Part shown: positions 1-64,000 of the stretch, piece by piece
Position numbering within the stretch: the first letter of the stretch is position 1
Layout of the letters: each line of letters opens with the position of its first letter
NCBI RefSeq assembly: GCF_002005165.1
Contig: NZ_CP019699.1
Span: forward strand, 806,001-870,000
Reading direction: 5' to 3'
Source of the DNA: Novibacillus thermophilus
Lineage (GTDB): Bacteria; Bacillota; Bacilli; Thermoactinomycetales; Novibacillaceae
DNA: 64,000 nt
Notes under the pieces: generated by a model
Databases searched by the model: none
Told to the model about the DNA's origin: nothing
Seen by the model: the letters and a program-made list of their open reading frames with translations, nothing else
Made by a program: the position numbers and the translations under genes

Positions 1-2
1 TG

Positions 3-41
3 AACGGGTTAAAACAAGTGTTAACCGACGATGCACTGTAG
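3..41 (+). CDS. 3' tail of an upstream gene (partial), possibly a TetR-type regulator
   Basis: Twelve open codons run from the window edge to a TAG at 39-41, encoding NGLKQVLTDDAL. The stop lies 44 bp before the RND exporter start. In Bacillus the RND gene swrC is preceded by a TetR gene (yerO), and this peptide would suit the C-terminal helix of such a regulator. That is inference: 12 residues cannot identify a family, and another frame is also open here. Confidence 0.3.
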   Translation, partial: NGLKQVLTDDAL

Positions 42-85
42 AGGATTGACGTCATTCTTGCAAAAATAGGATCGGGGGAATCGCA

Positions 86-3000
86 ATGTGGCTTGCCAAG
101 ACGGCGATTCGCCGTCCCGTGCTCACGGTTGTGTTTATGATCATCGTCCTCGCGCTGGGGGCGGTGTCGCTCACCGAATTAAATATGGACCTCATCCCGG
201 ACATCCACCCGCCGGTCGGCGCGGTTGTCGCGTCTTATCCTGGGGCGGGACCGGACGAAGTGTTGGAAAAGGTGACGAAGCCGCTGGAACAAAGGCTGGG
301 GACGCTGGCCGGATTAAAGACGATCCAGTCCCAGACACAGGAAGGTCTTGTACTGATTCTGTTGGAATTTGAGTGGTCTGAAGACATCAACGACAAACAA
401 AACGACGTGATTTCCCGCATTAATCAGGTGGATCTTCCGTCGGATGTGGATACGCCGACGTTTCTCAAGTTTGACCCCTCGTCTATACCGATTATGCAGT
501 TGTCGGTGATGAACGGGGATGAGACGGACGAACTGCGGGAAGAAGTCGATGACATTGTGCAATCGCTGACGAATTTGTCCGGTGTGGCAAGCGCTGACGA
601 AAGCGGTCTGCTGGATCGACAGATCAAAGTTGAGCTCGATCCTGAAGAGATGGACCGCCTCGGCTTATCCCATGCCGACATTCAAGATGTCCTTGAGGCA
701 AATCATTTGTCACTGCCTGGCGGAGTGGTGCAAGACGGCGATGACGAGCTGACGACCCGCGTGATCGGCGAGTTGCCCGATGTAGATGCCCTAAAGGATG
801 TCCTGGTGACAGTTGATCCGGCAACCGGAGAGGACGTGACTCTGTCGGATATCGCGTCGGTAGACGTCTCGACGGAAGACCGCACGCTCATTACCCGGAC
901 AAATGAAGAACCGAGTGTAAATATTAACGTCTACAAACAGTCCGGGGAAAACACGGCTGCCGTCGCCGCCGCTGTCCACGATGAGATTGAAGAATTGCAA
1001 GACGAGTTGGACGTGGAGATTGTAACCATTTTCGACCAGGGGGAATACGTGGAACGGGCAGTGGGCAATGTCTCCTCCGCCATGATCAGCGGCGGGATCC
1101 TCGCGATGCTGGTGCTGTTTTTGATTTTGCGTTCCTTTAAAAGTCCCCTCATGATCGGGGTAGCGATCCCGTTTTCAGTCATTGTCACGTTCGTCTTGAT
1201 GTACTTTGCCGACTTTACTTTGAACATTATGACACTTGGCGGCCTGGCCCTCGGGATAGGGATGCTGGTCGATAACTCGATTGTTGTCATCGAAAACACG
1301 TATCGCCATTTACACATGGGAAAACCGCCCAAGCAGGCGGCCGCGGAAGGGGCTGGAGAAGTAGCGGCTGCCATTACGGCGTCAACCTTGACGACACTCG
1401 CCGTGTTTTTGCCGGTCGTCTTTGTGAGCGGCATTGTCGGAACGATCTTCCGCGAGTTTGCGTTCACTGTCTCGTTTAGTCTACTGGCCTCGCTCTTTGT
1501 GGCATTGACCGTCGTTCCAGTCATGGCTGCCAACCTGCTCAAAAGTCCGCGGAAAAATAAGGAGAAGGAACGGCAGCAAAGCGAGTTCTATACGAGATAC
1601 CGCTCTGTGGTCAAATGGGCCCTGAATCATCGCAAATCGGTTATTGCCATTGCCCTCGTGTTGCTTGTTGCCGGAGGAGCAGGAGTCTGGTCGGTTGGGT
1701 CGGAGTTTTTGCCTGCGATGGACGAAGGGCTGTTCATCGCGGAAGTGGAAATGCCGCCCGGTACGGGTTTGGCAAAGACAGACGAAGTGACGGAAGAAAT
1801 TGAAGCAATCCTGGCCGATGAACGGGACGTTCAAGACTTCCAGACGGTTATGGGGACAGCAGAAGGCGAGGCGGCGCTGTACGGTGACAGCGGGCGTCAC
1901 ATTGCACAAATATACGTCAGCCTCGTCGATCGGAATCAGCGTGATCGTACGACGAGCGAGATCATGAACGCATTACGCTCGGACATCGAGAGCGTACATG
2001 ACGACGCAGACATCACTCTGACGGAACAAACGTCGTTTGAGGCGGGCGGCGCACCGAATACAGTTGGGTTTCTCGTGAGCGGCGATAAGGAAGTGCTGGA
2101 CGACCACCTGGACGAGATCACATCGGCTCTCGAAGACGTTGCTCACGTGACTGACGTCATGAATTCAGAGGCCGAAACGCAACCAGAATTGCAAGTCACG
2201 GTCGATCGGGAAAAGGCGCGGGATCACGGGCTTGTGCCCGCTGAAGTCGTCGCGGCTGTGTCGGAAGCGATCAGAGGGGAAGTTGTGACACGAGTAGCCG
2301 ATGACGAGGGAACCGAACGCGACGTATTGCTGCGGTACGATCGGTCGGTCACGGAATCGCCAGATGCGTTGAATGATTTGGACGTAGGCGGTGTCACCCT
2401 CGGAGAGGTGGCGGACATTGAAGAAGGTGAAGGTCCCACGACGTTACAGCGGCACAATTTGGAGAATGCTGTCGAGTACACAGTGCAATACCGTGATGCG
2501 ACGTTTGGAGAAATGGAGCAAGCCGTACAAGCTGAGCTTGACGACTTAGATTTGCCCGATGAGTTGGACGTCATATTTATCGGCGCTTCAGAGATGCTCG
2601 ATGATGCGGTAAGCGACTTGACGCTGGCGGCCGTCTTATCCGTTTTACTCGTGTTCCTCGTCTTGGCCGGACAGTTTGAATCGTTTAAGTATCCGTTTGT
2701 CATATTGTTTACGTTACCGTTAATGGTCATCGGCGTGGCGTTAGCGTTATTCGTGACTCAGACGCCGGTCGGTGTGACCGTCATGATCGGGTTGATCGTG
2801 TTGGTCGGCATTGTGGTGAACAACGCCATCGTCATGGTGGATTACATTAATCGACTCAAGCAAGCAGGGCGGATGACATACGATGCCATCGTCGAAGCCA
2901 GCGCGATCCGGCTTCGCCCGATTGTGATGACGGCCACGACGACTATTCTCGGATTACTTCCGCTGTCCCTTGGCATTGGAGAAGGGACAGAGATTCAGCA

Positions 3001-3529
3001 GCCGCTAGCGATTGCCGTCATCGGAGGGTTGTTAAGTAGCACATTGCTGACCCTAATCGTCATCCCCGTCGTGTACAGCTGGTTTGATCCGGAAACCCGG
3101 TACCGCTACACGTACTATCCTGCTCGTCCGCCGCGGCAGCTTCAGTATGTGGACGCAGACGATTTGGCTCTTCCTGAAGGTGACGCTGAAAGCGAAAGGA
3201 CGGCTCATGAATCATCCAGAGCTCGTGAAGATGAAGACGTGCAAGGGGAAGCTGGAAAAAGGGAGAGACAGACAACCGCGGAGGATCGGGACGGGGGTCA
3301 AGGAACTCGTTTAGACGAGGCATCCTACAGTAGTCTCGACGAGCAGTCTGATACAGCGGATAGAGAAACGGAAAGCAGGGCGGACAAACAGCAGGAAACG
3401 AAAACACAGAGGACGTCCGACGATCTTTCCTGGGAAGAAGTGTTGGATTTAATGTCCCGCATGTTGGAAGTGGCGAAGAAACTGCCCTCGCGGGATGAGC
3501 GGAAAGAAAATGACGACGAAGAACGGTAA
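86..3529 (+). CDS. RND-family efflux permease (SwrC/AcrB-type)
   Basis: This 1147-residue inner-membrane exporter uses the proton gradient to expel lipophilic compounds or lipopeptides. The N-terminus (MWLAKTAIRRPVLTVV) is the usual first helix, followed by the large periplasmic-type loop. A helix block holds GMLVDNSIVVIEN with the proton-relay Asp near residue 396. The second half repeats this layout, with GIVVNNAIVMVDY. The ATG follows a GGGGGAA ribosome site. The protein is longer than the usual ~1050 residues because the last ~140 residues after the final helix form a hydrophilic, Glu/Asp/Arg-rich tail. The nearest named relative is Bacillus SwrC (surfactin efflux). No membrane fusion protein is encoded next to it, as expected in a monoderm. 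The family call is firm; the substrate is unknown. Confidence 0.93.
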   Translation: MWLAKTAIRRPVLTVVFMIIVLALGAVSLTELNMDLIPDIHPPVGAVVASYPGAGPDEVLEKVTKPLEQRLGTLAGLKTIQSQTQEGLVLILLEFEWSEDINDKQNDVISRINQVDLPSDVDTPTFLKFDPSSIPIMQLSVMNGDETDELREEVDDIVQSLTNLSGVASADESGLLDRQIKVELDPEEMDRLGLSHADIQDVLEANHLSLPGGVVQDGDDELTTRVIGELPDVDALKDVLVTVDPATGEDVTLSDIASVDVSTEDRTLITRTNEEPSVNINVYKQSGENTAAVAAAVHDEIEELQDELDVEIVTIFDQGEYVERAVGNVSSAMISGGILAMLVLFLILRSFKSPLMIGVAIPFSVIVTFVLMYFADFTLNIMTLGGLALGIGMLVDNSIVVIENTYRHLHMGKPPKQAAAEGAGEVAAAITASTLTTLAVFLPVVFVSGIVGTIFREFAFTVSFSLLASLFVALTVVPVMAANLLKSPRKNKEKERQQSEFYTRYRSVVKWALNHRKSVIAIALVLLVAGGAGVWSVGSEFLPAMDEGLFIAEVEMPPGTGLAKTDEVTEEIEAILADERDVQDFQTVMGTAEGEAALYGDSGRHIAQIYVSLVDRNQRDRTTSEIMNALRSDIESVHDDADITLTEQTSFEAGGAPNTVGFLVSGDKEVLDDHLDEITSALEDVAHVTDVMNSEAETQPELQVTVDREKARDHGLVPAEVVAAVSEAIRGEVVTRVADDEGTERDVLLRYDRSVTESPDALNDLDVGGVTLGEVADIEEGEGPTTLQRHNLENAVEYTVQYRDATFGEMEQAVQAELDDLDLPDELDVIFIGASEMLDDAVSDLTLAAVLSVLLVFLVLAGQFESFKYPFVILFTLPLMVIGVALALFVTQTPVGVTVMIGLIVLVGIVVNNAIVMVDYINRLKQAGRMTYDAIVEASAIRLRPIVMTATTTILGLLPLSLGIGEGTEIQQPLAIAVIGGLLSSTLLTLIVIPVVYSWFDPETRYRYTYYPARPPRQLQYVDADDLALPEGDAESERTAHESSRAREDEDVQGEAGKRERQTTAEDRDGGQGTRLDEASYSSLDEQSDTADRETESRADKQQETKTQRTSDDLSWEEVLDLMSRMLEVAKKLPSRDERKENDDEER

Positions 3530-3544
3530 TTCACTGGAAGACCA

Positions 3545-3553
3545 TGTTATAAT
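3545..3553 (+). promoter_or_regulatory. Extended -10 promoter for the YhzD-like gene
   Basis: TGTTATAAT is a perfect TATAAT with an upstream TGn extension, 33 bp before the ATG at 3586. No good -35 is visible, which is normal for extended -10 promoters. It lies just after the RND stop, so the small gene can be transcribed independently. Confidence 0.5.
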
Positions 3554-3585
3554 ACAGATAAAAAGGAATGCAGAGGGGAAAGCGC

Positions 3586-3783
3586 ATGTACCATATGACC
3601 GTTTTTGACGACGATGGAAAAAAGCTGTATGACTCACCTATCGAAGCCACTAGTGACGAAGAGGCAAAGGAAAAAGGGACAGTTTGGCTGAAAGAACACC
3701 GTCGTCAGGATGCACCGTACCGCATCTTTCACAGGACCGGTCGCTTAATTGCTTTCCACAGCCACAAAGGAAAACATGCTTGA
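3586..3783 (+). CDS. Small YhzD-like protein of unknown function
   Basis: A 65-residue soluble protein (MYHMTVFDDDGKKLYDS...) with the pattern of the Bacillus YhzD family: an N-terminal beta strand, an Ala/Glu-rich helix containing DEEAKEKG, and a C-terminal GRLIAFH strand. The ATG at 3586 is preferred over an in-frame ATG at 3568 because GAGGGGAA sits 7-14 bases upstream. A terminator follows at once, so it is probably monocistronic. The family has no established role. The resemblance is recalled from family knowledge and not searched. Confidence 0.7.
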   Translation: MYHMTVFDDDGKKLYDSPIEATSDEEAKEKGTVWLKEHRRQDAPYRIFHRTGRLIAFHSHKGKHA

Positions 3784-3792
3784 CTACCCTAT

Positions 3793-3828
3793 GCCCCGGA
3801 CGGATGATGTTGTTCTGGGGCGGTTTTT
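3793..3828 (+). terminator. Rho-independent terminator after the YhzD-like gene
   Basis: GCCCCGGA pairs with TCTGGGGC (one G-T pair) across a 13-nt loop. GG and five T's follow. Confidence 0.65.
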
Positions 3829-3946
3829 GTTGAGTCTTCAAGTGATCAACGACCGGCTTTTCCGTGTCGAAACGGAGATTGCGCGAATGTCCAAGCTATG
3901 AGGGAGCGATTCAGGTCGTACCGGCAATCGACCTCTTACGTGGTGA

Positions 3947-3976
3947 GACGCATTCCAAAAAGGGAATGCGTCTTTT
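3947..3976 (+). terminator. Hairpin with T-run, plus orientation
   Basis: GACGCATTCC and GGAATGCGTC form a perfect 10-bp stem around a short A-rich loop, followed by TTTTCC. No convincing plus-strand gene lies directly upstream beyond the first terminator. It may act as a second barrier between the YhzD-like gene and the convergent pckA. The rest of 3784-4077 shows nothing else I can support. Confidence 0.5.
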
Positions 3977-4077
3977 CCGTTTGGTTGGGCCAATTTTTTC
4001 CATTTTTCGTACGCTTTTCTCCTAACCTATTCATAGAGGGGCGTTTCAAATAGAAAAACCATCTTTTAAACTGTTCT

Positions 4078-5661
4078 TCAACCTCGCACAGGAGGACCGG
4101 CTTTGCGGATCTTTTCCGCGACGTAAGAAAAACGTTGAAAATTGTCATGAAAACGGGCGGCCAACTCCCGCGCTTTCCGTTCGTAAGCCTCAGGGTCGGA
4201 CCAGGTGTGTTTCGGGTTGAGCACATCCGATGGCACATCGGGACAATGGGACGGGATGGATAAATGAAAGTACGGTTCACGTTCAAACGGCACGTCTTCC
4301 AATGCGCCGTCAATGGCCGCACGTACCATAGCCCGCGTGTAGGCGAGTTTCATCCGTTCCCCCGTGCCGTAGGGCCCTCCGGTCCAACCGGTGTTGACGA
4401 GATAGACCTGTGTTCCGTGCTGCGCGATGCGTTCCCCCAGGAGTTGGGCGTACTCCTGAGCGGGACGCGGTAGAAACGGTGCGCCGAAGCAGGTGGAGAA
4501 CGTCGCTTCCGGTTGGGTGACACCGCGCTCGGTTCCGGCCAGCTTACTCGTATATCCGGAAAGGAAGTAGTACATCGCCTGATCGGTGCTCAAGCGTGCA
4601 ATCGGAGGCAGGACGCCAAAGGCGTCTGCCGTCAAGAAGACGATGACTTCTGGATGTCGTCCGATGCCCGGGATTACGGCCTGTTCGATGTACTCAATGG
4701 GGTAGGCGGCGCGCGTGTTCTCCGTCAACGAACTGTCGTCGTATACCGGCACACCGGTCTCACGGTCGATGATGACATTTTCCAAGACGGAGCCGAAACG
4801 GATGGCGTTGTATATTTGCGGTTCTTTTTCTCGTGACAAGTTGATGCACTTGGCGTAACATCCCCCCTCCATGTTGAAGATTCCTCTGTCGGACCAGCCG
4901 TGTTCATCGTCACCGATCAGACGCCGATTCGGATCTGTGGATAAGGTCGTTTTTCCGGTTCCTGACAGACCGAAGAACAAGGCGGTCCGCCCGGAGGAGT
5001 CCATATTGGCCGAACAGTGCATCGGCAACACATTTTGGTCGGGCAACAAGTAATTCATAAGGCTGAACACGGATTTCTTGATCTCCCCGGCGTACTCAGT
5101 TCCCCCTATGAGAATGAGGCGTTTGGCAAAGTGAATGATAATAAACGTCCCCGAGCGGATGTCGTCACGTTCCGGGTCGGCGTAAAAACCGGGGGCATCC
5201 ACGACAGTGAAAGGTTCACGGAAGGAGTCGAGATTATCGTCGGTGGCGTTGATCAGTAATTGACGCGCAAATAACTGGTGCCAAGCGTATTCGGTCAGGA
5301 CGCGAATCGGCAAGCGGTACGCAGGGTCTGCTCCTGCAAAGGCGTTCAACCCAAACCACTGGCGTCCTTTCATGTAGCGGAGCAATCGCTCGTAAATCTG
5401 GTCAAACTGGGATTCGCTGATCGGCTGGTTGACCGGACCCCAGTCGATCGCACTGTGGACAGACGGCTCATCCACGATATACTTGTCTTTAGGAGAACGG
5501 CCAGTAAATTTCCCGGTCGTGGTGGCGAAAGCGCCTGTCGCCGTCAGCTGTCCTTCACCTCGGGCTATCGCCTGTTCGACAAGGCGGGGAACAGATAAGT
5601 TCCAGGCAACGTCGAGAGAGGACAGGTGCTTGTCTATCACTTGTGTCCCTTCTTTGAGCAA
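4078..5661 (-). CDS. pckA: Phosphoenolpyruvate carboxykinase (ATP)
   Basis: A full-length 527-residue cytosolic enzyme that converts oxaloacetate and ATP to phosphoenolpyruvate, CO2 and ADP, the first committed step of gluconeogenesis. The kinase loop [13 protein letters not shown] is at residues ~231-243. The oxaloacetate-binding GRSPKDKY lies near residue 54 and the metal site [12 protein letters not shown] near 186-197. ENTRAAYP is also present. The start is TTG, with a perfect AGGAGG 8 bases upstream. It stands alone between the convergent YhzD-like gene and the divergent DUF2515 gene. Confidence 0.97.
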
Positions 5662-5737
5662 AAGAAAAACCTCCTGTAACGTGTGATTAGTATGTGTGTG
5701 TTCTTAAAAATCCATTCCATCGCAAACGGTTTTAAAT

Positions 5738-5743
5738 AGTATA
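5738..5743 (-). promoter_or_regulatory. -10 element of the pckA promoter
   Basis: Read on the minus strand this is TATACT, 77 bases before the TTG start. The -35 region is weak (GTAACA at ~18 bp), which fits a gene needing activation or subject to repression. I could not recognise a CcpN or CcpA operator. Confidence 0.4.
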
Positions 5744-5896
5744 ACACATTTTGGATTAATATGTTACATTAAAATAAATTTTGTGCGAAATGAAGCATTT
5801 GCTGTATCGACTCGGGGATGAAAAAGGAGTGAAGGCGAAAGAAATTGTCCATACTACATGAATGTTTCATCGTTATAGGTGGAGAAGGTGTTTGAT

Positions 5897-7036
5897 ATGT
5901 GGGAATGGTTGACGCGTGCTCTCGGAGATGAAAGTACTGATGAACAGCTTGTCAAACGGTTTAGGGGTCTATTCTCTGAGAACTACGTTGGAGAAACTGC
6001 TTCCGTGCCATTTCGTCAGCTCAAAAACGACGAACGGGAGATCGTTCAATCCATTCGCAGGCAAACAGAAAAACGTAACCGGAACAATGTGACGCGGACT
6101 GCCGCCTATCTCGCATTTTTCCAACAGCACCCCAGTGTTCACTGGGCTTTCCTTGCGCACATGGTTTCGCGCAACGGCGGTTGGTGCATGACAGATGTGA
6201 AGGGATCTCTCTTGAGGCCGATTCTCCCCAAGGGAACGGCCCATTCTTTTTTTGACATGTTCGAACGTTCCAACTGGCTGATTTTCCACGATGCATACCC
6301 CCAATTGCTCCTGTACGACGAATCCATTCGCCGGGGAACGGCTTTATTTTACTTGCTGCCGCACTTTGGTGTGTCGCGTTTCATGACAGCTGTATGGCAA
6401 CACTTTTGGAGGGAGAGAGACGAATCGCTGTTAACCGTTGCCCTCATTGTGAACGAACAGCAGTACATTGAGCAGCGGATCGTCCAACATTCGCATTATC
6501 GGCGCACTGTACTGCACACGGCCCGCTACAAATTGCAGTGTGCCTTTGATTTCAATCAAGTCGTCTTTCCCGTCACGGAACTAGCGGAACAACCACGCTT
6601 GGTGGGACGAACGATGCACAACTTTTCAAACGTGAAACACCGAATCAAAACGGGACGAAAATTGTACCAGATACTGTTTCATCCGAATTTTTATAGACGG
6701 ATTTACGAGTGGGCCGCTTCCCATCCGCATACCGGTTCGCGGGCAGACTACTGGCCGCACCGGTTTACGGCAGAAGAACCTGCTGGACGCGACAAAGTGT
6801 ACAGTCCGGCACTATCCGATGCGTGGCCGGACATCGAACACCGTCCAGCGGAAGAAGGGGATTGGTATCAAGATGCGTCAAGCCTTTCCGTCGTTCCGGA
6901 CGTAACGGCCCAAAGGGAGGAAAGTTTTTATGTCACCGACGTCTACGAGCGGTCATACCGCCGACTTAAACTCATGTCGTGGCTCATGCGCGTGAAACGA
7001 CATCTTGCCCGCCATCGGGCGTTTGACGGGAGGTGA
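5897..7036 (+). CDS. DUF2515 (YppC-like) protein
   Basis: A 379-residue soluble protein with the DUF2515 pattern: a basic RNNVTRTAAY segment, then HWAFLAHMVSRNGGW and the MTDVKG run near residues 90-110. The function is unknown even in Bacillus subtilis (YppC). The ATG at 5897 has GGAGAAGG 8 bases upstream; an in-frame GTG at 5879 has no ribosome site. Its stop codon lies inside the ribosome site of rnz, so the two are probably translated from one message. Confidence 0.85.
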   Translation: MWEWLTRALGDESTDEQLVKRFRGLFSENYVGETASVPFRQLKNDEREIVQSIRRQTEKRNRNNVTRTAAYLAFFQQHPSVHWAFLAHMVSRNGGWCMTDVKGSLLRPILPKGTAHSFFDMFERSNWLIFHDAYPQLLLYDESIRRGTALFYLLPHFGVSRFMTAVWQHFWRERDESLLTVALIVNEQQYIEQRIVQHSHYRRTVLHTARYKLQCAFDFNQVVFPVTELAEQPRLVGRTMHNFSNVKHRIKTGRKLYQILFHPNFYRRIYEWAASHPHTGSRADYWPHRFTAEEPAGRDKVYSPALSDAWPDIEHRPAEEGDWYQDASSLSVVPDVTAQREESFYVTDVYERSYRRLKLMSWLMRVKRHLARHRAFDGR

Positions 7037-7042
7037 CCGTGG

Positions 7043-7963
7043 TTGGAGTTGCACTTTTTGGGGACGGGAGCCGGTGTTCCCTCGAAAACTCGAAATGTGT
7101 CGTCCATCGCGTTCTCATTACCTGAATACGGTGGGCGGATGTGGATGTTCGATTGTGGAGAAGGGTCACAACATCAGATTTTGCACACATCTCTTAGATT
7201 AAGAAAGTTAGAAAAACTGTTCGTCACTCACATGCACGGAGATCACATTTTCGGGATTCCGGGTTTACTGGCCAGCCGTTCGTTCCAGGGAGGTGAAAGC
7301 CCCCTCACCCTTTACGGACCACCGGGTATTCAACGTTATGTCGACATGTCCCTCTCCCTTTCTGGAACGCATCTGCCTTTTGAACTGGATGTCGTAGAAA
7401 TGGAAGACGGCATGACGGTGGAAGATCCCCCTTTGACGGTACACATCGGCCAATTGGATCACCGCGTTCCCTGTTTCGGTTTTCGTGTAGTGGAACGGGA
7501 TGCTCCGGGTAAACTTTTAGTGGACAAACTGAAAGCTTTTGGAGTTCCACCAGGGCCGGTCTATCGAAAAGTGAAACAGGGTGAGACGGTTCAATTGGAG
7601 GATGGCCGCATCATGGATGGACGTGACTTTCTCGGGCCCGTACGACGCGGTCGGATCGTCACCGTATTAGGAGACACCCGTCGCTGTGACAGAGCGGTCA
7701 CATTGGCGAAACACGCCGATGTCCTCGTACATGAAGCGACTTATAGCGAAGCTGAGCGGGAGTTGGCTCGCGCCTATTTTCACGCCACGGCCGGTGAGGC
7801 AGCCGAAACAGCTGTTGAAGCCCAGGTGTCAACCCTCATTCTGACCCATGTCAGTCCCCGTTACCACGAGAAAGAAGACGTCTTGCTGCAGGAAGCCCGG
7901 CGCATTTTTACCCGGTCGTTCCTTGCGCAAGATGGGTCGTCGTTTACCGTGTCCAGGTATTGA
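7043..7963 (+). CDS. rnz: Ribonuclease Z
   Basis: A 306-residue metallo-beta-lactamase-fold endonuclease that removes 3' trailers from tRNA precursors lacking an encoded CCA. The zinc motif HMHGDH is at residues ~62-67. LGTGAGVPSKTRN at the N-terminus and the GDTR and HATAGEAA segments are typical of the short bacterial RNase Z. The TTG start has GGGAGGTG about 8 bases upstream, overlapping the previous stop. The length is normal. Confidence 0.96.
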   Translation: MELHFLGTGAGVPSKTRNVSSIAFSLPEYGGRMWMFDCGEGSQHQILHTSLRLRKLEKLFVTHMHGDHIFGIPGLLASRSFQGGESPLTLYGPPGIQRYVDMSLSLSGTHLPFELDVVEMEDGMTVEDPPLTVHIGQLDHRVPCFGFRVVERDAPGKLLVDKLKAFGVPPGPVYRKVKQGETVQLEDGRIMDGRDFLGPVRRGRIVTVLGDTRRCDRAVTLAKHADVLVHEATYSEAERELARAYFHATAGEAAETAVEAQVSTLILTHVSPRYHEKEDVLLQEARRIFTRSFLAQDGSSFTVSRY

Positions 7964-8045
7964 CTTAAAATATTTAACGCCGATACGCTGTTTGGTGTAC
8001 AATGAGAAGCATGGAATATCGCAAGTCAAAGGGGCGAGTGGCGAG

Positions 8046-8450
8046 ATGGAGCGGTCGATTGAGATCGAAGTACGCTCTACAGAAATAGACGAACTGGGAC
8101 ACGTCAACAACGCCAAATATTTGGAGTATTTGGAATGGGGGCGCGAAGACTGGTACGATCGTACAGGGCTTGGCGCGGAGCAGTTGTCGGCGAAAAATCT
8201 CGGCACAGTGCTCGTCCATCTGAAGATCAATTACCGCCGTGAGGCGCGTAAAGGCGACCGTTTACACATCGTGACCAGACCTAAGCGAAAAGGGAACACC
8301 AGTTTCGTGTTGGAACAAGACATTGTGAATGAAAATGGTCAGCTCGTCGCCGACGCAGAGGTAACTGTGGTCCTGTTTGACCTCACGAAGCGAAAAAGTG
8401 TGCCGCTCCCGGCAGAGTTCGGGCCCATTTTTGAGGAAGCGAATGACTGA
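8046..8450 (+). CDS. Hotdog-fold acyl-CoA thioesterase (YbgC/FadM-like)
   Basis: A 134-residue single hotdog domain that should hydrolyse acyl-CoA thioesters in the cytosol. The catalytic loop reads EIDELGHVNNAKYLEYLEWGRE, with the usual Asp/Glu-x-x-Gly-His-Val-Asn-Asn pattern near residue 16. The ATG at 8046 follows AAAGGGG at a fairly long distance. The frame is open further upstream, but no better start is supported. The family is often annotated 4-hydroxybenzoyl-CoA thioesterase; the real substrate is unknown. Confidence 0.88.
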   Translation: MERSIEIEVRSTEIDELGHVNNAKYLEYLEWGREDWYDRTGLGAEQLSAKNLGTVLVHLKINYRREARKGDRLHIVTRPKRKGNTSFVLEQDIVNENGQLVADAEVTVVLFDLTKRKSVPLPAEFGPIFEEAND

Positions 8451-8488
8451 CGGCGCTAAGTCAAAGCCGTGTAACGGAGGGGAAAAAC

Positions 8489-10138
8489 GTGGGGAAGTTG
8501 TGCGTGCCGTTCCTCCTGATCACCGTATCGCTAATGGCCATTTCAGGATGTTCTGGGACGGAGGTGGCGGGTACTGAGGAGGGTGAACAGGGGAAAGGAC
8601 AGATCGAATCGACGTCGGTGCCGATCAAACTGACGCCGTACGCGGAAGAAGTAGGCGCTTCTCTCGAACACCCAGAAAGCCAAGTGTTGTCTGTCCGTCA
8701 ATCCTTTCGTCTCGCTGGACGTGTTCGCGATGCAGAACAGCTCATGGGGTCGCACGTTTGGGTGTACTTAGATGGACCGAAAGGCGGCTCATTTGACTAC
8801 TACCTGCCGATGGAAGGCGGCCATTTTGAGGGTGAGATTCGTCTGTTCGAAGGAGAAGGAGTCTATAACGTCACTGTTCGTGTTCCGGACAAGGAGACGG
8901 CCGATCGTTTTTACGATATAGCGACTTTGGAAGTGACAAACAAAAGCACTGAGATAACGCGGGATGTGGCACTGCGTCCCCCGGGCTTGGAAGCGAATCT
9001 CCGCATGACGGAGCCGGCGAGCGGATATGTCGAGGCCGACGGCACACTCTCACTAGCAGGAACAGTCGGAGAAACGTTTCATGGGCAGACGATCGTGGTA
9101 AAAGAAGAAAAAGACGGGGAGTCGTCAGAGTTGTTGCTGCCGGTCGAAGACGGGGCCTTTGCCGGGGACATTCCGCTGTACTACGGCGCTGGCCTCTACG
9201 ACATTACCGTCATGGTGCCAGACTCGTCCCGGGAAGACACTTATCTCGAAGCGGCTCATCTCTTAGTGTCGAACGAGAGTACGACCGTGATGGAACCGAT
9301 CACATACTATAAGCATTACTACGAACACAAGTTTCAACTGGACGAACCGAAGGGTGGCGGGTTGCAAGCAGGAGAGACGTTTCGGGTAAGCGGGAGCCTT
9401 GACCTGAATCTGGAGGAGAACCAAAATGTCGAACAGTTGATTGTGACGACGGAAAAGGATGGAGAAGAAGCGAGCTACCTCATTCCGATCCATGACGGTC
9501 GCTTCGACGGGGAGTTTTGGCTGCGTTTCGGCCCTGGAGAATACGAGGTGACACTGAACGTCCCGACGGATCCCGGAGCGGAACAGTCGTACTTCAAATT
9601 TGCCGGTGTAGCCTCTTTTCGCGTCTTAAGCGATGCAGAAGACGGGCGTTATTTAATGCCGTCACGCGGAATTCAAGCCGATGCTCCCGCAATCGAGAAG
9701 TTGGCGGAAGATTTGACACGGGGGAAAAACGGTGAACGTGAAAAAGCGAAGGCGATATATGAATACGTGGCCAAAACCGTGAAGTACGATGTACGAAAAC
9801 TTGAGAACGACGCGTTCAAACTGGATGACAGTGCGTTGAAGACCCTTGAGAGCCAAAAAGGGGTCTGTCAGGATTACGCCTTTCTAACTGTGGCATTGCT
9901 GCGTTCGATCGGAATCGAATCGCGTTACATCGGGGGAACGGCGCAGTCCGGTTCGTTCGTCGAACGGCACGCATGGGTCGAGGCAAAAGTGAACGGGGAA
10001 TGGGTGGTCATGGATCCGACGTGGGGCGCCGGCTACGTGCAAGATGGGCGATTCGTCGCCCATTACGACCCGCAGTACTTCGACCCTGACTCGCAAACAT
10101 TCGAGAAGACGCACCGGCGGGAAGAAATTGTTTACTAA
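8489..10138 (+). CDS. Lipoprotein with transglutaminase-like domain
   Basis: A 549-residue exported protein. A signal peptide ends in the lipobox MAISGC, so it should be anchored on the outer face of the membrane. Residues ~50-380 hold three similar beta-rich repeats; each contains a 'LPxxxGxFxGxxxLxxGxGxYxxTVxVP' pattern. The C-terminal transglutaminase/protease core shows Cys (GVCQDYAFL, ~460), His (RHAWVEA, ~493) and Asp (VMDPTWG, ~509). The GTG start has GGAGGGG upstream. It may cross-link or cleave cell-surface proteins; this is inferred from fold only. Confidence 0.87.
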   Translation: MGKLCVPFLLITVSLMAISGCSGTEVAGTEEGEQGKGQIESTSVPIKLTPYAEEVGASLEHPESQVLSVRQSFRLAGRVRDAEQLMGSHVWVYLDGPKGGSFDYYLPMEGGHFEGEIRLFEGEGVYNVTVRVPDKETADRFYDIATLEVTNKSTEITRDVALRPPGLEANLRMTEPASGYVEADGTLSLAGTVGETFHGQTIVVKEEKDGESSELLLPVEDGAFAGDIPLYYGAGLYDITVMVPDSSREDTYLEAAHLLVSNESTTVMEPITYYKHYYEHKFQLDEPKGGGLQAGETFRVSGSLDLNLEENQNVEQLIVTTEKDGEEASYLIPIHDGRFDGEFWLRFGPGEYEVTLNVPTDPGAEQSYFKFAGVASFRVLSDAEDGRYLMPSRGIQADAPAIEKLAEDLTRGKNGEREKAKAIYEYVAKTVKYDVRKLENDAFKLDDSALKTLESQKGVCQDYAFLTVALLRSIGIESRYIGGTAQSGSFVERHAWVEAKVNGEWVVMDPTWGAGYVQDGRFVAHYDPQYFDPDSQTFEKTHRREEIVY

Positions 10139-10158
10139 ATCGATGAGGAGGACGCATC

Positions 10159-10485
10159 GTGATTCCGATTGAAGTAGAAGAAGTACAAAACGCAATCCAA
10201 GGGTTGACCGACAAAGACTTGTACATTCATCTGGAGACGACCGGTGGGGCGTATACGAAAAACAGCGTCAGCGCCTACATTCGAAATGCAGTGGTGCGTT
10301 TTACCGACGGGCGGATCAAAGGGGCGGGACCGTACCGCGTCGGGCTCAAAATGGAACACGGCTGGATTTATGCAGAAGGATTGACTCATTGGGAGTTAGA
10401 CGATCAAAAGCGCCTCTTGTTGGCGGGATATGACGATGCGGGAAGGTTGACCGTGGCGCTGCAGTTAAGCGCTGAGCCGTTTTGA
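10159..10485 (+). CDS. yojF: YojF family protein (DUF1806)
   Basis: A 108-residue small beta-rich protein matching Bacillus YojF (DUF1806), including YIHLETTGGAY and the HWELDDQKRLLLAGYDDAGRL end. Its biochemical role is not established. It directly precedes bshB2, as in Bacillus subtilis, where yojF-yojG form an operon linked to bacillithiol metabolism. The GTG start has GAGGAGG upstream. Confidence 0.85.
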   Translation: MIPIEVEEVQNAIQGLTDKDLYIHLETTGGAYTKNSVSAYIRNAVVRFTDGRIKGAGPYRVGLKMEHGWIYAEGLTHWELDDQKRLLLAGYDDAGRLTVALQLSAEPF

Positions 10486-10510
10486 TGACATAGGGAAAGG
10501 GGAGAAACAG

Positions 10511-11173
10511 ATGACAGAACGCCGCGTTCTTGTCGTATTGCCGCATCCGGATGACGAATCGTTCGGAGCTGCCGGTGTCATTGCCCAGTTGAGGCGAAAG
10601 GGGACACCAGTTACTTACGTCTGTGCGACCCTGGGGGAGATGGGGCGGAATATGGGAAGGCCGTTTTTCGCCAACCGGGAAACACTTCCGGACGTGAGGA
10701 AAAAGGAACTGGAGAACGCCTGTGCCGTCCTCGGTATCGAAGATTTGCGCTTGCTTGGAATGCGCGACAAGACCTTGGAGTTTGAAGATCCGGATTTGTT
10801 TGCAGACCGCATTCAGGCGATAATCGACGAGTTAAATCCGTCTCGCATCATCACGTTTTATCCCGGTCACGGTATTCATCCGGATCACGATGCCTGTGGC
10901 GAAGCGGTGGTCAGGGCCGTTTCCCGCTCGCCGAAAGAGAAGAGGCCGGTCTTGCACTGTATAGCGATACGTGAAGACAGCGAGGACATTTTAGGGAAAC
11001 CTGATGTCGTGGTGGACGTAAGTGATGTCTTGGATATCAAAATAGAGGCCATTAAATCTCACCGCACACAATATCAAGGGATCATCTCCCAGTTCGGCAT
11101 GGAAGCAGACGAACAAAACCAAGAACTGCGCCAGTGGCTCGCCCGGGAGACGTTTTGGGTGTACGACGTGTAG
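10511..11173 (+). CDS. bshB2: Bacillithiol biosynthesis deacetylase BshB2
   Basis: A 220-residue zinc-dependent PIG-L/LmbE-family N-deacetylase. It removes the acetyl group from GlcNAc-malate, the middle step of bacillithiol synthesis, and may also act on bacillithiol conjugates. The metal motif HPDDE is at residues 12-16 and the second histidine motif HPDHDACGE near 120. It lies 25 bp after yojF behind AAAGGGGAG and is probably co-transcribed with it. bshA and bshC are not in the window. Confidence 0.93.
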   Translation: MTERRVLVVLPHPDDESFGAAGVIAQLRRKGTPVTYVCATLGEMGRNMGRPFFANRETLPDVRKKELENACAVLGIEDLRLLGMRDKTLEFEDPDLFADRIQAIIDELNPSRIITFYPGHGIHPDHDACGEAVVRAVSRSPKEKRPVLHCIAIREDSEDILGKPDVVVDVSDVLDIKIEAIKSHRTQYQGIISQFGMEADEQNQELRQWLARETFWVYDV

Positions 11174-11221
11174 CGTACTTAGGTGTCTTCAAGTATGCTT
11201 CGATTCCCGTTTTGCTCACCG

Positions 11222-11803
11222 TCATTCAGTTTCTGTAAAAGAGTAAGTCTGCAGCGGTTCGTACATGGGCGTTCGTCCGAGATGGGTTTGGTACAGGACG
11301 ATTTCCTGCACGCGCCATTCAAGGTCCTTTGTCTCCGTAACGGTGTACGATGACAGCTGGTCGAAGGAGAAATGATCCTTCCGGTAGTGTTTCGCCAGTG
11401 TGATGTGGGGCCGGTATGGCCGCTGTTCCCGGGGAAATCCGATACGTTCCAATGTGGAGGCAACATGCTGTTGCAAGTGCGCCAATGTGTGTTTGTCACC
11501 AGTGACGTCCGCCCACAGAATGCGGGGTTTACGGCGTTGACCAAACACGTTCAGCCCTTTAAGGCCCAGTGTGAACGACGGCAACGGCGGCAACGCTTGG
11601 GACAAGTGTTGTTTCACCGTTTCCACCTGGGCGGGTGGGCAGGCACCGAGAAATTGTAGCGTGATATGGTAGTCGGAGGGATGGACCCATTTGCGGAACG
11701 GCCACTGTCGCCGCAAGGTATGGGACCATTCGGACAGAACAGATTTAATCTCGTCGGGAAGCGGGACCGCGACAAAAATGTGCGGGTGTTCAGTTTTGAT
11801 CAT
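11222..11803 (-). CDS. thpR: RNA 2',3'-cyclic phosphodiesterase ThpR (LigT)
   Basis: A 193-residue 2H phosphoesterase with two HxT(L) motifs: HITL at residues ~46-49 and HITL at ~133-136. It opens 2',3'-cyclic phosphates on RNA ends, and some members ligate tRNA halves. The N-terminus HIFVAVPLPDEIK is typical. It is convergent with bshB2 and has AAAGAGG upstream of its ATG. Confidence 0.92.
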   Translation of the reverse strand: MIKTEHPHIFVAVPLPDEIKSVLSEWSHTLRRQWPFRKWVHPSDYHITLQFLGACPPAQVETVKQHLSQALPPLPSFTLGLKGLNVFGQRRKPRILWADVTGDKHTLAHLQQHVASTLERIGFPREQRPYRPHITLAKHYRKDHFSFDQLSSYTVTETKDLEWRVQEIVLYQTHLGRTPMYEPLQTYSFTETE

Positions 11804-12197
11804 TTTGCAACGCCTCTTTCTTTAAAAGAACGGAAAATCCGTTGCCAATCAAGGCAAAACGTCCTGTACTCACAGAGTGCACCTCGCACGAACCCACTCA
11901 TGTTCCCAGTCTCGGGATGAATAGGCTTGTTCACGTATTGGATGGTGTTTCATGTCTTTTCTTGATCTGATTGCGACATATACTTATGGGCGGAGTGCGT
12001 CAAAATGACTACTCTGACAAGCGATTAGCGTTGTACTTAACGTAGCGGTAAGTGCGTCTGATGGAGTGTTTTTTAGGCAGATCTTTCTCTCATGTTAAGA
12101 TAAATCCAAACGTCGATCAACACCAGGAACGCGATGGGTGACGACATGAAAAATATGTCGCATGGGGACATGTGTCGTGGTTCGCGAACAGCAGGAG
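11804..12197. other. Intergenic stretch without a supported gene
   Basis: Between thpR and the TetR-controlled operon I see no gene with a credible start and ribosome site. A 32-codon hydrophobic frame on the minus strand (about 12080-12175) has no ribosome site. The stretch is AT-richer than its neighbours. Confidence 0.6.
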
Positions 12198-12275
12198 AGT
12201 GAGTAATCACTATAAAATCTTCTTGACATTCAGATCAGTGTCTTTTACTCTGTTATTAGTAAGTGAGTACTCACT
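12198..12275 (+). promoter_or_regulatory. Promoter flanked by two TetR-type operators
   Basis: TTGACA at 12223-12228 is followed after 17 bp by TACTCT at 12246-12251. A 14-bp perfect palindrome, AGTGAGTACTCACT, lies at 12262-12275, and a near-copy, AGTGAGTAATCACT (13/14 identical), at 12198-12211. Their centres are 64 bp apart and bracket the promoter. The likely ligand is the TetR protein encoded at the end of the same operon. Confidence 0.75.
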
Positions 12276-12305
12276 ATTGAAGACGCTGTTGATGGAGTGA
12301 CGGAG

Positions 12306-13604
12306 ATGGGGAAGCGATTATGGGCATTGGTCAAGAAGGAGTTTATTCAACTCAAGCGCGATCGCAGAACGTTGGCCATGTTGATCATATTGCCGGTGCT
12401 GTGGCTCGTCGCATTTGGATATGCTGTTAACTTTGACATTGAAGAACTGCGGGTCGCATGGATCGATGAGGCCGATAATGAGTCAAGCAGGAAGTTGTGG
12501 GATCACTTACAGAAAAACGAACATTTTCAATTGATAGGGACCAATTGGTCGCGCAACCTGGCGAAGGAAGCGATGGAAGACGGAGAAATCGATGCAGCTG
12601 TCATCATACCAAAAAACTATGAATGGCTGTCTGCCAAAAGTAAACCCCTTGTTTGGGTGGACGGAAGCGAACTGTTTTCCTCCCAATCATTCGTCCGCTA
12701 TTTTCAAGAGGCATGGGGAGATGTCCAGCAAGATCACTTTGAGGCGGTTAAATCAGATGTGCGGGAAACCATGACTGAGACTGGTGGAAGTATGGAGGTT
12801 GATGTTGGTCAACTTCCTCAGTTTCAAGAGTTGACCCGTGAAATTCCTGCTGAACAGTTGCCCCATTTTCACGAAAGTTTAAAAAGAGGGTTACAAGAAC
12901 AGATACAGGATAACCTGGACAATCGGATAGAACAGGTGATGGAGATCTTCCCCAACATGTCCGAGGTGCAGCCGGAAGTGGACATTTTGTACAATCCCGA
13001 CATGAAGACGGTCCACTTCATGATCCCGGGACTGGTCGGTCTCGTGCTCATTTTCATTACGACGCTCATGACAGCTTTAGGCATCGTGAAGGAAAAGGAA
13101 CGCGGAACGCTGGAACAACTTGCGGTATCACCGCTGTCATCGTTTGAACTGATGCTCGGTAAAGTGTTACCGTACGTATTGATTGCCCTTGTCGACTTTT
13201 TGGTGGTGTTTGCCATCGGGGTCTGGTGGTTCGATGTCCCGTTCAAAGGAGACGTCCTTCCGTTTTTTGCTGTGTCACTTGCTTTCCTCGTCTGCAGTTT
13301 AGGGATTGGACTGCTCGTGTCGACCGTTTCAGAAACACAACAACAAGCAATGCAGCTGGCCATCTTTACACTTGTGCCACAGTTTATTCTCTCCGGTTTT
13401 GTATTTCCCCTGGAGGCCATCCCGTGGGGGATACGCTGGATCTCTTATTTAATGCCGCTCACGTATTACGTGCCCATAAGCCGCGGCGTTTTCTTAAAAG
13501 GGACGGAAATGGCGGCGTTCGTACAGCCAGCACTCATTCTAACCGGATTAGCTGTATTCGTCATACTGATCGCCAGTTTAAGATTTCGCCGGAAGTTGGG
13601 GTGA
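12306..13604 (+). CDS. ABC-2 type transporter permease (YbhS/YhhJ-like)
   Basis: A 432-residue membrane subunit of an ABC exporter. One N-terminal helix (LAMLIILPVLWLVAFGYAV) is followed by a ~200-residue extracytoplasmic domain and five C-terminal helices, the layout of the YhhJ/YbhS class. The ATG at 12306 is preferred to the in-frame GTG at 12297 because GGAGTG lies correctly upstream. It heads an operon of permease, two ATPases and TetR. Homologous systems usually have two permeases and an HlyD-type adaptor, neither of which is present. Drug or lipid export is an inference. Confidence 0.9.
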   Translation: MGKRLWALVKKEFIQLKRDRRTLAMLIILPVLWLVAFGYAVNFDIEELRVAWIDEADNESSRKLWDHLQKNEHFQLIGTNWSRNLAKEAMEDGEIDAAVIIPKNYEWLSAKSKPLVWVDGSELFSSQSFVRYFQEAWGDVQQDHFEAVKSDVRETMTETGGSMEVDVGQLPQFQELTREIPAEQLPHFHESLKRGLQEQIQDNLDNRIEQVMEIFPNMSEVQPEVDILYNPDMKTVHFMIPGLVGLVLIFITTLMTALGIVKEKERGTLEQLAVSPLSSFELMLGKVLPYVLIALVDFLVVFAIGVWWFDVPFKGDVLPFFAVSLAFLVCSLGIGLLVSTVSETQQQAMQLAIFTLVPQFILSGFVFPLEAIPWGIRWISYLMPLTYYVPISRGVFLKGTEMAAFVQPALILTGLAVFVILIASLRFRRKLG

Positions 13605-13611
13605 GAAGGGG

Positions 13612-14535
13612 ATGACGTTACTCTATGTTGAAGCATTAAGTGTCCAGTACGAGCGTGAACGCGCGTTGTCGGACGTGTCTTTTGATTTAGATCGGGGAAC
13701 CGTCCTTGGCGTAGTGGGTGCAGATGGAGCGGGAAAGACGAGTTTGCTTCGCTCCGTTGTCGGTTTGTTGAAGCCGTCTGCCGGTCGTGTGCACCTAAAT
13801 CCCGGCACTCGACTCGGTTATGTACCGCAGCAGTTTAGTTTATACGGCGAAATGAGTCTTGAAGAAAACATGTCGTTTTTCGGAACATTGAACGGGTTGA
13901 GTAGAGGGACCCTTAAAAAGCGCATAGATGAACTACTCGAATTTACGGGTCTTGCCCCCTTTCGCAACCACTTGGCTGAAGATTTGTCAGGTGGAATGAA
14001 GCAAAAGTTGAGTCTGGCAGTCTCCCTGCTGCACTGGCCGGAGTTTGTTGTTTTTGATGAACTGACGAACGGGGTCGATCCCGTTTCCCGGCGGGAGTTG
14101 TGGGAGTTAATCGGGAAAGTGCGACAGGACGGGGTAGCGGTTCTCGTTTCCACCCAGTATTTGGACGAAGCGGAACGGTGTGACCGTGTACTTTTGTTGC
14201 ACGAAGGTGAGAAGATTCGGTACGGCAGCCCAAAGGAGCTCCGCTGTACATTTCCTTACACATTGTGGGCGCTGCCGGACAGCGGTAAACGGCGAATGGA
14301 ACTTGAGCTTTTGACTGAACGCCCCGGGATTGTGAATGTGTATGCCCGAGGAAATGATACGGTGTTAGCTGTCGATGACGAACAAAAGGCTCAAGAATCG
14401 TTGGAGAAGTGGAAATGTCAAGCGGAGTACCGAGGCGTCGTAGAGGAGCGTAAACCGTCGATGGAGGATGTCTTTATCGCACTCGTGGAAAAAGGGGAGG
14501 GTACTCGGGATGATTCATCTGCATCACATTCGTAA
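13612..14535 (+). CDS. ABC transporter ATP-binding protein (first ATPase)
   Basis: A 307-residue ATPase, 8 bp after the permease. Walker A reads GADGAGKTS at residues 36-44. The signature LSGGMKQ is near residue 126. Walker B reads FVVFDELTNGVDP, where the usual Pro after Glu is Leu. The ~85-residue C-terminal extension is typical of drug-export ATPases. It overlaps the second ATPase by 26 bp, so the two are translationally coupled. The pair may replace the fused two-domain ATPase YbhF. Confidence 0.92.
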   Translation: MTLLYVEALSVQYERERALSDVSFDLDRGTVLGVVGADGAGKTSLLRSVVGLLKPSAGRVHLNPGTRLGYVPQQFSLYGEMSLEENMSFFGTLNGLSRGTLKKRIDELLEFTGLAPFRNHLAEDLSGGMKQKLSLAVSLLHWPEFVVFDELTNGVDPVSRRELWELIGKVRQDGVAVLVSTQYLDEAERCDRVLLLHEGEKIRYGSPKELRCTFPYTLWALPDSGKRRMELELLTERPGIVNVYARGNDTVLAVDDEQKAQESLEKWKCQAEYRGVVEERKPSMEDVFIALVEKGEGTRDDSSASHS

Positions 14536-15235
14536 ACAGTTTGGACACTTCACCGCTGTCGACGATGTCACCCTTTCTATCGAAAAGGGAACCGTTTACG
14601 GCTTGCTGGGAGCGAACGGAGCAGGAAAAACGACGTTAATAAAAATTATGTGCGGCTTACTGGATCCTACATCGGGAACAGGAACGATTTTCGGACATGA
14701 TCTCGTGAGAGAGCGAAACCGAATCAAGCAGTCCATTGGCTACATGTCACAAAAGTTTTCTTTGTACCAGGACCTTACCGTAAGTGAAAATATCGCGTTT
14801 TACGCTCGCCTATACGGAATCGAAAAGCCCGAAACTCGAGCGCGGGAGTTATCGGAACAATTCGACGTTTACACTTTTAAGGATAAAGTGGTATACTCTC
14901 TGAGCAGTGGCGTGCGTCAACGAGTGGCCTTTGCATGTGCCCTCGTCCACGCTCCGAAGTTGCTGTTTTTGGACGAGCCGACGAGTGGCGTCGACCCTTT
15001 AGCCCGCCGAAAAGTGTGGAAGTGGTTGTACCGTCTCGCCGCAGACGGGATGTCGATTGTCGTGACGACGCACTATATGGACGAAGCGGAACATTGTGAC
15101 CGGATCGCCTTGATGAATGCGGGGCGAATTGTGGCCGAAGGGACGCTCGACACATTGCGGAAGGGGCTTCCCGTCCAGTTACATTCATTAGAAGATATCT
15201 TCGTACACGTGATGCGAGAGGACGTGAACCGATAG
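14510..15235 (+). CDS. ABC transporter ATP-binding protein (second ATPase)
   Basis: A 241-residue ATPase. Walker A is GANGAGKTT (34-42). The signature is LSSGVRQR, with Ser for the usual second Gly. Walker B is LLFLDEPTSGVDP. The ATG at 14510 has GGGGAGGG upstream inside the previous gene; a longer frame from 14468 lacks a ribosome site. Together with the first ATPase it probably forms a heterodimer that drives the single permease type. Confidence 0.92.
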   Translation: MIHLHHIRKQFGHFTAVDDVTLSIEKGTVYGLLGANGAGKTTLIKIMCGLLDPTSGTGTIFGHDLVRERNRIKQSIGYMSQKFSLYQDLTVSENIAFYARLYGIEKPETRARELSEQFDVYTFKDKVVYSLSSGVRQRVAFACALVHAPKLLFLDEPTSGVDPLARRKVWKWLYRLAADGMSIVVTTHYMDEAEHCDRIALMNAGRIVAEGTLDTLRKGLPVQLHSLEDIFVHVMREDVNR

Positions 15236-15921
15236 TGGACCAACGCGATCAAAAAAAACAACGAATTGACCAACTATTTGACGACATCCTTAAGCCACAC
15301 AACCAAATGACGGAGAAACAGCGCCGCATTTTGGAAGTGAGTCTTGAAATGTTTGCAGAGAAAGGCTATAATGGGGTTTCGACAAATGAAATTGCCCAAA
15401 GAGCTAATGTGGCGGAAGCGACTATTTTTAAACATTTCAAGACGAAAAAAGGGCTATTTCTTAATATTGTGGTACCTGCTCTGGCAAAAGCTGCTACACC
15501 AGCCATTAAGCAAACGTTGAAGGAGATCGTAAACAGCGAAAAACCGTTAAATGAACTGTTGAAAGCATTAATCCACGACAGGGTACAACTTTTCGACGAC
15601 AATTGGCCGCTCGTGAAAGTTATCGTACGGGAGTCCCAGTATCATCCAGAAATATGGCAGGCCATCAACTATTATGTGGCGAATAAAGTGTATAAAATTA
15701 TTGAGGAAGTCGTTAAATCGAAGCAAGAGACCGGCCAGCTGCGCCGGGACATCCCGGCTTATGTGATTGTTCGGACTGTTATTTCCAACGTATTAGGTTA
15801 TGTGATGCTCAAACACTTCATCCCCGATGTCATGCAGCGTGAGCATGAAGAAACAGAAATCGGGATGGTGGTCGACGTTTTACTAAACGGGATAACGTCC
15901 AATGCGAATGGGCGCCCGTAG
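15235..15921 (+). CDS. TetR/AcrR family repressor of the ABC operon
   Basis: A 228-residue regulator whose N-terminal helix-turn-helix reads VSTNEIAQRANVAEATIFKHFKTK (residues ~45-68). It is preceded by a ~23-residue extra N-terminal segment; an ATG at 15307 would remove it. The GTG overlaps the previous TAG stop (TAGTG), so it belongs to the exporter operon. It probably represses that operon through the twin palindromes at 12198-12275. Its last three codons and stop lie inside the tRNA-Arg sequence. Confidence 0.88.
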   Translation: MDQRDQKKQRIDQLFDDILKPHNQMTEKQRRILEVSLEMFAEKGYNGVSTNEIAQRANVAEATIFKHFKTKKGLFLNIVVPALAKAATPAIKQTLKEIVNSEKPLNELLKALIHDRVQLFDDNWPLVKVIVRESQYHPEIWQAINYYVANKVYKIIEEVVKSKQETGQLRRDIPAYVIVRTVISNVLGYVMLKHFIPDVMQREHEETEIGMVVDVLLNGITSNANGRP

Positions 15922-15987
15922 CTCAGGGGATAGAGCACCAGACTTCGAATCTGGGTGTCGTAGGTTCGAATCCTACCGGGCGCGCCA
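15912..15987 (+). tRNA. tRNA-Arg (anticodon TCG), CCA encoded
   Basis: The acceptor stem GCGCCCG (15912-15918) pairs with CGGGCGC (15977-15983). The D-arm (GCTC...GAGC), the anticodon stem CCAGA/TCTGG with loop CTTCGAA, and the T-arm TAGG TTCGAAT CCTA are all intact. The discriminator G and an encoded CCA end the gene. Its 5' 10 nt overlap the 3' end of the TetR gene, and no separate promoter is evident. Confidence 0.96.
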
Positions 15988-16018
15988 CGATAAAGCCTAT
16001 AAAATCAACTGTTAGGGT

Positions 16019-16049
16019 GCTTTTCCAAAAAGAGGAAAAGCGCTTTTTT
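16019..16049 (+). terminator. Terminator after tRNA-Arg
   Basis: GCTTTTCC and GGAAAAGC form an 8-bp stem around AAAAAGA, followed by GC and six T's. It probably ends the whole ABC-TetR-tRNA transcript. Confidence 0.8.
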
Positions 16050-16096
16050 ATAGAGCCTCCATGTGTTTAGGTGCAAGTTTGGCTAATTTTGTAACG

Positions 16097-16112
16097 TTTT
16101 TTTTTTTTTTTT
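16097..16112 (+). repeat. 16-base T homopolymer
   Basis: An uninterrupted run of 16 T's, the longest homopolymer seen in the window, in a non-coding stretch. Given the homopolymer errors elsewhere, its true length is uncertain. Confidence 0.9.
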
Positions 16113-16440
16113 AACTTTTTTCACTTGAGCCATATATATCGGCAGTTTACACGTTAACCAATAGAACGATCATTCCCCGTCCGTTAAATGGTATGTAAGC
16201 TTTGTTGTAGCCACCTTTTCTTGATACTCATTCATCCGCTGTACCGAATCATGTTTAAAATCATTGTGACTGGGGTTGAAATCCAACGAAACAATTTGAC
16301 AGGAGATTGAACCTTTACACCTTCCAATGTCGATAGAAAACGTGAAAAAAGGTGACCGCGTGTTGGTGCGGGTGCTATAAGAATTTGATCCAAAAAAACA
16401 AATCTGCTTGCAAATCACGCGGTGCAGTAAGATTTGAAGT
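16113..16440. other. Non-coding stretch with degraded coding traces
   Basis: No intact gene is visible. A plus-strand frame near 16303-16378 (MSIENVKKGDRVLVRVL, then stop, then FDPKKQICLQITRC) reads like worn coding sequence with one internal stop, but I cannot name its family. The open minus-strand frame across it has no credible composition or ribosome site. Confidence 0.45.
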
Positions 16441-16625
16441 GGAAAAAATACAATTATTTGTTTCGAAAAGGGGAGAAATACTTTCGTGTATCTCCGTTGG
16501 ATATACAAAAAGCGTCTGATTGGTTTCAAAAGTATGGAACCTGGAGTGTTTTCATGTGGATCTTTGATCTGGAATACCCTGTTAGTTTGTGCAGGTGCTT
16601 ACGTTGGGGAATCCTGATGGTGATC
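16440..16625 (+). pseudogene. DedA-family membrane protein remnant
   Basis: One frame encodes FRKGEKYFRVSPLDIQKASDW then FQKYGTWSVF, matching the middle of DedA-type proteins. The next recognisable part, GSLIWNTLLVCAGAYVGES, is in the +1 frame starting near 16557. The ~40-60 residues normally between them (the RFIPGxR and PAG segment) are absent. The N- and C-terminal parts are also missing. This is therefore an internally deleted, frameshifted remnant and not a simple one-base error. The family assignment is from memory of DedA motifs. Confidence 0.6.
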
Positions 16626-16744
16626 GTCATATCGGAGTTGATCAATCAGTTTCTTGGATGAGGATCAATGGGAGACCGTGTTCCGCACGAAGGTTCAAGA
16701 TGTGCCCTTGTTTTTTGCAGTAAAATACAAAAAAGTTAAAAAAC

Positions 16745-16797
16745 TTGACAGACAAGAGGTGTAAAAAGTATATTACATATGTAATATACTTTTTACA
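16745..16797 (+). promoter_or_regulatory. Promoter overlapped by a 38-bp perfect palindrome
   Basis: TTGACA (16745-16750) and TATATT (16769-16774), 18 bp apart, form a sigma-A promoter. From 16760 to 16797 the sequence is a perfect palindrome: the half-site TGTAAAAAGTATATTACAT is followed by its exact reverse complement. The -10 lies inside it. It is 24 bp before the TTG start of an Xre-type regulator, the likely autorepressor. The RNA could also fold into a long hairpin. Confidence 0.75.
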
Positions 16798-16820
16798 TTT
16801 TCATGCGCGGAGGGAAGAGT

Positions 16821-17057
16821 TTGAAAACAAGAAAAGGGACTTTGCGCAACAACTTACACGTGTTAAGGGCTGAAAGGAAATGGACGCAGAAGTATGTCGC
16901 AGAACAACTTGGCGTGACGAGGCAGACGGTGCACGCCCTTGAAGCCAACAAATACAATCCGTCGCTCATATTAGCGTTTGAAATTTCTCAACTATACGGG
17001 AAAAAAATCGAAGACATTTTTACTTATGAAAAGAAAGGAGGGAACGAGAAACGATGA
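16821..17057 (+). CDS. Small Xre-type helix-turn-helix regulator
   Basis: A 78-residue DNA-binding protein, almost entirely one helix-turn-helix: RAERKWTQKYVAEQLGVTRQ then TVHALEANKYNPSL, ending in KIEDIFTYE. This is the YozG/putative-repressor type that regulates its own small operon. The TTG at 16821 is chosen because GGAGGG lies 7 bases upstream; an in-frame ATG at 16803 overlaps no ribosome site. Its stop overlaps the ATG of the next membrane protein (ATGA). Confidence 0.88.
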   Translation: MKTRKGTLRNNLHVLRAERKWTQKYVAEQLGVTRQTVHALEANKYNPSLILAFEISQLYGKKIEDIFTYEKKGGNEKR

Positions 17058-17338
17058 TCATCCTTTATATTGTTTTCACACTCATTGGCGTGAGCAGTAT
17101 CGGAGTGTATATCGGGTTCTCAACGACTGAAGGCAAGGATGAGAGGGGCAGCGCCATTCTTGCCAAAGCCGCTCAAATTGCTTTCGTTTTTATTTTTCTG
17201 GGCTTTGCCTTCCATCTATTATACTTTGAGTTCTCCAATCCATCGGTAGAAAACATTAAAGCGACGATGACAGTGTGGATGAGTTTAGTTTTTGCGAGTT
17301 ATGCCCTAGGAATTCTGATTTATCGCAGAAACATGTGA
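17054..17338 (+). CDS. Small membrane protein paired with the Xre regulator
   Basis: A 94-residue protein with three hydrophobic segments (about residues 2-20, 35-58 and 70-88) and a short C-terminal RRNM. AAAGGAGGG precedes the ATG, and a 4-bp overlap couples it to the Xre gene. Such Xre/DUF2178-like pairs are widespread in Firmicutes. The membrane partner has no known function; I do not assign it to a numbered family with certainty. Confidence 0.8.
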   Translation: MIILYIVFTLIGVSSIGVYIGFSTTEGKDERGSAILAKAAQIAFVFIFLGFAFHLLYFEFSNPSVENIKATMTVWMSLVFASYALGILIYRRNM

Positions 17339-17530
17339 CTGATGGCGATTATGATGTCAATGATTTTAGAAAGTCGCAAATGGTTGAGCTTCTTGGATTC
17401 AATAATGGTATCTCTAATTCCGAACGTTTTGTTGGGTGACGGGTAGGCACATCAACTGTCCGACAAGAGCTCAAAATGACAGGCAAATTGTCAAGCTGGC
17501 TGGTAACATCGTTGTAAAGGAGTGATCCGT

Positions 17531-18391
17531 ATGTCATTAGTAAAATCATTACAAAAAGCGATTGAATACATGGAAGACCATCTGTTAGACGACATCACCA
17601 TCAAAGATATTGCCAAACAAGCACATCTGTCTCCTCATCATTTTCAACGCACTTTTGTCATTCTGACGGATGTCACTGTTGCAGAATACTTGAGGAGGCG
17701 CCGCCTGACTAAAGCAGCTCAAGAGTTATTGAACAGCGATACAAAAGTCATTGACCTTGCCTATAAATATGGATATCAAACACCTGAATCCTTTGCCAAA
17801 GCCTTCTACAGGCAACACGGGCTGACGCCCAGCGAAGCGCGTAGAAGAATGGGAAGCTTGCAATCGTATAACCGCCTGACGATACAAGTGAATTTGAAAG
17901 GAGCCGAACCGATGCATTATCGTCTGATAGAACGAGATGCCTTCCAGATCGTAGGGGTGAAGAAGTCGTTTGAATGTAACGAAAAATTCGATCAGACTAA
18001 AGAGATCAGTCGTTTTTGGGCTCAGATTGGCCAGGACGGCACCATTGACCGATTGTTAGGCTTGAACGATGGCCAGATAAAGGGTTTAATTGGGGCGACA
18101 GTGGATTATGACGAAAGGGGCAATGAGATTGAGTATTGGATAGGCACTGAATTCAAAGGGAATACACCTGATGGATTCGACAGGTACGAAGTATCTTCCG
18201 TAAAATGGGCGGTTTTTGAAGCTGTGGGACCTGTAACCGTTGTGGTTCCGGAGACATGGAAAAAAATATATTCAGAGTGGTTTCCGTCCAACGATTATGC
18301 ACATAGCAGTGCACCGTCCCTGGAAGTATATCAAAGCCCTGACCCGTCCAGCCCCACAGCCAAAACTGAAATCTGGGTCCCGGTCAAATAG
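17531..18391 (+). CDS. AraC-family regulator with GyrI-like effector domain
   Basis: A 286-residue protein. The N-terminal ~105 residues hold two helix-turn-helix units (ITIKDIAKQAHLSPHHFQRTF; VIDLAYKYGYQTPESFAKAF) ending with HGLTPSEARR. Residues ~130-286 form a GyrI/SOUL-like ligand-binding domain (YRLIERDAFQIVGVKKSFE...). This order is found in Rob- and YtdP-type stress activators that sense small hydrophobic drugs. The ATG at 17531 has AAAGGAG 9 bases upstream. No target gene is obvious beside it. Confidence 0.9.
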   Translation: MSLVKSLQKAIEYMEDHLLDDITIKDIAKQAHLSPHHFQRTFVILTDVTVAEYLRRRRLTKAAQELLNSDTKVIDLAYKYGYQTPESFAKAFYRQHGLTPSEARRRMGSLQSYNRLTIQVNLKGAEPMHYRLIERDAFQIVGVKKSFECNEKFDQTKEISRFWAQIGQDGTIDRLLGLNDGQIKGLIGATVDYDERGNEIEYWIGTEFKGNTPDGFDRYEVSSVKWAVFEAVGPVTVVVPETWKKIYSEWFPSNDYAHSSAPSLEVYQSPDPSSPTAKTEIWVPVK

Positions 18392-18594
18392 GCGAAGAAC
18401 GTACCTAAATGACTTTTTTGATCGTAAAACCCGACAGAGCTCATTCGTAGCCTCGATTGAAACGTCGGGATCATGTGTTTGAAAATTTTGTCATATGTTT
18501 ACGAAAATGGTGGAATTTGAAACAATAATGTCAAACAACAGTATAAGGACTCAGCTCATACGCAATACATTACCGGAAAAAGGAGAAGATATCG

Positions 18595-18996
18595 GTGACG
18601 GCTCATTCTGAAAACATACAGGTAGAATGCGCGGAGAATTGTGGAAACTCTCCTAAAAAGAGGCTGCTTAAGGACCTTACAATCGCTTTTGCCAAAAGTG
18701 ACATACGATTCTGTGTTGATTGTGTCGCGGATGACGTTGTTTGGCATATCGTCGGTGATAAGAGGATTCGGGGAAAAGGTGATTTTGAGACAGCCCTGAA
18801 TCAAATGAAAGATCGTGAGGTCCAACAAATGCATATTCACAACATCATCACACACGGAAACACCGGCTCTGTAAATGGCACTTTGATACTAAACGATAAG
18901 CAAAGCGTCGCTTTTTGTGATGTATACAACTTCAAAGGGTTTGGCAAAAATTCAAAAATTAAGTTAATCACCTCGTATGTTGTTAAAACATCTTAA
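18595..18996 (+). CDS. SnoaL-like/NTF2-fold protein
   Basis: A 133-residue protein with the SnoaL/NTF2-like pattern: a long N-terminal helix (LKDLTIAFAKSD), then VDCVADDVVWHIVGDKRIRG and a curved sheet (ITHGNTGSVNGTLIL). Such folds bind small ligands or act as minor enzymes; no active-site signature is specific enough to go further. The GTG start has AGGAGA 8 bases upstream. It stands alone. Confidence 0.75.
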   Translation: MTAHSENIQVECAENCGNSPKKRLLKDLTIAFAKSDIRFCVDCVADDVVWHIVGDKRIRGKGDFETALNQMKDREVQQMHIHNIITHGNTGSVNGTLILNDKQSVAFCDVYNFKGFGKNSKIKLITSYVVKTS

Positions 18997-19357
18997 ATTT
19001 GTTTAAGGTATTATAGAAAATTCACGCTATCTTTCGATAGTTCTGTTAAACCTGACCGTCAACTCTGGTCATTTGATTTTTAAAATACGGTGTTTTAAGA
19101 TAGCAGTAATATTAAATGGGTGGAGCTGTTCTATTCACGATGATGACAGTGTTCTTGACAGTTATTCGGCAATAACAAATCGAATCACAATGTTACTTGA
19201 AAAAACCTTGATAGATGGGATGCATTTGTCGTGGAAATTCAAGTGTCAACCGACAATGAACCATAAGCTTAGCATGAGGTCGTGATGGATCCTGACACGG
19301 TTCATGCACGGCTTTTTTGTGTTTTCTAAACGGGGTTCAAAAATCGGAGGCGTTAGT
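18997..19357. other. Intergenic stretch, no supported gene
   Basis: A 70-codon plus-strand frame (19073-19285) has no ribosome site and unusual composition, and I recognise nothing in it. Just before the methyltransferase start the frame is open further upstream, but only the GTG at 19358 has a ribosome site. Confidence 0.55.
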
Positions 19358-20374
19358 GTGACACTTTATTTTGCGAGCGTACTGCCTGGATTAGAAGACG
19401 TTTTGTCAGATGAAATAAACCACAAACTGATTGATTCTGAAGTCATTCAAATAAACAGAGGGAAGGTTTTCTTTACCGCTGCTGAGTCCTTTACCTGCTT
19501 CAATTCTTTAAGGTCTGCAGATAACTTGTTTCAAGTCCTTGATCAATTTCAAATTGGTCCACACAAAAAGCATTTGTCACAGGTCCGGGAACGCATATCT
19601 CAATTGGATTTAGGTTTTATGGGCCGTAAAGATGCATTTTGGGTCAATGCGAGCCGTAAAGGAAAACAAACCTACAGTCGTTTTGAAGTCGCCAAAGAAG
19701 CAATAGAGGGGATACATAAGCGTTACCCTGATTGGAAGATCGGAACGTCTCGAAATCATCAGATAGAATTCAGAATCGACGTTGAACACCATCACGTGAT
19801 TTTTTCACTTCGGTTGACAAAGGCTACGTTTCGCTTCCGCAATCAGAGGCGACGGTTCTCTCCTGCGTCCTTACGCCCTCCTGTCGCTCACGCAATGGTG
19901 TGGCTGTCAGAACCCGCATCGACAGATGTTTTTGTAGATCCTTGTTGTGGGTCAGGAACCATTTTGTCTGAACGAGGTGCGTACCCTGCCGATGAGATAG
20001 TAGGTGGAGATATATCTGACGAAATCACGAAGATAGCCAAAAGTAATCTCGACGGTTTGGAAGTGGTAGTGCATGTGTGGGATGCGCGGAAATTGCCTTT
20101 TTCAGACGGTTGTGTCGATAAAGTTGTTACGAATCTTCCGTTTGGGAGACAAATTTCTCCCGATGGGGATTTACAGTTGTTTAATCACCAAATGATGCAT
20201 GAAATCTGGAGAGTCCTGAAGCCGAACGGGAGAGCCGTTATTTTGTCTGACAGTGCCAATCAATTGTTTTGGGAAGCAGAGCGGTTAGATCTTTACTGTC
20301 TGAAATCTTATCTGTTGAGTTTGAAGGGTTTGAATCCTACCTTGTTTGTGTTTGAAAAACAAGGAAGAACATAG
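19358..20374 (+). CDS. Class I SAM-dependent RNA methyltransferase (THUMP/TrmN-like)
   Basis: A 338-residue methyltransferase. The N-terminal ~150 residues (LYFASVLPGLEDVLSDEI...) match the ferredoxin-like/THUMP region of RNA N2-guanine methyltransferases. The Rossmann part has the SAM loop DPCCGSGTIL near residue 190 and the catalytic NLPFGRQ near 263 in place of the usual NPPY/NPPFG. The GTG at 19358 has GGAGG 7 bases upstream. A modified guanosine in tRNA or rRNA is the likely product; the site is unknown. Confidence 0.85.
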   Translation: MTLYFASVLPGLEDVLSDEINHKLIDSEVIQINRGKVFFTAAESFTCFNSLRSADNLFQVLDQFQIGPHKKHLSQVRERISQLDLGFMGRKDAFWVNASRKGKQTYSRFEVAKEAIEGIHKRYPDWKIGTSRNHQIEFRIDVEHHHVIFSLRLTKATFRFRNQRRRFSPASLRPPVAHAMVWLSEPASTDVFVDPCCGSGTILSERGAYPADEIVGGDISDEITKIAKSNLDGLEVVVHVWDARKLPFSDGCVDKVVTNLPFGRQISPDGDLQLFNHQMMHEIWRVLKPNGRAVILSDSANQLFWEAERLDLYCLKSYLLSLKGLNPTLFVFEKQGRT

Positions 20375-20545
20375 AAGGCTGTAAACCTACAGTGGTCGCA
20401 ATGACGACTTATTGGATGCAAGGCCTGAGTGAACAACATTTTTGTCTACTTTCACCTGTTTATTAACACTACTTTTACACCCCGTTCACCAACGGAGTTG
20501 TTTTACTCTCTATAATGTGAAACGAAAGAGATGGGATGGCCACCC

Positions 20546-20880
20546 TGTCGTTACATAGCAGGCGGTCCAACCTATGCATTTACCGGCATTGCGCCAGAAA
20601 ACAAACAGGACGGCGGACAACCGGGCGGGAACATCCGGGTCGTTTTTTATACAATCCTGACCGAGTCTCGTTAACAGAAAAGCCGAAAGGTGACGCGACG
20701 GCGCCAGTCGGTGTCGATGAAAACGGGCTCTCGCTTAACCCAGGGTGCATCGATCCGACAAACGAAGCGTTTACCGACTCCCGTAAACCACTAGCGGCAG
20801 AATTTGAATTCAACGGCGAACAGATTATCGTCATCGCCAATCATCTGAACTCAAAAGGTGGAGATGATGGCCTGTTCGGG
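20546..20880 (+). pseudogene. Fragment of a secreted endonuclease/exonuclease/phosphatase-family nuclease
   Basis: The stretch encodes an internal piece of an ExeM/YhcR-type nuclease: GPTYAFTGIAPENKQDGGQP and GGNIRVVF in one frame, then LYNPDRVSLTEKP through FNGEQIIVIANHLNSKGGDD in the next. The frames join if one T is added to the T6 run at 20643-20648. The N-terminal domain and everything after GDDGLFG are absent, so it is a true fragment as well as carrying an indel. A terminator follows directly. Confidence 0.75.
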
Positions 20881-20896
20881 GAGACGTACTCCCCGG

Positions 20897-20928
20897 GACG
20901 CACTGGCAACAGTGCGTCGCTTTTTTTT
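20897..20928 (+). terminator. Strong terminator after the nuclease fragment
   Basis: GACGCACTG and CAGTGCGTC form a perfect 9-bp stem with a GCAA tetraloop, followed by GC and eight T's. Confidence 0.9.
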
Positions 20929-21121
20929 CGCCATTTTGATCTTCCGATACCCTGTTCAAGCGGTGGGTCTTGTGATACATTAGCGTCTAAAAGAGATACC
21001 TTCACTTGTGTGACTGTCACATAAAAAAAGCTGCGCTTTACCATGACGCTTTCTTCACAAGGGTTTTTGCATCGTGGAAAGGATACAGTATCATATGCAT
21101 ACAGCAGAAGGAGAGAAAGGG

Positions 21122-21472
21122 ATGGCGTGGTTTTACGTCCTGTTGGCGGCTGTCGTGGAAGTTTTTTGGGTGATCGGGTTAAGGTACTCCAGCACGATTT
21201 GGGAATGGATCGGAACGGCCATTGCCATTGTGTTCAGTTTTTACTTTATTATTAAATCGAGTGAAAAACTGCCGTCCGGGACCGTGTATGCCGTGTTTAC
21301 CGGGTTGGGTGCTGCAGCGATTGTCACTCTGGACTTTGTGGTGTTTGATGCGCCTTATTCGGTGGGGAAGGTTCTGTTTATCGCCCTTATAATCACGGGG
21401 GTGATCGGTATTAAGTTCACGACAGACGAAAAGGAACGCAAAGCTGAATCGTCAGATGAGGGAGGCAAATAA
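21122..21472 (+). CDS. Small multidrug resistance (SMR) exporter subunit 1
   Basis: A 116-residue protein with four transmembrane helices. The key membrane Glu of the first helix is in VVEVFWVIGL (near residue 13). The GTVYAVFTGLGA motif near 60-72 is the SMR signature. A charged C-terminal tail (~20 residues) is typical of the longer partner in paired SMRs such as YkkC/YvdS. The ATG has AAGGAGA upstream. I looked for a guanidine riboswitch in the leader and found no matching motifs, so guanidine is not supported as substrate. Confidence 0.92.
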   Translation: MAWFYVLLAAVVEVFWVIGLRYSSTIWEWIGTAIAIVFSFYFIIKSSEKLPSGTVYAVFTGLGAAAIVTLDFVVFDAPYSVGKVLFIALIITGVIGIKFTTDEKERKAESSDEGGK

Positions 21473-21473
21473 T

Positions 21474-21788
21474 GTGGCCTGGATTTTTCTCGTTATCGCC
21501 AGCTTGGGAGAAATATTCGGAGTCATGAGCATCAACCTCTATTTACAAAAGAGGTCATTCGGACGGGTTTTGCTCATCTGTTTGACGTTCAGTTCCGGAT
21601 TCGCTTTTTTGTCCCTCGCAATGCGGGACATTCCGATGGGGACTGCCTATGCGGTCTGGACCGGACTCGGTGCGGCGGGAGCCGTGCTAATGGGCATTCT
21701 GTTTTTCAAAGAGTCGGCCGACTGGAAGCGCCTGTTCTTTCTCTGTTGCATCATCGTTGGCGCGGCCGGACTGAGGCTGTTGGAATAG
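21474..21788 (+). CDS. Small multidrug resistance (SMR) exporter subunit 2
   Basis: A 104-residue, four-helix SMR subunit with the conserved Glu in ASLGEIFGVMSI and the GTAYAVWTGLGA motif. The GTG at 21474 begins 1 bp after the first subunit's stop, with GGGAGG 8 bases upstream. The pair is translated together and should form an antiparallel heterodimer in the membrane that exchanges protons for cationic compounds. Confidence 0.93.
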   Translation: MAWIFLVIASLGEIFGVMSINLYLQKRSFGRVLLICLTFSSGFAFLSLAMRDIPMGTAYAVWTGLGAAGAVLMGILFFKESADWKRLFFLCCIIVGAAGLRLLE

Positions 21789-21965
21789 TTGTGCTCGGGC
21801 TTGAACAATAAAATTAATACAACAATTAACGAATTTTTACACCATATTAACACAAAGAGCCCCTCCCACCTTTAGAATAGTATCAGTGGTGGTTCAAAAA
21901 TTAGAAAGAATCCTTTTGAACACACCGTAAAAAAGAAACAACTTTATTTAAGGAGGTTGCTCATC

Positions 21966-22172
21966 GTGATTAAAAACATTGCCAAGATTGTAACTGTTGC
22001 CGGTTTGTCGCTAGCGTTACTCGCGGGTTGTGGTCAGTCTTCGGAGGACGATGCGACAACAGAACCGACGGAAACGGAAGACACGACGACGGAGGACGCT
22101 GGAACGGAAGATGTCAACGGCACGGAAGGTAATGAAGCTGAAAGCACTGAAACGGAAGATAACGGTTCGTAA
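21966..22172 (+). CDS. Small lipoprotein with Thr/Glu/Asp-rich tail
   Basis: A 68-residue predicted lipoprotein. A positive start (MIKNIAKI), a hydrophobic stretch and the lipobox LLAGC (Cys near 22) are followed by a ~45-residue low-complexity acidic tail of T, E, D, N and G. The GTG at 21966 follows a perfect AAGGAGG at 8 bases. No function can be read from it; the tail should be unfolded and exposed outside the cell. Confidence 0.8.
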   Translation: MIKNIAKIVTVAGLSLALLAGCGQSSEDDATTEPTETEDTTTEDAGTEDVNGTEGNEAESTETEDNGS

Positions 22173-22233
22173 AGACAGCGAAAGGTTTAGGAATTCTTTA
22201 TGTGGCGAAAACGTCTAAACATGTGCAAGCCAA

Positions 22234-22263
22234 AACCCAGTACCGCTAAGGTATTGGGTTTTT
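22234..22263 (+). terminator. Terminator after the small lipoprotein gene
   Basis: AACCCAGTACC pairs with GGTATTGGGTT (one G-T) around GCTAA, continuing into five T's. Confidence 0.8.
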
Positions 22264-22321
22264 CTGTGACTTCGAAACAACGTCGTATTTACTGCTTTAA
22301 ACCGGGTTCATACGTAAGTCC

Positions 22322-22670
22322 TCAGTCCACCCAGACATCGGCGTTAATAAGATTCGGTGGTTTAATTCCGTTTAAACCCGCTTCAAGATTTTTGGCTGCT
22401 AGCTGAGACATTTTCAATTCCGTTTCATGTGTAGAAGAACCGATGTGGGGTGTTGTGACCACATTTTGCATCTTTAAGAGCGGATTGAGCGGATCAACGG
22501 GTTCTTGTTTGTATACGTCTAATCCAGCAGCAAGTATTTCTTCTTTATCTAAAGCATCGATTAAATCTTCGACAACCGTTCTGCCGCGTGAACCGTTGAT
22601 GAATATGGCCGATTTTTTCATCAATTTAAACTCCCTTTTCCCGGTAAGCCCTTCTGTTTCAGGAATACGT
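22322..22670 (-). pseudogene. C-terminal fragment of a D-2-hydroxyacid dehydrogenase
   Basis: On the minus strand the sequence PETEGLTGKREFKLM, KKSAIFINGSRG, then AAGLDVYKQEPVDPLNPLL and NVVTTPHIGSSTHET matches the last ~115 residues of NAD-dependent 2-hydroxyacid dehydrogenases (glyoxylate/gluconate reductase type). It includes the catalytic His of TPHIGS. The first ~200 residues, including the GxGxxG NAD loop, are missing: homology stops abruptly near 22670, beside the GntR promoter. This is truncation and not a one-base frameshift. It may be left from a rearrangement that brought in the catabolic operon. Confidence 0.8.
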
Positions 22671-22691
22671 GCTTAAAAAATTAAAAAATGG

Positions 22692-22747
22692 TTGACAATA
22701 AAAAATAAAGCGTATATGCTAAATTTAGTCGATTGTCGACAATCGAC
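22692..22747 (+). promoter_or_regulatory. Sigma-A promoter and GntR operator
   Basis: TTGACA (22692-22697) and TATGCT (22715-22720) are 17 bp apart. A perfect 20-bp palindrome, GTCGATTGTCGACAATCGAC, occupies 22728-22747, around the expected transcription start. Its ATTGTCGACAAT core looks like operators of FadR-type GntR proteins. It should control gntR and the downstream catabolic operon. Confidence 0.8.
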
Positions 22748-22796
22748 GTATTACCGTATAAGCGTACGACTTGTACAGATGAGGGGAAGAAATTCG

Positions 22797-23441
22797 ATGG
22801 ATCAACCGCTTGTCCACAAATCTCTCAGCCAATTTATTGCCGACCAATTACGCCGCGGTATATGGAACCGGGACATTCAGTTTGGTGAGCGTTTGCTTGA
22901 AAGTGAGTTGGCTGAAAGGTTTGAAGTCAGTCGCAGTTCAGTAAGAGAAGCGCTCATGATTCTCGAGCATGAAGGTCTCGTTAAGAGCAAGACGAGAAAG
23001 GGAACTTACGTCACCGAGTTTTCTGCTGAGGATCGACAAGAAATTTTGGAACTGAGGACATTGCTGGAGACCTATGCGTTTAAACGTGCGTTGCCTCGGT
23101 TAGAGGAAAAACACATAGAAGACCTTGAAAAAATACTTGAACGCATGAAAGTGAAGACAACAGAAAAAAATTGGAGTGACCTGTTTGATCTTGACATGCA
23201 ATTTCACCACTACATTGTAAAAGTTTGCGGAAACTCACGACTTATCAGTATATACGACTCCATCCATGTCCAAATTAGAACATTTCTCGCCCACCTTGAT
23301 CAGTATTACTCGAGTCACGAGTCGTTTTACGAAGAGCACAGGGAGTTGTTGGACGCCCTCTTAACACGGGATTCCAACATCATTGACAAAGCGGTTCGAC
23401 AGCACATTGAGTATGTCGAAGAACAACTGCTCAACTTGTAA
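22797..23441 (+). CDS. GntR-family (FadR/FCD-type) regulator
   Basis: A 214-residue regulator. The winged helix is at residues ~10-75 (LLESELAERFEVSRSSVREA). The C-terminal FCD ligand domain includes the metal-site pattern DLDMQFHHYIVKVCGN and the HRELLDALL and RQHIEYVE helices. The ATG at 22797 follows GAGGGGAAG. It precedes gabT by 38 bp in the same direction. It is the likely local repressor, with a small organic acid or amino acid as inducer. Confidence 0.92.
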   Translation: MDQPLVHKSLSQFIADQLRRGIWNRDIQFGERLLESELAERFEVSRSSVREALMILEHEGLVKSKTRKGTYVTEFSAEDRQEILELRTLLETYAFKRALPRLEEKHIEDLEKILERMKVKTTEKNWSDLFDLDMQFHHYIVKVCGNSRLISIYDSIHVQIRTFLAHLDQYYSSHESFYEEHRELLDALLTRDSNIIDKAVRQHIEYVEEQLLNL

Positions 23442-23479
23442 ACAAAATCAAAGTCTAGATAAGAGGAGGATGTATCAAT

Positions 23480-24835
23480 ATGGGAGAAAGGAAATTTGCG
23501 AACGTTCAAACTGAACTGCCTGGTCCAAAGGCGAAGGAATGGCTGAAGAGAAGGCTGAATATCGTTCCGGACGCAGTTAGTTACGGGGTGCCGACGTTTG
23601 TCCAGTCAGCAAAGGGGGCCATTCTTCATGATGTCGACGGTAATACGTTCATCGATTTTGCTGGAGCGATCGGTACGATAAATATTGGGCATTGTCACGA
23701 TTCGGTAGTCGAAGCACTCCATGACCAAATTGATCGCTACATACACACAGGATTTAATGTGATGATGTACGATCCGTATATCCAGCTCGCGGAGAAGATG
23801 GCTGCCATCTCTCCTGGTAATTGTGAGAAAAAAGTCATGTTTTTCAACAGTGGGGCGGAGGCAGTTGAAAATGCGGTAAAGATCGCCCGCAAATTCACGA
23901 AAAGAAACGCCGTTGTTTCCTTCACTGGCGGTTTTCATGGTCGCACCTTAATGGCGATGTCTTTGACTGGAAAAGTAAAGCCTTACAAGCACGAGTTTGG
24001 TCCGTTTGCACCAGAGATTTATCGGGCACCCTTCCCATACGCGTACCGCCGCCCAGAAAATATGAATGAAGAGGAGTACATCCGATTTGTGCTCGATCAG
24101 TTAGACGACTTTTTTTTACGTGAGGTTGACCCTAATCTGGTAGCAGCTGTCATCATGGAACCCGTGCAAGGGGAAGGCGGCTTTATCATCCCTGGAAAAC
24201 AATTTGTGCAGGAAGTGTACGAACGTTGTAAAAAGTATGGCATTTTGTTCATTGCCGATGAAATTCAAACCGGGTTCGGACGTACGGGACGGTACTTTGC
24301 CGTGGAGCATTACGGAATTGAACCAGATTTGATCACCATCTCTAAATCAATGGCCGCTGGCTTACCGATCAGCGGCGTCATCGGTCGAAGAGAAGTGATG
24401 GACCAGGCAGGTTCTGGCGAATTGGGTGGCACTTACTGCGGCAGCCCCCTCGGATGTCGGGCCGGTCTCGCTGTGCTGGAAGCGATGGAGCAGGAAAAGA
24501 TGAATGAGCGAGCCACGGAGATCGGGGAAAAAGTGATGCGTAAATTTAAAGCGATGTACGACCGTTTCGATGTCATCGGTGATGTGAGAGGGCTGGGCGC
24601 TATGTGTGCTCTTGAGCTCGTTAAAGACAGGAAAAGCAAAGAGCCTCATAAGGAATTGTGTAACCGCATTTTACAAGAAGCTTATACACGAGGTCTTATC
24701 GTTCTAAAAGCTGGGGTGTTTGACAACGTGATCCGCCTGTTAATGCCGCTCGTCATTACAGACGACGAATTGGAGGAAGGATTAAGTATTCTGGAAGAAT
24801 CGATAGAAACTGCCCTCGCTTTGCAATTAAACTAA
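23480..24835 (+). CDS. gabT: Class III aminotransferase (4-aminobutyrate aminotransferase-like)
   Basis: A 451-residue PLP enzyme. FFNSGAEAVENAVKIAR, GGFHGRTL, the acidic PLP contact ADEIQTGFGRTG and the Schiff-base Lys of ISKSMAAGLP are all present. This is the omega-amino-acid branch: it moves an amino group from a terminal amine such as GABA to 2-oxoglutarate, giving a semialdehyde. The ATG has AGAGGAGG upstream. The adjacent semialdehyde dehydrogenase fits this reaction. The exact substrate could be another omega-amino acid. Confidence 0.88.
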   Translation: MGERKFANVQTELPGPKAKEWLKRRLNIVPDAVSYGVPTFVQSAKGAILHDVDGNTFIDFAGAIGTINIGHCHDSVVEALHDQIDRYIHTGFNVMMYDPYIQLAEKMAAISPGNCEKKVMFFNSGAEAVENAVKIARKFTKRNAVVSFTGGFHGRTLMAMSLTGKVKPYKHEFGPFAPEIYRAPFPYAYRRPENMNEEEYIRFVLDQLDDFFLREVDPNLVAAVIMEPVQGEGGFIIPGKQFVQEVYERCKKYGILFIADEIQTGFGRTGRYFAVEHYGIEPDLITISKSMAAGLPISGVIGRREVMDQAGSGELGGTYCGSPLGCRAGLAVLEAMEQEKMNERATEIGEKVMRKFKAMYDRFDVIGDVRGLGAMCALELVKDRKSKEPHKELCNRILQEAYTRGLIVLKAGVFDNVIRLLMPLVITDDELEEGLSILEESIETALALQLN

Positions 24836-24860
24836 ACCGGTGATGGGGTGTTACGACGCG

Positions 24861-26123
24861 ATGTTTCATCAAAAGATAAAGGATTATATAAAAGAGCATC
24901 GGGAAGATTACATTGCCTTTTTGCAGAAACTCGTGCAGCAACCAAGCACAGTCGGCAACGAGTTGGGAGCCCAACAACTGTTGGCGGAGCGTTTGAAATC
25001 CCAGGGATGTGAAGTGGATATTTGGGAGCCGGATTACAGCAGATTGTCACAACATCCTTATTTCAATTCGACTCGTGCAGACTTTACAGGAAGCCCGAAT
25101 GTCGTTTCGGTCATTAAAGGGACAGGTGGCGGAAAATCGATCATTCTCAACGGACACGTCGATGTCGTCCCTGAAGGTGACCGGAATACGTGGACAGTTG
25201 AACCGTATTCGGGAGAAATCAAGGACGGGAAATTGTACGGTCGAGGATCAACCGATATGAAAGGCGGCAATTTGGCGATATTGATTGCGTTTGAAGCCTT
25301 ATGTAATCTCGGTATCCCGTTGAAAGGAGACGTCATTTTTCAAAGTGTCATAGAAGAAGAAAGTGGAGGATCGGGGACGCTGGCTTGTATCGAAAGGGGA
25401 TATCGCGCGGATGTGGCCTTAATTCCAGAACCTAGTGAAATGCGCATATTCCCGAAGCAGCAGGGTTCTGTCTGGTTCCGGGTCACAGTTGACGGACAGT
25501 CGGCGCACGGCGGGACCCGGTACGAGGGTGTCAGTGCTATTGAAAAAGGTTGGATCGTTTTTAACGAAATCATGAAACTTGAGAAAAGGCGGAATGACCG
25601 CATAACAGATCCAATGTATGCTGACAATCCGATCCCCATTCCGATCAATATTGGAAGATTTGACAGCGGTTATTTCCCTTCTGCCGTGCCGGATAGAGCG
25701 ATCATTGAAGGCAGATATGGAATTGCACCTGGCGAAACGATCGACGCGGCCAAACAAGAATTTATGCAATGCATGGCTACATTAGACCAAATCGACAGTT
25801 GGTTTACCGAGCACCCTGTACAAGTGGAATGGCCTGGACTGCGCTTACCGCCAGGTGGTATTGATTTAGAGCACCCGTTCCTTGGTGTACTCACCCAGAA
25901 CTTTAAAAACGTAACAAAAGAAGATCCGAAAATGGAAGGGTCGACGTGGGGAACGGATGGCGGCTTGTTGACGACTGTGGCCGATATCCCTTCAGTCATA
26001 TTCGGTCCGGGTACCACGCACATGGCCCATTTCACTGATGAATATGTAGAACTGGATAATATTTTTGAATGTGCTGAAATTATTGCGTTGTCGGTTATTG
26101 AGTGGTGCGGTGTTCGTATTTGA
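24861..26123 (+). CDS. M20-family deacylase/peptidase (ArgE/DapE/YodQ-like)
   Basis: A 420-residue co-catalytic zinc amidohydrolase. The metal motifs are GHVDVVPEG (~95), GRGSTDMKGG (~127) and EEESGGSGT (~162); the dimerisation 'lid' contains SAHGG. It most resembles N-formyl/acetyl-ornithine deacetylase-like proteins such as YodQ, which also sits beside a class III aminotransferase in Bacillus. The ATG at 24861 follows TGGGGTG; in-frame starts 18-21 bp upstream have none. It should free an amine from an N-acyl compound, supplying substrate to the aminotransferase. Confidence 0.87.
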   Translation: MFHQKIKDYIKEHREDYIAFLQKLVQQPSTVGNELGAQQLLAERLKSQGCEVDIWEPDYSRLSQHPYFNSTRADFTGSPNVVSVIKGTGGGKSIILNGHVDVVPEGDRNTWTVEPYSGEIKDGKLYGRGSTDMKGGNLAILIAFEALCNLGIPLKGDVIFQSVIEEESGGSGTLACIERGYRADVALIPEPSEMRIFPKQQGSVWFRVTVDGQSAHGGTRYEGVSAIEKGWIVFNEIMKLEKRRNDRITDPMYADNPIPIPINIGRFDSGYFPSAVPDRAIIEGRYGIAPGETIDAAKQEFMQCMATLDQIDSWFTEHPVQVEWPGLRLPPGGIDLEHPFLGVLTQNFKNVTKEDPKMEGSTWGTDGGLLTTVADIPSVIFGPGTTHMAHFTDEYVELDNIFECAEIIALSVIEWCGVRI

Positions 26124-26153
26124 GTACATGAATTTCAAGATGGGGTGAAAACA

Positions 26154-27584
26154 GTGAAAAAAGCGTTAATGTTTATTAATGGTGAATGGGTGGGCGATAA
26201 ACTCGATACGTTCAAAGTCGTGAACCCTGCGACTGGAGAAGTGGTAGGAACCGTTCCTTCCGGTGGTTATGAAGAAGCGGCGCAAGCCATTGAAGCTGCA
26301 GATGAAGCCTTCCCCAGCTGGTCGCAAGCGACGGCATATGAGAGAGCGACTTTCTTAAAGAAATTTCACCAGTTGATTCTGGAAAACAAAGAAGAATTAG
26401 CTCAAACGATGACATTAGAGATGGGAAAACCGATCAAAGAGTCAAGGGGGGAAGTGGAATACGCTGCAACATTTATTGAGTGGTTTGCCGAAGAAAGCAA
26501 GCGGGTGTACGGAGAAACGGTTCCGTCACATGTGCAAAATAAACGACTTAACGTTTGGAAGAAACCGGTCGGAGTTGTGGCGGCTATTACCCCGTGGAAC
26601 TTTCCGGCTGCCATGCTCACGCGCAAAATGGGACCAGCCCTTGCGGCGGGGTGTACGGTCGTTGTTAAACCTTCGAGTGAAAGCCCTTTAACAGCCGTTA
26701 AACTGTTAGAACTGTGTGAGCAAGCTGGTTTCCCCAAGGGCGTCGTCAACCTTGTGACGGGATCCTCCTCCAAGATTGGGAAAGCCATCATGGAAAACAG
26801 AAAAGTCCGTAAAATTACGTTTACTGGTTCGACTGAAGTTGGGAAAACGTTGATCAGACAGAGTGCCGATCAAGTCAAGCGGTTGTCCCTGGAACTCGGT
26901 GGGCATGCCCCGATGATTGTCTTTGATGATGCTAATTTAGATGTTGCTGTAAAAGCTGTCATCGCTTCGAAGTTTAGAAATACCGGACAAACGTGCATTT
27001 GTGGTAACCGCATATATGTTCAGTCGGGAATATACGAATCATTTTTGGAGAAATTTGCCGATAGCGTGAATCAATTGACAGTTGGTAATGGGATGGGAGA
27101 AGAAGTGGATATCGGTCCTTTAATTAATCACGCGGCATTGGAAAAAGTCGAACATCACGTCCAAGATGCCCTTCATAAAGGGGCTGCACTTGTAACGGGA
27201 GGAGAAAAAATCTTGAATGAAGGAGGCGGCATTTATTATACGCCCACCGTTTTGAAAGATGTCAATAAAACCATGATCGTGATGGAGGAAGAGACGTTTG
27301 GCCCTGTCGCACCCATTCAGAAATTTGAATCTGAGGAGGAGGTGATCGCGTTGGCCAATGATACACCGTATGGTTTAGCGGCATATGTCTTTACAGAAAA
27401 TGTAGCCAGGGGAACGCGCGTCATTGAACAACTGGACTTTGGCATCGTTGGTTGGAATGACGGGACTCCTTCTGCCGCCCAAATTCCATTCGGAGGGATG
27501 AAGGAGAGCGGTATCGGCAGAGAAGGGGGACATGAGGGGATTGAGGCGTTCCTGGAAACTCAGTATGTATCAATAGGGATTTAA
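26154..27584 (+). CDS. gabD: Aldehyde dehydrogenase (succinate-semialdehyde dehydrogenase-like)
   Basis: A 476-residue NAD(P)-dependent dehydrogenase. ITPWNFPAAMLTRKMGPALA, GSTEVGK, the general base in ELGGHAPMIVFDDANL and the nucleophile in NTGQTCICGNRIYV are all intact, with the pattern of succinate-semialdehyde dehydrogenases. The GTG at 26154 follows GGGGTG. It would oxidise the semialdehyde made by the preceding aminotransferase, delivering succinate or a related dicarboxylate to the TCA cycle. Confidence 0.9.
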   Translation: MKKALMFINGEWVGDKLDTFKVVNPATGEVVGTVPSGGYEEAAQAIEAADEAFPSWSQATAYERATFLKKFHQLILENKEELAQTMTLEMGKPIKESRGEVEYAATFIEWFAEESKRVYGETVPSHVQNKRLNVWKKPVGVVAAITPWNFPAAMLTRKMGPALAAGCTVVVKPSSESPLTAVKLLELCEQAGFPKGVVNLVTGSSSKIGKAIMENRKVRKITFTGSTEVGKTLIRQSADQVKRLSLELGGHAPMIVFDDANLDVAVKAVIASKFRNTGQTCICGNRIYVQSGIYESFLEKFADSVNQLTVGNGMGEEVDIGPLINHAALEKVEHHVQDALHKGAALVTGGEKILNEGGGIYYTPTVLKDVNKTMIVMEEETFGPVAPIQKFESEEEVIALANDTPYGLAAYVFTENVARGTRVIEQLDFGIVGWNDGTPSAAQIPFGGMKESGIGREGGHEGIEAFLETQYVSIGI

Positions 27585-27608
27585 GAAAAAAACGGGAGGA
27601 ACAAGGGC

Positions 27609-28661
27609 ATGAAAAAATGCAGGGTTTTATTTTCTAAATTAATATTGGTGCTATTGTTAGTAGCGTGGTTAAGTGCATGTGGCCAGTCAGCTAGTGAAAG
27701 CAGTCAAGAGTCCGACGCGCCGTCCGAAGAAAACACATCGTCAGAAAAGTATAAGATATCAGTCGCACACACTGTTCCTGAAACGGGGTCCACTCATTTA
27801 GGAATGGAAAAGTTTGAAGAACTTGTGGAAACAAATTCAGATGGACAAATTGAGGTTGAGATTTATCCAAACGGTCAGCTTTACGCTTCTGAACGGGAAG
27901 CTATCGAAGCCGTTCAAGCTGGTTTGATAGAGATGACAGTGACGGCATCAGCGCCTGTTGCAGGGTTTAAGAGCGAATTTTTGGCTTTAGATTTACCGTT
28001 TTTATTCTCTGATCATGAGACAGCTTATGAAGCGTTAGACGGCGAACTAGGACAAAAGTTGCTGGATCTTCTACCTGATGTCGGTTTAAGAGGTTTGGGC
28101 TACGGTGAAACGGGAATGAGGCAATTTACGAACAGCCAACATCCGATCGAAAAGCCGGAAGACTTTAACGGACTAAAAATACGTACGATGGAAAACCAAG
28201 TACAAATCGAGACGTTTAATGCATTAGGTGCTACAGCTGAACCGTTTGCGTTTGGGGAATTATACAGTGCGTTACAACAAAATGTATTCGATGGGATGGA
28301 CAACCCGCTCAACTTGATCCATCAGATGAAGTTTTATGAGGTACAAGATTACTTGACGGTAAGCAACCATTCGTATACTGCGACGGTAGCTTTCATAAAC
28401 GATAACTTTTTCACTCAATTACCTGAGGAATTACAAGGCGTTGTTCAAGATGCTGCACTAGAAGCTCTAGATTACCAACGTGGCCTTGCCAGACAACAAG
28501 ATGACGAAGGTTTGGAAGTGATTAATGAAAACATGGAAATTAATGAACTAACCCCAGAACAACGGAATACGTTTATTGAGGCACTGGAACCGGTGTACTC
28601 CAGTTTTGAGGAAGAAATCGGCGCCGAAATCCTTGAGCTTGCGCGTTCGTATCAGAAATAA
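27609..28661 (+). CDS. TRAP transporter solute-binding lipoprotein (DctP)
   Basis: A 350-residue extracytoplasmic receptor. Its signal peptide ends in LSAC, followed by a Ser/Glu-rich linker. The DctP fold is clear: AHTVPETGSTHLGMEKFEEL, EAVQAGLIEMTV and the carboxylate-binding Arg region LKIRTMENQVQ. It captures the substrate, usually an organic acid or carboxylated compound, for the two membrane subunits that follow. GGGAGG precedes the ATG. Confidence 0.93.
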   Translation: MKKCRVLFSKLILVLLLVAWLSACGQSASESSQESDAPSEENTSSEKYKISVAHTVPETGSTHLGMEKFEELVETNSDGQIEVEIYPNGQLYASEREAIEAVQAGLIEMTVTASAPVAGFKSEFLALDLPFLFSDHETAYEALDGELGQKLLDLLPDVGLRGLGYGETGMRQFTNSQHPIEKPEDFNGLKIRTMENQVQIETFNALGATAEPFAFGELYSALQQNVFDGMDNPLNLIHQMKFYEVQDYLTVSNHSYTATVAFINDNFFTQLPEELQGVVQDAALEALDYQRGLARQQDDEGLEVINENMEINELTPEQRNTFIEALEPVYSSFEEEIGAEILELARSYQK

Positions 28662-28695
28662 TTTTCAGCTTTTTTTGAGGGGATGACTGTAAGTT

Positions 28696-29184
28696 ATGAG
28701 TGTTGGAAAAGTGAACTGGAAGAAGCTGTTAGATGAGCACATCGAAGAAGTGATTCTCGTTTTGACGATGACCGTTATGGTCGTCGTCATCTTTGCCCAG
28801 TCTTCTTCCAGATTACTATTTAATTCTGCGGTAAGCTGGGGCTCAGAACTGGCTCGCTATCTCCATATTTGGCAAATATGGATAGGGGCCAGTCTTGCCA
28901 TTCGTAAGGGGAACCACGTCCGGGTAGATATTGTAGTGAAAAAGTTCCCGAAAAAAATTGTGCTTTACTTAAACCTATTGGCATTGTTGTGTTGGTTTGG
29001 GTTTGCTGTATTTTTAGCCATTTCGGGGATGAACTTTGTTTTCCGTATGATGGATAGCGGACAGACAAGTGCCGCTATGCAACTACCGATGTGGATGGCC
29101 TATATTGCGATCCCTTTGGCGGGGTTGTTAATGGCGATCCGTTTGGTTCAACAAATTTATTTTCTGTTCAAGGGTGAAAAATAA
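28696..29184 (+). CDS. TRAP transporter small permease (DctQ)
   Basis: A 162-residue membrane protein with four helices. The DctQ motif is present in ELARYLHIWQIWIGASLAIRKGNHVRVD, where the RKGNH loop is diagnostic. It bridges the binding protein and the large permease. It lies 34 bp after dctP and 47 bp before dctM. Confidence 0.93.
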   Translation: MSVGKVNWKKLLDEHIEEVILVLTMTVMVVVIFAQSSSRLLFNSAVSWGSELARYLHIWQIWIGASLAIRKGNHVRVDIVVKKFPKKIVLYLNLLALLCWFGFAVFLAISGMNFVFRMMDSGQTSAAMQLPMWMAYIAIPLAGLLMAIRLVQQIYFLFKGEK

Positions 29185-29231
29185 TTTACGATTTACACTT
29201 CAGTTTGTTTCCGATATGAGGAGGCTTTCAT

Positions 29232-30512
29232 GTGGTCACCTTAGTCTTGTTTGCTGCTTTTTTTCTATTGGTTTTCATCGGTGTACCGATTGCGTTATCC
29301 CTCGGTTTATCTTCGCTAATTACGATCGTATTCACAACGGATTTATCACCTGACATCATCGTTCAAAAGGCGTTTGCCTCTCTAGATTCGTATCCTTTAC
29401 TGGCCATCCCCCTTTTTATTCTCGCCGGGGAATTAATGAGCGGGGGCGGTATTTCCAAAAGATTATTAAATTTAGCTAATGTGTTAGTCGGATACATCGT
29501 TGGAGGCCTGGCGATGGCCACCGTAGTGGCAAGTATGTTTTTTGCTGCGATATCAGGGTCAGGTCCTGCCACTGTTGCAGCCATTGGATCATTTATGATA
29601 CCGGAAATGAAACATCGTCATTACGCTCCAGGGTTTGCTGCAGCAATTACAGCGGCAGCCGGTTCACTCGGTGTCTTAATCCCACCCAGTATCCCGTTTG
29701 TCATGTACGGGGTGGTAGGAAGTGTGTCCATCGGGGCAATGTTCTTGGCAGGCCTCGTTCCTGGTCTAGTCCTCGGCTTATGTTTGCTTATCGTTTCATA
29801 CGTGACCGCGAAGAAAAATCATTACGTCGGATCTGGCATGAGACCGACTTTCAAGGATGTATTACAAGCCATTAATGAAGCGAAGTTAGCTTTATTGATA
29901 CCCGTCATCATTTTGGGCGGCATTTACAGTGGGTTATTTTCCGCGACTGAATCAGCAGCTATTGCAGCAGTTTATGCTTTCATTATAGGTGTATTCGTTT
30001 ACAAAGAGTTTACTTGGAAAGGTTTATACCGGAGTATAGCTTCAGCTGCTTTAACGAATGCTGCAACAGTCATTATCATCGGTTTTTCGATATCGTTTGC
30101 CTATCTCATGACTCGGGAAAGAGTGCCTTCCGTCATCGCCGATTTTATAACAGGCATTTCTGATAGCCCAATTATGATTATGATTATCGTTAATTTGTTT
30201 TTATTAATTGTCGGCATGTTTATCGACACAATATCGGCTATTATCATTTTAACCCCTATTCTGTTGCCTGTCGTCACGGGTGTTGGAATTGATCCAATTC
30301 ATTTTGGTGTGATTTTGGTGACCAATCTCGCCATCGGGTTTGTGACGCCACCGCTAGGTGTGAACTTGTTCGTTGCCACAGGTATTGGAAAAGTGCCGTT
30401 TGAAACCATTTCAAAAGCGATGGTCCCCATACTATTGTCGATGCTCGTCGCATTATTGGTTATCACATATGTTCCGCCTTTATCCACGTATATTCCCAGT
30501 TTGGGGAAATAA
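29232..30512 (+). CDS. TRAP transporter large permease (DctM)
   Basis: A 426-residue membrane protein with about twelve helices that catalyses sodium-driven uptake. GVPIALSLGLSSL, FFAAISGSGPATVAAIG, GVLIPPSIPFVMYG and GFVTPPLGVNLFVATGI are the family's typical loops. The GTG at 29232 is right: the overlapping ATG at 29230 opens a frame that stops after four codons. GAGGAGG is upstream. Its stop lies only 8 bp before the target duplication of an insertion sequence. Confidence 0.94.
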   Translation: MVTLVLFAAFFLLVFIGVPIALSLGLSSLITIVFTTDLSPDIIVQKAFASLDSYPLLAIPLFILAGELMSGGGISKRLLNLANVLVGYIVGGLAMATVVASMFFAAISGSGPATVAAIGSFMIPEMKHRHYAPGFAAAITAAAGSLGVLIPPSIPFVMYGVVGSVSIGAMFLAGLVPGLVLGLCLLIVSYVTAKKNHYVGSGMRPTFKDVLQAINEAKLALLIPVIILGGIYSGLFSATESAAIAAVYAFIIGVFVYKEFTWKGLYRSIASAALTNAATVIIIGFSISFAYLMTRERVPSVIADFITGISDSPIMIMIIVNLFLLIVGMFIDTISAIIILTPILLPVVTGVGIDPIHFGVILVTNLAIGFVTPPLGVNLFVATGIGKVPFETISKAMVPILLSMLVALLVITYVPPLSTYIPSLGK

Positions 30513-30520
30513 ATCAATTG

Positions 30521-30527
30521 TTAGTAA
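30521..30527 (+). repeat. Target-site duplication, left copy (TTAGTAA)
   Basis: TTAGTAA lies directly outside the left terminal inverted repeat of the IS element. The identical heptamer follows the right end at 32061-32067. Confidence 0.8.
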
Positions 30528-32060
30528 CTCAACTTTCGCAGCTCAATTTTGGTAAATAAGCCTTGATATAATTAGGCAAAACTACAATCCATTTACGTAA
30601 TTGACTTTCGATGAATTTTTTAATCTTTTGATTTACATTTTGAAGTGCATCTTCAAGAATTTCAATGAGTAGTTGAAGTGCAAAGGCCCAATCTAGTTCA
30701 TCGATTTCATCACAAAGTTCATAAAAAATGCCGCCTAATGTTCGATAATCTGTACTTACTCGGTTTTGCCAAGACAAAACAATGTACCTTGTAAACACAA
30801 TAGTGGTATGGCTGATCATGGAATCATAAGATCTTCCTTGGAACTCTTTTTGGAGTTTCAATAAGGATTTGACTGTTTTGAAGAATACTTCAATATCCCA
30901 ACGTATCCCATAAATACGAATGATTTCTTGATCCGATAAAGTACAGTCTGTACTCAAAATAGCTAGCCACTGTCTCTTTTTATTACGATTACGGATAAAT
31001 ACCACTTTAACAGGTACGCCATTTGCCATCGTTGTGTGAATAGAGCGCAAAATACCCTTTTGATGTTGTGATGGTTTAGCTGTTTGGTATAGTTTTTTTA
31101 GGCTCACCCATTCACCGTTCACTTGATATCTTTGTTTTGTATCCTTCACCATTCCAATAACATCCAACCCTTGATCCACAATGGACTTGATCAAAGGCTG
31201 TTGGGTAAACCATGTATCCATTAAAACGTATGAGGCATCGATTCCTTGAGAAAGTGCCCGTTTAATCATATTGGGAATAACTTCCGGCGCTTTTTGTAAA
31301 GCTTCGACACGCCGCTTATAACCGGATGTACGCTTATCGATTCGGTTATCAATCCCATTGATTTGGGAATTCGTAGAGCTTAATAAAGCAAAATCAATAG
31401 GCAAAAATGTAGCACCATCTGACCAGCCGAGTGTAAGCATACGAAATCCTTTGTAATAACGCATTTTTTGAGAAGAATGATCGAAACAGCGAGCAAGCAG
31501 TTCAACCTTTTTACTGCGATTTCGTTCATAAGATGAGTCGTCCACGATCAGCACTTTCGGACGGTCGTGTCTCGTTAAACTACTTACCTTCATAATGGTG
31601 AAAGTACTCAAAACAAGTAAAAACCTGCGCCAATTGTATTGAGGGTTATTTAAGAAGCGATAAATAGCGTTTTTTTCCGGCAAATCTTTAGCTTTTTTAC
31701 TTTGAAGAAGTCGAAACAAATTTTTGCCTTCAAAAACCAAACTAAAAACTAGCTGGAATAAATAGGCGCAGGAATAACCGAAACCCTTGTTAATTCCCAC
31801 TTTCCTTAAATATTTTAAGATTTCAAGTTCATCAAATATAGCTTTTACTTCTTTTGGTAGTTGATTGTTCAGTCTGTTATTCGTTATCATAATAAGAGAC
31901 ACCTCACCTGCTTTTGGTAATGTTTTTTCTGGACAATTAAACTATACCAAAAGTTGAGGTGTTTTTTTTTGCAAATTTTTATGTCAAGAAGTATTCGAAA
32001 CAACCAACAAACCCATTAACCGTAAGGCTTAGAAATCCAATTTACTGTGAGAAAGTTGAG
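30528..32060 (-). mobile_element. IS4-family insertion sequence, 1533 bp, apparently intact
   Basis: The left end CTCAACTTTC (30528-30537) is matched by GAAAGTTGAG (32051-32060) as a perfect 10-bp inverted repeat. The similarity continues imperfectly inward (GCA and TCA). Both ends are flanked by TTAGTAA. It carries one complete transposase on the minus strand, opposite to the surrounding operon. The exact duplication and intact frame point to a recent insertion. Confidence 0.88.
30529..31890 (-). CDS. IS4-family DDE transposase
   Basis: A 453-residue transposase. The catalytic motifs are VLIVDDSSYERNRSKKVELL (first Asp), YVLMDTWFTQQPLIKSI (second Asp) and the YREK-like IRWDIEVFFKTVKSLLKLQKEF (Glu). 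The ATG at 31890 has GAGGTG 9 bases upstream; an in-frame GTG 12 bp earlier is less well placed. The stop codon lies inside the left inverted repeat, so the gene fills the element. The AT-rich codon use differs from the flanking operon, consistent with acquisition. Confidence 0.93.
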   Translation of the reverse strand: MITNNRLNNQLPKEVKAIFDELEILKYLRKVGINKGFGYSCAYLFQLVFSLVFEGKNLFRLLQSKKAKDLPEKNAIYRFLNNPQYNWRRFLLVLSTFTIMKVSSLTRHDRPKVLIVDDSSYERNRSKKVELLARCFDHSSQKMRYYKGFRMLTLGWSDGATFLPIDFALLSSTNSQINGIDNRIDKRTSGYKRRVEALQKAPEVIPNMIKRALSQGIDASYVLMDTWFTQQPLIKSIVDQGLDVIGMVKDTKQRYQVNGEWVSLKKLYQTAKPSQHQKGILRSIHTTMANGVPVKVVFIRNRNKKRQWLAILSTDCTLSDQEIIRIYGIRWDIEVFFKTVKSLLKLQKEFQGRSYDSMISHTTIVFTRYIVLSWQNRVSTDYRTLGGIFYELCDEIDELDWAFALQLLIEILEDALQNVNQKIKKFIESQLRKWIVVLPNYIKAYLPKLSCES

Positions 32061-32067
32061 TTAGTAA
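32061..32067 (+). repeat. Target-site duplication, right copy (TTAGTAA)
   Basis: A second copy of the heptamer, immediately after the right inverted repeat. Removing the IS plus one copy would leave the TRAP permease stop about 50 bp from the next gene. Confidence 0.8.
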
Positions 32068-32109
32068 TAAGCTTTCGATGCACTTGATCATGGAAAGGAG
32101 ACAATAGTG

Positions 32110-33177
32110 ATGAAAGTATACGACATTGCTGTGATTCCCGGGGATGGGATAGGGAAGGAAACTGTCCCCGTGGGGCAGAAAGTGATGGAAACCGTTGCAG
32201 ACATTCACGGTGGCTTGAAGTTTAATTGGCACTCATTTGATTGGGGGTGTGAGTACTATCTCAAAAAAGGCCGGATGATGCCCGATGACGGGATCAAGAC
32301 ATTATCCCAGTTTCATCACATTTTCCTCGGTGCTGTCGGTAATCCCCAGGTACCTGACCACATTTCGCTATGGGGATTGTTAATTCCGATACGTCGGCAG
32401 TTCCAACAGTATATCAACTTAAGACCTGTTCAAGTGCTCAGAGGTTTGACTTCTCCCCTTAAACAGGTAGATGCGACCATCAAATTTATTATTGTACGCG
32501 AAAACACTGAGGGTGAGTATTCTAGTGTCGGCGGGATTGTCAATAGGGGATTGGAGAGCGGTGAAACGGCACTTCAAGTCTCTTCTTTTTCTCGTACAGG
32601 GTGTGAACGTGTCATTCGATATGCGTTTGAACGGGCTAAACAAACGGAGCGCAAACGATTAGTCGCGGCTACTAAGTCGAACGGCATCATACATACGATG
32701 CCTTTTTGGGACCGTATTTTTAAAGAGATTGCGGCCGAATATCCCGACGTTGATGCCGAATTGACCCACGTAGACGCACTGGCAGCCAAGATGATACTGA
32801 AACCGCAGGCGTATGATGTCATTGTGGCTTCGAATTTATTCGGAGACATTTTGTCCGATCTCGGGGGTGCCGTTATGGGGAGTATCGGTATTGCACCTTC
32901 TGCCAATTTAAATCCTGAAGGACGCTATCCTTCCATGTTTGAGCCGGTACACGGCTCGGCTCCAGACATTTCGGGTAAAAGTATTGCCAATCCCCTTGGG
33001 CAAGTGTGGACAGCGTGTTTGTTATTGGAGCACATCGGGGAATACTCGTTAGCCCGACGCGTGCTTGACGTTGTCCAGGACTTGCTGGAAGAACGGATTG
33101 TAACGCCGGATTTGGGTGGAAGATATAAGACGAAAGATGTGGAACACGCATTGATCACGCGGCTGAAAAACGTATAG
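32110..33177 (+). CDS. Tartrate dehydrogenase/decarboxylase-like (isopropylmalate dehydrogenase superfamily)
   Basis: A 355-residue NAD-dependent beta-decarboxylating dehydrogenase. IPGDGIGKE, the substrate loop RENTEGEYSSVGG, the metal-binding NLFGDILSDL and the NAD-binding EPVHGSAPDISG are complete. The ENTEGEYSS form and the short length match the TtuC/YcsA branch (tartrate or malate type) better than LeuB or Icd. The ATG has AAAGGAG 9 bases upstream. Before the IS inserted it was probably the last gene of the catabolic operon, acting on the hydroxydicarboxylate brought in or made by it. Confidence 0.85.
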   Translation: MKVYDIAVIPGDGIGKETVPVGQKVMETVADIHGGLKFNWHSFDWGCEYYLKKGRMMPDDGIKTLSQFHHIFLGAVGNPQVPDHISLWGLLIPIRRQFQQYINLRPVQVLRGLTSPLKQVDATIKFIIVRENTEGEYSSVGGIVNRGLESGETALQVSSFSRTGCERVIRYAFERAKQTERKRLVAATKSNGIIHTMPFWDRIFKEIAAEYPDVDAELTHVDALAAKMILKPQAYDVIVASNLFGDILSDLGGAVMGSIGIAPSANLNPEGRYPSMFEPVHGSAPDISGKSIANPLGQVWTACLLLEHIGEYSLARRVLDVVQDLLEERIVTPDLGGRYKTKDVEHALITRLKNV

Positions 33178-33265
33178 ATCGTTCCCCTGTGCCCCTTTGC
33201 TTCACGCATTATTATTTGAAATAATACTGATGAACAGGATTTTATGTCAAAAGGGGGATGCTGAG

Positions 33266-33909
33266 GTGAACGTGTTCGTTGTAGGAGCCAACGGGCAGAT
33301 CGGACGACACCTCGTACGGTTGTTAAGAGAAAGCGAACGACATACAGTGAGAGCGATGGTGCGGAAGGAGGAGCAAGCCGAATCTTTGCGGCAATCGGGG
33401 GTAGACGTTGCCGTTAGAAATCTGGAAGGCCGTGTTGATGAGATTGCGGATGCGGCTAAAGGGTGCGACGCCGTCGTGTTTACAGCAGGTTCCGGCGGGC
33501 ACACGGGGCAGATAAAACGCTGTTAGTCGATCTCGATGGGGCAGTGAAGACGATGGAGGCGGCTGAAAAGGCGGGGATTCAAAGGTTTGTCATGGTGAGT
33601 GCCCTGCAAGCGCACCGGAGGGAAAACTGGAATGAACGCATCAAACATTATTACGTGGCGAAACATTATGCCGACAAAATGTTGGAGCGAACCAGTTTGA
33701 CGTATACAATTGTCCGTCCTGGCGGGTTGCGAAACGAACCGGGAACGGGGCTGGTCTCGGCAGCTGAAAACTTGAAAAGGGGAACAGTGCCGCGGGAAGA
33801 TGTGGCCCGGACGATTTTAGTCGCCTTGGACGAAAAATCGACGTATTACCGTGGCTTTGACCTCGTTTCCGGCGACACTCCGATTCCTGAGGCGTTAAAA
33901 TCCATTTAA
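33266..33909 (+). pseudogene. NAD(P)-binding atypical SDR (YhfK-like), one-base frameshift
   Basis: The first frame encodes VNVFVVGANGQIGRHLVRLL (Rossmann GxxGxxG) through CDAVVFTAGSGGHTG. The second carries DKTLLVDLDGAVKTMEAAEK, then GIQRFVMVSALQ and YTIVRPGGL. They join if one G is added to the GGGG at 33505-33508, giving a ~215-residue protein of normal length. The GTG at 33266 has AGGGGG upstream. Several genes here show the same single-base loss, so the frameshift may be a consensus error. The function would be NADPH-dependent reduction of an unknown metabolite. Confidence 0.85.
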
Positions 33910-34042
33910 CTGGATCCATTGCGAAAAAAGGAGGTCATGCGTTTCTCTGTTAGATTTTTTGACAGGATAGGCAACAAGGAGCGGCATCTTTTGTAACATA
34001 GTGTATAGAACCATTGTCTCGCAATTAGAGGGGGAGAAACAT

Positions 34043-34327
34043 TTGCGTGTTTCTGACTGGGTTTACGTTTCGCACGACGGGGTGAGGATAACAGGGTTTA
34101 TTGTAGAAATTTGGGAAGCGGTCGTCAAAATACGCATTACAGATCCCAAAAACCGGGGCAATGTGTTAATGGTGAAAAAAAGCGATATTCAAGAAGCGAA
34201 ACACGCCCTTCACTCTCAGGACATTCGATCTCTCATTGATCTGGCCCTTGAATTGAAAGACGAGGAATGGTTTAACCAGTTAGTTCGTGAGTTAAGGAAA
34301 CGGAACGAGCTAGAAAAAACGACGTAA
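34043..34327 (+). CDS. IDEAL-domain protein
   Basis: A 94-residue protein. The N-terminal ~50 residues form a small beta domain (LRVSDWVYVSHDGVRITGFIVE), and the C-terminal SLIDLALELKDEEWFNQLVREL matches the IDEAL motif of Bacillales proteins. The motif's role is unknown. TTG at 34043 is chosen because AGGGGGAG lies 6-7 bases upstream; the open frame before it has no ribosome site. A terminator follows. Confidence 0.78.
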   Translation: MRVSDWVYVSHDGVRITGFIVEIWEAVVKIRITDPKNRGNVLMVKKSDIQEAKHALHSQDIRSLIDLALELKDEEWFNQLVRELRKRNELEKTT

Positions 34328-34352
34328 TACGGGTCTACGGTTTGCTTTACAC

Positions 34353-34380
34353 GGGCAGGTTGAAAGTCCTGTCTTTTTTT
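34353..34380 (+). terminator. Terminator after the IDEAL gene
   Basis: GGGCAGG and CCTGTCT form a 7-bp stem with two G-T pairs around TTGAAAGT, followed by six further T's. Confidence 0.7.
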
Positions 34381-34405
34381 GTGTGCCAAAATACAAACGC
34401 TATTG

Positions 34406-34470
34406 TTGACGGTTATTTATGGGGTGGTATAATGTTTTATAGGGATTAATTGATAATGAATTTCATTATT
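34406..34470 (+). promoter_or_regulatory. Promoter and Fur box of the siderophore importer
   Basis: TTGACG (34406-34411) and TATAAT (34428-34433) are 16 bp apart. About 17 bp downstream, TGATAATGAATTTCATTATT (34451-34470) is an almost perfect Fur box with inverted arms. Iron-loaded Fur should block the promoter, so the importer is made under iron limitation. Confidence 0.85.
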
Positions 34471-34498
34471 GTCCGTAATGAAACTAGAAGGAAGAGTC

Positions 34499-35451
34499 AT
34501 GAAAAAAGATATTTGATTGTCGCCCTCATTATGTTATCGACGCTGTCATTGTTTATCGGTGTTTCGTCCTTATCGCCAGCAGATCTTTTCGGGCTGACGG
34601 CCGAAAAGGCGCAAATTTTATTCATCAGCCGGATTCCCCGTCTCGTCAGTATCATTATAGCCGGCATGAGCATAAGCATTTGTGGGCTCATTATGCAACA
34701 ACTCAGCCAAAATAAGTTCGTCTCTCCGACAACGGCTGGGACGATGGATTCTGCCAGATTGGGCATTTTGGTGGCCATGATCGTATTCCCGGCTGCCGGA
34801 ATATTGCAGAAGATGGCCGTGGCCTTTGCTTTTGCCCTGCTTGGGACCCTTTTGTTTATGAAAATATTGGAGAAAATCAAATTTAAAAACTCGATATTTA
34901 TTCCCTTAGTCGGATTGATGCTAGGAAATATTATCAGTTCGATCGGGACCTTTTTCGCGTACAAGCACGATTTGATCCAGAGCATGAACACCTGGTTTCA
35001 CGGCGACTTTTCGATGATTATTGGCGGGCAATACGAATTAATTTATGTGAGTCTCCCTTTTGTTCTGTTAGCGTACCTTTTTGCCAATAAGTTTACAGTT
35101 GCTGGCATGGGGGAGGATTTTTCAAAAAATTTAGGATTGCACTACAGGCGAATTGTCAATCTCGGGTTGATTATCGTCGCCCTCGTGACGTCTTCCATCG
35201 TCTTGACAGTGGGGATGATCCCTTTTTTAGGGCTGATTATTCCGAATATTGTCAGCATCTATCAAGGGGACCACTTGAAGAAAAGCCTTTCTCACACCGC
35301 TTTGTTAGGGGCAGTTTTCCTCTTGTTTTGTGACATTCTCGGCCGTGTCGTCATTTATCCGTACGAAATATCGATCAGCTTAACGGTCGGGATCATTGGA
35401 AGCGGTATTTTCATCTATCTGCTGGTGAGGAGAAGGGCTTATGCATCTTAG
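34499..35451 (+). CDS. yclN: Siderophore ABC importer permease 1 (YclN/FatD-like)
   Basis: An iron-siderophore permease of the FecCD class with about nine helices. RIPRLVSIIIAGMSISICGL, QNKFVSPTTAGTMDSARLG and the coupling loop GMGEDFSKNLGLHYRRIV are present. The 5' end is odd: the best start, ATG at 34499 after AGAAGGAAGAG, is one base out of frame and meets a stop after five codons. Adding one A to the A6 run at 34502-34507 gives MKKRYLIVALIML, a normal start. Otherwise translation would begin at TTG 34513 or inside the Fur box. It is the first of four genes in YclNOPQ order. Confidence 0.88.
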
Positions 35452-36391
35452 GGTAAAAACTGGGCTGCTAGTGATCATTGCCGTCTTGTCGATTGCTGCT
35501 TATTTGTTTGTCAACATTGGCAGTAACTGGAGTTACGCCCTGGCGCGAAGAGGAGGGGAGATCCTTGCCATCGTATTGACTGGAGGTGCCATTGGGTACT
35601 CCACGTTAGTGTTTCAAACGATTACGAACAACCGAATTTTAACTCCGAGCATTATCGGCTTGGATTCCCTGTACTTGTTAATTCAAACCGTTGTCATCTT
35701 TTTCTTTGGCTCTTCTACGCTGGCCGTGATGGACAGCCAGTTTAACTTTGTCGTTTCCGTCGGGCTGATGATTTTGTTCGCCGGTGTGCTGTACAAAGTC
35801 TTGTTTAAGCGGGAAGGGCAAAACATATACTTTCTGTTGTTGATCGGGCTGATTTTTGGCATTTTGTTTGACAGTATCGCCTCGTTTATGCAAGTGCTGA
35901 TCGACCCGAATGAATTCCTCGTCGTTCAGGACAGAATGTTTGCCAGCATTAACAATGTCAACCGGGAACTGCTCTTCATCTCGACGCTGGCTATGCTGGT
36001 CGTCATTGGCTACAGCGCCCGATTTTTTAAATTTTTAGACGTCCTTTCGTTAGGGAGAGATCACGCGGTCAACTTAGGGATCGACTACGATTATGTCGTG
36101 AAACGGTTGTTGCTCGTCGTTGCCGTTCTCGTCTCTATCGCGACGGCTTTAATCGGACCGATCACATTCTTAGGGCTACTCGTCGTGAATGTCGCCTACG
36201 AGTTTTTAAAGACATACCGGCATCGGTATTTAATCGCCGGATCTGTGCTGATCAGCGTGACGGCGTTGGCGGGGGGACAGTTCATTGTGAAAGAAGTGTT
36301 TACTTTCTCCACTACGTTGAGTGTCATTGTCAACTTTATCGGCGGGATCTACTTCATCTACTTGCTGTTAAAGGAGAATCGGTCATGGTAA
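35441..36391 (+). CDS. yclO: Siderophore ABC importer permease 2 (YclO/FatC-like)
   Basis: A 316-residue FecCD-class permease that pairs with the first. It overlaps that gene by 11 bp. GGAIGYSTLVFQTITNNRILTPSIIGLDSLY and the coupling loop LSLGRDHAVNLGIDYDYVVKR are typical. GAGGAGAAGG precedes the ATG. The two permeases form the membrane channel for a ferric siderophore, probably of the petrobactin or catecholate type by analogy with YclNOPQ. Confidence 0.92.
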   Translation: MHLRVKTGLLVIIAVLSIAAYLFVNIGSNWSYALARRGGEILAIVLTGGAIGYSTLVFQTITNNRILTPSIIGLDSLYLLIQTVVIFFFGSSTLAVMDSQFNFVVSVGLMILFAGVLYKVLFKREGQNIYFLLLIGLIFGILFDSIASFMQVLIDPNEFLVVQDRMFASINNVNRELLFISTLAMLVVIGYSARFFKFLDVLSLGRDHAVNLGIDYDYVVKRLLLVVAVLVSIATALIGPITFLGLLVVNVAYEFLKTYRHRYLIAGSVLISVTALAGGQFIVKEVFTFSTTLSVIVNFIGGIYFIYLLLKENRSW

Positions 36392-37143
36392 GTGTAAAAA
36401 ACGTGTTCAAAAGGTACAGCGGCAAAAATGTCGTGGACAACGTATCCGTCACGATCCAGAAAGGGAAAATCACTTCTTTTATCGGGCCGAACGGCGCCGG
36501 GAAAAGCACGCTGATTTCCATGATCAGCCGCCTGATCGCAAAAGACGGCGGCGAGATCTACATAGAGGAAAAAGAAATCGGCAAGTGCAAGAGTCATGAG
36601 CTTGCCAAAAAAATCTCAATCTTGAAGCAAACCAACCACATTAACTTGCGCTTGACAGTGAGGGAATTGGTGAGCTTCGGGCGTTTTCCCTATTCCCAGG
36701 GAAGATTGACTCAAGACGATTGGGACCATGTGGACAGCGCCATTCAATACATGGGCCTGGAGGACATACAACACAAGTACTTAGATCAGCTGAGCGGCGG
36801 GCAAAGGCAAAGGGCCTACATCGCCATGGTCATTGCCCAGGATACGGACTACATTCTGTTAGATGAACCGCTGAACAATCTGGATATGAAACATTCCGTC
36901 CAGATTATGAAGACGTTGAGGCGATTAGTAGATGAGTTGGGCAAGACGATTGTGATTGTCATCCACGACATTAATTTCGCTTCCGTGTACTCGGACTACA
37001 TCGTGGCGTTGAAAGACGGCAAAATTGTCAAAGAAGGACCAACGGAGGAGATCATCAACCAGCCGGCACTAAAAGAAATTTACGATATGGACATTAGTGT
37101 CCGGGATATTAACCGCTGTAAAATTTGCGTGTACTTCTCCTAA
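36385..37143 (+). CDS. yclP: Siderophore ABC importer ATPase (YclP-like)
   Basis: A 252-residue ATPase with Walker A GPNGAGKST (~33-41), signature LSGGQRQRAYIA (~136) and Walker B YILLDEPLNNLD. It overlaps permease 2 by 7 bp and has AAAGGAG upstream. It drives release of the ferric siderophore into the cytoplasm. Confidence 0.94.
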   Translation: MVSVKNVFKRYSGKNVVDNVSVTIQKGKITSFIGPNGAGKSTLISMISRLIAKDGGEIYIEEKEIGKCKSHELAKKISILKQTNHINLRLTVRELVSFGRFPYSQGRLTQDDWDHVDSAIQYMGLEDIQHKYLDQLSGGQRQRAYIAMVIAQDTDYILLDEPLNNLDMKHSVQIMKTLRRLVDELGKTIVIVIHDINFASVYSDYIVALKDGKIVKEGPTEEIINQPALKEIYDMDISVRDINRCKICVYFS

Positions 37144-37151
37144 AAAAGTAA

Positions 37152-37181
37152 TTGAAAATGATTCTCAATATCATGTATAAT
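37152..37181 (+). promoter_or_regulatory. Second promoter with Fur box, for the binding protein
   Basis: TTGAAA (37152-37157) and TATAAT (37176-37181) are 18 bp apart. A Fur-box-like TGAAAATGATTCTCAATATC covers the -35 and spacer (about 37153-37172). The binding-protein gene can therefore be transcribed separately and at a higher level, also under iron control. Confidence 0.75.
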
Positions 37182-37217
37182 GTACTCAGTCAAAATACAT
37201 GCATGGAGGTCATCATG

Positions 37218-38207
37218 ATGAAAAGAGCGGTGTGGCTCCTTGTCGCACTTGTGGCGATCATAGCGTTGCTTGTGGCTTGCGGCACCGACAGTGCCGATGA
37301 GGCGTCTGCAGGAACCGGGTCCGATGTAGAGTCGGAACAACCGCAAGCGGATTCTCTGCAACCCCAAAGTGAAGAACTGACGGTCACTCACGAATTAGGT
37401 GAAACAACCGTCAAGAAAAACCCGGAGACTGTGGTCGTCTTTGATTTTGGCATACTGGATTCGCTCGATAAACTGGGAGTGGAGGTAGCAGGTGTCGCCC
37501 AGGACAGCCTTCCGCCTTACTTGTCGCAGTACGAAGCAGACCCATACGAAAATATTGGGAGTCTGAAAGAGCCTGACTTTGAGAAGATTGCTGAGATGGA
37601 ACCGGACCTTATCATTATTTCCGGAAGGCAGACAGAAGTGTATGACCAGCTTGCCGACATCGCCCCGACGGTATTTATGGGGGTCGACTTTGAGAATTAC
37701 ATCGAATCTTTTAAACACAATATGACCACACTTGGTGAGATATTCGACAAGCAGTCCGAAGTAGAAGCTGAGTTGCAAGCGATAGACGACGCCATCAACG
37801 CTTTGCATGAGAAAGCTTCTGCCAGTGGCAAAAACGCGTTGATCGTGTTGACCACTGGAGGCAAAGTGAGCGCCTACGGTCCTGGCTCCCGCTTCGGGTT
37901 TGTCCATGACGTCTTCGGGATTGCAGCTGTTGATGAGAACATTGAGGCATCCACCCACGGACAGAGCATTTCGTTTGAATACATCGCAGAAAAAGATCCA
38001 GATTATCTGTTTGTTATCGATCGAGATTCCGCCATAGGTGAAGGGGAGGCGGCGAAGCAAGTCATAGAAAATGACTTAGTGAAAAAGACGAAGGCGTACC
38101 AAAACGACAATATCATCTACTTGGACCCAAATAACTGGTACCTGTCCGGCGGCGGCCTCGTATCTGTTATGGAAATGGTGAAAGAGGTAGACGAAGCGAT
38201 CCAATAG
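37218..38207 (+). CDS. yclQ: Siderophore-binding lipoprotein (YclQ-like)
   Basis: A 329-residue lipoprotein that delivers ferric siderophore to the permeases. The signal peptide ends in LLVAC, followed by a Ser/Gln/Glu-rich linker. The class III binding-protein fold is visible: TVVFDFGILDSLDKLGVEVA, EPDFEKIAEMEPDLIIISGR and DPDYLFVIDRD. The ATG at 37218 has GGAGGT 7 bases upstream; the adjacent ATG at 37215 is too close. Confidence 0.93.
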   Translation: MKRAVWLLVALVAIIALLVACGTDSADEASAGTGSDVESEQPQADSLQPQSEELTVTHELGETTVKKNPETVVVFDFGILDSLDKLGVEVAGVAQDSLPPYLSQYEADPYENIGSLKEPDFEKIAEMEPDLIIISGRQTEVYDQLADIAPTVFMGVDFENYIESFKHNMTTLGEIFDKQSEVEAELQAIDDAINALHEKASASGKNALIVLTTGGKVSAYGPGSRFGFVHDVFGIAAVDENIEASTHGQSISFEYIAEKDPDYLFVIDRDSAIGEGEAAKQVIENDLVKKTKAYQNDNIIYLDPNNWYLSGGGLVSVMEMVKEVDEAIQ

Positions 38208-38228
38208 GAAATCCACAGCATGCTTCGT

Positions 38229-38268
38229 GACATAGCGTAGAGTGGTCTCATTCTACGCTATGTCTTTT
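38229..38268 (+). terminator. Terminator of the siderophore operon
   Basis: GACATAGCGTAGA and TCTACGCTATGTC form a perfect 13-bp stem with a 10-nt loop, followed by TTTT. It lies between convergent units and may also stop minus-strand transcripts. Confidence 0.85.
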
Positions 38269-38330
38269 GATGGAAGTGGATTGACAAAGTGCCGGCGCGC
38301 TCTCAGCGTACTTCCTCTGGGGAGACGGGG

Positions 38331-38734
38331 TTACTTTTTCACTATTTCATTCATAGACTGTGCCAATCTCTTGTAATACCACCACGCACAAAACCAGAAC
38401 AGCACGTATATTGTGAGAAAGATGAGTAAGCAGGTCATCATCACGCCCCTATCAAGCGGGATCCAGTTTAAACGAATGGCGGTGGGAAAAAAGACGGCGA
38501 GGGACGTGAGACCGTGAATGACCGTTTGCTTTAAGCGACTCCACCTTTCGATGTCGAACATGAGTGATGACAGCCCAAAATATATTCCGAGCGCGAGACT
38601 GACCGCCATATCTGTCCACAATTTAGAGACGGGGACTTCAATGGCTAGCACGTTCAAAACCGTGAGGACGATGAAAAAAAGGATCCCCCGAAGCTCGTAC
38701 CCGCTATCATCCGCTTCAACACGTTAATTCCCAT
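38331..38734 (-). pseudogene. DUF3021-type membrane protein, one-base frameshift near the start
   Basis: The main frame encodes a four-helix protein ending WYYKRLAQSMNEIVKK, typical of DUF3021 proteins that accompany LytTR regulators. Its N-terminal helix lies in another frame: ATG at 38734 behind a perfect AGGAGG gives MGINVLKRMIAGTSFGGSFF. The frames join to IVLTVLNVLAIEV if one base is added to the A7 run at 38674-38680. The restored protein is ~134 residues, normal for the family. The ATG overlaps the end of the LytTR gene by 11 bp. Confidence 0.8.
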
Positions 38735-39194
38735 GTGTCAAACCTCCTGAAAGCAATTTTTCCTTTAATTGGGCGACATACTTCCGTGAGACGTACTCTT
38801 TGTTGCCCGATGTAAAGTGCACGCACAAGTTGCCGTTAAACGCCAATTCAAACCGCTGAATGCGGTTCAGATTTCCAATGACGGATTTGGAAAAGCGTGT
38901 AAATTGATGCGGTTCCAGCAGGGATTCTGCTTCGTACAGTTTCATTTTGAGTTCAATCCGCTGCTTTTGTACAGCGGCATACACTTTTCGATTTTCAGCA
39001 TACACGTAGTCGATCTCGTTTGGGTCGAGCAAGACCGACTGTTCCGCATCGATTCCTAAGAGCCGGATCGGCTTCGTGCTTTTCACCATTCTGACTAAAG
39101 TCTCCAGCTCTTTTGTCCATTCTTTCGCCTGGATGGTGACAGTCGTTTCTTCGTACTTTTCGCTAATGTCAATGTGAACGTTCAATGTGTCCAT
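38724..39194 (-). CDS. LytTR-domain DNA-binding regulator
   Basis: A 156-residue regulator lacking a receiver domain. The C-terminal ~95 residues form a LytTR DNA-binding domain (VLLDPNEIDYVYAENRKVYA, FTRFSKSVIGNLNRIQRFE, VSRKYVAQLKEKL). It is coupled to the DUF3021 membrane protein. In such pairs the membrane partner is thought to inhibit the regulator, and they often control transporters or competence-like functions. The direct target is not evident here. Confidence 0.9.
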   Translation of the reverse strand: MDTLNVHIDISEKYEETTVTIQAKEWTKELETLVRMVKSTKPIRLLGIDAEQSVLLDPNEIDYVYAENRKVYAAVQKQRIELKMKLYEAESLLEPHQFTRFSKSVIGNLNRIQRFELAFNGNLCVHFTSGNKEYVSRKYVAQLKEKLLSGGLTHGN

Positions 39195-39351
39195 CACCCC
39201 GATCTGTCTATCACCAGTATGATCGATGGGTTCTTTTTTCGCTACGTCTTTATCATAACCTGTACCGTGTTGGGATTGAAATGTCGAAAATCTCGGATGA
39301 AAGGGGACCGGCCCTTCCGTTAAAGGAAGCGTGGGAGGCGGCGAGAACGTG

Positions 39352-39380
39352 TTGACAGAGGGGAAGGGGTGCGGTACTTT
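39352..39380 (+). promoter_or_regulatory. Promoter of the CDGSH gene
   Basis: A perfect TTGACA (39352-39357), 17 bp before TACTTT (39375-39380), 33 bp upstream of the start codon. Confidence 0.6.
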
Positions 39381-39412
39381 AACATATAAAGCTGACTGAA
39401 AGGAGTTTACAT

Positions 39413-39610
39413 ATGGCTGACGTCACGATTAAAGTACGGGATAACGGTCCGTATATTGTATCCGGGGATGTAGAATTAGTGGACGCTGAAGGCAATCGCT
39501 TTGAAACGAAGCCAAAATTTTCATTGTGTCGCTGTGGTCTATCTGAGAACAAACCTTTTTGTGACGGCTCTCACAAAGAAAATTTTGAAAGTCGTGTTCG
39601 GGCTCGATAA
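39413..39610 (+). CDS. CDGSH iron-sulfur domain protein
   Basis: A 65-residue protein with the complete 2Fe-2S ligand set CRCGLSENKPFCDGSH (three Cys, one His) at residues ~42-57. Such small proteins bind a redox-active, pH-labile cluster, probably for cluster transfer or redox sensing. AAAGGAG precedes the ATG. It is convergent with the response-regulator gene. Confidence 0.93.
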   Translation: MADVTIKVRDNGPYIVSGDVELVDAEGNRFETKPKFSLCRCGLSENKPFCDGSHKENFESRVRAR

Positions 39611-39650
39611 TCCCACACCAAAGGCGGTTCCGGTTTCCAGGGGAACCGCT

Positions 39651-40580
39651 TTACGAATGTTCTGTTGAGGTGATGTGCTGTTTTGCTTCAAAATAGAGGG
39701 CTTGAATGAACTTTCTCGCATTGATTCGAACGCGGGAAGCAGATGACGGTGCGTTGTGTTTAAGCTCAGTCATTCTATCCCGTACAACTGTAAAATCAAA
39801 AAAGACGGTCGCGTAACGTTCGAATGTCGGATTGGAAAAATCGGTCAGTCCGAGAGAAGCCAAGTGGTTAAGTGCTTGATAAATCGTTCTGCGCACTCGT
39901 TGCTGGGATGCTTTAACCTCTCTGTTTAGTTCTTCTGTGGTCGCCTTTCTTCCAAGATTTTGACGAGCGATTTGGGTAAACACCTGTTTGAGGGGAGGTA
40001 AGCTGTTCGTCAGCACTTCATCGCTTGCAATGTAATTTAAAATGTCGATTAAGTCTTTAGCCCCTTTTTCACCGATGACGCCTAACTCAGAGAGGATGAT
40101 CCGCCCCGATGTCGTTAACTGCTGGGTAAAAGAGTGTCGGCTGTCATACGCAGGCGCACTTGGCTGAAGCACGTTGCTTACAGATAAGTGGATCTCCCGG
40201 ATAGACCTCTCTAAACGTATGCGTTCAGTTACTTTTTTCACGACCGACTGTACTTCTACTCTGTTAATGGGCTTGGTAATAAAATACTCTACTCCGAGCG
40301 AGTAGGCTTCAGCGACCAATTCTTTGGCTTCGACTTGGGAAATCATGACGTATTTTCCTTTGAATGCACTTCCAATACTGCGGATAGTTTCAATTCCGTC
40401 CCGTACAGGCATTAAGAGATCAATGAGTACAATGTCTACTTGCTTTAGGGACAGCAGGTGTTCGTCTAACATTGAGCCGTTTTCTGCCTCTCCCACGACC
40501 TTTCCAAGGTCTCCATCCTCGATAATTTCGGTCAACATCGAGCGGATGGCCACATCGTCATCAACGATATAAAAACGCAT
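39651..40580 (-). CDS. GlnL/YcbB-type response regulator
   Basis: A 309-residue cytosolic regulator. The receiver domain has acidic residues DDD at 7-9, the phosphoacceptor Asp near 54 (VLIDLLMP) and Lys near 105 (ITKPINR). The C-terminal half matches the YcbB domain (GVIGEKGAKDLIDIL, LKQVFTQIARQNLG, QQRVRRTIYQAL, DFSNPTFERYATVFFDF). Bacillus GlnL works with kinase GlnK and controls glutamine uptake. A GlnK-like kinase lies 3 kb away on the other strand. The ATG at 40580 is the first codon of the fold. Confidence 0.92.
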   Translation of the reverse strand: MRFYIVDDDVAIRSMLTEIIEDGDLGKVVGEAENGSMLDEHLLSLKQVDIVLIDLLMPVRDGIETIRSIGSAFKGKYVMISQVEAKELVAEAYSLGVEYFITKPINRVEVQSVVKKVTERIRLERSIREIHLSVSNVLQPSAPAYDSRHSFTQQLTTSGRIILSELGVIGEKGAKDLIDILNYIASDEVLTNSLPPLKQVFTQIARQNLGRKATTEELNREVKASQQRVRRTIYQALNHLASLGLTDFSNPTFERYATVFFDFTVVRDRMTELKHNAPSSASRVRINARKFIQALYFEAKQHITSTEHS

Positions 40581-40649
40581 GACATCGTTCACACCTTTTG
40601 AATCCACGGTAAAATTCAGACGGATGATACGACGCGTGGTTGGATAAGT

Positions 40650-40677
40650 TGTAGTTTATCGTTAAATCATGTAGTTT
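40650..40677 (+). promoter_or_regulatory. Direct repeat TGTAGTTT, 20-bp spacing (candidate operator)
   Basis: Two identical octamers TGTAGTTT start at 40650 and 40670, exactly 20 bp apart, about two helical turns, in the divergent region between the response regulator and the carboxypeptidase. Related octamers with the same spacing occur before the symporter gene (44873 and 44893). Direct repeats are the kind of site used by GlnL-type regulators. Binding is inference. Confidence 0.4.
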
Positions 40678-40742
40678 TCAATATAGGATGAATGTATGTC
40701 CATGACTTCAAGTGGTACCACCCGCTAGAGGCTGTGAAGGAG

Positions 40743-40772
40743 GTGACACGCGAGAATCTTGTATCGTGTCAC
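40743..40772 (+). other. Leader hairpin holding a perfect ribosome-site sequence
   Basis: GTGACACG (40743-40750) and CGTGTCAC (40765-40772) form an 8-bp stem in the carboxypeptidase leader. The sequence AAGGAGGTGA overlaps its 5' arm, yet no gene of useful length starts behind it; only a six-codon TTG frame does. The real ribosome site (GAGGGGG) is further downstream. It may be a leader regulatory structure. Confidence 0.4.
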
Positions 40773-40815
40773 GTGGTAGCATTCCGCTGAACAAACATTA
40801 GAGGGGGTTGAGATA

Positions 40816-43422
40816 GTGAAAAGATCGATTGTCGTGTTGTTATCGGCTATTTTACTCATGACACCCGTGATGACTGGAGCTTTAGCCAGTCCGAGTCAAG
40901 AGGCAGACGAGCTGAGAGCGGCGGCGCAACCTGAACTAGAAGAAGGGAAACGGGTCCGTATTCTCGTGCCGGGGAGCGACGTCTTTTACGAGATGCAAAG
41001 TGCAGGGTACGATTTCGCCGGCGGTATAGAACGCCTCCCTGAAGGCATCGAAGTGGACGCGATTCTCACGAAAGAACAGCTAGACGCATTGCCAGATTTC
41101 GGTGCCAAATTGGCAGATGAGGGCGCTTCCACACAAGCTTCCCCTTCACCGCATATTAAAAAACGTCCACGTGCCGCACAGAGCACCGACACCGTCGTCA
41201 TCGGTCGGGTCGACTGGTTTACGACAAAAGGACAAGGGTTTTTGTCTGTCGAAGCGAAGTCTTCCGCTGAAAGTGACGCTGACTTGACACTGTCCTGGGA
41301 CAGTGGATCAGTACAGATGGATGCTTTCGTCGACTCCGGCGAATACATGTATCACCGCATCTTGGCGAAAGTGGATGGACCTCGGCCCGATACGGTCACA
41401 GTGACAAGCTCCTTTGGGTCTGAAGCAACTGCTGCAGTGAACGACTGGCTCTACTCCGTCGAGGCAGATATTGACCGACCGGGGTATCAGTACGGTTTTA
41501 TTGACGGTTACATGCATCCTACCGAAATTTATGATCGCATCGAGCAGTTAGCCGCAGAACATCCAAATATCACCGAGATTGTCGAGCTGCCGAACAAGAC
41601 GAACGGTTACCGGCGGCACGCTCAAGCGCAGTTTGGCTCAGGTGTCGAAAACGGGGATCTCGACAGTACATTTTACGTAACATCGAAGATGTACGGCCAT
41701 GAAGGTGGCAATGATATCACCGTGGCGTTAATCGGTCAGCCAGGATTGGACAAGACTACCGTATCTGTCGACGGAAACGACATTACAGTACATCTTGCCC
41801 AAGACAGTGATTCTTCAGAGATAGTGAGTACGGCTGCTGAGGTCGTTGACGCCATCAACGCCCATTCTGAGGCGAGTGAACTTGTGACTGCACATTTGTA
41901 TCGCAACGGGGATGGCTCTGGTGTAGTCAGTGAAGCAGCGGCAACGAGGTTGTCGGACTTCTTGAGTGCACCAGAAGACATCTCCCGCGAGCCGTTCACG
42001 ATTCGAGCCCTGCGCATTGGTCAGAACCGCGACGGATCGAAACCCGGCGTCCTCATTCAAGCTCAGGATCACGCCCGGGAGTGGGTGACCCCTTTAGTCG
42101 CCCTCGAGGCGGCCGAGCGGCTCCTCGCGAACTACGAGCATGACGAAATGACCAGGCAAATTGTAGAAAATGTGGACATCTTCATCATACCGTCGAACAA
42201 CCCCGACGGCGCTCACTACAGTTTCTTCGACCGGAACATGCAACGCCGCAACATGACCAACCACTGCGGTCCGGAAAACTCCGATCCCGGGCGGCGCGGG
42301 AACTGGGGAGTTGACCTCAATCGAAACTATTCAGTCGGTTCCATTTTTGACGGTTACAGCGGCGGTTCTTCCGACTGTACCTCTGATACGTATGCCGGTC
42401 CTGGTGAACTGTCGGAGCCAGAAGCGCAGAACGTCGTCTGGTTGGCAGAAAATTTCTCAAACATCAAGTTCTTTATGACCGTGCACAGTTATGGCGGCCA
42501 ACTGTTTTGGCAGCCGGGGGCTTACATTGCCGAAGGTCGGATTACGACACCGCGCCCGCCGCTCAAGGACGAGCAGTACTACTGGGAAATGGCCGAACAG
42601 ATTTTGTCCAACGTCAAAAGCTTGCGTGACTCCGTCGTGCAGCCGCGTAACGTGGGCGGATCTGCCGATGTCCTCTACTCTTCAGCCGGAAACGTCCGCG
42701 AGGAGCTTTACAACAACTATGGCATTTATTCCTTCGGCTGGGAGATTGGCGGGTCGCAGTGGGACCCGGACCAAGATAGATGGGTGGGGGCAGGCGGATT
42801 CCAACCCGAATGGCAAGAGGCGAATCTCCAGTACCAGGAGTACGCGAGCGGTGTGATCAAAATGTTTGAGATTGCGATGGAGTACGGGATGGACGAAGAT
42901 CCTGCCACCACGCGGCTGATGCAAGACCGTCAACCCGACGGTACAGTCAACGTTACGTTTTCAACGAGTGAGCCGGCGGCGATCCACTACACGACAGACG
43001 GAAGTGAACCGACGCAAGATTCACCGACTTACGAAGCCGCCGACATCCGCGAGCCCGGAGAGGTCATTCAGGTGGCTGAAACGACGACCTTTCGCTGGAT
43101 ATCGGTAGATGTTAAAGGGAATACCGAAGAGGAAAGGGCGTTCACCGTGCAAGTCGATATAGATGCTGACGGCATGACGAAACTCGTCGACCAGTTTGAG
43201 CAGGAAGGCGAATTGAAGAACCGTGAGGTGGCGCGGTCTTTACACGTTCACTTGACGGCTGTGCATCGCTTTGAAGAGCAAGGGGCTGCCGATAGAGTGG
43301 TCAAACATATGAAAAACTTTATCCAGTTGCTGGATCACCACAAAGATCAAGGATTAGTGTCCGACTACGCCTATCACGTGTTGAAAGATGATGCCGACTA
43401 CGTGATAGACAAGTGGCAATAA
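40816..43422 (+). CDS. Secreted M14 zinc carboxypeptidase with FIMAH domain
   Basis: An 868-residue exported enzyme that should remove C-terminal amino acids from peptides. A cleavable signal peptide ends near ALA-SPSQ. The M14 zinc ligands are HARE (His ~419, Glu ~422) and the His of TVHSYGG (~557); the catalytic Glu is in FGWEIGG (~643). A ~95-residue beta-rich insert (about 297-390, TVSVDGNDITVHLAQDS) splits the catalytic domain. Near 725-760 a chitobiase-C-like piece reads TTDGSEPTQDSPTY. The last ~80 residues match a FIMAH helical domain. The 235-bp divergent leader separates it from the response regulator. Confidence 0.9.
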   Translation: MKRSIVVLLSAILLMTPVMTGALASPSQEADELRAAAQPELEEGKRVRILVPGSDVFYEMQSAGYDFAGGIERLPEGIEVDAILTKEQLDALPDFGAKLADEGASTQASPSPHIKKRPRAAQSTDTVVIGRVDWFTTKGQGFLSVEAKSSAESDADLTLSWDSGSVQMDAFVDSGEYMYHRILAKVDGPRPDTVTVTSSFGSEATAAVNDWLYSVEADIDRPGYQYGFIDGYMHPTEIYDRIEQLAAEHPNITEIVELPNKTNGYRRHAQAQFGSGVENGDLDSTFYVTSKMYGHEGGNDITVALIGQPGLDKTTVSVDGNDITVHLAQDSDSSEIVSTAAEVVDAINAHSEASELVTAHLYRNGDGSGVVSEAAATRLSDFLSAPEDISREPFTIRALRIGQNRDGSKPGVLIQAQDHAREWVTPLVALEAAERLLANYEHDEMTRQIVENVDIFIIPSNNPDGAHYSFFDRNMQRRNMTNHCGPENSDPGRRGNWGVDLNRNYSVGSIFDGYSGGSSDCTSDTYAGPGELSEPEAQNVVWLAENFSNIKFFMTVHSYGGQLFWQPGAYIAEGRITTPRPPLKDEQYYWEMAEQILSNVKSLRDSVVQPRNVGGSADVLYSSAGNVREELYNNYGIYSFGWEIGGSQWDPDQDRWVGAGGFQPEWQEANLQYQEYASGVIKMFEIAMEYGMDEDPATTRLMQDRQPDGTVNVTFSTSEPAAIHYTTDGSEPTQDSPTYEAADIREPGEVIQVAETTTFRWISVDVKGNTEEERAFTVQVDIDADGMTKLVDQFEQEGELKNREVARSLHVHLTAVHRFEEQGAADRVVKHMKNFIQLLDHHKDQGLVSDYAYHVLKDDADYVIDKWQ

Positions 43423-43435
43423 GATCCCCTCACCG

Positions 43436-43482
43436 CCCCCCTGGCGACCGATCGTACGCTGTCGCCAGGGGGAATTCTTTTT
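43436..43482 (+). terminator. Strong terminator after the carboxypeptidase gene
   Basis: CCCCCTGGCGAC and GTCGCCAGGGGG make a perfect 12-bp GC-rich stem, followed by AATTCTTTTT. The kinase gene downstream therefore needs its own promoter. Confidence 0.92.
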
Positions 43483-43564
43483 GAGACAAAAAAGGGTTTG
43501 CCTTTGCTAAAATATATGTAAGTGACAATCGAACACAGCGGTGATTACATTGAAGGAAGCAACG

Positions 43565-44863
43565 GTGTTGCGCCATTTAACGAGGGAAAAGCGCATATTT
43601 TTCTCCATGCTGGTGATCGTCCCTCTGGCAGGAGAGTTAAACTTTTATCCGTTTAACGATGCGTTCCGGGTCAGTTTTGGCACCCCGACTTTTTTCTTCT
43701 TCTTGTTGTTGCTGCGCAAAATTCACCCCGTCGTATCGGGGGGTCTCGTCGGTTTTCTCGTCGTAGAGTTCCGCATCCTCCTCGATTTCCTCTTTCGCGC
43801 ACAAGAATTCGCCGATGCGTTTCAGTCACGGTACCCTACCTTTTTTTATTATGTGACGTTTGCCCTTCTTTTTTACTTGACGAAAGTGAACCGCTTTCAT
43901 CACAAACCGGTCGTCATCGGGCTGCTTGGAATTCTCGCAGAGGTGTCCGCCAGCCTTGCAGAGTTGACGTTTCAATACATTGCCTTTTCATCGGTGTTTA
44001 CGTTAAGTGACGTGCACAAGGTGATCGTCATCGCCATTTTCCGCAGTTTTTTCGTCGTCGGTTTTTTTAATTTGATGAACCTGTACCAGACGAAAATAAA
44101 GGAAGCCGAAGTGCGGAAACAAAACCTTCACTTGCTCATGGTGACGTCCAACTTATACGTTGAAGCTTTTCAGCTGAAAAAGACTTTACAGAGTACAGAG
44201 GAAGTGACAAAATCTTCCTACCACCTGTATCGCCAGTTAAAGAGTTACAGCACGGCATCTCCTTTAGATTTCCCGGAGGAACTGTGTCAACAAGCGTTAA
44301 AGATTGCCGGTGAAATACACGAGATCAAAAAGGATAACCAGAGGATTTTCGCCGGTCTTTCAAAACTCATTTCGGATGAACAATTCGCAGAGTATATGGA
44401 TATGTCGGAGTTGATGACGATCATCGTCCAAGTCAACCGGAAGTATGCCGATTCGTTGGGGAAAACCATCCGGTTTGTACTGGATATCGAGGACTGCCAT
44501 ACTCACTACCACGCTTACAGCATTCTGTCTATCGTGAACCATGTCGTCGAGAACGCCATCGAAGCGATTGAGGATACAGGTGTCATCACCCTTTCCGTGA
44601 GCAAACAACACCGTTCGGTACTGTTTCGCATCGGTGACAACGGACCCGGCATACCTCACAAACATCTGCATCTCATTTACAAACCGGGATTCACTTCAAA
44701 ATATGACCGCGATGGAAATCCATCCACAGGGATTGGACTGTCTTACGTCCAAGAGATGATCGCAGGCCTTGGAGGTGATGTTAATGTTCAGACAAGGCCG
44801 CATGTGGACGGATCTGTCTTCACTGTCCGACTGCCTGAGGCCAACTTGGTACGGAGAACGTAG
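43565..44863 (+). CDS. GlnK/YcbA-like sensor histidine kinase
   Basis: A 432-residue membrane kinase. About six N-terminal helices (residues ~10-190) form the sensor, as in Bacillus GlnK. Next come a coiled segment and the phosphoacceptor motif AGEIHEIKKDNQRIFAGL. The ATP domain has the N box HVVENAIEAIEDTG, the G1 box IGDNGPGIP and the G2 box STGIGLSYVQEM. The GTG at 43565 has GAAGGAAG 6 bases upstream; the frame is open to 43541 but without a ribosome site. The symporter follows 140 bp later, so kinase and transporter probably form one regulated unit. Confidence 0.9.
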   Translation: MLRHLTREKRIFFSMLVIVPLAGELNFYPFNDAFRVSFGTPTFFFFLLLLRKIHPVVSGGLVGFLVVEFRILLDFLFRAQEFADAFQSRYPTFFYYVTFALLFYLTKVNRFHHKPVVIGLLGILAEVSASLAELTFQYIAFSSVFTLSDVHKVIVIAIFRSFFVVGFFNLMNLYQTKIKEAEVRKQNLHLLMVTSNLYVEAFQLKKTLQSTEEVTKSSYHLYRQLKSYSTASPLDFPEELCQQALKIAGEIHEIKKDNQRIFAGLSKLISDEQFAEYMDMSELMTIIVQVNRKYADSLGKTIRFVLDIEDCHTHYHAYSILSIVNHVVENAIEAIEDTGVITLSVSKQHRSVLFRIGDNGPGIPHKHLHLIYKPGFTSKYDRDGNPSTGIGLSYVQEMIAGLGGDVNVQTRPHVDGSVFTVRLPEANLVRRT

Positions 44864-44872
44864 CAGACTTTT

Positions 44873-44922
44873 GGTTGTTTCCTGTTTCTTTTTGTCGTTT
44901 AGGCGATACAATGACCTAAACG
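44873..44922 (+). promoter_or_regulatory. Repeats upstream of the symporter (candidate operator)
   Basis: GGTTGTTT (44873-44880) and TGTCGTTT (44893-44900) are 20 bp apart and resemble the TGTAGTTT pair before the carboxypeptidase. Overlapping the second copy, CGTTTAGG (44896-44903) and CCTAAACG (44915-44922) form an 8-bp inverted repeat. Either could be the response-regulator site; both are inferred by eye. Confidence 0.35.
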
Positions 44923-45003
44923 TATAGACTGGCACTTATACAGATAAGAGGTCTTAAAGAAAGTATTCGGCCATACATTTGTGTAGAAAGGGAGGAGAAG
45001 AAG

Positions 45004-46239
45004 ATGAGAGGCAATTTATTGACACAAATTTTTGCTGCCTTTGTCATCGCCATCATTCTCGGGGCTATGGTCGGTCCGGCCATCGAGGTTGTGAAACCGT
45101 TAGGGGACTTATTTTTAAACCTCATCAAATTCATCATGGCTCCACTCATTTTGACCACGTTAGTCGTCGGAGTGGCGAGTACCGGGAACCCGAAAAAACT
45201 TGGACGCATCGGCGGGAAAACGGTCGTGTATTACCTCGTGACAACGGGCATTGCGGTCGTCATCGGTTTAGCATTCGGATTTTTATTTTCTCCTGGCAGC
45301 GGATTAGACCTTACTGTTTCTGAAACGGAGGCAGTTGAACCTGGAGAGGCGGAAGGATTCATTCAGACGTTGCTCGGCATTATTCCGACCAATCCGTTTA
45401 GTGCCTTAGCTGAGGGAAATGTGTTACAAATTATTTTCTTTGCCATCTTTGTGGGGGTTGGCATTACGGTTGTAGGAAACAAAGCGCAACCGGTGCAACA
45501 GTTTTTTGAAGGGTTTGCCGAAATTATGTACAAAATTACTGGAGCGGTTATGCGCCTCGCACCGATCGGCGTATTCGGCCTCATTGCACCTGTCGTCGGA
45601 GAGTACGGCCTGTCTGTGCTGATGCCGCTGTTGAAAGCCATTACGGCCGTAGCCGTCGCGTGTATCGTGCATGCACTCATAACGTATTCCATTGCTGTCA
45701 AAAAGTTTGCCAGCATGAATCCGTTCCAATTTTTCAAAGGCATATCACCAGCGGCGCTCATTGCCTTCAGTACGTGCAGCAGTTCAGGAACGCTGCCGGT
45801 TACGTTGAAAAACACCCAGGAAAATTTGGGGGTATCTAACCGAATCTCCAGTTTCGTTCTCCCTCTGGGAGCGACCATTAATATGGACGGGACCGCTATT
45901 TATCAAGGGATTGCGGTCCTGTTTATAGCCCAGTTTTACGGGTTGGATCTGACATTTGTGCAATTGTTAACCGTCGTACTGACGACGGTATTGGCCTCGG
46001 TCGGCACGGCCGGCATTCCAGGGGCTGGAATGATTATGCTCACGATGGTGTTGAGTACTGTACAATTTCCGCTGGAAGGGATCGCGCTGATCGCGGGCGT
46101 GGACCGCATTTTAGACATGTTCCGCACATGTGTGAATGTCGTAGGTGACGCATCGGCTGCAGTAGTCGTCGCAGGGTCAGAAGATGAGCTAGAAGGTCAA
46201 GCGACAGAGAAGCAATCTTCACCCTCTGTTCCGATGTGA
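45004..46239 (+). CDS. Dicarboxylate/amino acid:cation symporter (DAACS family)
   Basis: A 411-residue membrane protein of the GltP/GltT/DctA family, which imports glutamate, aspartate or C4-dicarboxylates with protons or sodium. The re-entrant hairpin and serine-rich loop (AFSTCSSSGTLPVTL), the NMDGTAIY motif in helix 7 and RILDMFRTCVNVVGDASAAVVVA in helix 8 are intact. The Cys-Ser-Ser-Ser loop and the Arg position in helix 8 favour an acidic amino acid or dicarboxylate. GGGAGGAG precedes the ATG. Confidence 0.94.
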   Translation: MRGNLLTQIFAAFVIAIILGAMVGPAIEVVKPLGDLFLNLIKFIMAPLILTTLVVGVASTGNPKKLGRIGGKTVVYYLVTTGIAVVIGLAFGFLFSPGSGLDLTVSETEAVEPGEAEGFIQTLLGIIPTNPFSALAEGNVLQIIFFAIFVGVGITVVGNKAQPVQQFFEGFAEIMYKITGAVMRLAPIGVFGLIAPVVGEYGLSVLMPLLKAITAVAVACIVHALITYSIAVKKFASMNPFQFFKGISPAALIAFSTCSSSGTLPVTLKNTQENLGVSNRISSFVLPLGATINMDGTAIYQGIAVLFIAQFYGLDLTFVQLLTVVLTTVLASVGTAGIPGAGMIMLTMVLSTVQFPLEGIALIAGVDRILDMFRTCVNVVGDASAAVVVAGSEDELEGQATEKQSSPSVPM

Positions 46240-46262
46240 AGTATTATATCCTTACGAAAAAT

Positions 46263-46310
46263 GGGCTGCCCAGAAAGTCAGAACTGCTGATTTTCTGTAG
46301 CAGCCCTTTT
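46263..46310 (+). terminator. Bidirectional terminator between symporter and hsp20
   Basis: GGGCTGC (46263-46269) pairs with GCAGCCC (46300-46306), with an inner CAGAAA/TTTCTG stem. T's follow on the plus strand (46307-46310), and an ATTTTTC run follows on the minus strand, so it can serve both convergent genes. Confidence 0.85.
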
Positions 46311-46346
46311 CTTTAAAGGGGACCCTCTCGGAGTGCGGTTCCTCTT

Positions 46347-46847
46347 TCAATGAAAGCGAACGTTGAGACGCCTCCCTTTGTCCGCCTTGACTTTGGGAAG
46401 GCGTATTTCCAACACGCCGTTTTCGTATTCAGCTGACGCCTTGGCATCGTCTACTTCCGCCGGCAGGGATATGACTCTGTGAAACCGACCCACGTATCGC
46501 TCAGTGTGATAATAGTCGGGTTCAGCCGGTTGGTTGTCGTTTTGTGGTTCCCTTTCTTTCTGTTGAGACGTCTCCAAATGTCCTGGTTGATTTTTGCGTG
46601 TGCGGCGTATCTCGCCTGTTAAGACGACTTGTGTCGGGAGCACTTGAATGTCCAGTTCGTCTTCTTGTGTCAAGCCGGGTATCTCGGCCTCGACAATCAC
46701 TTCCCGATCTGTTTGGGAAACATCGACACGCGGTCCGAAACTGAATGTCTGCTGGGCCCAGCTGGGGAAATTGTGGTTCATCCATCGGTTCATCTCTTCG
46801 CGCAACGATTCCAATTGACGAAACGGCTCAAAAGGAACTAATGCCAT
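46347..46847 (-). CDS. Small heat-shock protein, Hsp20/alpha-crystallin family
   Basis: A 166-residue ATP-independent chaperone that holds unfolding proteins. The N-terminal arm (PFEPFRQLESLREEMNRWM) is followed by an alpha-crystallin domain from about residue 40, interrupted by a longer-than-usual Gln/Glu-rich loop (~83-108). It ends with the conserved AEYENGVLEIRLPKV. AAAGGAG precedes the ATG. I saw no CIRCE element; the promoter looks like ordinary sigma-A. Confidence 0.93.
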   Translation of the reverse strand: MALVPFEPFRQLESLREEMNRWMNHNFPSWAQQTFSFGPRVDVSQTDREVIVEAEIPGLTQEDELDIQVLPTQVVLTGEIRRTRKNQPGHLETSQQKEREPQNDNQPAEPDYYHTERYVGRFHRVISLPAEVDDAKASAEYENGVLEIRLPKVKADKGRRLNVRFH

Positions 46848-46882
46848 TTGAATGTTTCTCCTTTCAACTGTGAGATTTTCGC

Positions 46883-46911
46883 GTATTACACTGTCAAACG
46901 TATTGTGCCAA
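46883..46911 (-). promoter_or_regulatory. Sigma-A promoter of hsp20
   Basis: On the minus strand TTGGCA (46911-46906) and TAATAC (46888-46883) are 17 bp apart, 36 bases before the start codon. Confidence 0.55.
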
Positions 46912-46964
46912 ACAGCTGGAAGGTGTATGAATGGAAATTAGAGGAATTGATCGAGATAAGGCGA

Positions 46965-46994
46965 TTGGATATTTACTTTGAATGATGGTATACT
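46965..46994 (+). promoter_or_regulatory. Promoter of trxA
   Basis: TTGGAT and TATACT are 18 bp apart, with the -10 ending 43 bp before the start codon. Confidence 0.55.
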
Positions 46995-47037
46995 GTGAGA
47001 GTAAATTGTAGGAATGATAAAAGGAGGAACTGCTCCC

Positions 47038-47355
47038 ATGGCCATCGTGAATGTGACCGACCAATCGTTTGCAGCAGAAGTGGAAAACGGCGGTACGGTT
47101 TTAGTGGATTTTTGGGCGCCCTGGTGCGGACCGTGCAAAATGATTGCACCGGTGTTGGAGGAAATTGACAGTGAGGTTGGAGATAAATTAAAAATCGCCA
47201 AGTTGAACGTCGACGAAAACCCGGACACTTCGGGTCGTTTCGGAGTGATGAGCATTCCGACCCTGATGATGTTTAAAGACGGCGAAGTCGTTGAAAAACT
47301 GGTCGGATTTCAGCCAAAAGAACAGCTGATGGACGTTTTGAACAAACATATATAA
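47038..47355 (+). CDS. trxA: Thioredoxin
   Basis: A 105-residue redox protein that keeps cytosolic thiols reduced. The active site FWAPWCGPCKM is near residues 27-37 and the cis-Pro loop SIPTLMMF near 73-80. The ATG at 47038 follows AAAGGAGG. Single-gene transcript: a terminator follows 15 bp after the stop and is the insertion point of a group II intron. Confidence 0.97.
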   Translation: MAIVNVTDQSFAAEVENGGTVLVDFWAPWCGPCKMIAPVLEEIDSEVGDKLKIAKLNVDENPDTSGRFGVMSIPTLMMFKDGEVVEKLVGFQPKEQLMDVLNKHI

Positions 47356-47370
47356 AAAGGGAAAGCGGTA

Positions 47371-47405
47371 GGTCCCAGACTGAAACGTTCGGTCTGGGAC
47401 CTTTT
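47371..47405 (+). terminator. trxA terminator, target of the intron
   Basis: GGTCCCAGAC and GTCTGGGACC form a perfect 10-bp stem followed by TTTT. The intron begins 2 bp after the T-run. Confidence 0.92.
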
Positions 47406-47407
47406 CT

Positions 47408-49287
47408 GTACGCCCAGCATGGGCGTCATCTATAGGGTGAAAGTCCCGAACGGGGGCTGGCGAGCGCCTACCGTAGTCAAAGGCAAGGGTGTCCGTCGCG
47501 AGGCGGAATCTGAAGGAAGCCGGAGACAAACGCACGGGTCAAGGTACACGAACTGGATTTGAGGCAGGATTAGTCGGATGAGTTGCCAGAACACAACGAA
47601 ATCCAAAGCCGCCAAGGGCTCATCCTGTAAACTCCAGTGATCGCGGGCGGAAAGATGACGCTCTTATCTGGGGAGGCCTGCGGAACACGCGAAGTAACAT
47701 CGTAACCGCAGTCGAGAGGCTGCGCTGAATCCGCAGGAGTCAGCAGAGGCCATAGTACGCAAGTACGGGGCGCCGGAAAGCGGAAGGGCCGAACCGAAAG
47801 GAGAGAGGAAACCGATGCGTTCGAGAGAAGAGCGCAGACAGCAGAATATCCCGCAAGGGAGCTGCCAACAGAGAGCAGCGGTGAAGCCGCGAGGGTATGT
47901 TGGAGCGCCGAGCTCTTCTCCGGCACAAGTCGCCCCTTCCTCTCGCGAAGACCATAACGACTTGCTGGACAGGATGCTTGAGAGAGAAAATCTCTTGCTC
48001 GCATACAAGCGAGTGGTCCGAAACGGAGGAGCGCCCGGAGTGGACGGAGTAACGGTAGCTGAACTGCAGGCTTACCTGAACACACACTGGGCACAGGTGA
48101 AAGCAGAGCTCCTAGCGGGAACCTACAAACCCGCGCCAGTCAAACGGGTGGAAATCCCCAAAAACCTGGAGGCGGCGTGAGGCTTCTAGGGATCCCGACC
48201 GCGATGGACCGGCTCCTCCAGCAAGCCCTGCTGCAAGTGATGCATCCGATCTTCGATGCTCACTTCTCATGGGACAGCTACGGCTTCCGACCAGGGAAGC
48301 GAGCCCATGATGCGGTCCTTCAAGCCCAGCGCTATATCCAGAGTGGATACAGATGGGTTGTGGACTTGGACTTAGAGAAGTGCTTTGACCGAGTAAACCA
48401 CGACATGCTCATGGCGAGGGTAGCAAGAAGGGAGAAGGACAAGCGAGACCTGAAACTCATCCGGGTGTACCTCAACGCCGGAGTCATGGTCAACGGAGTA
48501 TGCCAACGGACAGAGGAAGGGACGCCGCAAGGCGGACCGCTGAGTCCGCTTCTGGCCAACATCTTGTTGGACGACCTGGACAAAGAACGAAAGAAACGCG
48601 GGTTGCAATTCGCACGTTATGCGGACGATTGTAACATCTTTGTCGCTAGCAAGCGCGCAGGGGAACGCGTCATGGAATCGGTGATTCGCTTTGTAGAGGG
48701 AAAGCTGAAACTGAAAGTGAACCGAGACAAAAGTGCGGTAGACCGCCCCTGGAACCGGAAATTCCTAGGGTTCAGTTTTCTGCCGGACAAACAAGCAACG
48801 ATTCGGTTAGCCCCGAAGACCATCTCCCGATTCAAAGATAGAATACGTGAGATGACGAGTCGTTCACGGGCGATCTCCATGGAAGAGCGAATTAAACGGC
48901 TCAACCGCTACATCATCGGTTGGGTCAGGTACTTTCGACTGGCATCGATGAAGACGCACTGTGAAAGATTCGACCAATGGATTCGGCGCAGACTGAGGAT
49001 GTGCCTATGGAAACAATGGAAACGGGTCAGAACCCGTCTTCGTGAACTTAGGGCCCTTGGCGTACCAGAATGGGCCTGCTTCATGATGGCCAATTCCCGC
49101 CGAGGACCATGGGAAATGTCCCGGAACACAAACAATGCCCTTCCGACTTCCTACTGGGAAGCGAAAGGGCTGAAGAGTATGCTTTTTCGTTATATGGAAC
49201 TTCGTCAACCTTTTGGAACCGCCTAGTGCGGACCCGCATGCTAGGTGGTGTGAGAGGACGGGGGCTAGCCGCCCCCTCCTACTCGAT
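47408..49287 (+). mobile_element. Group IIC (bacterial class C) intron
   Basis: A self-splicing retroelement of about 1880 bp. The 5' end GTACGCCCAGCATGGGCG starts directly after the trxA terminator, the preferred site of class C introns; the usual GTGYG is GTACG here. Domain V is recognisable at about 49217-49250 (ACCGCCTAGTGCGGACCCGC paired with GCATGCTAGGTGGT). Domain VI ends in CTACTCGAT at 49287. Boundaries are judged by eye to within a few bases. The intron-encoded protein lies in domain IV. Confidence 0.88.
47815..49226 (+). pseudogene. Group II intron reverse transcriptase/maturase, one-base frameshift
   Basis: The first frame (47815-48180) holds the RT-0/RT-1 region (LLAYKRVVRNGGAPGVDGVT...VEIP). 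The second (to 49226) starts VRLLGIPTAMDRLLQQALLQ and carries the catalytic FARYADDCNIF and the maturase domain (IIGWVRYFRLASM). There is no HNH endonuclease, as in class C. Adding one A to the A5 run at 48160-48164 gives VEIPKKPGGGVRLLGIPT and restores a ~470-residue protein. The ATG follows AAAGGAGAG. The break may be a consensus error; if real, the intron cannot move by itself. Confidence 0.88.
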
Positions 49288-49288
49288 T

Positions 49289-50245
49289 TTACGGAGATGC
49301 TTCCCGGTCGAGCTTTGAACTTTCCACTGGAGAGGGGGCTTCCGGACCTGATCGAAGCGATCCAGGTGTTCCGTCTGACGGCGGGTCGGGATGAATGACG
49401 CGCAAGTAGCGAAAGACGAGTGTGGAAATGACAATAACTTGCAGAGCGCTATTGACCGGAAACATTAAAATGAGACTGAGAAAACTGCGTAGTGGGTGAA
49501 CTTCCGCGTAAGGATCTAGCGGATTGATCCCACTTATGAGGCCTTCCAACACGAGTGTGACGATCCCTCCTGCCATCGTTATGGCGAATAAGATAAGGGC
49601 CGATAGTGCGACTTGGCCGAATTTCGTTCGAAAAGCGTGAAACGAAGCGGACAGAGCCTCGAACACGCCTTTATTTTTAGCAATCAGGACAGCAGGAGCG
49701 TGCAGGACGACGAGTCCGTAGACGATGTACAGAACGATCGTTAGAAGGAACAAAATAATGCCCCAAGCCACTCCCCACACTGTTTCTGTAAAAAAGAGCA
49801 ATACGCCGATGACAACTGGAATCAACGGCAGCACTGCCAGAAGAAGTGTGACAAGATGTAATCCCAGCATCGGGAAGAGGCGGCGAAATCCGTAGCGAAA
49901 GTACGTCCCGACCCCCGTTTTGTTTTTTTGAATGCTATCTGCCACAACGCCGATTGAACCGGCACTTGTGAAGGCGGAGGTCAGCAGTGAGATCAAGATG
50001 AAGAAAAGCAGAAACAGTATCCCGACGACGACCATTCCGGGATTTAGTAAAGTTTCCAGTATGGCTTCAGGGCTGCTGTTGAACGGGTCGATACCGCTAA
50101 GTCTCGCGAGGACGATGGCTGCGAGCATGAAAGTAAAAAAGAAGGTGATGACGATCACTGGGATCGCGGCAGCTAACGTTCCGACCATAAAACTGCCCCA
50201 TATTTTCAGTCCATGGCGATTCAGCATATCAAAATACGAAGTCAC
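49289..50245 (-). CDS. Multi-pass membrane protein of unknown function
   Basis: A 318-residue protein with about six hydrophobic segments between residues ~18 and 280. Gly/Ile/Leu-rich helices are separated by SAFTSAGSIGVVADSIQ and a SFHAFRTKFGQ segment. It ends in a Pro/Ser-rich hydrophilic tail. The layout resembles the membrane domains found in glycerophosphodiesterase-type or DUF975-like proteins, but I cannot assign a family firmly. GTG at 50245 has GGAGGAAG upstream; the longer ATG start at 50272 does not. The stop codon lies 2 bp from the intron's 3' end. Confidence 0.75.
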   Translation of the reverse strand: MTSYFDMLNRHGLKIWGSFMVGTLAAAIPVIVITFFFTFMLAAIVLARLSGIDPFNSSPEAILETLLNPGMVVVGILFLLFFILISLLTSAFTSAGSIGVVADSIQKNKTGVGTYFRYGFRRLFPMLGLHLVTLLLAVLPLIPVVIGVLLFFTETVWGVAWGIILFLLTIVLYIVYGLVVLHAPAVLIAKNKGVFEALSASFHAFRTKFGQVALSALILFAITMAGGIVTLVLEGLISGINPLDPYAEVHPLRSFLSLILMFPVNSALQVIVISTLVFRYLRVIHPDPPSDGTPGSLRSGPEAPSPVESSKLDREASP

Positions 50246-50414
50246 GACTCTTCCTCCCGATGTTTTCTCCATTCAGTACACGTAAAGACGCTGTTCGTTT
50301 CGACCGCTTTTAAGATCGATTTCACATCTCCTTACACACTATTACCTTAACACAAAACGTGCCGGACTCTCATCTTTGATTAATGTGGTAGGATATAGAA
50401 AGGAGGGAACAGTG

Positions 50415-52193
50415 ATGGAAGCACGCATGGCAGAAAAGCTGTCACTCTTGCCCGATCAGCCAGGTTGTTACCTGATGAAAAGCGAAGACGGCGACATCCT
50501 TTACGTCGGCAAGGCGAAAAATTTGCGTCATCGCGTCCGCTCCTACTTCGTTGGAGCCCACGACACGAAGACGGAGCGTCTCGTACAAAAAATTGCCGAC
50601 TTTGAATACATCGTCACAGAGAGCGCGACGGAAGCGCTCGTATTGGAATGTAATCTAATCAAAAAACACCGCCCTCGCTACAACGTCATGTTGAAAGACG
50701 ACAAGTCTTACCCGTACATCAAAATTACGAATGAAACCCACCCCCGTTTGGAAGTGACGCGCAAGGTAGTGAAAGACGGCGGGAAATATTTTGGACCGTA
50801 TCCGAATGCGAGTGTGGCCAACCATACAAAAAAACTGTTGGATAAGCTGTACCCGTTGCGCAAGTGCCGTACACTCCCCAACCGGGTGTGCTTGTACTAC
50901 CATATGGGTCAATGCTTGGCGCCGTGTGTACGTCCGGTGGATCCGAACGAGTACGGCTCCATGATCAAAAAGATTGTGCGTTTCTTAAACGGCGGTCACA
51001 AAGAAGTCCGCAAAGAACTGGAACACAAAATGAAGCAGGCGGCAGAGGAATTGAATTTTGAACGGGCACAAGAATTGCGCGACTTGATTCGAAGCATCGA
51101 CGGTCTAGAAGAAGAGCAGCGGATGAGTTTTCTGGACGACAAAGATCGGGACGTGTTCGGTTATGCGGTAGACAAAGGTTGGATGTGTGTGCAAGTGTTC
51201 TTCTTGCGCCGGGGTAAGCTCATTGAAAGGGATGTGTCTATGTTCCCGTACCACGGAGAGGAGAAAGAAGATTTTTTAACGTTCGTCACCCAGTTTTACT
51301 ATGAAGAGACGGCTTTGCCGCATGAAATTAACTTGCCGGTCGAAGTGGACAACGATTTGCTGTCAGAGTGGCTGAAGGTGAAGGTACACACACCGCAGCG
51401 GGGGAAAAAACGCCAACTGGTGCAGTTGGCCAACAAGAACGCCAAGCTCGCATTGGATGAGAAATTCCGGCTCATTGAGCGTCAACAGGAACGCACCGTC
51501 GTCGCTGTCGAGCGGCTGGGGAAAGCGATGGGAATCGGAAAGCCGCATCGCATAGAAGCGTTTGACAACTCCAACATTCAAGGGAAACACCCTGTTGCGG
51601 CGATGGTTGTCTTTGTGGATGGAAAGCCGGAGAAACAGGAATACCGCAAATACAAAATAAAAAGCGTGACAGGTCCCGATGATTACGAATCGATGCGGGA
51701 AGTGATTCGCCGCCGGTACACGAGGGTGCTAAAAGAAGACCTCCCTTTGCCAGACCTCATCGTCGTCGACGGCGGGAAAGGCCAGATGTCTGCAGCACTG
51801 GACGTGCTGGAAAACGAATTAGGTCTGTTCATTCCTGTTTGCGGATTGGTCAAGGACGAGAAACACCGAACCGCTCAACCGATGATTGGCGACCCACCGG
51901 AACCTGTTCCCTTAGAGCGGGACAGCCAGGAATTTTATTTGCTGCAACGCATTCAGGATGAAGTGCACCGCTTCGCCATCTCCTTTCACCGCCGGACTCG
52001 AACGAAAAGTCTTGTGCAGTCGAAACTGGATGCCATTCCGGGAGTTGGAGAAAAGCGGAAGAGGAAGTTGTTGAAACGCTTTGGTTCGTTGAAACGGATA
52101 CGCGAGGCGAGTATCGACGATTTTAGGGAAATTGGGATTGGAGACAAACTCGCGAGGACGATTAAAGAAGCGTTACAAGATGAGACAAAATAG
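50415..52193 (+). CDS. uvrC: Excinuclease ABC subunit C
   Basis: A 592-residue nucleotide-excision-repair nuclease that cuts on both sides of UvrB-marked lesions. The GIY-YIG domain ([20 protein letters not shown]) is at residues ~15-95. A Cys cluster ([21 protein letters not shown]) follows near 155, then the UVR motif near 205-240. The RNase H-like 5' nuclease comes next ([17 protein letters not shown]). Tandem HhH motifs are at the end ([14 protein letters not shown]). The ATG at 50415 follows AGGAGGG at 7 bases. Confidence 0.97.
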
Positions 52194-52222
52194 TTGTCGA
52201 TCCAGGCGACCTGTGGTAAGAT
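52194..52222 (+). promoter_or_regulatory. Promoter of lysC
   Basis: TTGTCG and TAAGAT are 17 bp apart, directly after the uvrC stop. The leader to the start codon is only ~70 bp, too short for the lysine riboswitch found before lysC in Bacillus subtilis, and no such element is visible. Confidence 0.55.
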
Positions 52223-52293
52223 GTCACCAAAAAAATTAAGTGAACGGACTACAAACATTTCCGGTGTGCGGGAAAGGAGTTTATTTGTTTATT

Positions 52294-53528
52294 ATGGGGA
52301 TTGTCGTGCAAAAGTTTGGAGGTACATCCGTAGGGAGCATCGAACGCATACGCAAAGTCGCCGAACGTGTCAAAGGAACGCGCAACGAAGGGCACCAATG
52401 TGTCGTCGTTGTTTCTGCTATGGGGAAATCGACCGACGAACTCATCGAAATGGCGAAACAGCTGTCTCCTTCCCCGCCAGAGCGCGAAGTCGATATGTTA
52501 CTGACGACCGGAGAGCAAGTGTCGATCTCTTTGTTGACGATCGCCCTGCAAGAATTAGATGTTCCGACACGATCGTTAACCGGTTGGCAGGCTGGCATTG
52601 AAACAGACGAAGTGTTCGGAAAAGCTCGTATTACGTCCATTCAGACTGACAGGTTGAGACCGTATTTGGACGCTGGTGAAGTGTTGGTCGTAGCTGGGTT
52701 TCAGGGGCAGTCCCCCCGTCGGGAAATTACAACGTTAGGGCGGGGTGGATCGGATACGACAGCTGTTGCACTGGCAGCGGCGCTGGAAGCGGACTACTGC
52801 GAAATCTATACGGATGTGGCCGGGGTGTTTACGGCGGACCCCCGCATCGTACCGTTTGCACAGAAGCTGGATGAGATTTCGTTCGACGAGATGTTGGAAC
52901 TGGCGAACCTGGGCGCAGGTGTGTTGCACCCGCGTGCAGTAGAGTGTGCCAAAAATTTCGGAGTCGAACTCGTCGTAAGGTCAAGCTTTACGGACGAACC
53001 GGGAACACGAGTAAAGGAAGTGTGTGAAATGGAACAGCAACTGAAAGTGCGCGGCGTCGCCCACGACCTTGATGTGGCGCGAATTAAAGTGTTGGGATTG
53101 CCGAACGAGTCTGACAAAATGGCTGATCTCTTCAGTTTATTGGCACAAGCCAACATTAACGTGGACATTATCGTACAAAGTGAACACGCCGCCGATACAA
53201 TGGACGTCTCCTTCAGCGTTCAAGAGGCAGAAGCGGAAAAAGCTGTTCGTGTGCTGGAAGAGTGCCGGGATGAACTGGGATACGAGCGCGCCCTGGTCGA
53301 ATCGGGACTGGCGAAGGTCTCCGCCGTCGGAGCCGGAATGGTGACGCATCCAGGCGTTGCGGCGACCATGTTTAAAACGCTAACGGATGCCGGCATTCCC
53401 ATTAAAATGGTCTCAACGTCAGAAATTAAAATCTCGTGCGTCATTCCCTCGACAAGGCAAAGGAAGCTGTACAGTTGGTACACACTGCTTTTGCCTTAGA
53501 CGCGAGTAGAGAAGCCGTTGAAAGCTGA
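52294..53528 (+). CDS. lysC: Aspartate kinase, one-base frameshift near the 3' end
   Basis: The enzyme phosphorylates aspartate, the first step to lysine, threonine, methionine and diaminopimelate. VQKFGGTSVGS, LLTTGEQVSISLL and GRGGSDTTAVALA mark the kinase domain. Two ACT domains follow (VRGVAHDLDVARIKVLGLPN and AVGAGMVTHPGVAATMFKTL). As written the frame ends at 53499 after CVIPSTRQRK. Adding one C to CCC at 53446-53448 restores LDKAKEAVQLVHTAFALD and ends at 53528, the normal C-terminus. ATG 52294 or TTG 52285 could start it, with AAAGGAG upstream. Confidence 0.93.
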
Positions 53529-53562
53529 TGCTGCATTTTATAGAGCCTAAAGTCCACTATAA

Positions 53563-53590
53563 AGAGTAACGGATAGACGTTACTCTTTTT
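53563..53590 (+). terminator. Terminator of lysC
   Basis: AGAGTAAC and GTTACTCT form a perfect 8-bp stem around GGATAGAC, followed by four further T's. Confidence 0.85.
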
Positions 53591-53707
53591 GTGTCGTGGA
53601 CCTTTTGCTTGCGTTCCTTGACGCTCTAGAATCTTGGGAGTACAATGAACATGTTAATGAACATGTTGCAGTCGTACGTTTCTCATATCTTGAAGGAGGA
53701 CAGAACG

Positions 53708-54370
53708 TTGGCAGAGAGCAAAAGTTTTGTGAGCCGCAGGCTTCATTCCCTGCTGGGAGTCATTCCCGTTGGAGCTTTCTTAGTTGTACATTTGATCACG
53801 AACTATTATTCGACGATGGGCGAAGAAGCCTTTCTAAAACAGGTGGAACTTTTGGAAAGCCTTCCGTTTTTGCTCGCCATTGAGTTCGTGTTCATTTACA
53901 TACCGATACTGTTCCACGGGATATACGGGCTCTACATTGCCTTCCAAGCGAAAAACAACGTCTCGCAATACGGGACCTTCCGCAACGTCATGTTTATGTT
54001 ACAGCGTATCACAGGAGTTATTACGCTCATTTTCATCATCTGGCACGTTTGGCAAACGCGCATGCAAGTGTTTTTCGGCAACTTAGAGCCGATCCACTTT
54101 GGCACCCGCATGCACGAAATTTTTTCTAACCCTGTTTGGATGGTACTGTACGTGATCGGTTTAATCGCTTCCGTCTTCCACTTTAGCAACGGATTGTGGT
54201 CGTTTCTCGTTTCATGGGGCATTACTGTCGGTCCGCGGGCGCAGCGCGTCGCCACGTATGTGTGCGGAGTCATCTTCGTCTTGATGACGTATGTCGGCAT
54301 CCGCGCGATCTTCGGTTTTCTCGACCCGGAATTTGCGTCAGTGAGTTTAACATTGCTGTCTACAAGGTAA
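53708..54370 (+). CDS. sdhC: Succinate dehydrogenase cytochrome b558 subunit
   Basis: A 220-residue five-helix haem-binding anchor of respiratory complex II, Bacillus type. RRLHSLLGVIPVGAFLVVHL begins the first helix. Haem ligand histidines lie in that helix, LFHGIYGLYIAF, LIFIIWHVWQTR and VFHFSNGLWSF. The TTG at 53708 follows AAGGAGGAC at 8 bases; an upstream in-frame ATG at 53645 has none. It heads sdhC-sdhA-sdhB. Confidence 0.95.
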   Translation: MAESKSFVSRRLHSLLGVIPVGAFLVVHLITNYYSTMGEEAFLKQVELLESLPFLLAIEFVFIYIPILFHGIYGLYIAFQAKNNVSQYGTFRNVMFMLQRITGVITLIFIIWHVWQTRMQVFFGNLEPIHFGTRMHEIFSNPVWMVLYVIGLIASVFHFSNGLWSFLVSWGITVGPRAQRVATYVCGVIFVLMTYVGIRAIFGFLDPEFASVSLTLLSTR

Positions 54371-54381
54371 GGGGATTTCAG

Positions 54382-56145
54382 TTGAATGCGAAAATAGTCA
54401 TTGTCGGAGGCGGGCTCGCCGGCTTGTCTGCTGCAATGAAAGCTGCAGAAGCGGGTGCGGATATAGACTTGCTGTCCATTGTGCCGGTTAAAAGATCCCA
54501 CTCTGTATGTGCACAGGGCGGCATTAACGGTGCAGTTAATACAAAAGGTGAAGGAGATTCGCCGTGGGAACACTTTGACGACACCGTATACGGAGGAGAC
54601 TTCCTCGCGAACCAACCACCGGTTAAGGCGATGTGTGAAGCGGCTCCCGCGATTATACATTTGATGGACCGGATGGGGGTCATGTTTAACCGGACCCCAG
54701 AAGGTTTGCTGGACTTCCGCCGCTTCGGCGGAACGAAACACCACCGCACGGCTTACGCCGGCGCCACTACCGGCCAGCAGCTCCTCTACGCGTTAGATGA
54801 ACAAGTGCGGCGATGGGAAGTTGCCGGGCGGGTGACCAAATATGAACACTGGGAATTTGTCGGTATCGTCCTGGATGATGAAGGCGTATGCCGCGGCGCC
54901 GTAGCCCAAAACTTGAGGAACATGGAATTCAAGGTGTTCCGGGCAGATGCGGTCATTCTGGCGACTGGCGGACCGAGTATCATCTTCGGCAAGACGACGA
55001 ACTCGATGATAAATACTGGAACGGCGGCCAGCGCTGTGTATCAGCAGGGGGCCCGTTACGCAAACGGCGAGTTTATTCAAGTGCATCCCACCACGATCCC
55101 TGGCGATGACAAGCTGCGCCTCATGTCCGAGTCAGCGCGCGGGGAAGGGGGGCGCGTCTGGACGTATAAAGACGGCAAGCCATGGTATTTCCTGGAAGAG
55201 TGGTACCCGGAGTACGGTAACCTCGTGCCGCGCGATATCGCGACGCGTGCTATTTTCAAAGTGTGCGTGGAAATGAAACTCGGGATTAACGGGGAGAATA
55301 TGGTTTATCTCGACCTGTCTCACATGGATCCAAAAGAGTTGGATGTAAAGCTCGGCGGGATCTTGGAAATATACGAAAAGTTCATGGGCGAAGACCCGCG
55401 CAAAGTTCCAATGAAGATCTTTCCGGGCGTGCACTACTCCATGGGCGGTCTCTGGGTCGATTACGATCAAAAGACGAACATTCCCGGGCTGTTTGCCTGC
55501 GGTGAGTGTGATTACTCCATTCACGGAGCAAACCGCCTCGGCGCAAACTCCCTTTTGTCCTGTATTTACGGCGGTATGCTCGCCGGTCCGAAAGCGATCG
55601 AGTACATTAACGGACTGGAAAAGTCCGCATTGGACATGGACTCGGGCATTTTTGACCGGGAATTGAAACGGCAGCAAGAAGTGTACGACAACATAACGAA
55701 GATGGACGGTGACGAAAACCCGTATAAACTCCATCAAGAGCTCGGCAAAATTATGACGGAGAACGTGACGGTCGTTCGCTACAATGATAAATTGAAAGAA
55801 ACAGACGACAAAATACTAGAACTGATGGAGCGTTACAAGCGTATCGGCATCAGCGATACCGGTAACTGGAGCAACCAGGTAACAACTTTTACGCGGCAGT
55901 TGTGGAACATGCTCGTCCTGGCCCGCGTGATTACCATCGGCGCTCTCAATCGCAACGAAAGCCGTGGGGCGCACTACAAGCCGGAGTTTCCTGAGCGCAA
56001 CGATGAGGAATGGCTGAAGACGACGATTGCGATGCACACGGAAGACGGTCCCCAATTTACGTACGAAGATGTAGATACGTCGCTGATCAAACCTCGAGAA
56101 CGTCGCTACGACGTTTCGAAACAGGGGGCGAAAGCAAATGGGTAA
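54382..56145 (+). CDS. sdhA: Succinate dehydrogenase flavoprotein subunit
   Basis: A 587-residue catalytic subunit with covalent FAD that oxidises succinate to fumarate. The FAD loop VGGGLAGLSAAM is at the start. The FAD-linking His lies in RSHSVCAQGGINGA. Active-site segments include HPTTIPGDDKLRLMSESARGEGG and HYSMGGLWVDYDQ. The TTG at 54382 follows AAGGGG; it is 11 bp after sdhC. Confidence 0.96.
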   Translation: MNAKIVIVGGGLAGLSAAMKAAEAGADIDLLSIVPVKRSHSVCAQGGINGAVNTKGEGDSPWEHFDDTVYGGDFLANQPPVKAMCEAAPAIIHLMDRMGVMFNRTPEGLLDFRRFGGTKHHRTAYAGATTGQQLLYALDEQVRRWEVAGRVTKYEHWEFVGIVLDDEGVCRGAVAQNLRNMEFKVFRADAVILATGGPSIIFGKTTNSMINTGTAASAVYQQGARYANGEFIQVHPTTIPGDDKLRLMSESARGEGGRVWTYKDGKPWYFLEEWYPEYGNLVPRDIATRAIFKVCVEMKLGINGENMVYLDLSHMDPKELDVKLGGILEIYEKFMGEDPRKVPMKIFPGVHYSMGGLWVDYDQKTNIPGLFACGECDYSIHGANRLGANSLLSCIYGGMLAGPKAIEYINGLEKSALDMDSGIFDRELKRQQEVYDNITKMDGDENPYKLHQELGKIMTENVTVVRYNDKLKETDDKILELMERYKRIGISDTGNWSNQVTTFTRQLWNMLVLARVITIGALNRNESRGAHYKPEFPERNDEEWLKTTIAMHTEDGPQFTYEDVDTSLIKPRERRYDVSKQGAKANG

Positions 56146-56883
56146 AACGGTCCAATTGATTATCACCCGACAAAAGGATCGGGACAGTGAACCTTATAAA
56201 GAAGAGTTTGAAATTCCGTACAGGGAGAACATGAACGTCATCAGTGCGCTGATGGAGATTCAGCGGAACCCTTACAACAAACAGGGGGAAAAGGTGGCGC
56301 CGGTCGCTTGGGAAGCGAACTGTCTGGAGGAAGTGTGCGGCGCCTGCTCCATGGTGATCAACGGACGTCCCCGTCAGGCGTGTACCGCTCTCATCGACAA
56401 ATTAGAACAGCCGGTACGCATTGAACCGATGCGCACATTTCCAGTGTTGAGGGATCTCATCGTCGATCGAAGCCGCATGTTTGACGCCCTGAAACGGGTG
56501 AAAGCGTGGATACCGATCGACGGATCGTATGACTTGGGACCGGGACCGCGCATGGCCGAAACGAAGCGGCAGTGGGCGTACGAGTTGTCCAAGTGCATGA
56601 CGTGCGGTGTCTGCCTGGAAGCATGTCCGAATGTGAACAGCAAATCGAATTTCATGGGGCCGTTTATCGTCGGACAAGTGGAGTTAAAAATCTCCATCCG
56701 ACAGGTGAGATGAACAAAGAAGAGCGCATTGAAGCGCTGATTGGGGAAGGCGGTCTGCAGGAATGCGGTAACTCGCAAAACTGCGTACAGTCTTGTCCGA
56801 AAGGGATTCCACTCACGACGACTATCGCGTCGATGAACTGGGAAGCCACGAAATTTTCACTGAAGAAATGGTTGAGCAATTAG
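56138..56883 (+). CDS. sdhB: Succinate dehydrogenase iron-sulfur subunit, one-base frameshift
   Basis: The electron-transfer subunit. The 2Fe-2S ligands are in CLEEVCGACSMVINGRPRQAC; the first part of the 4Fe-4S/3Fe-4S set is CMTCGVCLEACP. As written the frame stops at 56713 after ELKISIRQVR. Adding one A to the A5 run at 56686-56690 restores ELKNLHPTGEMNKEERIEAL and the last cluster CGNSQNCVQSCPKGIP, ending at 56883 (~248 residues, normal). A broken sdhB beside intact sdhC and sdhA is unlikely, so this is probably a sequence error. It overlaps sdhA by 8 bp. Confidence 0.93.
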
Positions 56884-56889
56884 TCTATG

Positions 56890-56920
56890 CAGCAGCTCCC
56901 TAAGGGGGCTGCTGTTTTTT
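56890..56920 (+). terminator. Terminator of the sdh operon
   Basis: CAGCAGCTCCC pairs with GGGGGCTGCTG (one mismatch or bulge) around TAA, followed by six T's. From here to 57076 nothing else is supported. Confidence 0.88.
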
Positions 56921-57076
56921 GACGGGGATTTCCTCGGCTTGCTGGGTGGCCGGTCCGTCTGGACATTCATTTTATAGACTGGTTGTTCTCACTGGTAAGC
57001 ACCGTGTGTCGGCGTTGCGTTTCACGCCCGTTAATACGACCGAATGTGATTGGTGCCCGTTCTGTTGTGAAATGAC

Positions 57077-57121
57077 GACACCCCCTTGCTGAAAGGTTTA
57101 CGTTGTAAGCAAGGGGGTGTC
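57077..57121. repeat. 14-bp perfect inverted repeat without a T-tract
   Basis: GACACCCCCTTGCT (57077-57090) and AGCAAGGGGGTGTC (57108-57121) are exact reverse complements with a 17-nt spacer. It lies 19 bp after the stop of the minus-strand transglycosylase gene. It is probably a transcription-end or mRNA-stability hairpin, but neither side carries a good T-run. Confidence 0.7.
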
Positions 57122-57139
57122 ACCATTAAGCGCACTTCG

Positions 57140-57832
57140 TTATGCCAATGCTAAACGGTCCTTTAACACGCGGTCGACGTAGTGACGGGTTTCGGCAAAA
57201 GGCGGAATCCCGTTGTAGCGGTCGACGTTGCCCGGTCCGGCGTTGTACGCAGCGAGGGCCAATGCCGTATTGCCGTTGTAACGGTCGAGCATTTGCCGCA
57301 AGTAGCGAGTTCCGGCAAAGACGTTTTCCATCGGGTCAAATGGGTTTTGAACACCAAGGGAACGGGCGGTCGTCGGCATGAGTTGCATCAGGCCTTGTGC
57401 TCCTGCGTGGGAGACGGCATTCGGGTTAAAGGAGGACTCGTTTTTGATGACACTTTTAATGAGCGCGAAGTCTACGTCGAACGCTTCACTTGCTCGCCGG
57501 ATAATCCCGTCGAAGTCAAGCGGTTTCCTCGCGTCACCTTGCACGTTCAACGGCTGAGCGTCAACCGGTTTCGTACCTTTTGCCGCGTATGGGCGCGTTG
57601 TTAACTCCTCGAATGGTCCGTGAGTGTTTACATGTAAACTGTTGCCGTACATCTCGTACATCCGCCTGTGTTCTGTACGCCGCCAATCCGAATGTTGCAT
57701 CATTTGCTGCGTCAATAACGTGTGAAACGATTCTGCAACGGGTTGCTGCGACCATTCTGTACGCGTGATTTTACGCGGGTGGGACGTTTGGGCGTTTAGA
57801 TAGTAAATCGGCTGATGGTGGATGGGTTCCAT
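57140..57832 (-). CDS. Lytic transglycosylase (SLT domain)
   Basis: A 230-residue peptidoglycan-cleaving enzyme. The SLT domain covers residues ~105-230: the catalytic Glu is in [15 protein letters not shown], with [16 protein letters not shown] and [15 protein letters not shown] following. There is no signal peptide, only a ~100-residue hydrophilic N-terminus, as in some Bacillus CwlQ/YjbJ-type enzymes exported by other means. The ATG follows AAAGGGTG. Confidence 0.9.
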
Positions 57833-57931
57833 GTCAAAACACCCTTTCGTACCGATTATGTAATATTATCGGCATTTCGTCCCAATTTGTACAGCGTCTA
57901 TATTAAAAAATAGTCAGCTCCGTCTGGCGCG

Positions 57932-58954
57932 TCAGCGGGAAATTCCCATTTCTAACTCGTTGGCTGTTCCGAGGTCGATTTTTTCTTGAGTTAAATTGAT
58001 TTTAACGATTTCATCTTGCACTGCCTCCGGTTTACGAACGTCTATGGATATTCCAGATTTCGGAAAAGAGTGAGCATCTTTTTTCAGTTCGCCGAGAAGG
58101 ACTCCTACAATTCCGTGTTCATTGACAAGGGCGATATCCTCGGTGTGGGCGGGAAGAACGATCGTTTCCTCTGAGGCTTCGCGCATGCGGGAATGAGCTT
58201 CGACACTCCGGCGGAATGCCTCGTGTCGTATAGGGTGGTCGCCGCTCAAGAAGAAGCGGTCTCCGTAAAACAGGCCGACAGATAGATCCATCTGACGGTT
58301 TATGTTAGGCAACACGATCACGTCGATCGGCGTGTCTCCGAGGGGCAGGGTAGACTGTTCTTCCAACGGATGGCTCTCGCCCTGAAATCGTTCATCTGAC
58401 GGCACATAGTACGGGCTCCCCGTCTTAGCTGCAAGTCTCGCCGCTCCTGACACGTGATCGCGGTGGAGGGTTGTGTCTACGACACATGAAATGTCGACAC
58501 TTTCGGCGTGGGCCAAGCCCAAATAGTAGTCGATGTGGTACGAGGGGTCGACGATCATCGCTTCATCGCCTGATGTCACCATATACGACAGGCATCCCCG
58601 CGACAGGCGGTGGATTTGCCACACTTTCACCTGTTCATCGAAGCCGACAACTACTGGATGGTAGAATTGGTTCCATGCCAGATGCCCTCCAGCCAAATAA
58701 CGGACTGTCCACCCTTTGTTCGCTATCCTTTCCGCATACTGCTGGCACGTATCGCTGTCGTGGCAGACGAGAAATATTTCTGCCCCGTCGGGAAAATCAG
58801 CGTTGGCGGGGGATTGTTCGCGCAGTTGGGTCAAACGTTCCCCTTGGAACAGCCACTGCCGCGGACGATGATGCGTCACTTCTTGAATCGCGATCATTTT
58901 GTTCCGTTTCATCTCACGGGACAGTTCTTCTACGCTTAAACTTTCAATCGTCAT
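57932..58954 (-). CDS. Rhodanese-like domain fused to a metallo-beta-lactamase-fold domain
   Basis: A 340-residue cytosolic protein. Residues ~10-98 resemble a rhodanese, with Cys64 in the loop LVCHDSDTC and GWTVRYLAGGHLAWN after it. Residues ~105-290 form a metallo-beta-lactamase fold of the persulfide-dioxygenase (ETHE1/BLH) type. The metal motif is altered: TTLHRDH at 161-167 where HxHxDH is expected, so the first His is Thr. The middle PGH motif is also absent, while SGD (237-239) and LPAH (H270) remain. Domain order is reversed relative to the usual MBL-rhodanese fusions. GAGGTGAA precedes the ATG. Sulfur metabolism is possible; catalysis is doubtful. Confidence 0.8.
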   Translation of the reverse strand: MTIESLSVEELSREMKRNKMIAIQEVTHHRPRQWLFQGERLTQLREQSPANADFPDGAEIFLVCHDSDTCQQYAERIANKGWTVRYLAGGHLAWNQFYHPVVVGFDEQVKVWQIHRLSRGCLSYMVTSGDEAMIVDPSYHIDYYLGLAHAESVDISCVVDTTLHRDHVSGAARLAAKTGSPYYVPSDERFQGESHPLEEQSTLPLGDTPIDVIVLPNINRQMDLSVGLFYGDRFFLSGDHPIRHEAFRRSVEAHSRMREASEETIVLPAHTEDIALVNEHGIVGVLLGELKKDAHSFPKSGISIDVRKPEAVQDEIVKINLTQEKIDLGTANELEMGISR

Positions 58955-59114
58955 CGTGGTGGTTCACCTCAATTTGTCGATTGGTTTTCTCGAATTTTTA
59001 GTTAGTTTTCTCGAACGGCGTGGATTCATGCAACAAATCTAGATTTGTCGAATAGGGCAAGCCGCTCAAGGCATAAGGCTTAGTAAAGTTGACGAGATGG
59101 GGGCGAGGACGTTG

Positions 59115-59816
59115 ATGAGGTTGAACCGCATTTCCATCGAACGGGTTTGGCCGGTGTTGGACACAGAAGTGCTCGCTTTTTCGGAATTGAGACAAGATGA
59201 GTTGTATCCGAGTATCCGCCCGAACCAAATTGTCTCTTACATTGAAGGGGCAGTTGAATTTGGCAGGCAGGCAGGAAAGGAGTATGAGTACAACGGCGAT
59301 CTGGCGCCGCTGATGGAGCATATTGTGCGCAGTGACACGAGGGTGACCTTTGTCGATGAGCCAAAAAAGGACGGGGACAAACTGATCAGAGCCCAGTACA
59401 TTCGCAAACCCGCCACGATACTCGTGTATCGCCCGTCGTTGGAACAGATGGACCATTTTTTCCTCAGGAGCGGATTTCACATACGGCAGGAAGATTTAAT
59501 CGCCCTGCACGTGTGCCATGAGTGGTTCCACCATTTGGAAGACACCCGTTTCGGCCGAACGGACGACAAACTTCCGAAAATCGTTATGCGTAAAGTCGGG
59601 CCCGTCATGTTTAAACAGCCTGTGGAGAGTACACGGGAGATTGCGGCCCACGCCTTTACGCAGCAAGTCATAGGCCTTTCGTGGTATCCGCTGTTACTCG
59701 ATCTGTTGATCGATTATTCGGAACGTAAGGTAAAGAAAGAGCAAATCAGGGACAGCTTTAACGGGCTTAAGCAGGAATTCAAACGGGCCGTCGAAGCAGA
59801 TGTGACCGCTGTATAG
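59115..59816 (+). CDS. Unknown protein with HEXXH zinc-protease-like motif
   Basis: A 233-residue soluble protein I cannot assign to a named family. HVCHEWFHHLED (HEXXH at ~135-139) lies in a predicted helix, and a second helix, ESTREIAAHAFTQQVIG, supplies a Glu near 175. This is the spacing and arrangement of gluzincin-type metallopeptidases. The C-terminus is helical and basic. ATG 59115 (GCGAGGAC upstream) is chosen; ATG 59097 is possible. It is divergent from the rhodanese-MBL gene. Peptidase activity is inference. Confidence 0.7.
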   Translation: MRLNRISIERVWPVLDTEVLAFSELRQDELYPSIRPNQIVSYIEGAVEFGRQAGKEYEYNGDLAPLMEHIVRSDTRVTFVDEPKKDGDKLIRAQYIRKPATILVYRPSLEQMDHFFLRSGFHIRQEDLIALHVCHEWFHHLEDTRFGRTDDKLPKIVMRKVGPVMFKQPVESTREIAAHAFTQQVIGLSWYPLLLDLLIDYSERKVKKEQIRDSFNGLKQEFKRAVEADVTAV

Positions 59817-59948
59817 CTGAGATGTTTCTTTTCTTTGTTAGAAGCCGGTTGACGGTTCCGGATTTTCAATGGGTTTGTGTCAGCGAGAATTTCATTTAAA
59901 TAGGTGACAAAGCTGCTTTCAGCAATTTAGGAAGAAACTCTACATTCT

Positions 59949-61553
59949 CTACTCATTTTCGTTGTAATATTTATCTCCTTGCAGAGGGCGTTCCGGCAGG
60001 AAAAAGGTGCCGATTAAGCACAGTACGGCGAACACGAGGCCAACTTCAAACAACTGGTTGATCCCGGCTGTCAGGGACGCTTTTACGGCGTAGAGCAGTT
60101 GCTGGAACATCTCTTGTCCTGCTTCTCCGAAGGCGGCGAACTGATCGGCCATTTCCTGCTGCGCTTGTTGCGTCAACATAGTTTGTGGGTCGAACCGGGC
60201 CCAATCACCAGAGAGATCTTTCAGTTCGTCGGGCAATGTGACGTTCAAGCTGCTCTGGAATCCCCGGTTGAGAATCGATCCGAAGATCGGGGAGGCAATG
60301 ACACCGCCCAAGGAGGAGACGAATTGCTGGGTGGCATTCACAGTTCCCATCATCCGGTAAGGGAAAGCGTTTTGCACCGCGATGTTCAACAGCGGCATGA
60401 GGGAACCGACTCCTAGTCCGAGGACGACCATGTTGACGATGACCGTCGGAAATTGCGTCTCAACGTCCATGTTCATCAACAAAAGAGAGCCGAGGACGAT
60501 GAATGCTGCACTGACGTGGGACAAGGTGCGGTATTTCCCTGTCTTCGTCATGAGTTGCCCGGCAACCACACTGCCGATGATAAAACTGATCATCATCGGT
60601 GACATGACCAAACCGCTGTTTTGAGCGTTGAGCCCGATGACGCCTTGGATGAACAACGGGAGGAACATGATGCTGCCGAACATCGCCATGGAGACAAAAA
60701 TGCCGAGAACGAGCGATGTGGTAAAGATGCGGTTTTTAAACAGAGAGGGAGTGATCACGGGATCGGACGCCTTCTGCTCAAACCAGATGAACAAAACTAA
60801 GACAGCTGTACCACTCCCGAATAGCACCCATATGACCGGGGACGTCCAAGTGTATTTCGTCCCGGCCCAAGTGAATCCCAATAAAACGGGGACGAGACCT
60901 GCGATGAGCAGAAGAGAGCCAAACCAATCTACCTTCGATTGCTCTTTGGCGCGCACTTTGGGCAGGGCCAATAGGACGCCGATTAAGGCGAGCATGCCGA
61001 ACGGCAGGTTGATGTAAAACACCCAACGCCAGGAGAACGTTTCTGTGATCCACCCGCCAATGACGGGGCCGAGAATGCTGGACAGACCAAACACGGCGCC
61101 GATCACTCCCATCCAGCGTCCGCGTTCTTTCGGATTAAAAATATCACCGATTGTCGCCCGGGGCATACTCATCATCGCTCCAGCTCCGATTCCTTGTACT
61201 CCTCTGGCCAGCACTAATTCCAGCATCGAATGGGCTAGCCCGCAGGCTGCCGATCCGATCATAAACACGATAAGGCCGAAGACGTAAAACGGTTTTCGCC
61301 CGTACACATCGGACAATTTTCCGTAAATGGGAACCGTGACGGCGGAAGTGAGCATAAAGGCGCTAAACAACCACGCATAGAGCGAGAACCCTTGTAATTC
61401 TCCGACGATGGTCGGGATGGCAGTAGAGACGACCGTTTGGTTCATCGAGGAGAAGAACATTGTAAGGAGTACCGTGGCAAGAGCCCACCACTTGCGTTGT
61501 CCCGTAATCTGGTTCGTCGTTTGTACGTTGGACTTTATTATCTCTGTCGCCAT
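59949..61553 (-). CDS. MFS multidrug exporter, DHA2 (EmrB/QacA) family
   Basis: A 534-residue, 14-helix drug:proton antiporter. SMNQTVVSTAIPTIVGELQG begins the first helix, and YGKLSDVYGRKPFYVFGL is the conserved A-type loop. The motif-C region is AVFGLSSILGPVIGGWI. The ATG at 61553 has GAGGAG 8 bases upstream. It lies 21 bp after the tetR gene on the same strand, forming a self-regulated efflux operon. Confidence 0.94.
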   Translation of the reverse strand: MATEIIKSNVQTTNQITGQRKWWALATVLLTMFFSSMNQTVVSTAIPTIVGELQGFSLYAWLFSAFMLTSAVTVPIYGKLSDVYGRKPFYVFGLIVFMIGSAACGLAHSMLELVLARGVQGIGAGAMMSMPRATIGDIFNPKERGRWMGVIGAVFGLSSILGPVIGGWITETFSWRWVFYINLPFGMLALIGVLLALPKVRAKEQSKVDWFGSLLLIAGLVPVLLGFTWAGTKYTWTSPVIWVLFGSGTAVLVLFIWFEQKASDPVITPSLFKNRIFTTSLVLGIFVSMAMFGSIMFLPLFIQGVIGLNAQNSGLVMSPMMISFIIGSVVAGQLMTKTGKYRTLSHVSAAFIVLGSLLLMNMDVETQFPTVIVNMVVLGLGVGSLMPLLNIAVQNAFPYRMMGTVNATQQFVSSLGGVIASPIFGSILNRGFQSSLNVTLPDELKDLSGDWARFDPQTMLTQQAQQEMADQFAAFGEAGQEMFQQLLYAVKASLTAGINQLFEVGLVFAVLCLIGTFFLPERPLQGDKYYNENE

Positions 61554-61574
61554 GACATCCACTCCTCTTTCTTT

Positions 61575-62435
61575 TTAAAGGTCCAATATGTCGGCAATCT
61601 CTTTCCGGTATGGCTGCAGGGGCTCGATGCCGTCGAAATTGGCCAGCATCCCTTTAAAAATGTATCTTTCAGTACGGTCGCTTCTGACTTCTTTCAGCAA
61701 AAAGTTGAGTGTGGCAAGCAACTCTTCCCTCGTGTCTGCATCGAGATTGAGCTTGTTCACTTCTTTCTGCATCGTGCGCAACAGTTGGATGATCCGACGG
61801 TTATCCTGTAAAACAGGGTTGAACATGGATTTTGTTAGCAACGGGGTCTCGTTGTCCTTGATCATGCCGTGCACGATGTCGTCCAATCTCTTAACGATAA
61901 AGCGAGAAAGCTTTCCAGCATGGAGGTCAATTCCGTTTACAATCATTAATTTCATATAAGATTTGTGGATCCCTTGGAACAGATTCGATACGTCTGCTAA
62001 GTAAGGAGAGACCGGGTCTCCGTACATAGCCAAAAAGCTGCTGTGCAGCCACTGTTCGCGTTCAAGTCGTTTTTGTTTAAAAAAGTGCTCAATGTCGTCG
62101 TTCATGTAGAGATATTGCTCTCTGAGTTGGATGATGACGACATTTTTTTGCCGCATTATTTCTTCAAATTGCTTTTGTAGCTGGCGGATAAATGTTTCCC
62201 GAGGGCCTACGCCTTCGTCCTGTACAGAAAACATGTGCTGTTCAAGGCGTTCTGTATAATGCTTAAATATCGACAGGACGAGCTCTTCTTTGGAACGAAA
62301 GTGCAAATAAAAGGAGCCTTTGGAAATGCCGCTGATGTCCGCAATTTCTTGTATCGTCGTTGCGTCCACTCCTTTTTTGGCGAACAGCTTCACAGCTGTT
62401 TCTATAATGCTTTTTTTCTTCGCGTGCACGGGCAT
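61575..62435 (-). CDS. TetR/AcrR-family repressor of the MFS exporter
   Basis: A 286-residue regulator, longer than the typical ~200. The helix-turn-helix is at residues ~25-50 (TTIQEIADISGISKGSFYLH). The long C-terminal ligand domain is helical. The ATG at 62435 has AAAGGGGAA upstream; the frame is open to 62486 but that stretch overlaps the operator palindrome. It precedes the exporter and should repress both genes until a drug binds. Confidence 0.9.
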   Translation of the reverse strand: MPVHAKKKSIIETAVKLFAKKGVDATTIQEIADISGISKGSFYLHFRSKEELVLSIFKHYTERLEQHMFSVQDEGVGPRETFIRQLQKQFEEIMRQKNVVIIQLREQYLYMNDDIEHFFKQKRLEREQWLHSSFLAMYGDPVSPYLADVSNLFQGIHKSYMKLMIVNGIDLHAGKLSRFIVKRLDDIVHGMIKDNETPLLTKSMFNPVLQDNRRIIQLLRTMQKEVNKLNLDADTREELLATLNFLLKEVRSDRTERYIFKGMLANFDGIEPLQPYRKEIADILDL

Positions 62436-62466
62436 TTCCCCTTTCTTCCAATTGACGTAAGGAAAA

Positions 62467-62486
62467 GTGACTGGCCGGACAGTCAC
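62467..62486. promoter_or_regulatory. Palindromic operator for the TetR-MFS operon
   Basis: GTGACTG (62467-62473) and CAGTCAC (62480-62486) form 7-bp inverted arms around GCCGGA. It lies between the promoter and the tetR start, a typical autorepressor position. Confidence 0.65.
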
Positions 62487-62539
62487 CCTTCTATAAAAAT
62501 TAAGGTGCGCTGATTTTACATTATAAAAGCATGAAAGTT

Positions 62540-62568
62540 ATTATAGACCTATGTGACCAATGAGTCAA
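62540..62568 (-). promoter_or_regulatory. Promoter of the TetR-MFS operon
   Basis: On the minus strand TTGACT (62568-62563) and a perfect TATAAT (62545-62540) are 17 bp apart, ~105 bases before the tetR ATG. Confidence 0.75.
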
Positions 62569-62580
62569 TCATTCAAATTG

Positions 62581-62613
62581 AAAAAACCTAAACCCGCAAC
62601 GTTCGGGTTTAGG
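62581..62613 (-). terminator. Terminator of the metallopeptidase gene
   Basis: CCTAAACCCG and CGGGTTTAGG form a perfect 10-bp stem with a 7-nt loop. On the minus strand it is followed by TTTTTT. Confidence 0.9.
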
Positions 62614-62634
62614 GGGAAAGTACGTGACCGTCTG

Positions 62635-64000
62635 CTACTCTTTTGTGTCTTTTTTTGTCGGCGTCTTTTTTCTCGGGGCTTTTTTCTTTTTCGTTTCGAC
62701 CAGTTGTTCCACAGTGCTGACCAAATAGTTGACGTGGTGGTCGGGATTTAACTTTTCACCGGTCGCCTTTTCCAACAGATCGTTCCACTGGTATTTTGCG
62801 CCGTGCCGGAAGATATTTTCTTTCAAAAATTGTCCAACACCTTCGTGTTTGACCAAGTCGTCTCCGCCACTTCCGACTGTTTTTTCTATGGTCGTCCAGA
62901 TTTGAGACGCCATCAATTCGCCCAGCAGGTAGTTTTGGTAGTAGACGGGGGCGACCGTAAAGTGGATTTTCGACGCCCAGTCCGGTTTATGACGGGCTTC
63001 CGGACACGGGACGAATTGGATCGTCTCGACGTAATGCCACCACCTCTTCGTCAAATCCTGGTCGGGGTTGGCGTACAAATCCCGTTCGAAGTAGACCATG
63101 ACGAGGCACCAGCGCAGAAGGATCAATTGGGCTAAAACGGCTTGTTTCGTGAGGTTGATCTTCATGTTCTCAGCGGTTTCTCCATCGATCCCGGCGTAAT
63201 GGGTCAACCAGGACACATTCTTCGTGAGACGGCCCATCATCATCGCGATGGACTCGGTGGAGGCGATGTGTGCCGGCTGTCGCAACACATAAGGCAGTGT
63301 CTCGTCGTGATATTTGTCGTAAACGGCGTGCCCCAGTTCGTGCAACAGAGTGCTCATCCACTTCTCGTTCGGCTGTAAATTACATACGATGCGCACGTCC
63401 CCTTCGCGGTCAATATCAGTGCAAAAGGCGTGCTGCTGTTTTTGATCCCGTTCGTACAGATCGCTTCGAGCCAGGATATCGGTTACATCGAAACCGATGG
63501 CTTTATAAAAGGCGGCGGCGATGTCTTCCAGCTTTTTATCCTGAAAGATGCGGTTCAAGTCGACGTCGAACACGTCAGGCGCCTCTTGGAAGAAAGGATC
63601 GACGTAATGCCAGTGGCGCAAACCTTCAGGGCGGAGGTCTTTGTAGCGGGAAGCGATAATTTTGTCCATTTCTCCTTTGATGTCAGCGTACGGCTGATCG
63701 GTTTTTTGCTTTAGTTCGTCCATTAGGGAAAACAGTTCACCTTCGTCGGTTTCCTGTACGGTCAGCATCATTTGGAAGAAATCGCGAAACCCGAGCTTGC
63801 GGGCAATGGCGTTGCGGTGTTTGACCAGTTCGATCAGTTTGTCGACAATTTTTTCGCCGATCTGTTTGCTGGCGTACCACGCTTCTTTCCGTTTATATGT
63901 ATCCGTTTCCGTTTCTAGAATTTGCCGGATCTCGTTGTCACTGATGGGTTTGCCTTGATACGTTGCGCGAAAGCGGGTAAAGGTGCTTTCGATTTCAGCC
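62635..64000 (-). CDS. M2/M3-like zinc metallopeptidase, 3' part (runs off the window)
   Basis: About 455 residues are present; the frame stays open to the window edge, so the N-terminal part lies outside. The zinc site HELGHAVYD is followed by the downstream Glu helix ASTESIAMMMGRL. DIDREGDVRIVCNLQPNEKW and PWASKIHF-like segments match bacterial M2/M3 (oligopeptidase F or ACE-like) peptidases. The last ~20 residues form an unusual Lys-rich tail (KKKKAPRKKTPTKKDTKE). It is probably a cytosolic oligopeptidase. I cannot decide between the M2 and M3 labels from this part. Confidence 0.85.
   Translation of the reverse strand, partial: AEIESTFTRFRATYQGKPISDNEIRQILETETDTYKRKEAWYASKQIGEKIVDKLIELVKHRNAIARKLGFRDFFQMMLTVQETDEGELFSLMDELKQKTDQPYADIKGEMDKIIASRYKDLRPEGLRHWHYVDPFFQEAPDVFDVDLNRIFQDKKLEDIAAAFYKAIGFDVTDILARSDLYERDQKQQHAFCTDIDREGDVRIVCNLQPNEKWMSTLLHELGHAVYDKYHDETLPYVLRQPAHIASTESIAMMMGRLTKNVSWLTHYAGIDGETAENMKINLTKQAVLAQLILLRWCLVMVYFERDLYANPDQDLTKRWWHYVETIQFVPCPEARHKPDWASKIHFTVAPVYYQNYLLGELMASQIWTTIEKTVGSGGDDLVKHEGVGQFLKENIFRHGAKYQWNDLLEKATGEKLNPDHHVNYLVSTVEQLVETKKKKAPRKKTPTKKDTKE

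Follow-up and report, generated by a model that had tools for sequence, protein, structure and literature searches.

A perfect 38-bp palindrome before an Xre/membrane-protein gene pair in Novibacillus thermophilus, a probable two-operator array for a CylR2-like regulator

Introduction

In the genome of Novibacillus thermophilus a perfect 38-bp palindrome precedes two small overlapping genes, coding for an Xre-type regulator and a membrane protein. This raises the question of what so long a symmetry is for, as a dimer does not need it to be perfect overall. An earlier note on this DNA had suggested two overlapping dimer sites for the Xre protein, a hairpin at the 5' end of the message, or both, and had regarded its spotless conservation as a sign of active selection. 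We have analyzed the palindrome within a 64,000-nucleotide stretch of contig NZ_CP019699.1 (positions 806,001 to 870,000), referred to here as the window and numbered from its first base, and have compared it with the regions upstream of related regulators and with 398 genomes of the class Bacilli.

Results

The palindrome and its two operators

The palindrome occupies positions 16760-16797, with two 19-nt arms (16760-16778 and 16779-16797) that are 100% complementary and have no spacer between them. The 19 + 19 bp symmetry is thus as first described, although position 16745, which had been given as its start, is the first base of a predicted -35 hexamer. It is the longest perfect palindrome in the window, whereas the longest found in 40 dinucleotide shuffles of the window is 20 bp, and in 2000 shuffles of the region 16700-16820 it is 18 bp. 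The runner-up in the window, GTCGATTGTCGACAATCGAC at 22728-22747, is 20 bp long, a length also attained in the shuffles. The earlier note had asked for a search for further copies, and with up to three mismatches the 38-bp sequence is present at a single place in the 3,629,225-bp genome. The exact 36-bp core has no match in viral contigs, no DNA similarity of 16700-17400 to plasmids was found, and Rfam reports nothing at gathering score in 15900-17500 except a tRNA. Between this tRNA gene (15912-15984) and the palindrome, the region 16016-16740 contains no recognized gene, and its open reading frame at 16434-16661 has no Pfam match.

The palindrome consists of two putative operators, O1 (16760-16777, with the core GTAA-N8-TTAC at 16761-16776) and O2 (16780-16797, core 16781-16796), both of the form TGTAA-N8-TTACA and neither assigned to a strand. 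O2 is the exact reverse complement of O1, their centers are 20 bp apart, and the 2 bp between the 18-mers are TA, which is why the entire 38 bp is perfectly palindromic. The pattern TGTAA-N8-TTACA occurs twice in the window, both times within the palindrome, against an expectation of 0.07. There are three occurrences in the genome, two of them at the palindrome, and five of the reversed control, so the genome-wide count by itself is not above chance. The third, at 1501-1518 of locus L007 (genome coordinates 2518016-2518033), lies about 160 nt before an open reading frame for a 405-residue membrane-protein-like product, and could be a second target or a chance match. A search of the genome for a second 20-bp tandem array at two mismatches gave one further match, equal to the control count of one.

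The predicted promoter overlaps this array. A -35 hexamer TTGACA (16745-16750) and a -10 hexamer TATATT (16769-16774), both on the plus strand and separated by 18 nt, match 11 of 12 consensus bases, and the -10 falls in the right half of O1 and thus in the left arm of the palindrome, as had been proposed. Promoter-like sites are no commoner in 16000-17560 than in shuffles (3 observed, 3.4 in shuffles), and the promoter therefore stays a prediction. Transcription generally starts about 7 nt downstream of the -10, which places the predicted start at 16781-16782 on the plus strand, beneath O2. A Shine-Dalgarno-like GGAGGG (16809-16814, plus strand) ends 6 nt before the TTG codon at 16821. The operators overlap the predicted promoter of the xre gene itself.

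The Xre protein and its membrane partner

The xre gene (16821-17057, plus strand, stop included) has a TTG start and codes for a protein of 78 residues with an HTH_3 match (Pfam, 5.3e-13). Its structure model (pLDDT 89.7) has a strand, five helices, and a second strand, and of the proteins with solved structures DR_2454 (9k3w) and CylR2 (1utx, 2xiu) come closest to it, both by sequence and by model fold. By its sequence, modeled fold, and flanking strands, it is a CylR2-like small regulator. In PHROGs it lies near phage repressors (1.4e-12), as the fold would predict. Homologues at E ≤ 1e-17 are present in 31 of the 398 genomes, and the relatives on plasmids (16 of 72,556) are all below 60% identity.

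The second gene (17054-17338, plus strand) overlaps the xre stop codon (ATGA) and codes for a predicted membrane protein of 94 residues with three long predicted helices (model pLDDT 95.8). Pfam and NCBIfam yield no family above cut-off for it, and PADLOC and PHROGs no match. A search of the PDB with its fold gave a best E of 0.76, which is meaningless, and the partner profile matches no PDB chain. Weak matches to DUF2178 and DUF6442 (best E 0.0021 and 0.005) are confined to one and two, respectively, of 28 aligned partners, with none for the 94-residue protein itself. Residues D29, E30, and R31 are invariant in these 28 partners and form part of an EGKDERG stretch that separates helix 1 from helix 2. 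By profile comparison the three-helix family matches a four-helix family of about 155 residues (probability 86.9, E 4.1e-6). The six open reading frames scanned with Pfam are those of the Xre protein, the membrane protein, and TetR, AraC/GyrI-like, and SnoaL-like products, and one without a match.

The two genes are paired in other genomes too. Among 72 genes lying next after Xre homologues, 62, largely related to each other, code for at least two predicted helices, and 61 of these have the DER motif; it is present in two of the ten others, and for five homologues a next open reading frame was not found. Among other open reading frames of the same loci with at least two helices, five of 70 contain DER, and at least two of those five (in L013 and L060) look like partners missed by the next-gene rule. 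A search with the partner profile alone found 44 places in 43 of the 398 genomes. Of 29 such loci fetched besides the window, 28 have an Xre homologue (27 within 150 nt and one at 151) and 22 have tandem operators; the Xre and partner searches are not independent, because many loci are common to both. In L148 a partner-family gene is present and the Xre homologue is absent from the fetched locus. A partner gene at 1055-1258 of L064, with a second copy in genome G378, contains an in-frame TGA and reads as 68 residues. On a Priestia plasmid the partner has the DER motif, and on Deinococcus and Sphingomonas plasmids the neighboring small membrane protein is without it.

The operator code in homologues

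To define the operator we chose homologues of the Xre protein by protein search alone (E ≤ 1e-17, with the window excluded and identical ones merged), giving 39 upstream regions, and scored as a tandem array any two GTAA-N8-TTAC sites that lay at a distance of 20 or 21 bp and had no more than two mismatches in sixteen bases. Arrays are present in 25 of the 39 regions and in none of 100 shuffles, and the operator code thus recurs upstream of Xre homologues above chance. At this threshold 14 regions have no tandem array; several of them have a single site and some have none, and for one, L016, an array whose second site is imperfect lies farther upstream. A scan of spacer lengths found GTAA-N8-TTAC in 22 of the 39 regions and none of the other lengths between 0 and 16 in more than one, whereas the distance between operators varies (TTAC-N4-GTAA in two and N5 in eight). 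The fixed spacer and variable distance indicate that GTAA-N8-TTAC is the site of a single dimer.

Tandem sites recur at preferred distances. In the 105 upstream regions of both selections, which include weak homologues and were scored with at most two mismatches together, sites are 21 bp apart in 58 pairs, 5 and 16 bp in 11 pairs each, 42 bp in 10, and 20 bp in six. Three sites are present in L012, L014, and L109 among others, and four in L013. Before the second Xre gene of L019 two operators abut, with a 16-bp period, and a different DER protein gene follows. Upstream of the Xre homologues found beyond Bacilli, on Deinococcus and Sphingomonas plasmids, there is no GTAA-N8-TTAC. In the Sphingomonas plasmid locus L151 two TGTCA-N8-TGACA-like repeats, noted by eye, lie 40 bp apart upstream of position 1201, and this suggests a shifted operator code.

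We also scanned the 398 genomes with the pattern GTAA-N8-TTAC-N4/5-GTAA-N8-TTAC alone, and found it at 46 places in 40 genomes, compared to three genomes for the reversed pattern. The pattern was derived from relatives, and the source genomes (G000, G032, G033, G034, and G036) belong to the 40; the 30 loci fetched (L060-L089) all come from other genomes. An Xre homologue starts close to the array in 27 of the 30, although two related genera contribute many of the 27, and these cannot be counted as independent. The other three arrays (L060, L061, and L066) have no adjoining homologue; in L060 an open reading frame for a membrane protein with the DER motif lies about 220 nt from the array. The spacer register, the recurrence in homologues, and the pattern-only scan agree on the GTAA-N8-TTAC unit, and in substance the two-dimer proposal of the earlier note holds: there are two putative dimer sites over the predicted -10, but the sites are adjacent, not overlapping.

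Promoter geometry of the arrays

The position of the operators relative to the predicted promoter also recurs. A promoter-like match is present in 49 of the 53 distinct arrays of the pooled selections, many of which come from related species, and this likeness is partly built in, because TTAC itself supplies several of the matching bases. Not built in are the A that follows O1 in 40 of 48 arrays and the AAT that follows O2 in 18 of 48. In 39 of the 53 arrays successive operators have the two promoter hexamers as their right ends, the first a -35 that reads TTTACA or varies on it, the next a -10 that reads TACAAT in 20 cases. The 21-bp period corresponds exactly to the usual 17-bp promoter spacer. 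Four more arrays, including that in the window, have the -10 in O1 and TTGACA upstream.

The latter layout is that of a smaller, 20-bp class, composed of the window, L014, L015, L018, and, by eye, L016, in which TTGACA lies upstream of O1, the right half of O1 contains the -10, and the start is covered by O2. L014, L015, L016, and L018 are among the window's five closest aligned Xre relatives (64-75% identity); the fifth, L017, at 65% identity, has the 21-bp form. The distant homologue in L062 has a 20-bp period too, with a weak promoter match. In the 20-bp and 21-bp classes alike, two dimers would lie on one face of the DNA, about two helical turns from each other, and cover what the polymerase needs, and repression would thus be the most likely result.

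Discussion

With O1 on the predicted -10 and O2 on the predicted start, autorepression by two dimers is the best reading of this locus, and we consider it very probable that the palindrome is a two-operator array at which the Xre protein would bind and repress its own gene. Each 18-bp half would be the site for one dimer of the CylR2-like protein encoded downstream. The two dimers would lie on the same face of the DNA, 20 bp or about two helical turns apart, and may bind cooperatively. A dimer over the -10 and another over the start would then deny RNA polymerase access to the promoter of the xre and membrane-protein genes. A signal at the membrane or from outside the cell probably leads the membrane partner to lift or modulate this repression, perhaps through the conserved DER segment, paralleling the supposed role of CylR1 for CylR2.

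How the two operators came to be exact reverse complements is a separate question. The earlier note wrote of spotless conservation and of active selection, and neither is borne out. No close relative of the species carrying the locus was found; the sole other genome of the family searched has only distant Xre homologues (E 7e-13 and 1e-11), and in L014 (two pairs), L015, and L018 the symmetry of the arrays extends to 12-14 of 18 positions. This imperfection in three orthologues leaves selection for perfect symmetry unproven. Neighboring operators also have no general dyad bias, the dyad comparison being closer in 24 of 61 pairs, further in 22, and equal in 15. A match of 8/8 in the variable part, as in the window, occurs in three of the 61 pairs (the window, L107, and L063), whereas operators from different loci paired at random match in this way with a frequency of 0.0055 per pair, so that exact dyads are mildly overrepresented without a general rule. 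The L063 array, at 1501-1537 and beside another Xre homologue, is symmetric about a central base (GTAACATATAAATTACATAATGTAATTTATATGTTAC). Correction of quasi-palindromes by template switching is a known mutation process, and the symmetry is explicable by such correction, by chance, or by selection for equal sites. We lean towards its being unselected, produced by template-switch correction or by chance between operators of the same code: the arrays of L014, L015, and L018 are already largely symmetric, and a frequency of 0.0055 per pair should yield a few exact dyads in a large family. The three observed against about 0.3 expected from cross-pairing do indicate a possible pressure or mechanism towards symmetry. 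An unselected origin is in any case compatible with two-operator autorepression.

Could the palindrome act instead, or as well, as an RNA hairpin, whether a 5' stabilizer, an attenuator, or a read-through terminator? A 38-nt RNA of the full palindrome folds at -18.1 kcal/mol (z -7.6), TTTT follows directly on the plus strand (16798-16801), on the minus strand the hairpin is picked up by a terminator scan (two sites in the region, 1.3 expected), and the arrays of L015 and L014 retain imperfect hairpins of -6.6 kcal/mol each (z -2.8 and -2.4). However, a transcript from the predicted start at about 16781 would omit the left arm and contain only the right one, with a 4-bp stem, and the complete hairpin has only three G-C pairs. 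The orthologous arrays of L014, L015, L016, and L018 fold poorly (-6.6, -6.6, -5.1, and -4.4 kcal/mol); weak hairpins are expected of palindromic operators as such, and relatives retain the operator code without a general dyad between operators. The predicted start and the poor folding of the orthologues leave the 5' hairpin unsupported, and we regard an RNA role as highly unlikely. Least probable of all is that the center, TTACATATGTAA, is the site of an unrelated regulator and the outer parts are incidental. It is a perfect 12-bp palindrome, and resembles BlaI/MecI operators, which contain TACA..TGTA, but the distance across this center varies among the homologues while GTAA-N8-TTAC is fixed in 22 of 39, and 27 of the 30 arrays recovered by pattern alone adjoin Xre homologues.

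Two further readings retain binding by the Xre protein and differ in what it is for. In an activation-then-repression switch, as in restriction-modification controllers, whichever site is occupied first would recruit RNA polymerase and the second would shut the promoter. C.Esp1396I provides a known case of small Xre-type dimers on two adjacent quasi-symmetric operators (PMC4041747), and some relatives of the window have three or four sites. Unlike in the C systems, however, O1 lies on the predicted -10 and O2 on the start, so that no site is placed for recruitment, and a promoter this near to consensus should not need an activator; a switch of this kind is therefore unlikely. Even less likely is a type II toxin-antitoxin pair, with an Xre antitoxin binding its own promoter and a small membrane toxin. 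Gene order and gene sizes are compatible with it, and the Xre protein has a weak similarity to antitoxins of the Y4mF/HipB type (30.1 bits, where the cut-off is 71.65), with HipB chains in the PDB at 22-23 bits and the putative antitoxin 3omt at Foldseek rank 7. But every NCBIfam match is far under its cut-off, the partner has neither a family above cut-off in Pfam or NCBIfam nor a match in PADLOC or PHROGs, and the structures that come closest, DR_2454 and CylR2, carry regulator annotations. Neither protein of the pair matches a toxin or antitoxin family above cut-off in Pfam, NCBIfam, or PADLOC.

Autorepression from two operators remains our preferred reading. Taken by itself, the palindrome is an operator of an ordinary type, but the family to which the gene pair belongs has been little studied, and the promoter geometry of the operator pair is worth noting. 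The larger theme is that Xre pairs in part of the class have in common their operator code, their geometry, and the kind of membrane partner. To our knowledge, CylR1/CylR2 is the studied pair of this sort. A more speculative proposal, which we offer tentatively and think doubtful as a whole, is that CylR2-like Xre proteins and DER membrane proteins form a large unrecognized class of signaling pairs acting directly from membrane to DNA, without a phosphorelay; DER would dock the Xre protein, and the operator spacing would let two dimers mask the -35 and -10 in the 21-bp form, or the -10 and start in the 20-bp form seen in the window. A gene pair of this kind, with its clean two-site operator, transferred into a laboratory Bacillus would make the action of membrane proteins on such regulators testable outside a pathogen.

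Comparison with known systems

The closest solved relative of the Xre protein is DR_2454 of Deinococcus radiodurans (9k3w, PbsX family; 61.4 bits by sequence, E 5.1e-07 by fold), under whose name the one paper listed is unrelated. Among the literature matches listed, no title or abstract start concerns this operator code or the Xre/DER pair.

C.Esp1396I is likewise a small Xre-type protein, described as binding as a tetramer to two dimer sites, OL and OR, in a quasi-symmetric 35 bp (PMC4041747, PMC4321490). The two sites of the C systems have opposite effects, recruitment of polymerase at the distal OL and blocking at the proximal OR (PMC4321490), whereas the operator code in the window differs and its sites lie on the -10 and the start. 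The controller-protein structural match ranks below CylR2, with C.BclI at rank 19. No restriction or methylase domain is present among the six open reading frames scanned; outside that scan lie ABC-transporter genes (12297-15235) and a methylase-like open reading frame (19304-20374), of RNA type by eye.

The nearest studied pair is CylR1/CylR2. CylR2 of Enterococcus faecalis is a homologue of the Xre protein with the same size and fold (1utx; 47.8 bits by single sequence and 79.9 with a profile; TM 0.94 by target length), and common to both systems is an Xre gene paired with a gene for a predicted three-helix membrane protein. CylR1 is described as a suspected membrane protein with three predicted helices that is needed for induction (PMC3709268); CylR2 represses, and the connection between the two is presented in these accounts as not understood (PMC3709268, PMC12304293). 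The toxin operon and the pair of regulator genes are transcribed there from overlapping promoters, PL and PR, whereas the two genes in the window form one small operon with a tandem operator, and no lantibiotic genes are among the six neighboring open reading frames scanned with Pfam. Genes similar to CylR1/CylR2 are reported in a Bacillus thuringiensis lantibiotic cluster, in an account that describes the spread of the system in other gene clusters as unexplored (PMC11343131). In the likeness of its regulator and in its three-helix partner the pair in the window resembles CylR1/CylR2, and by analogy it probably works as that pair and C.Esp1396I do.
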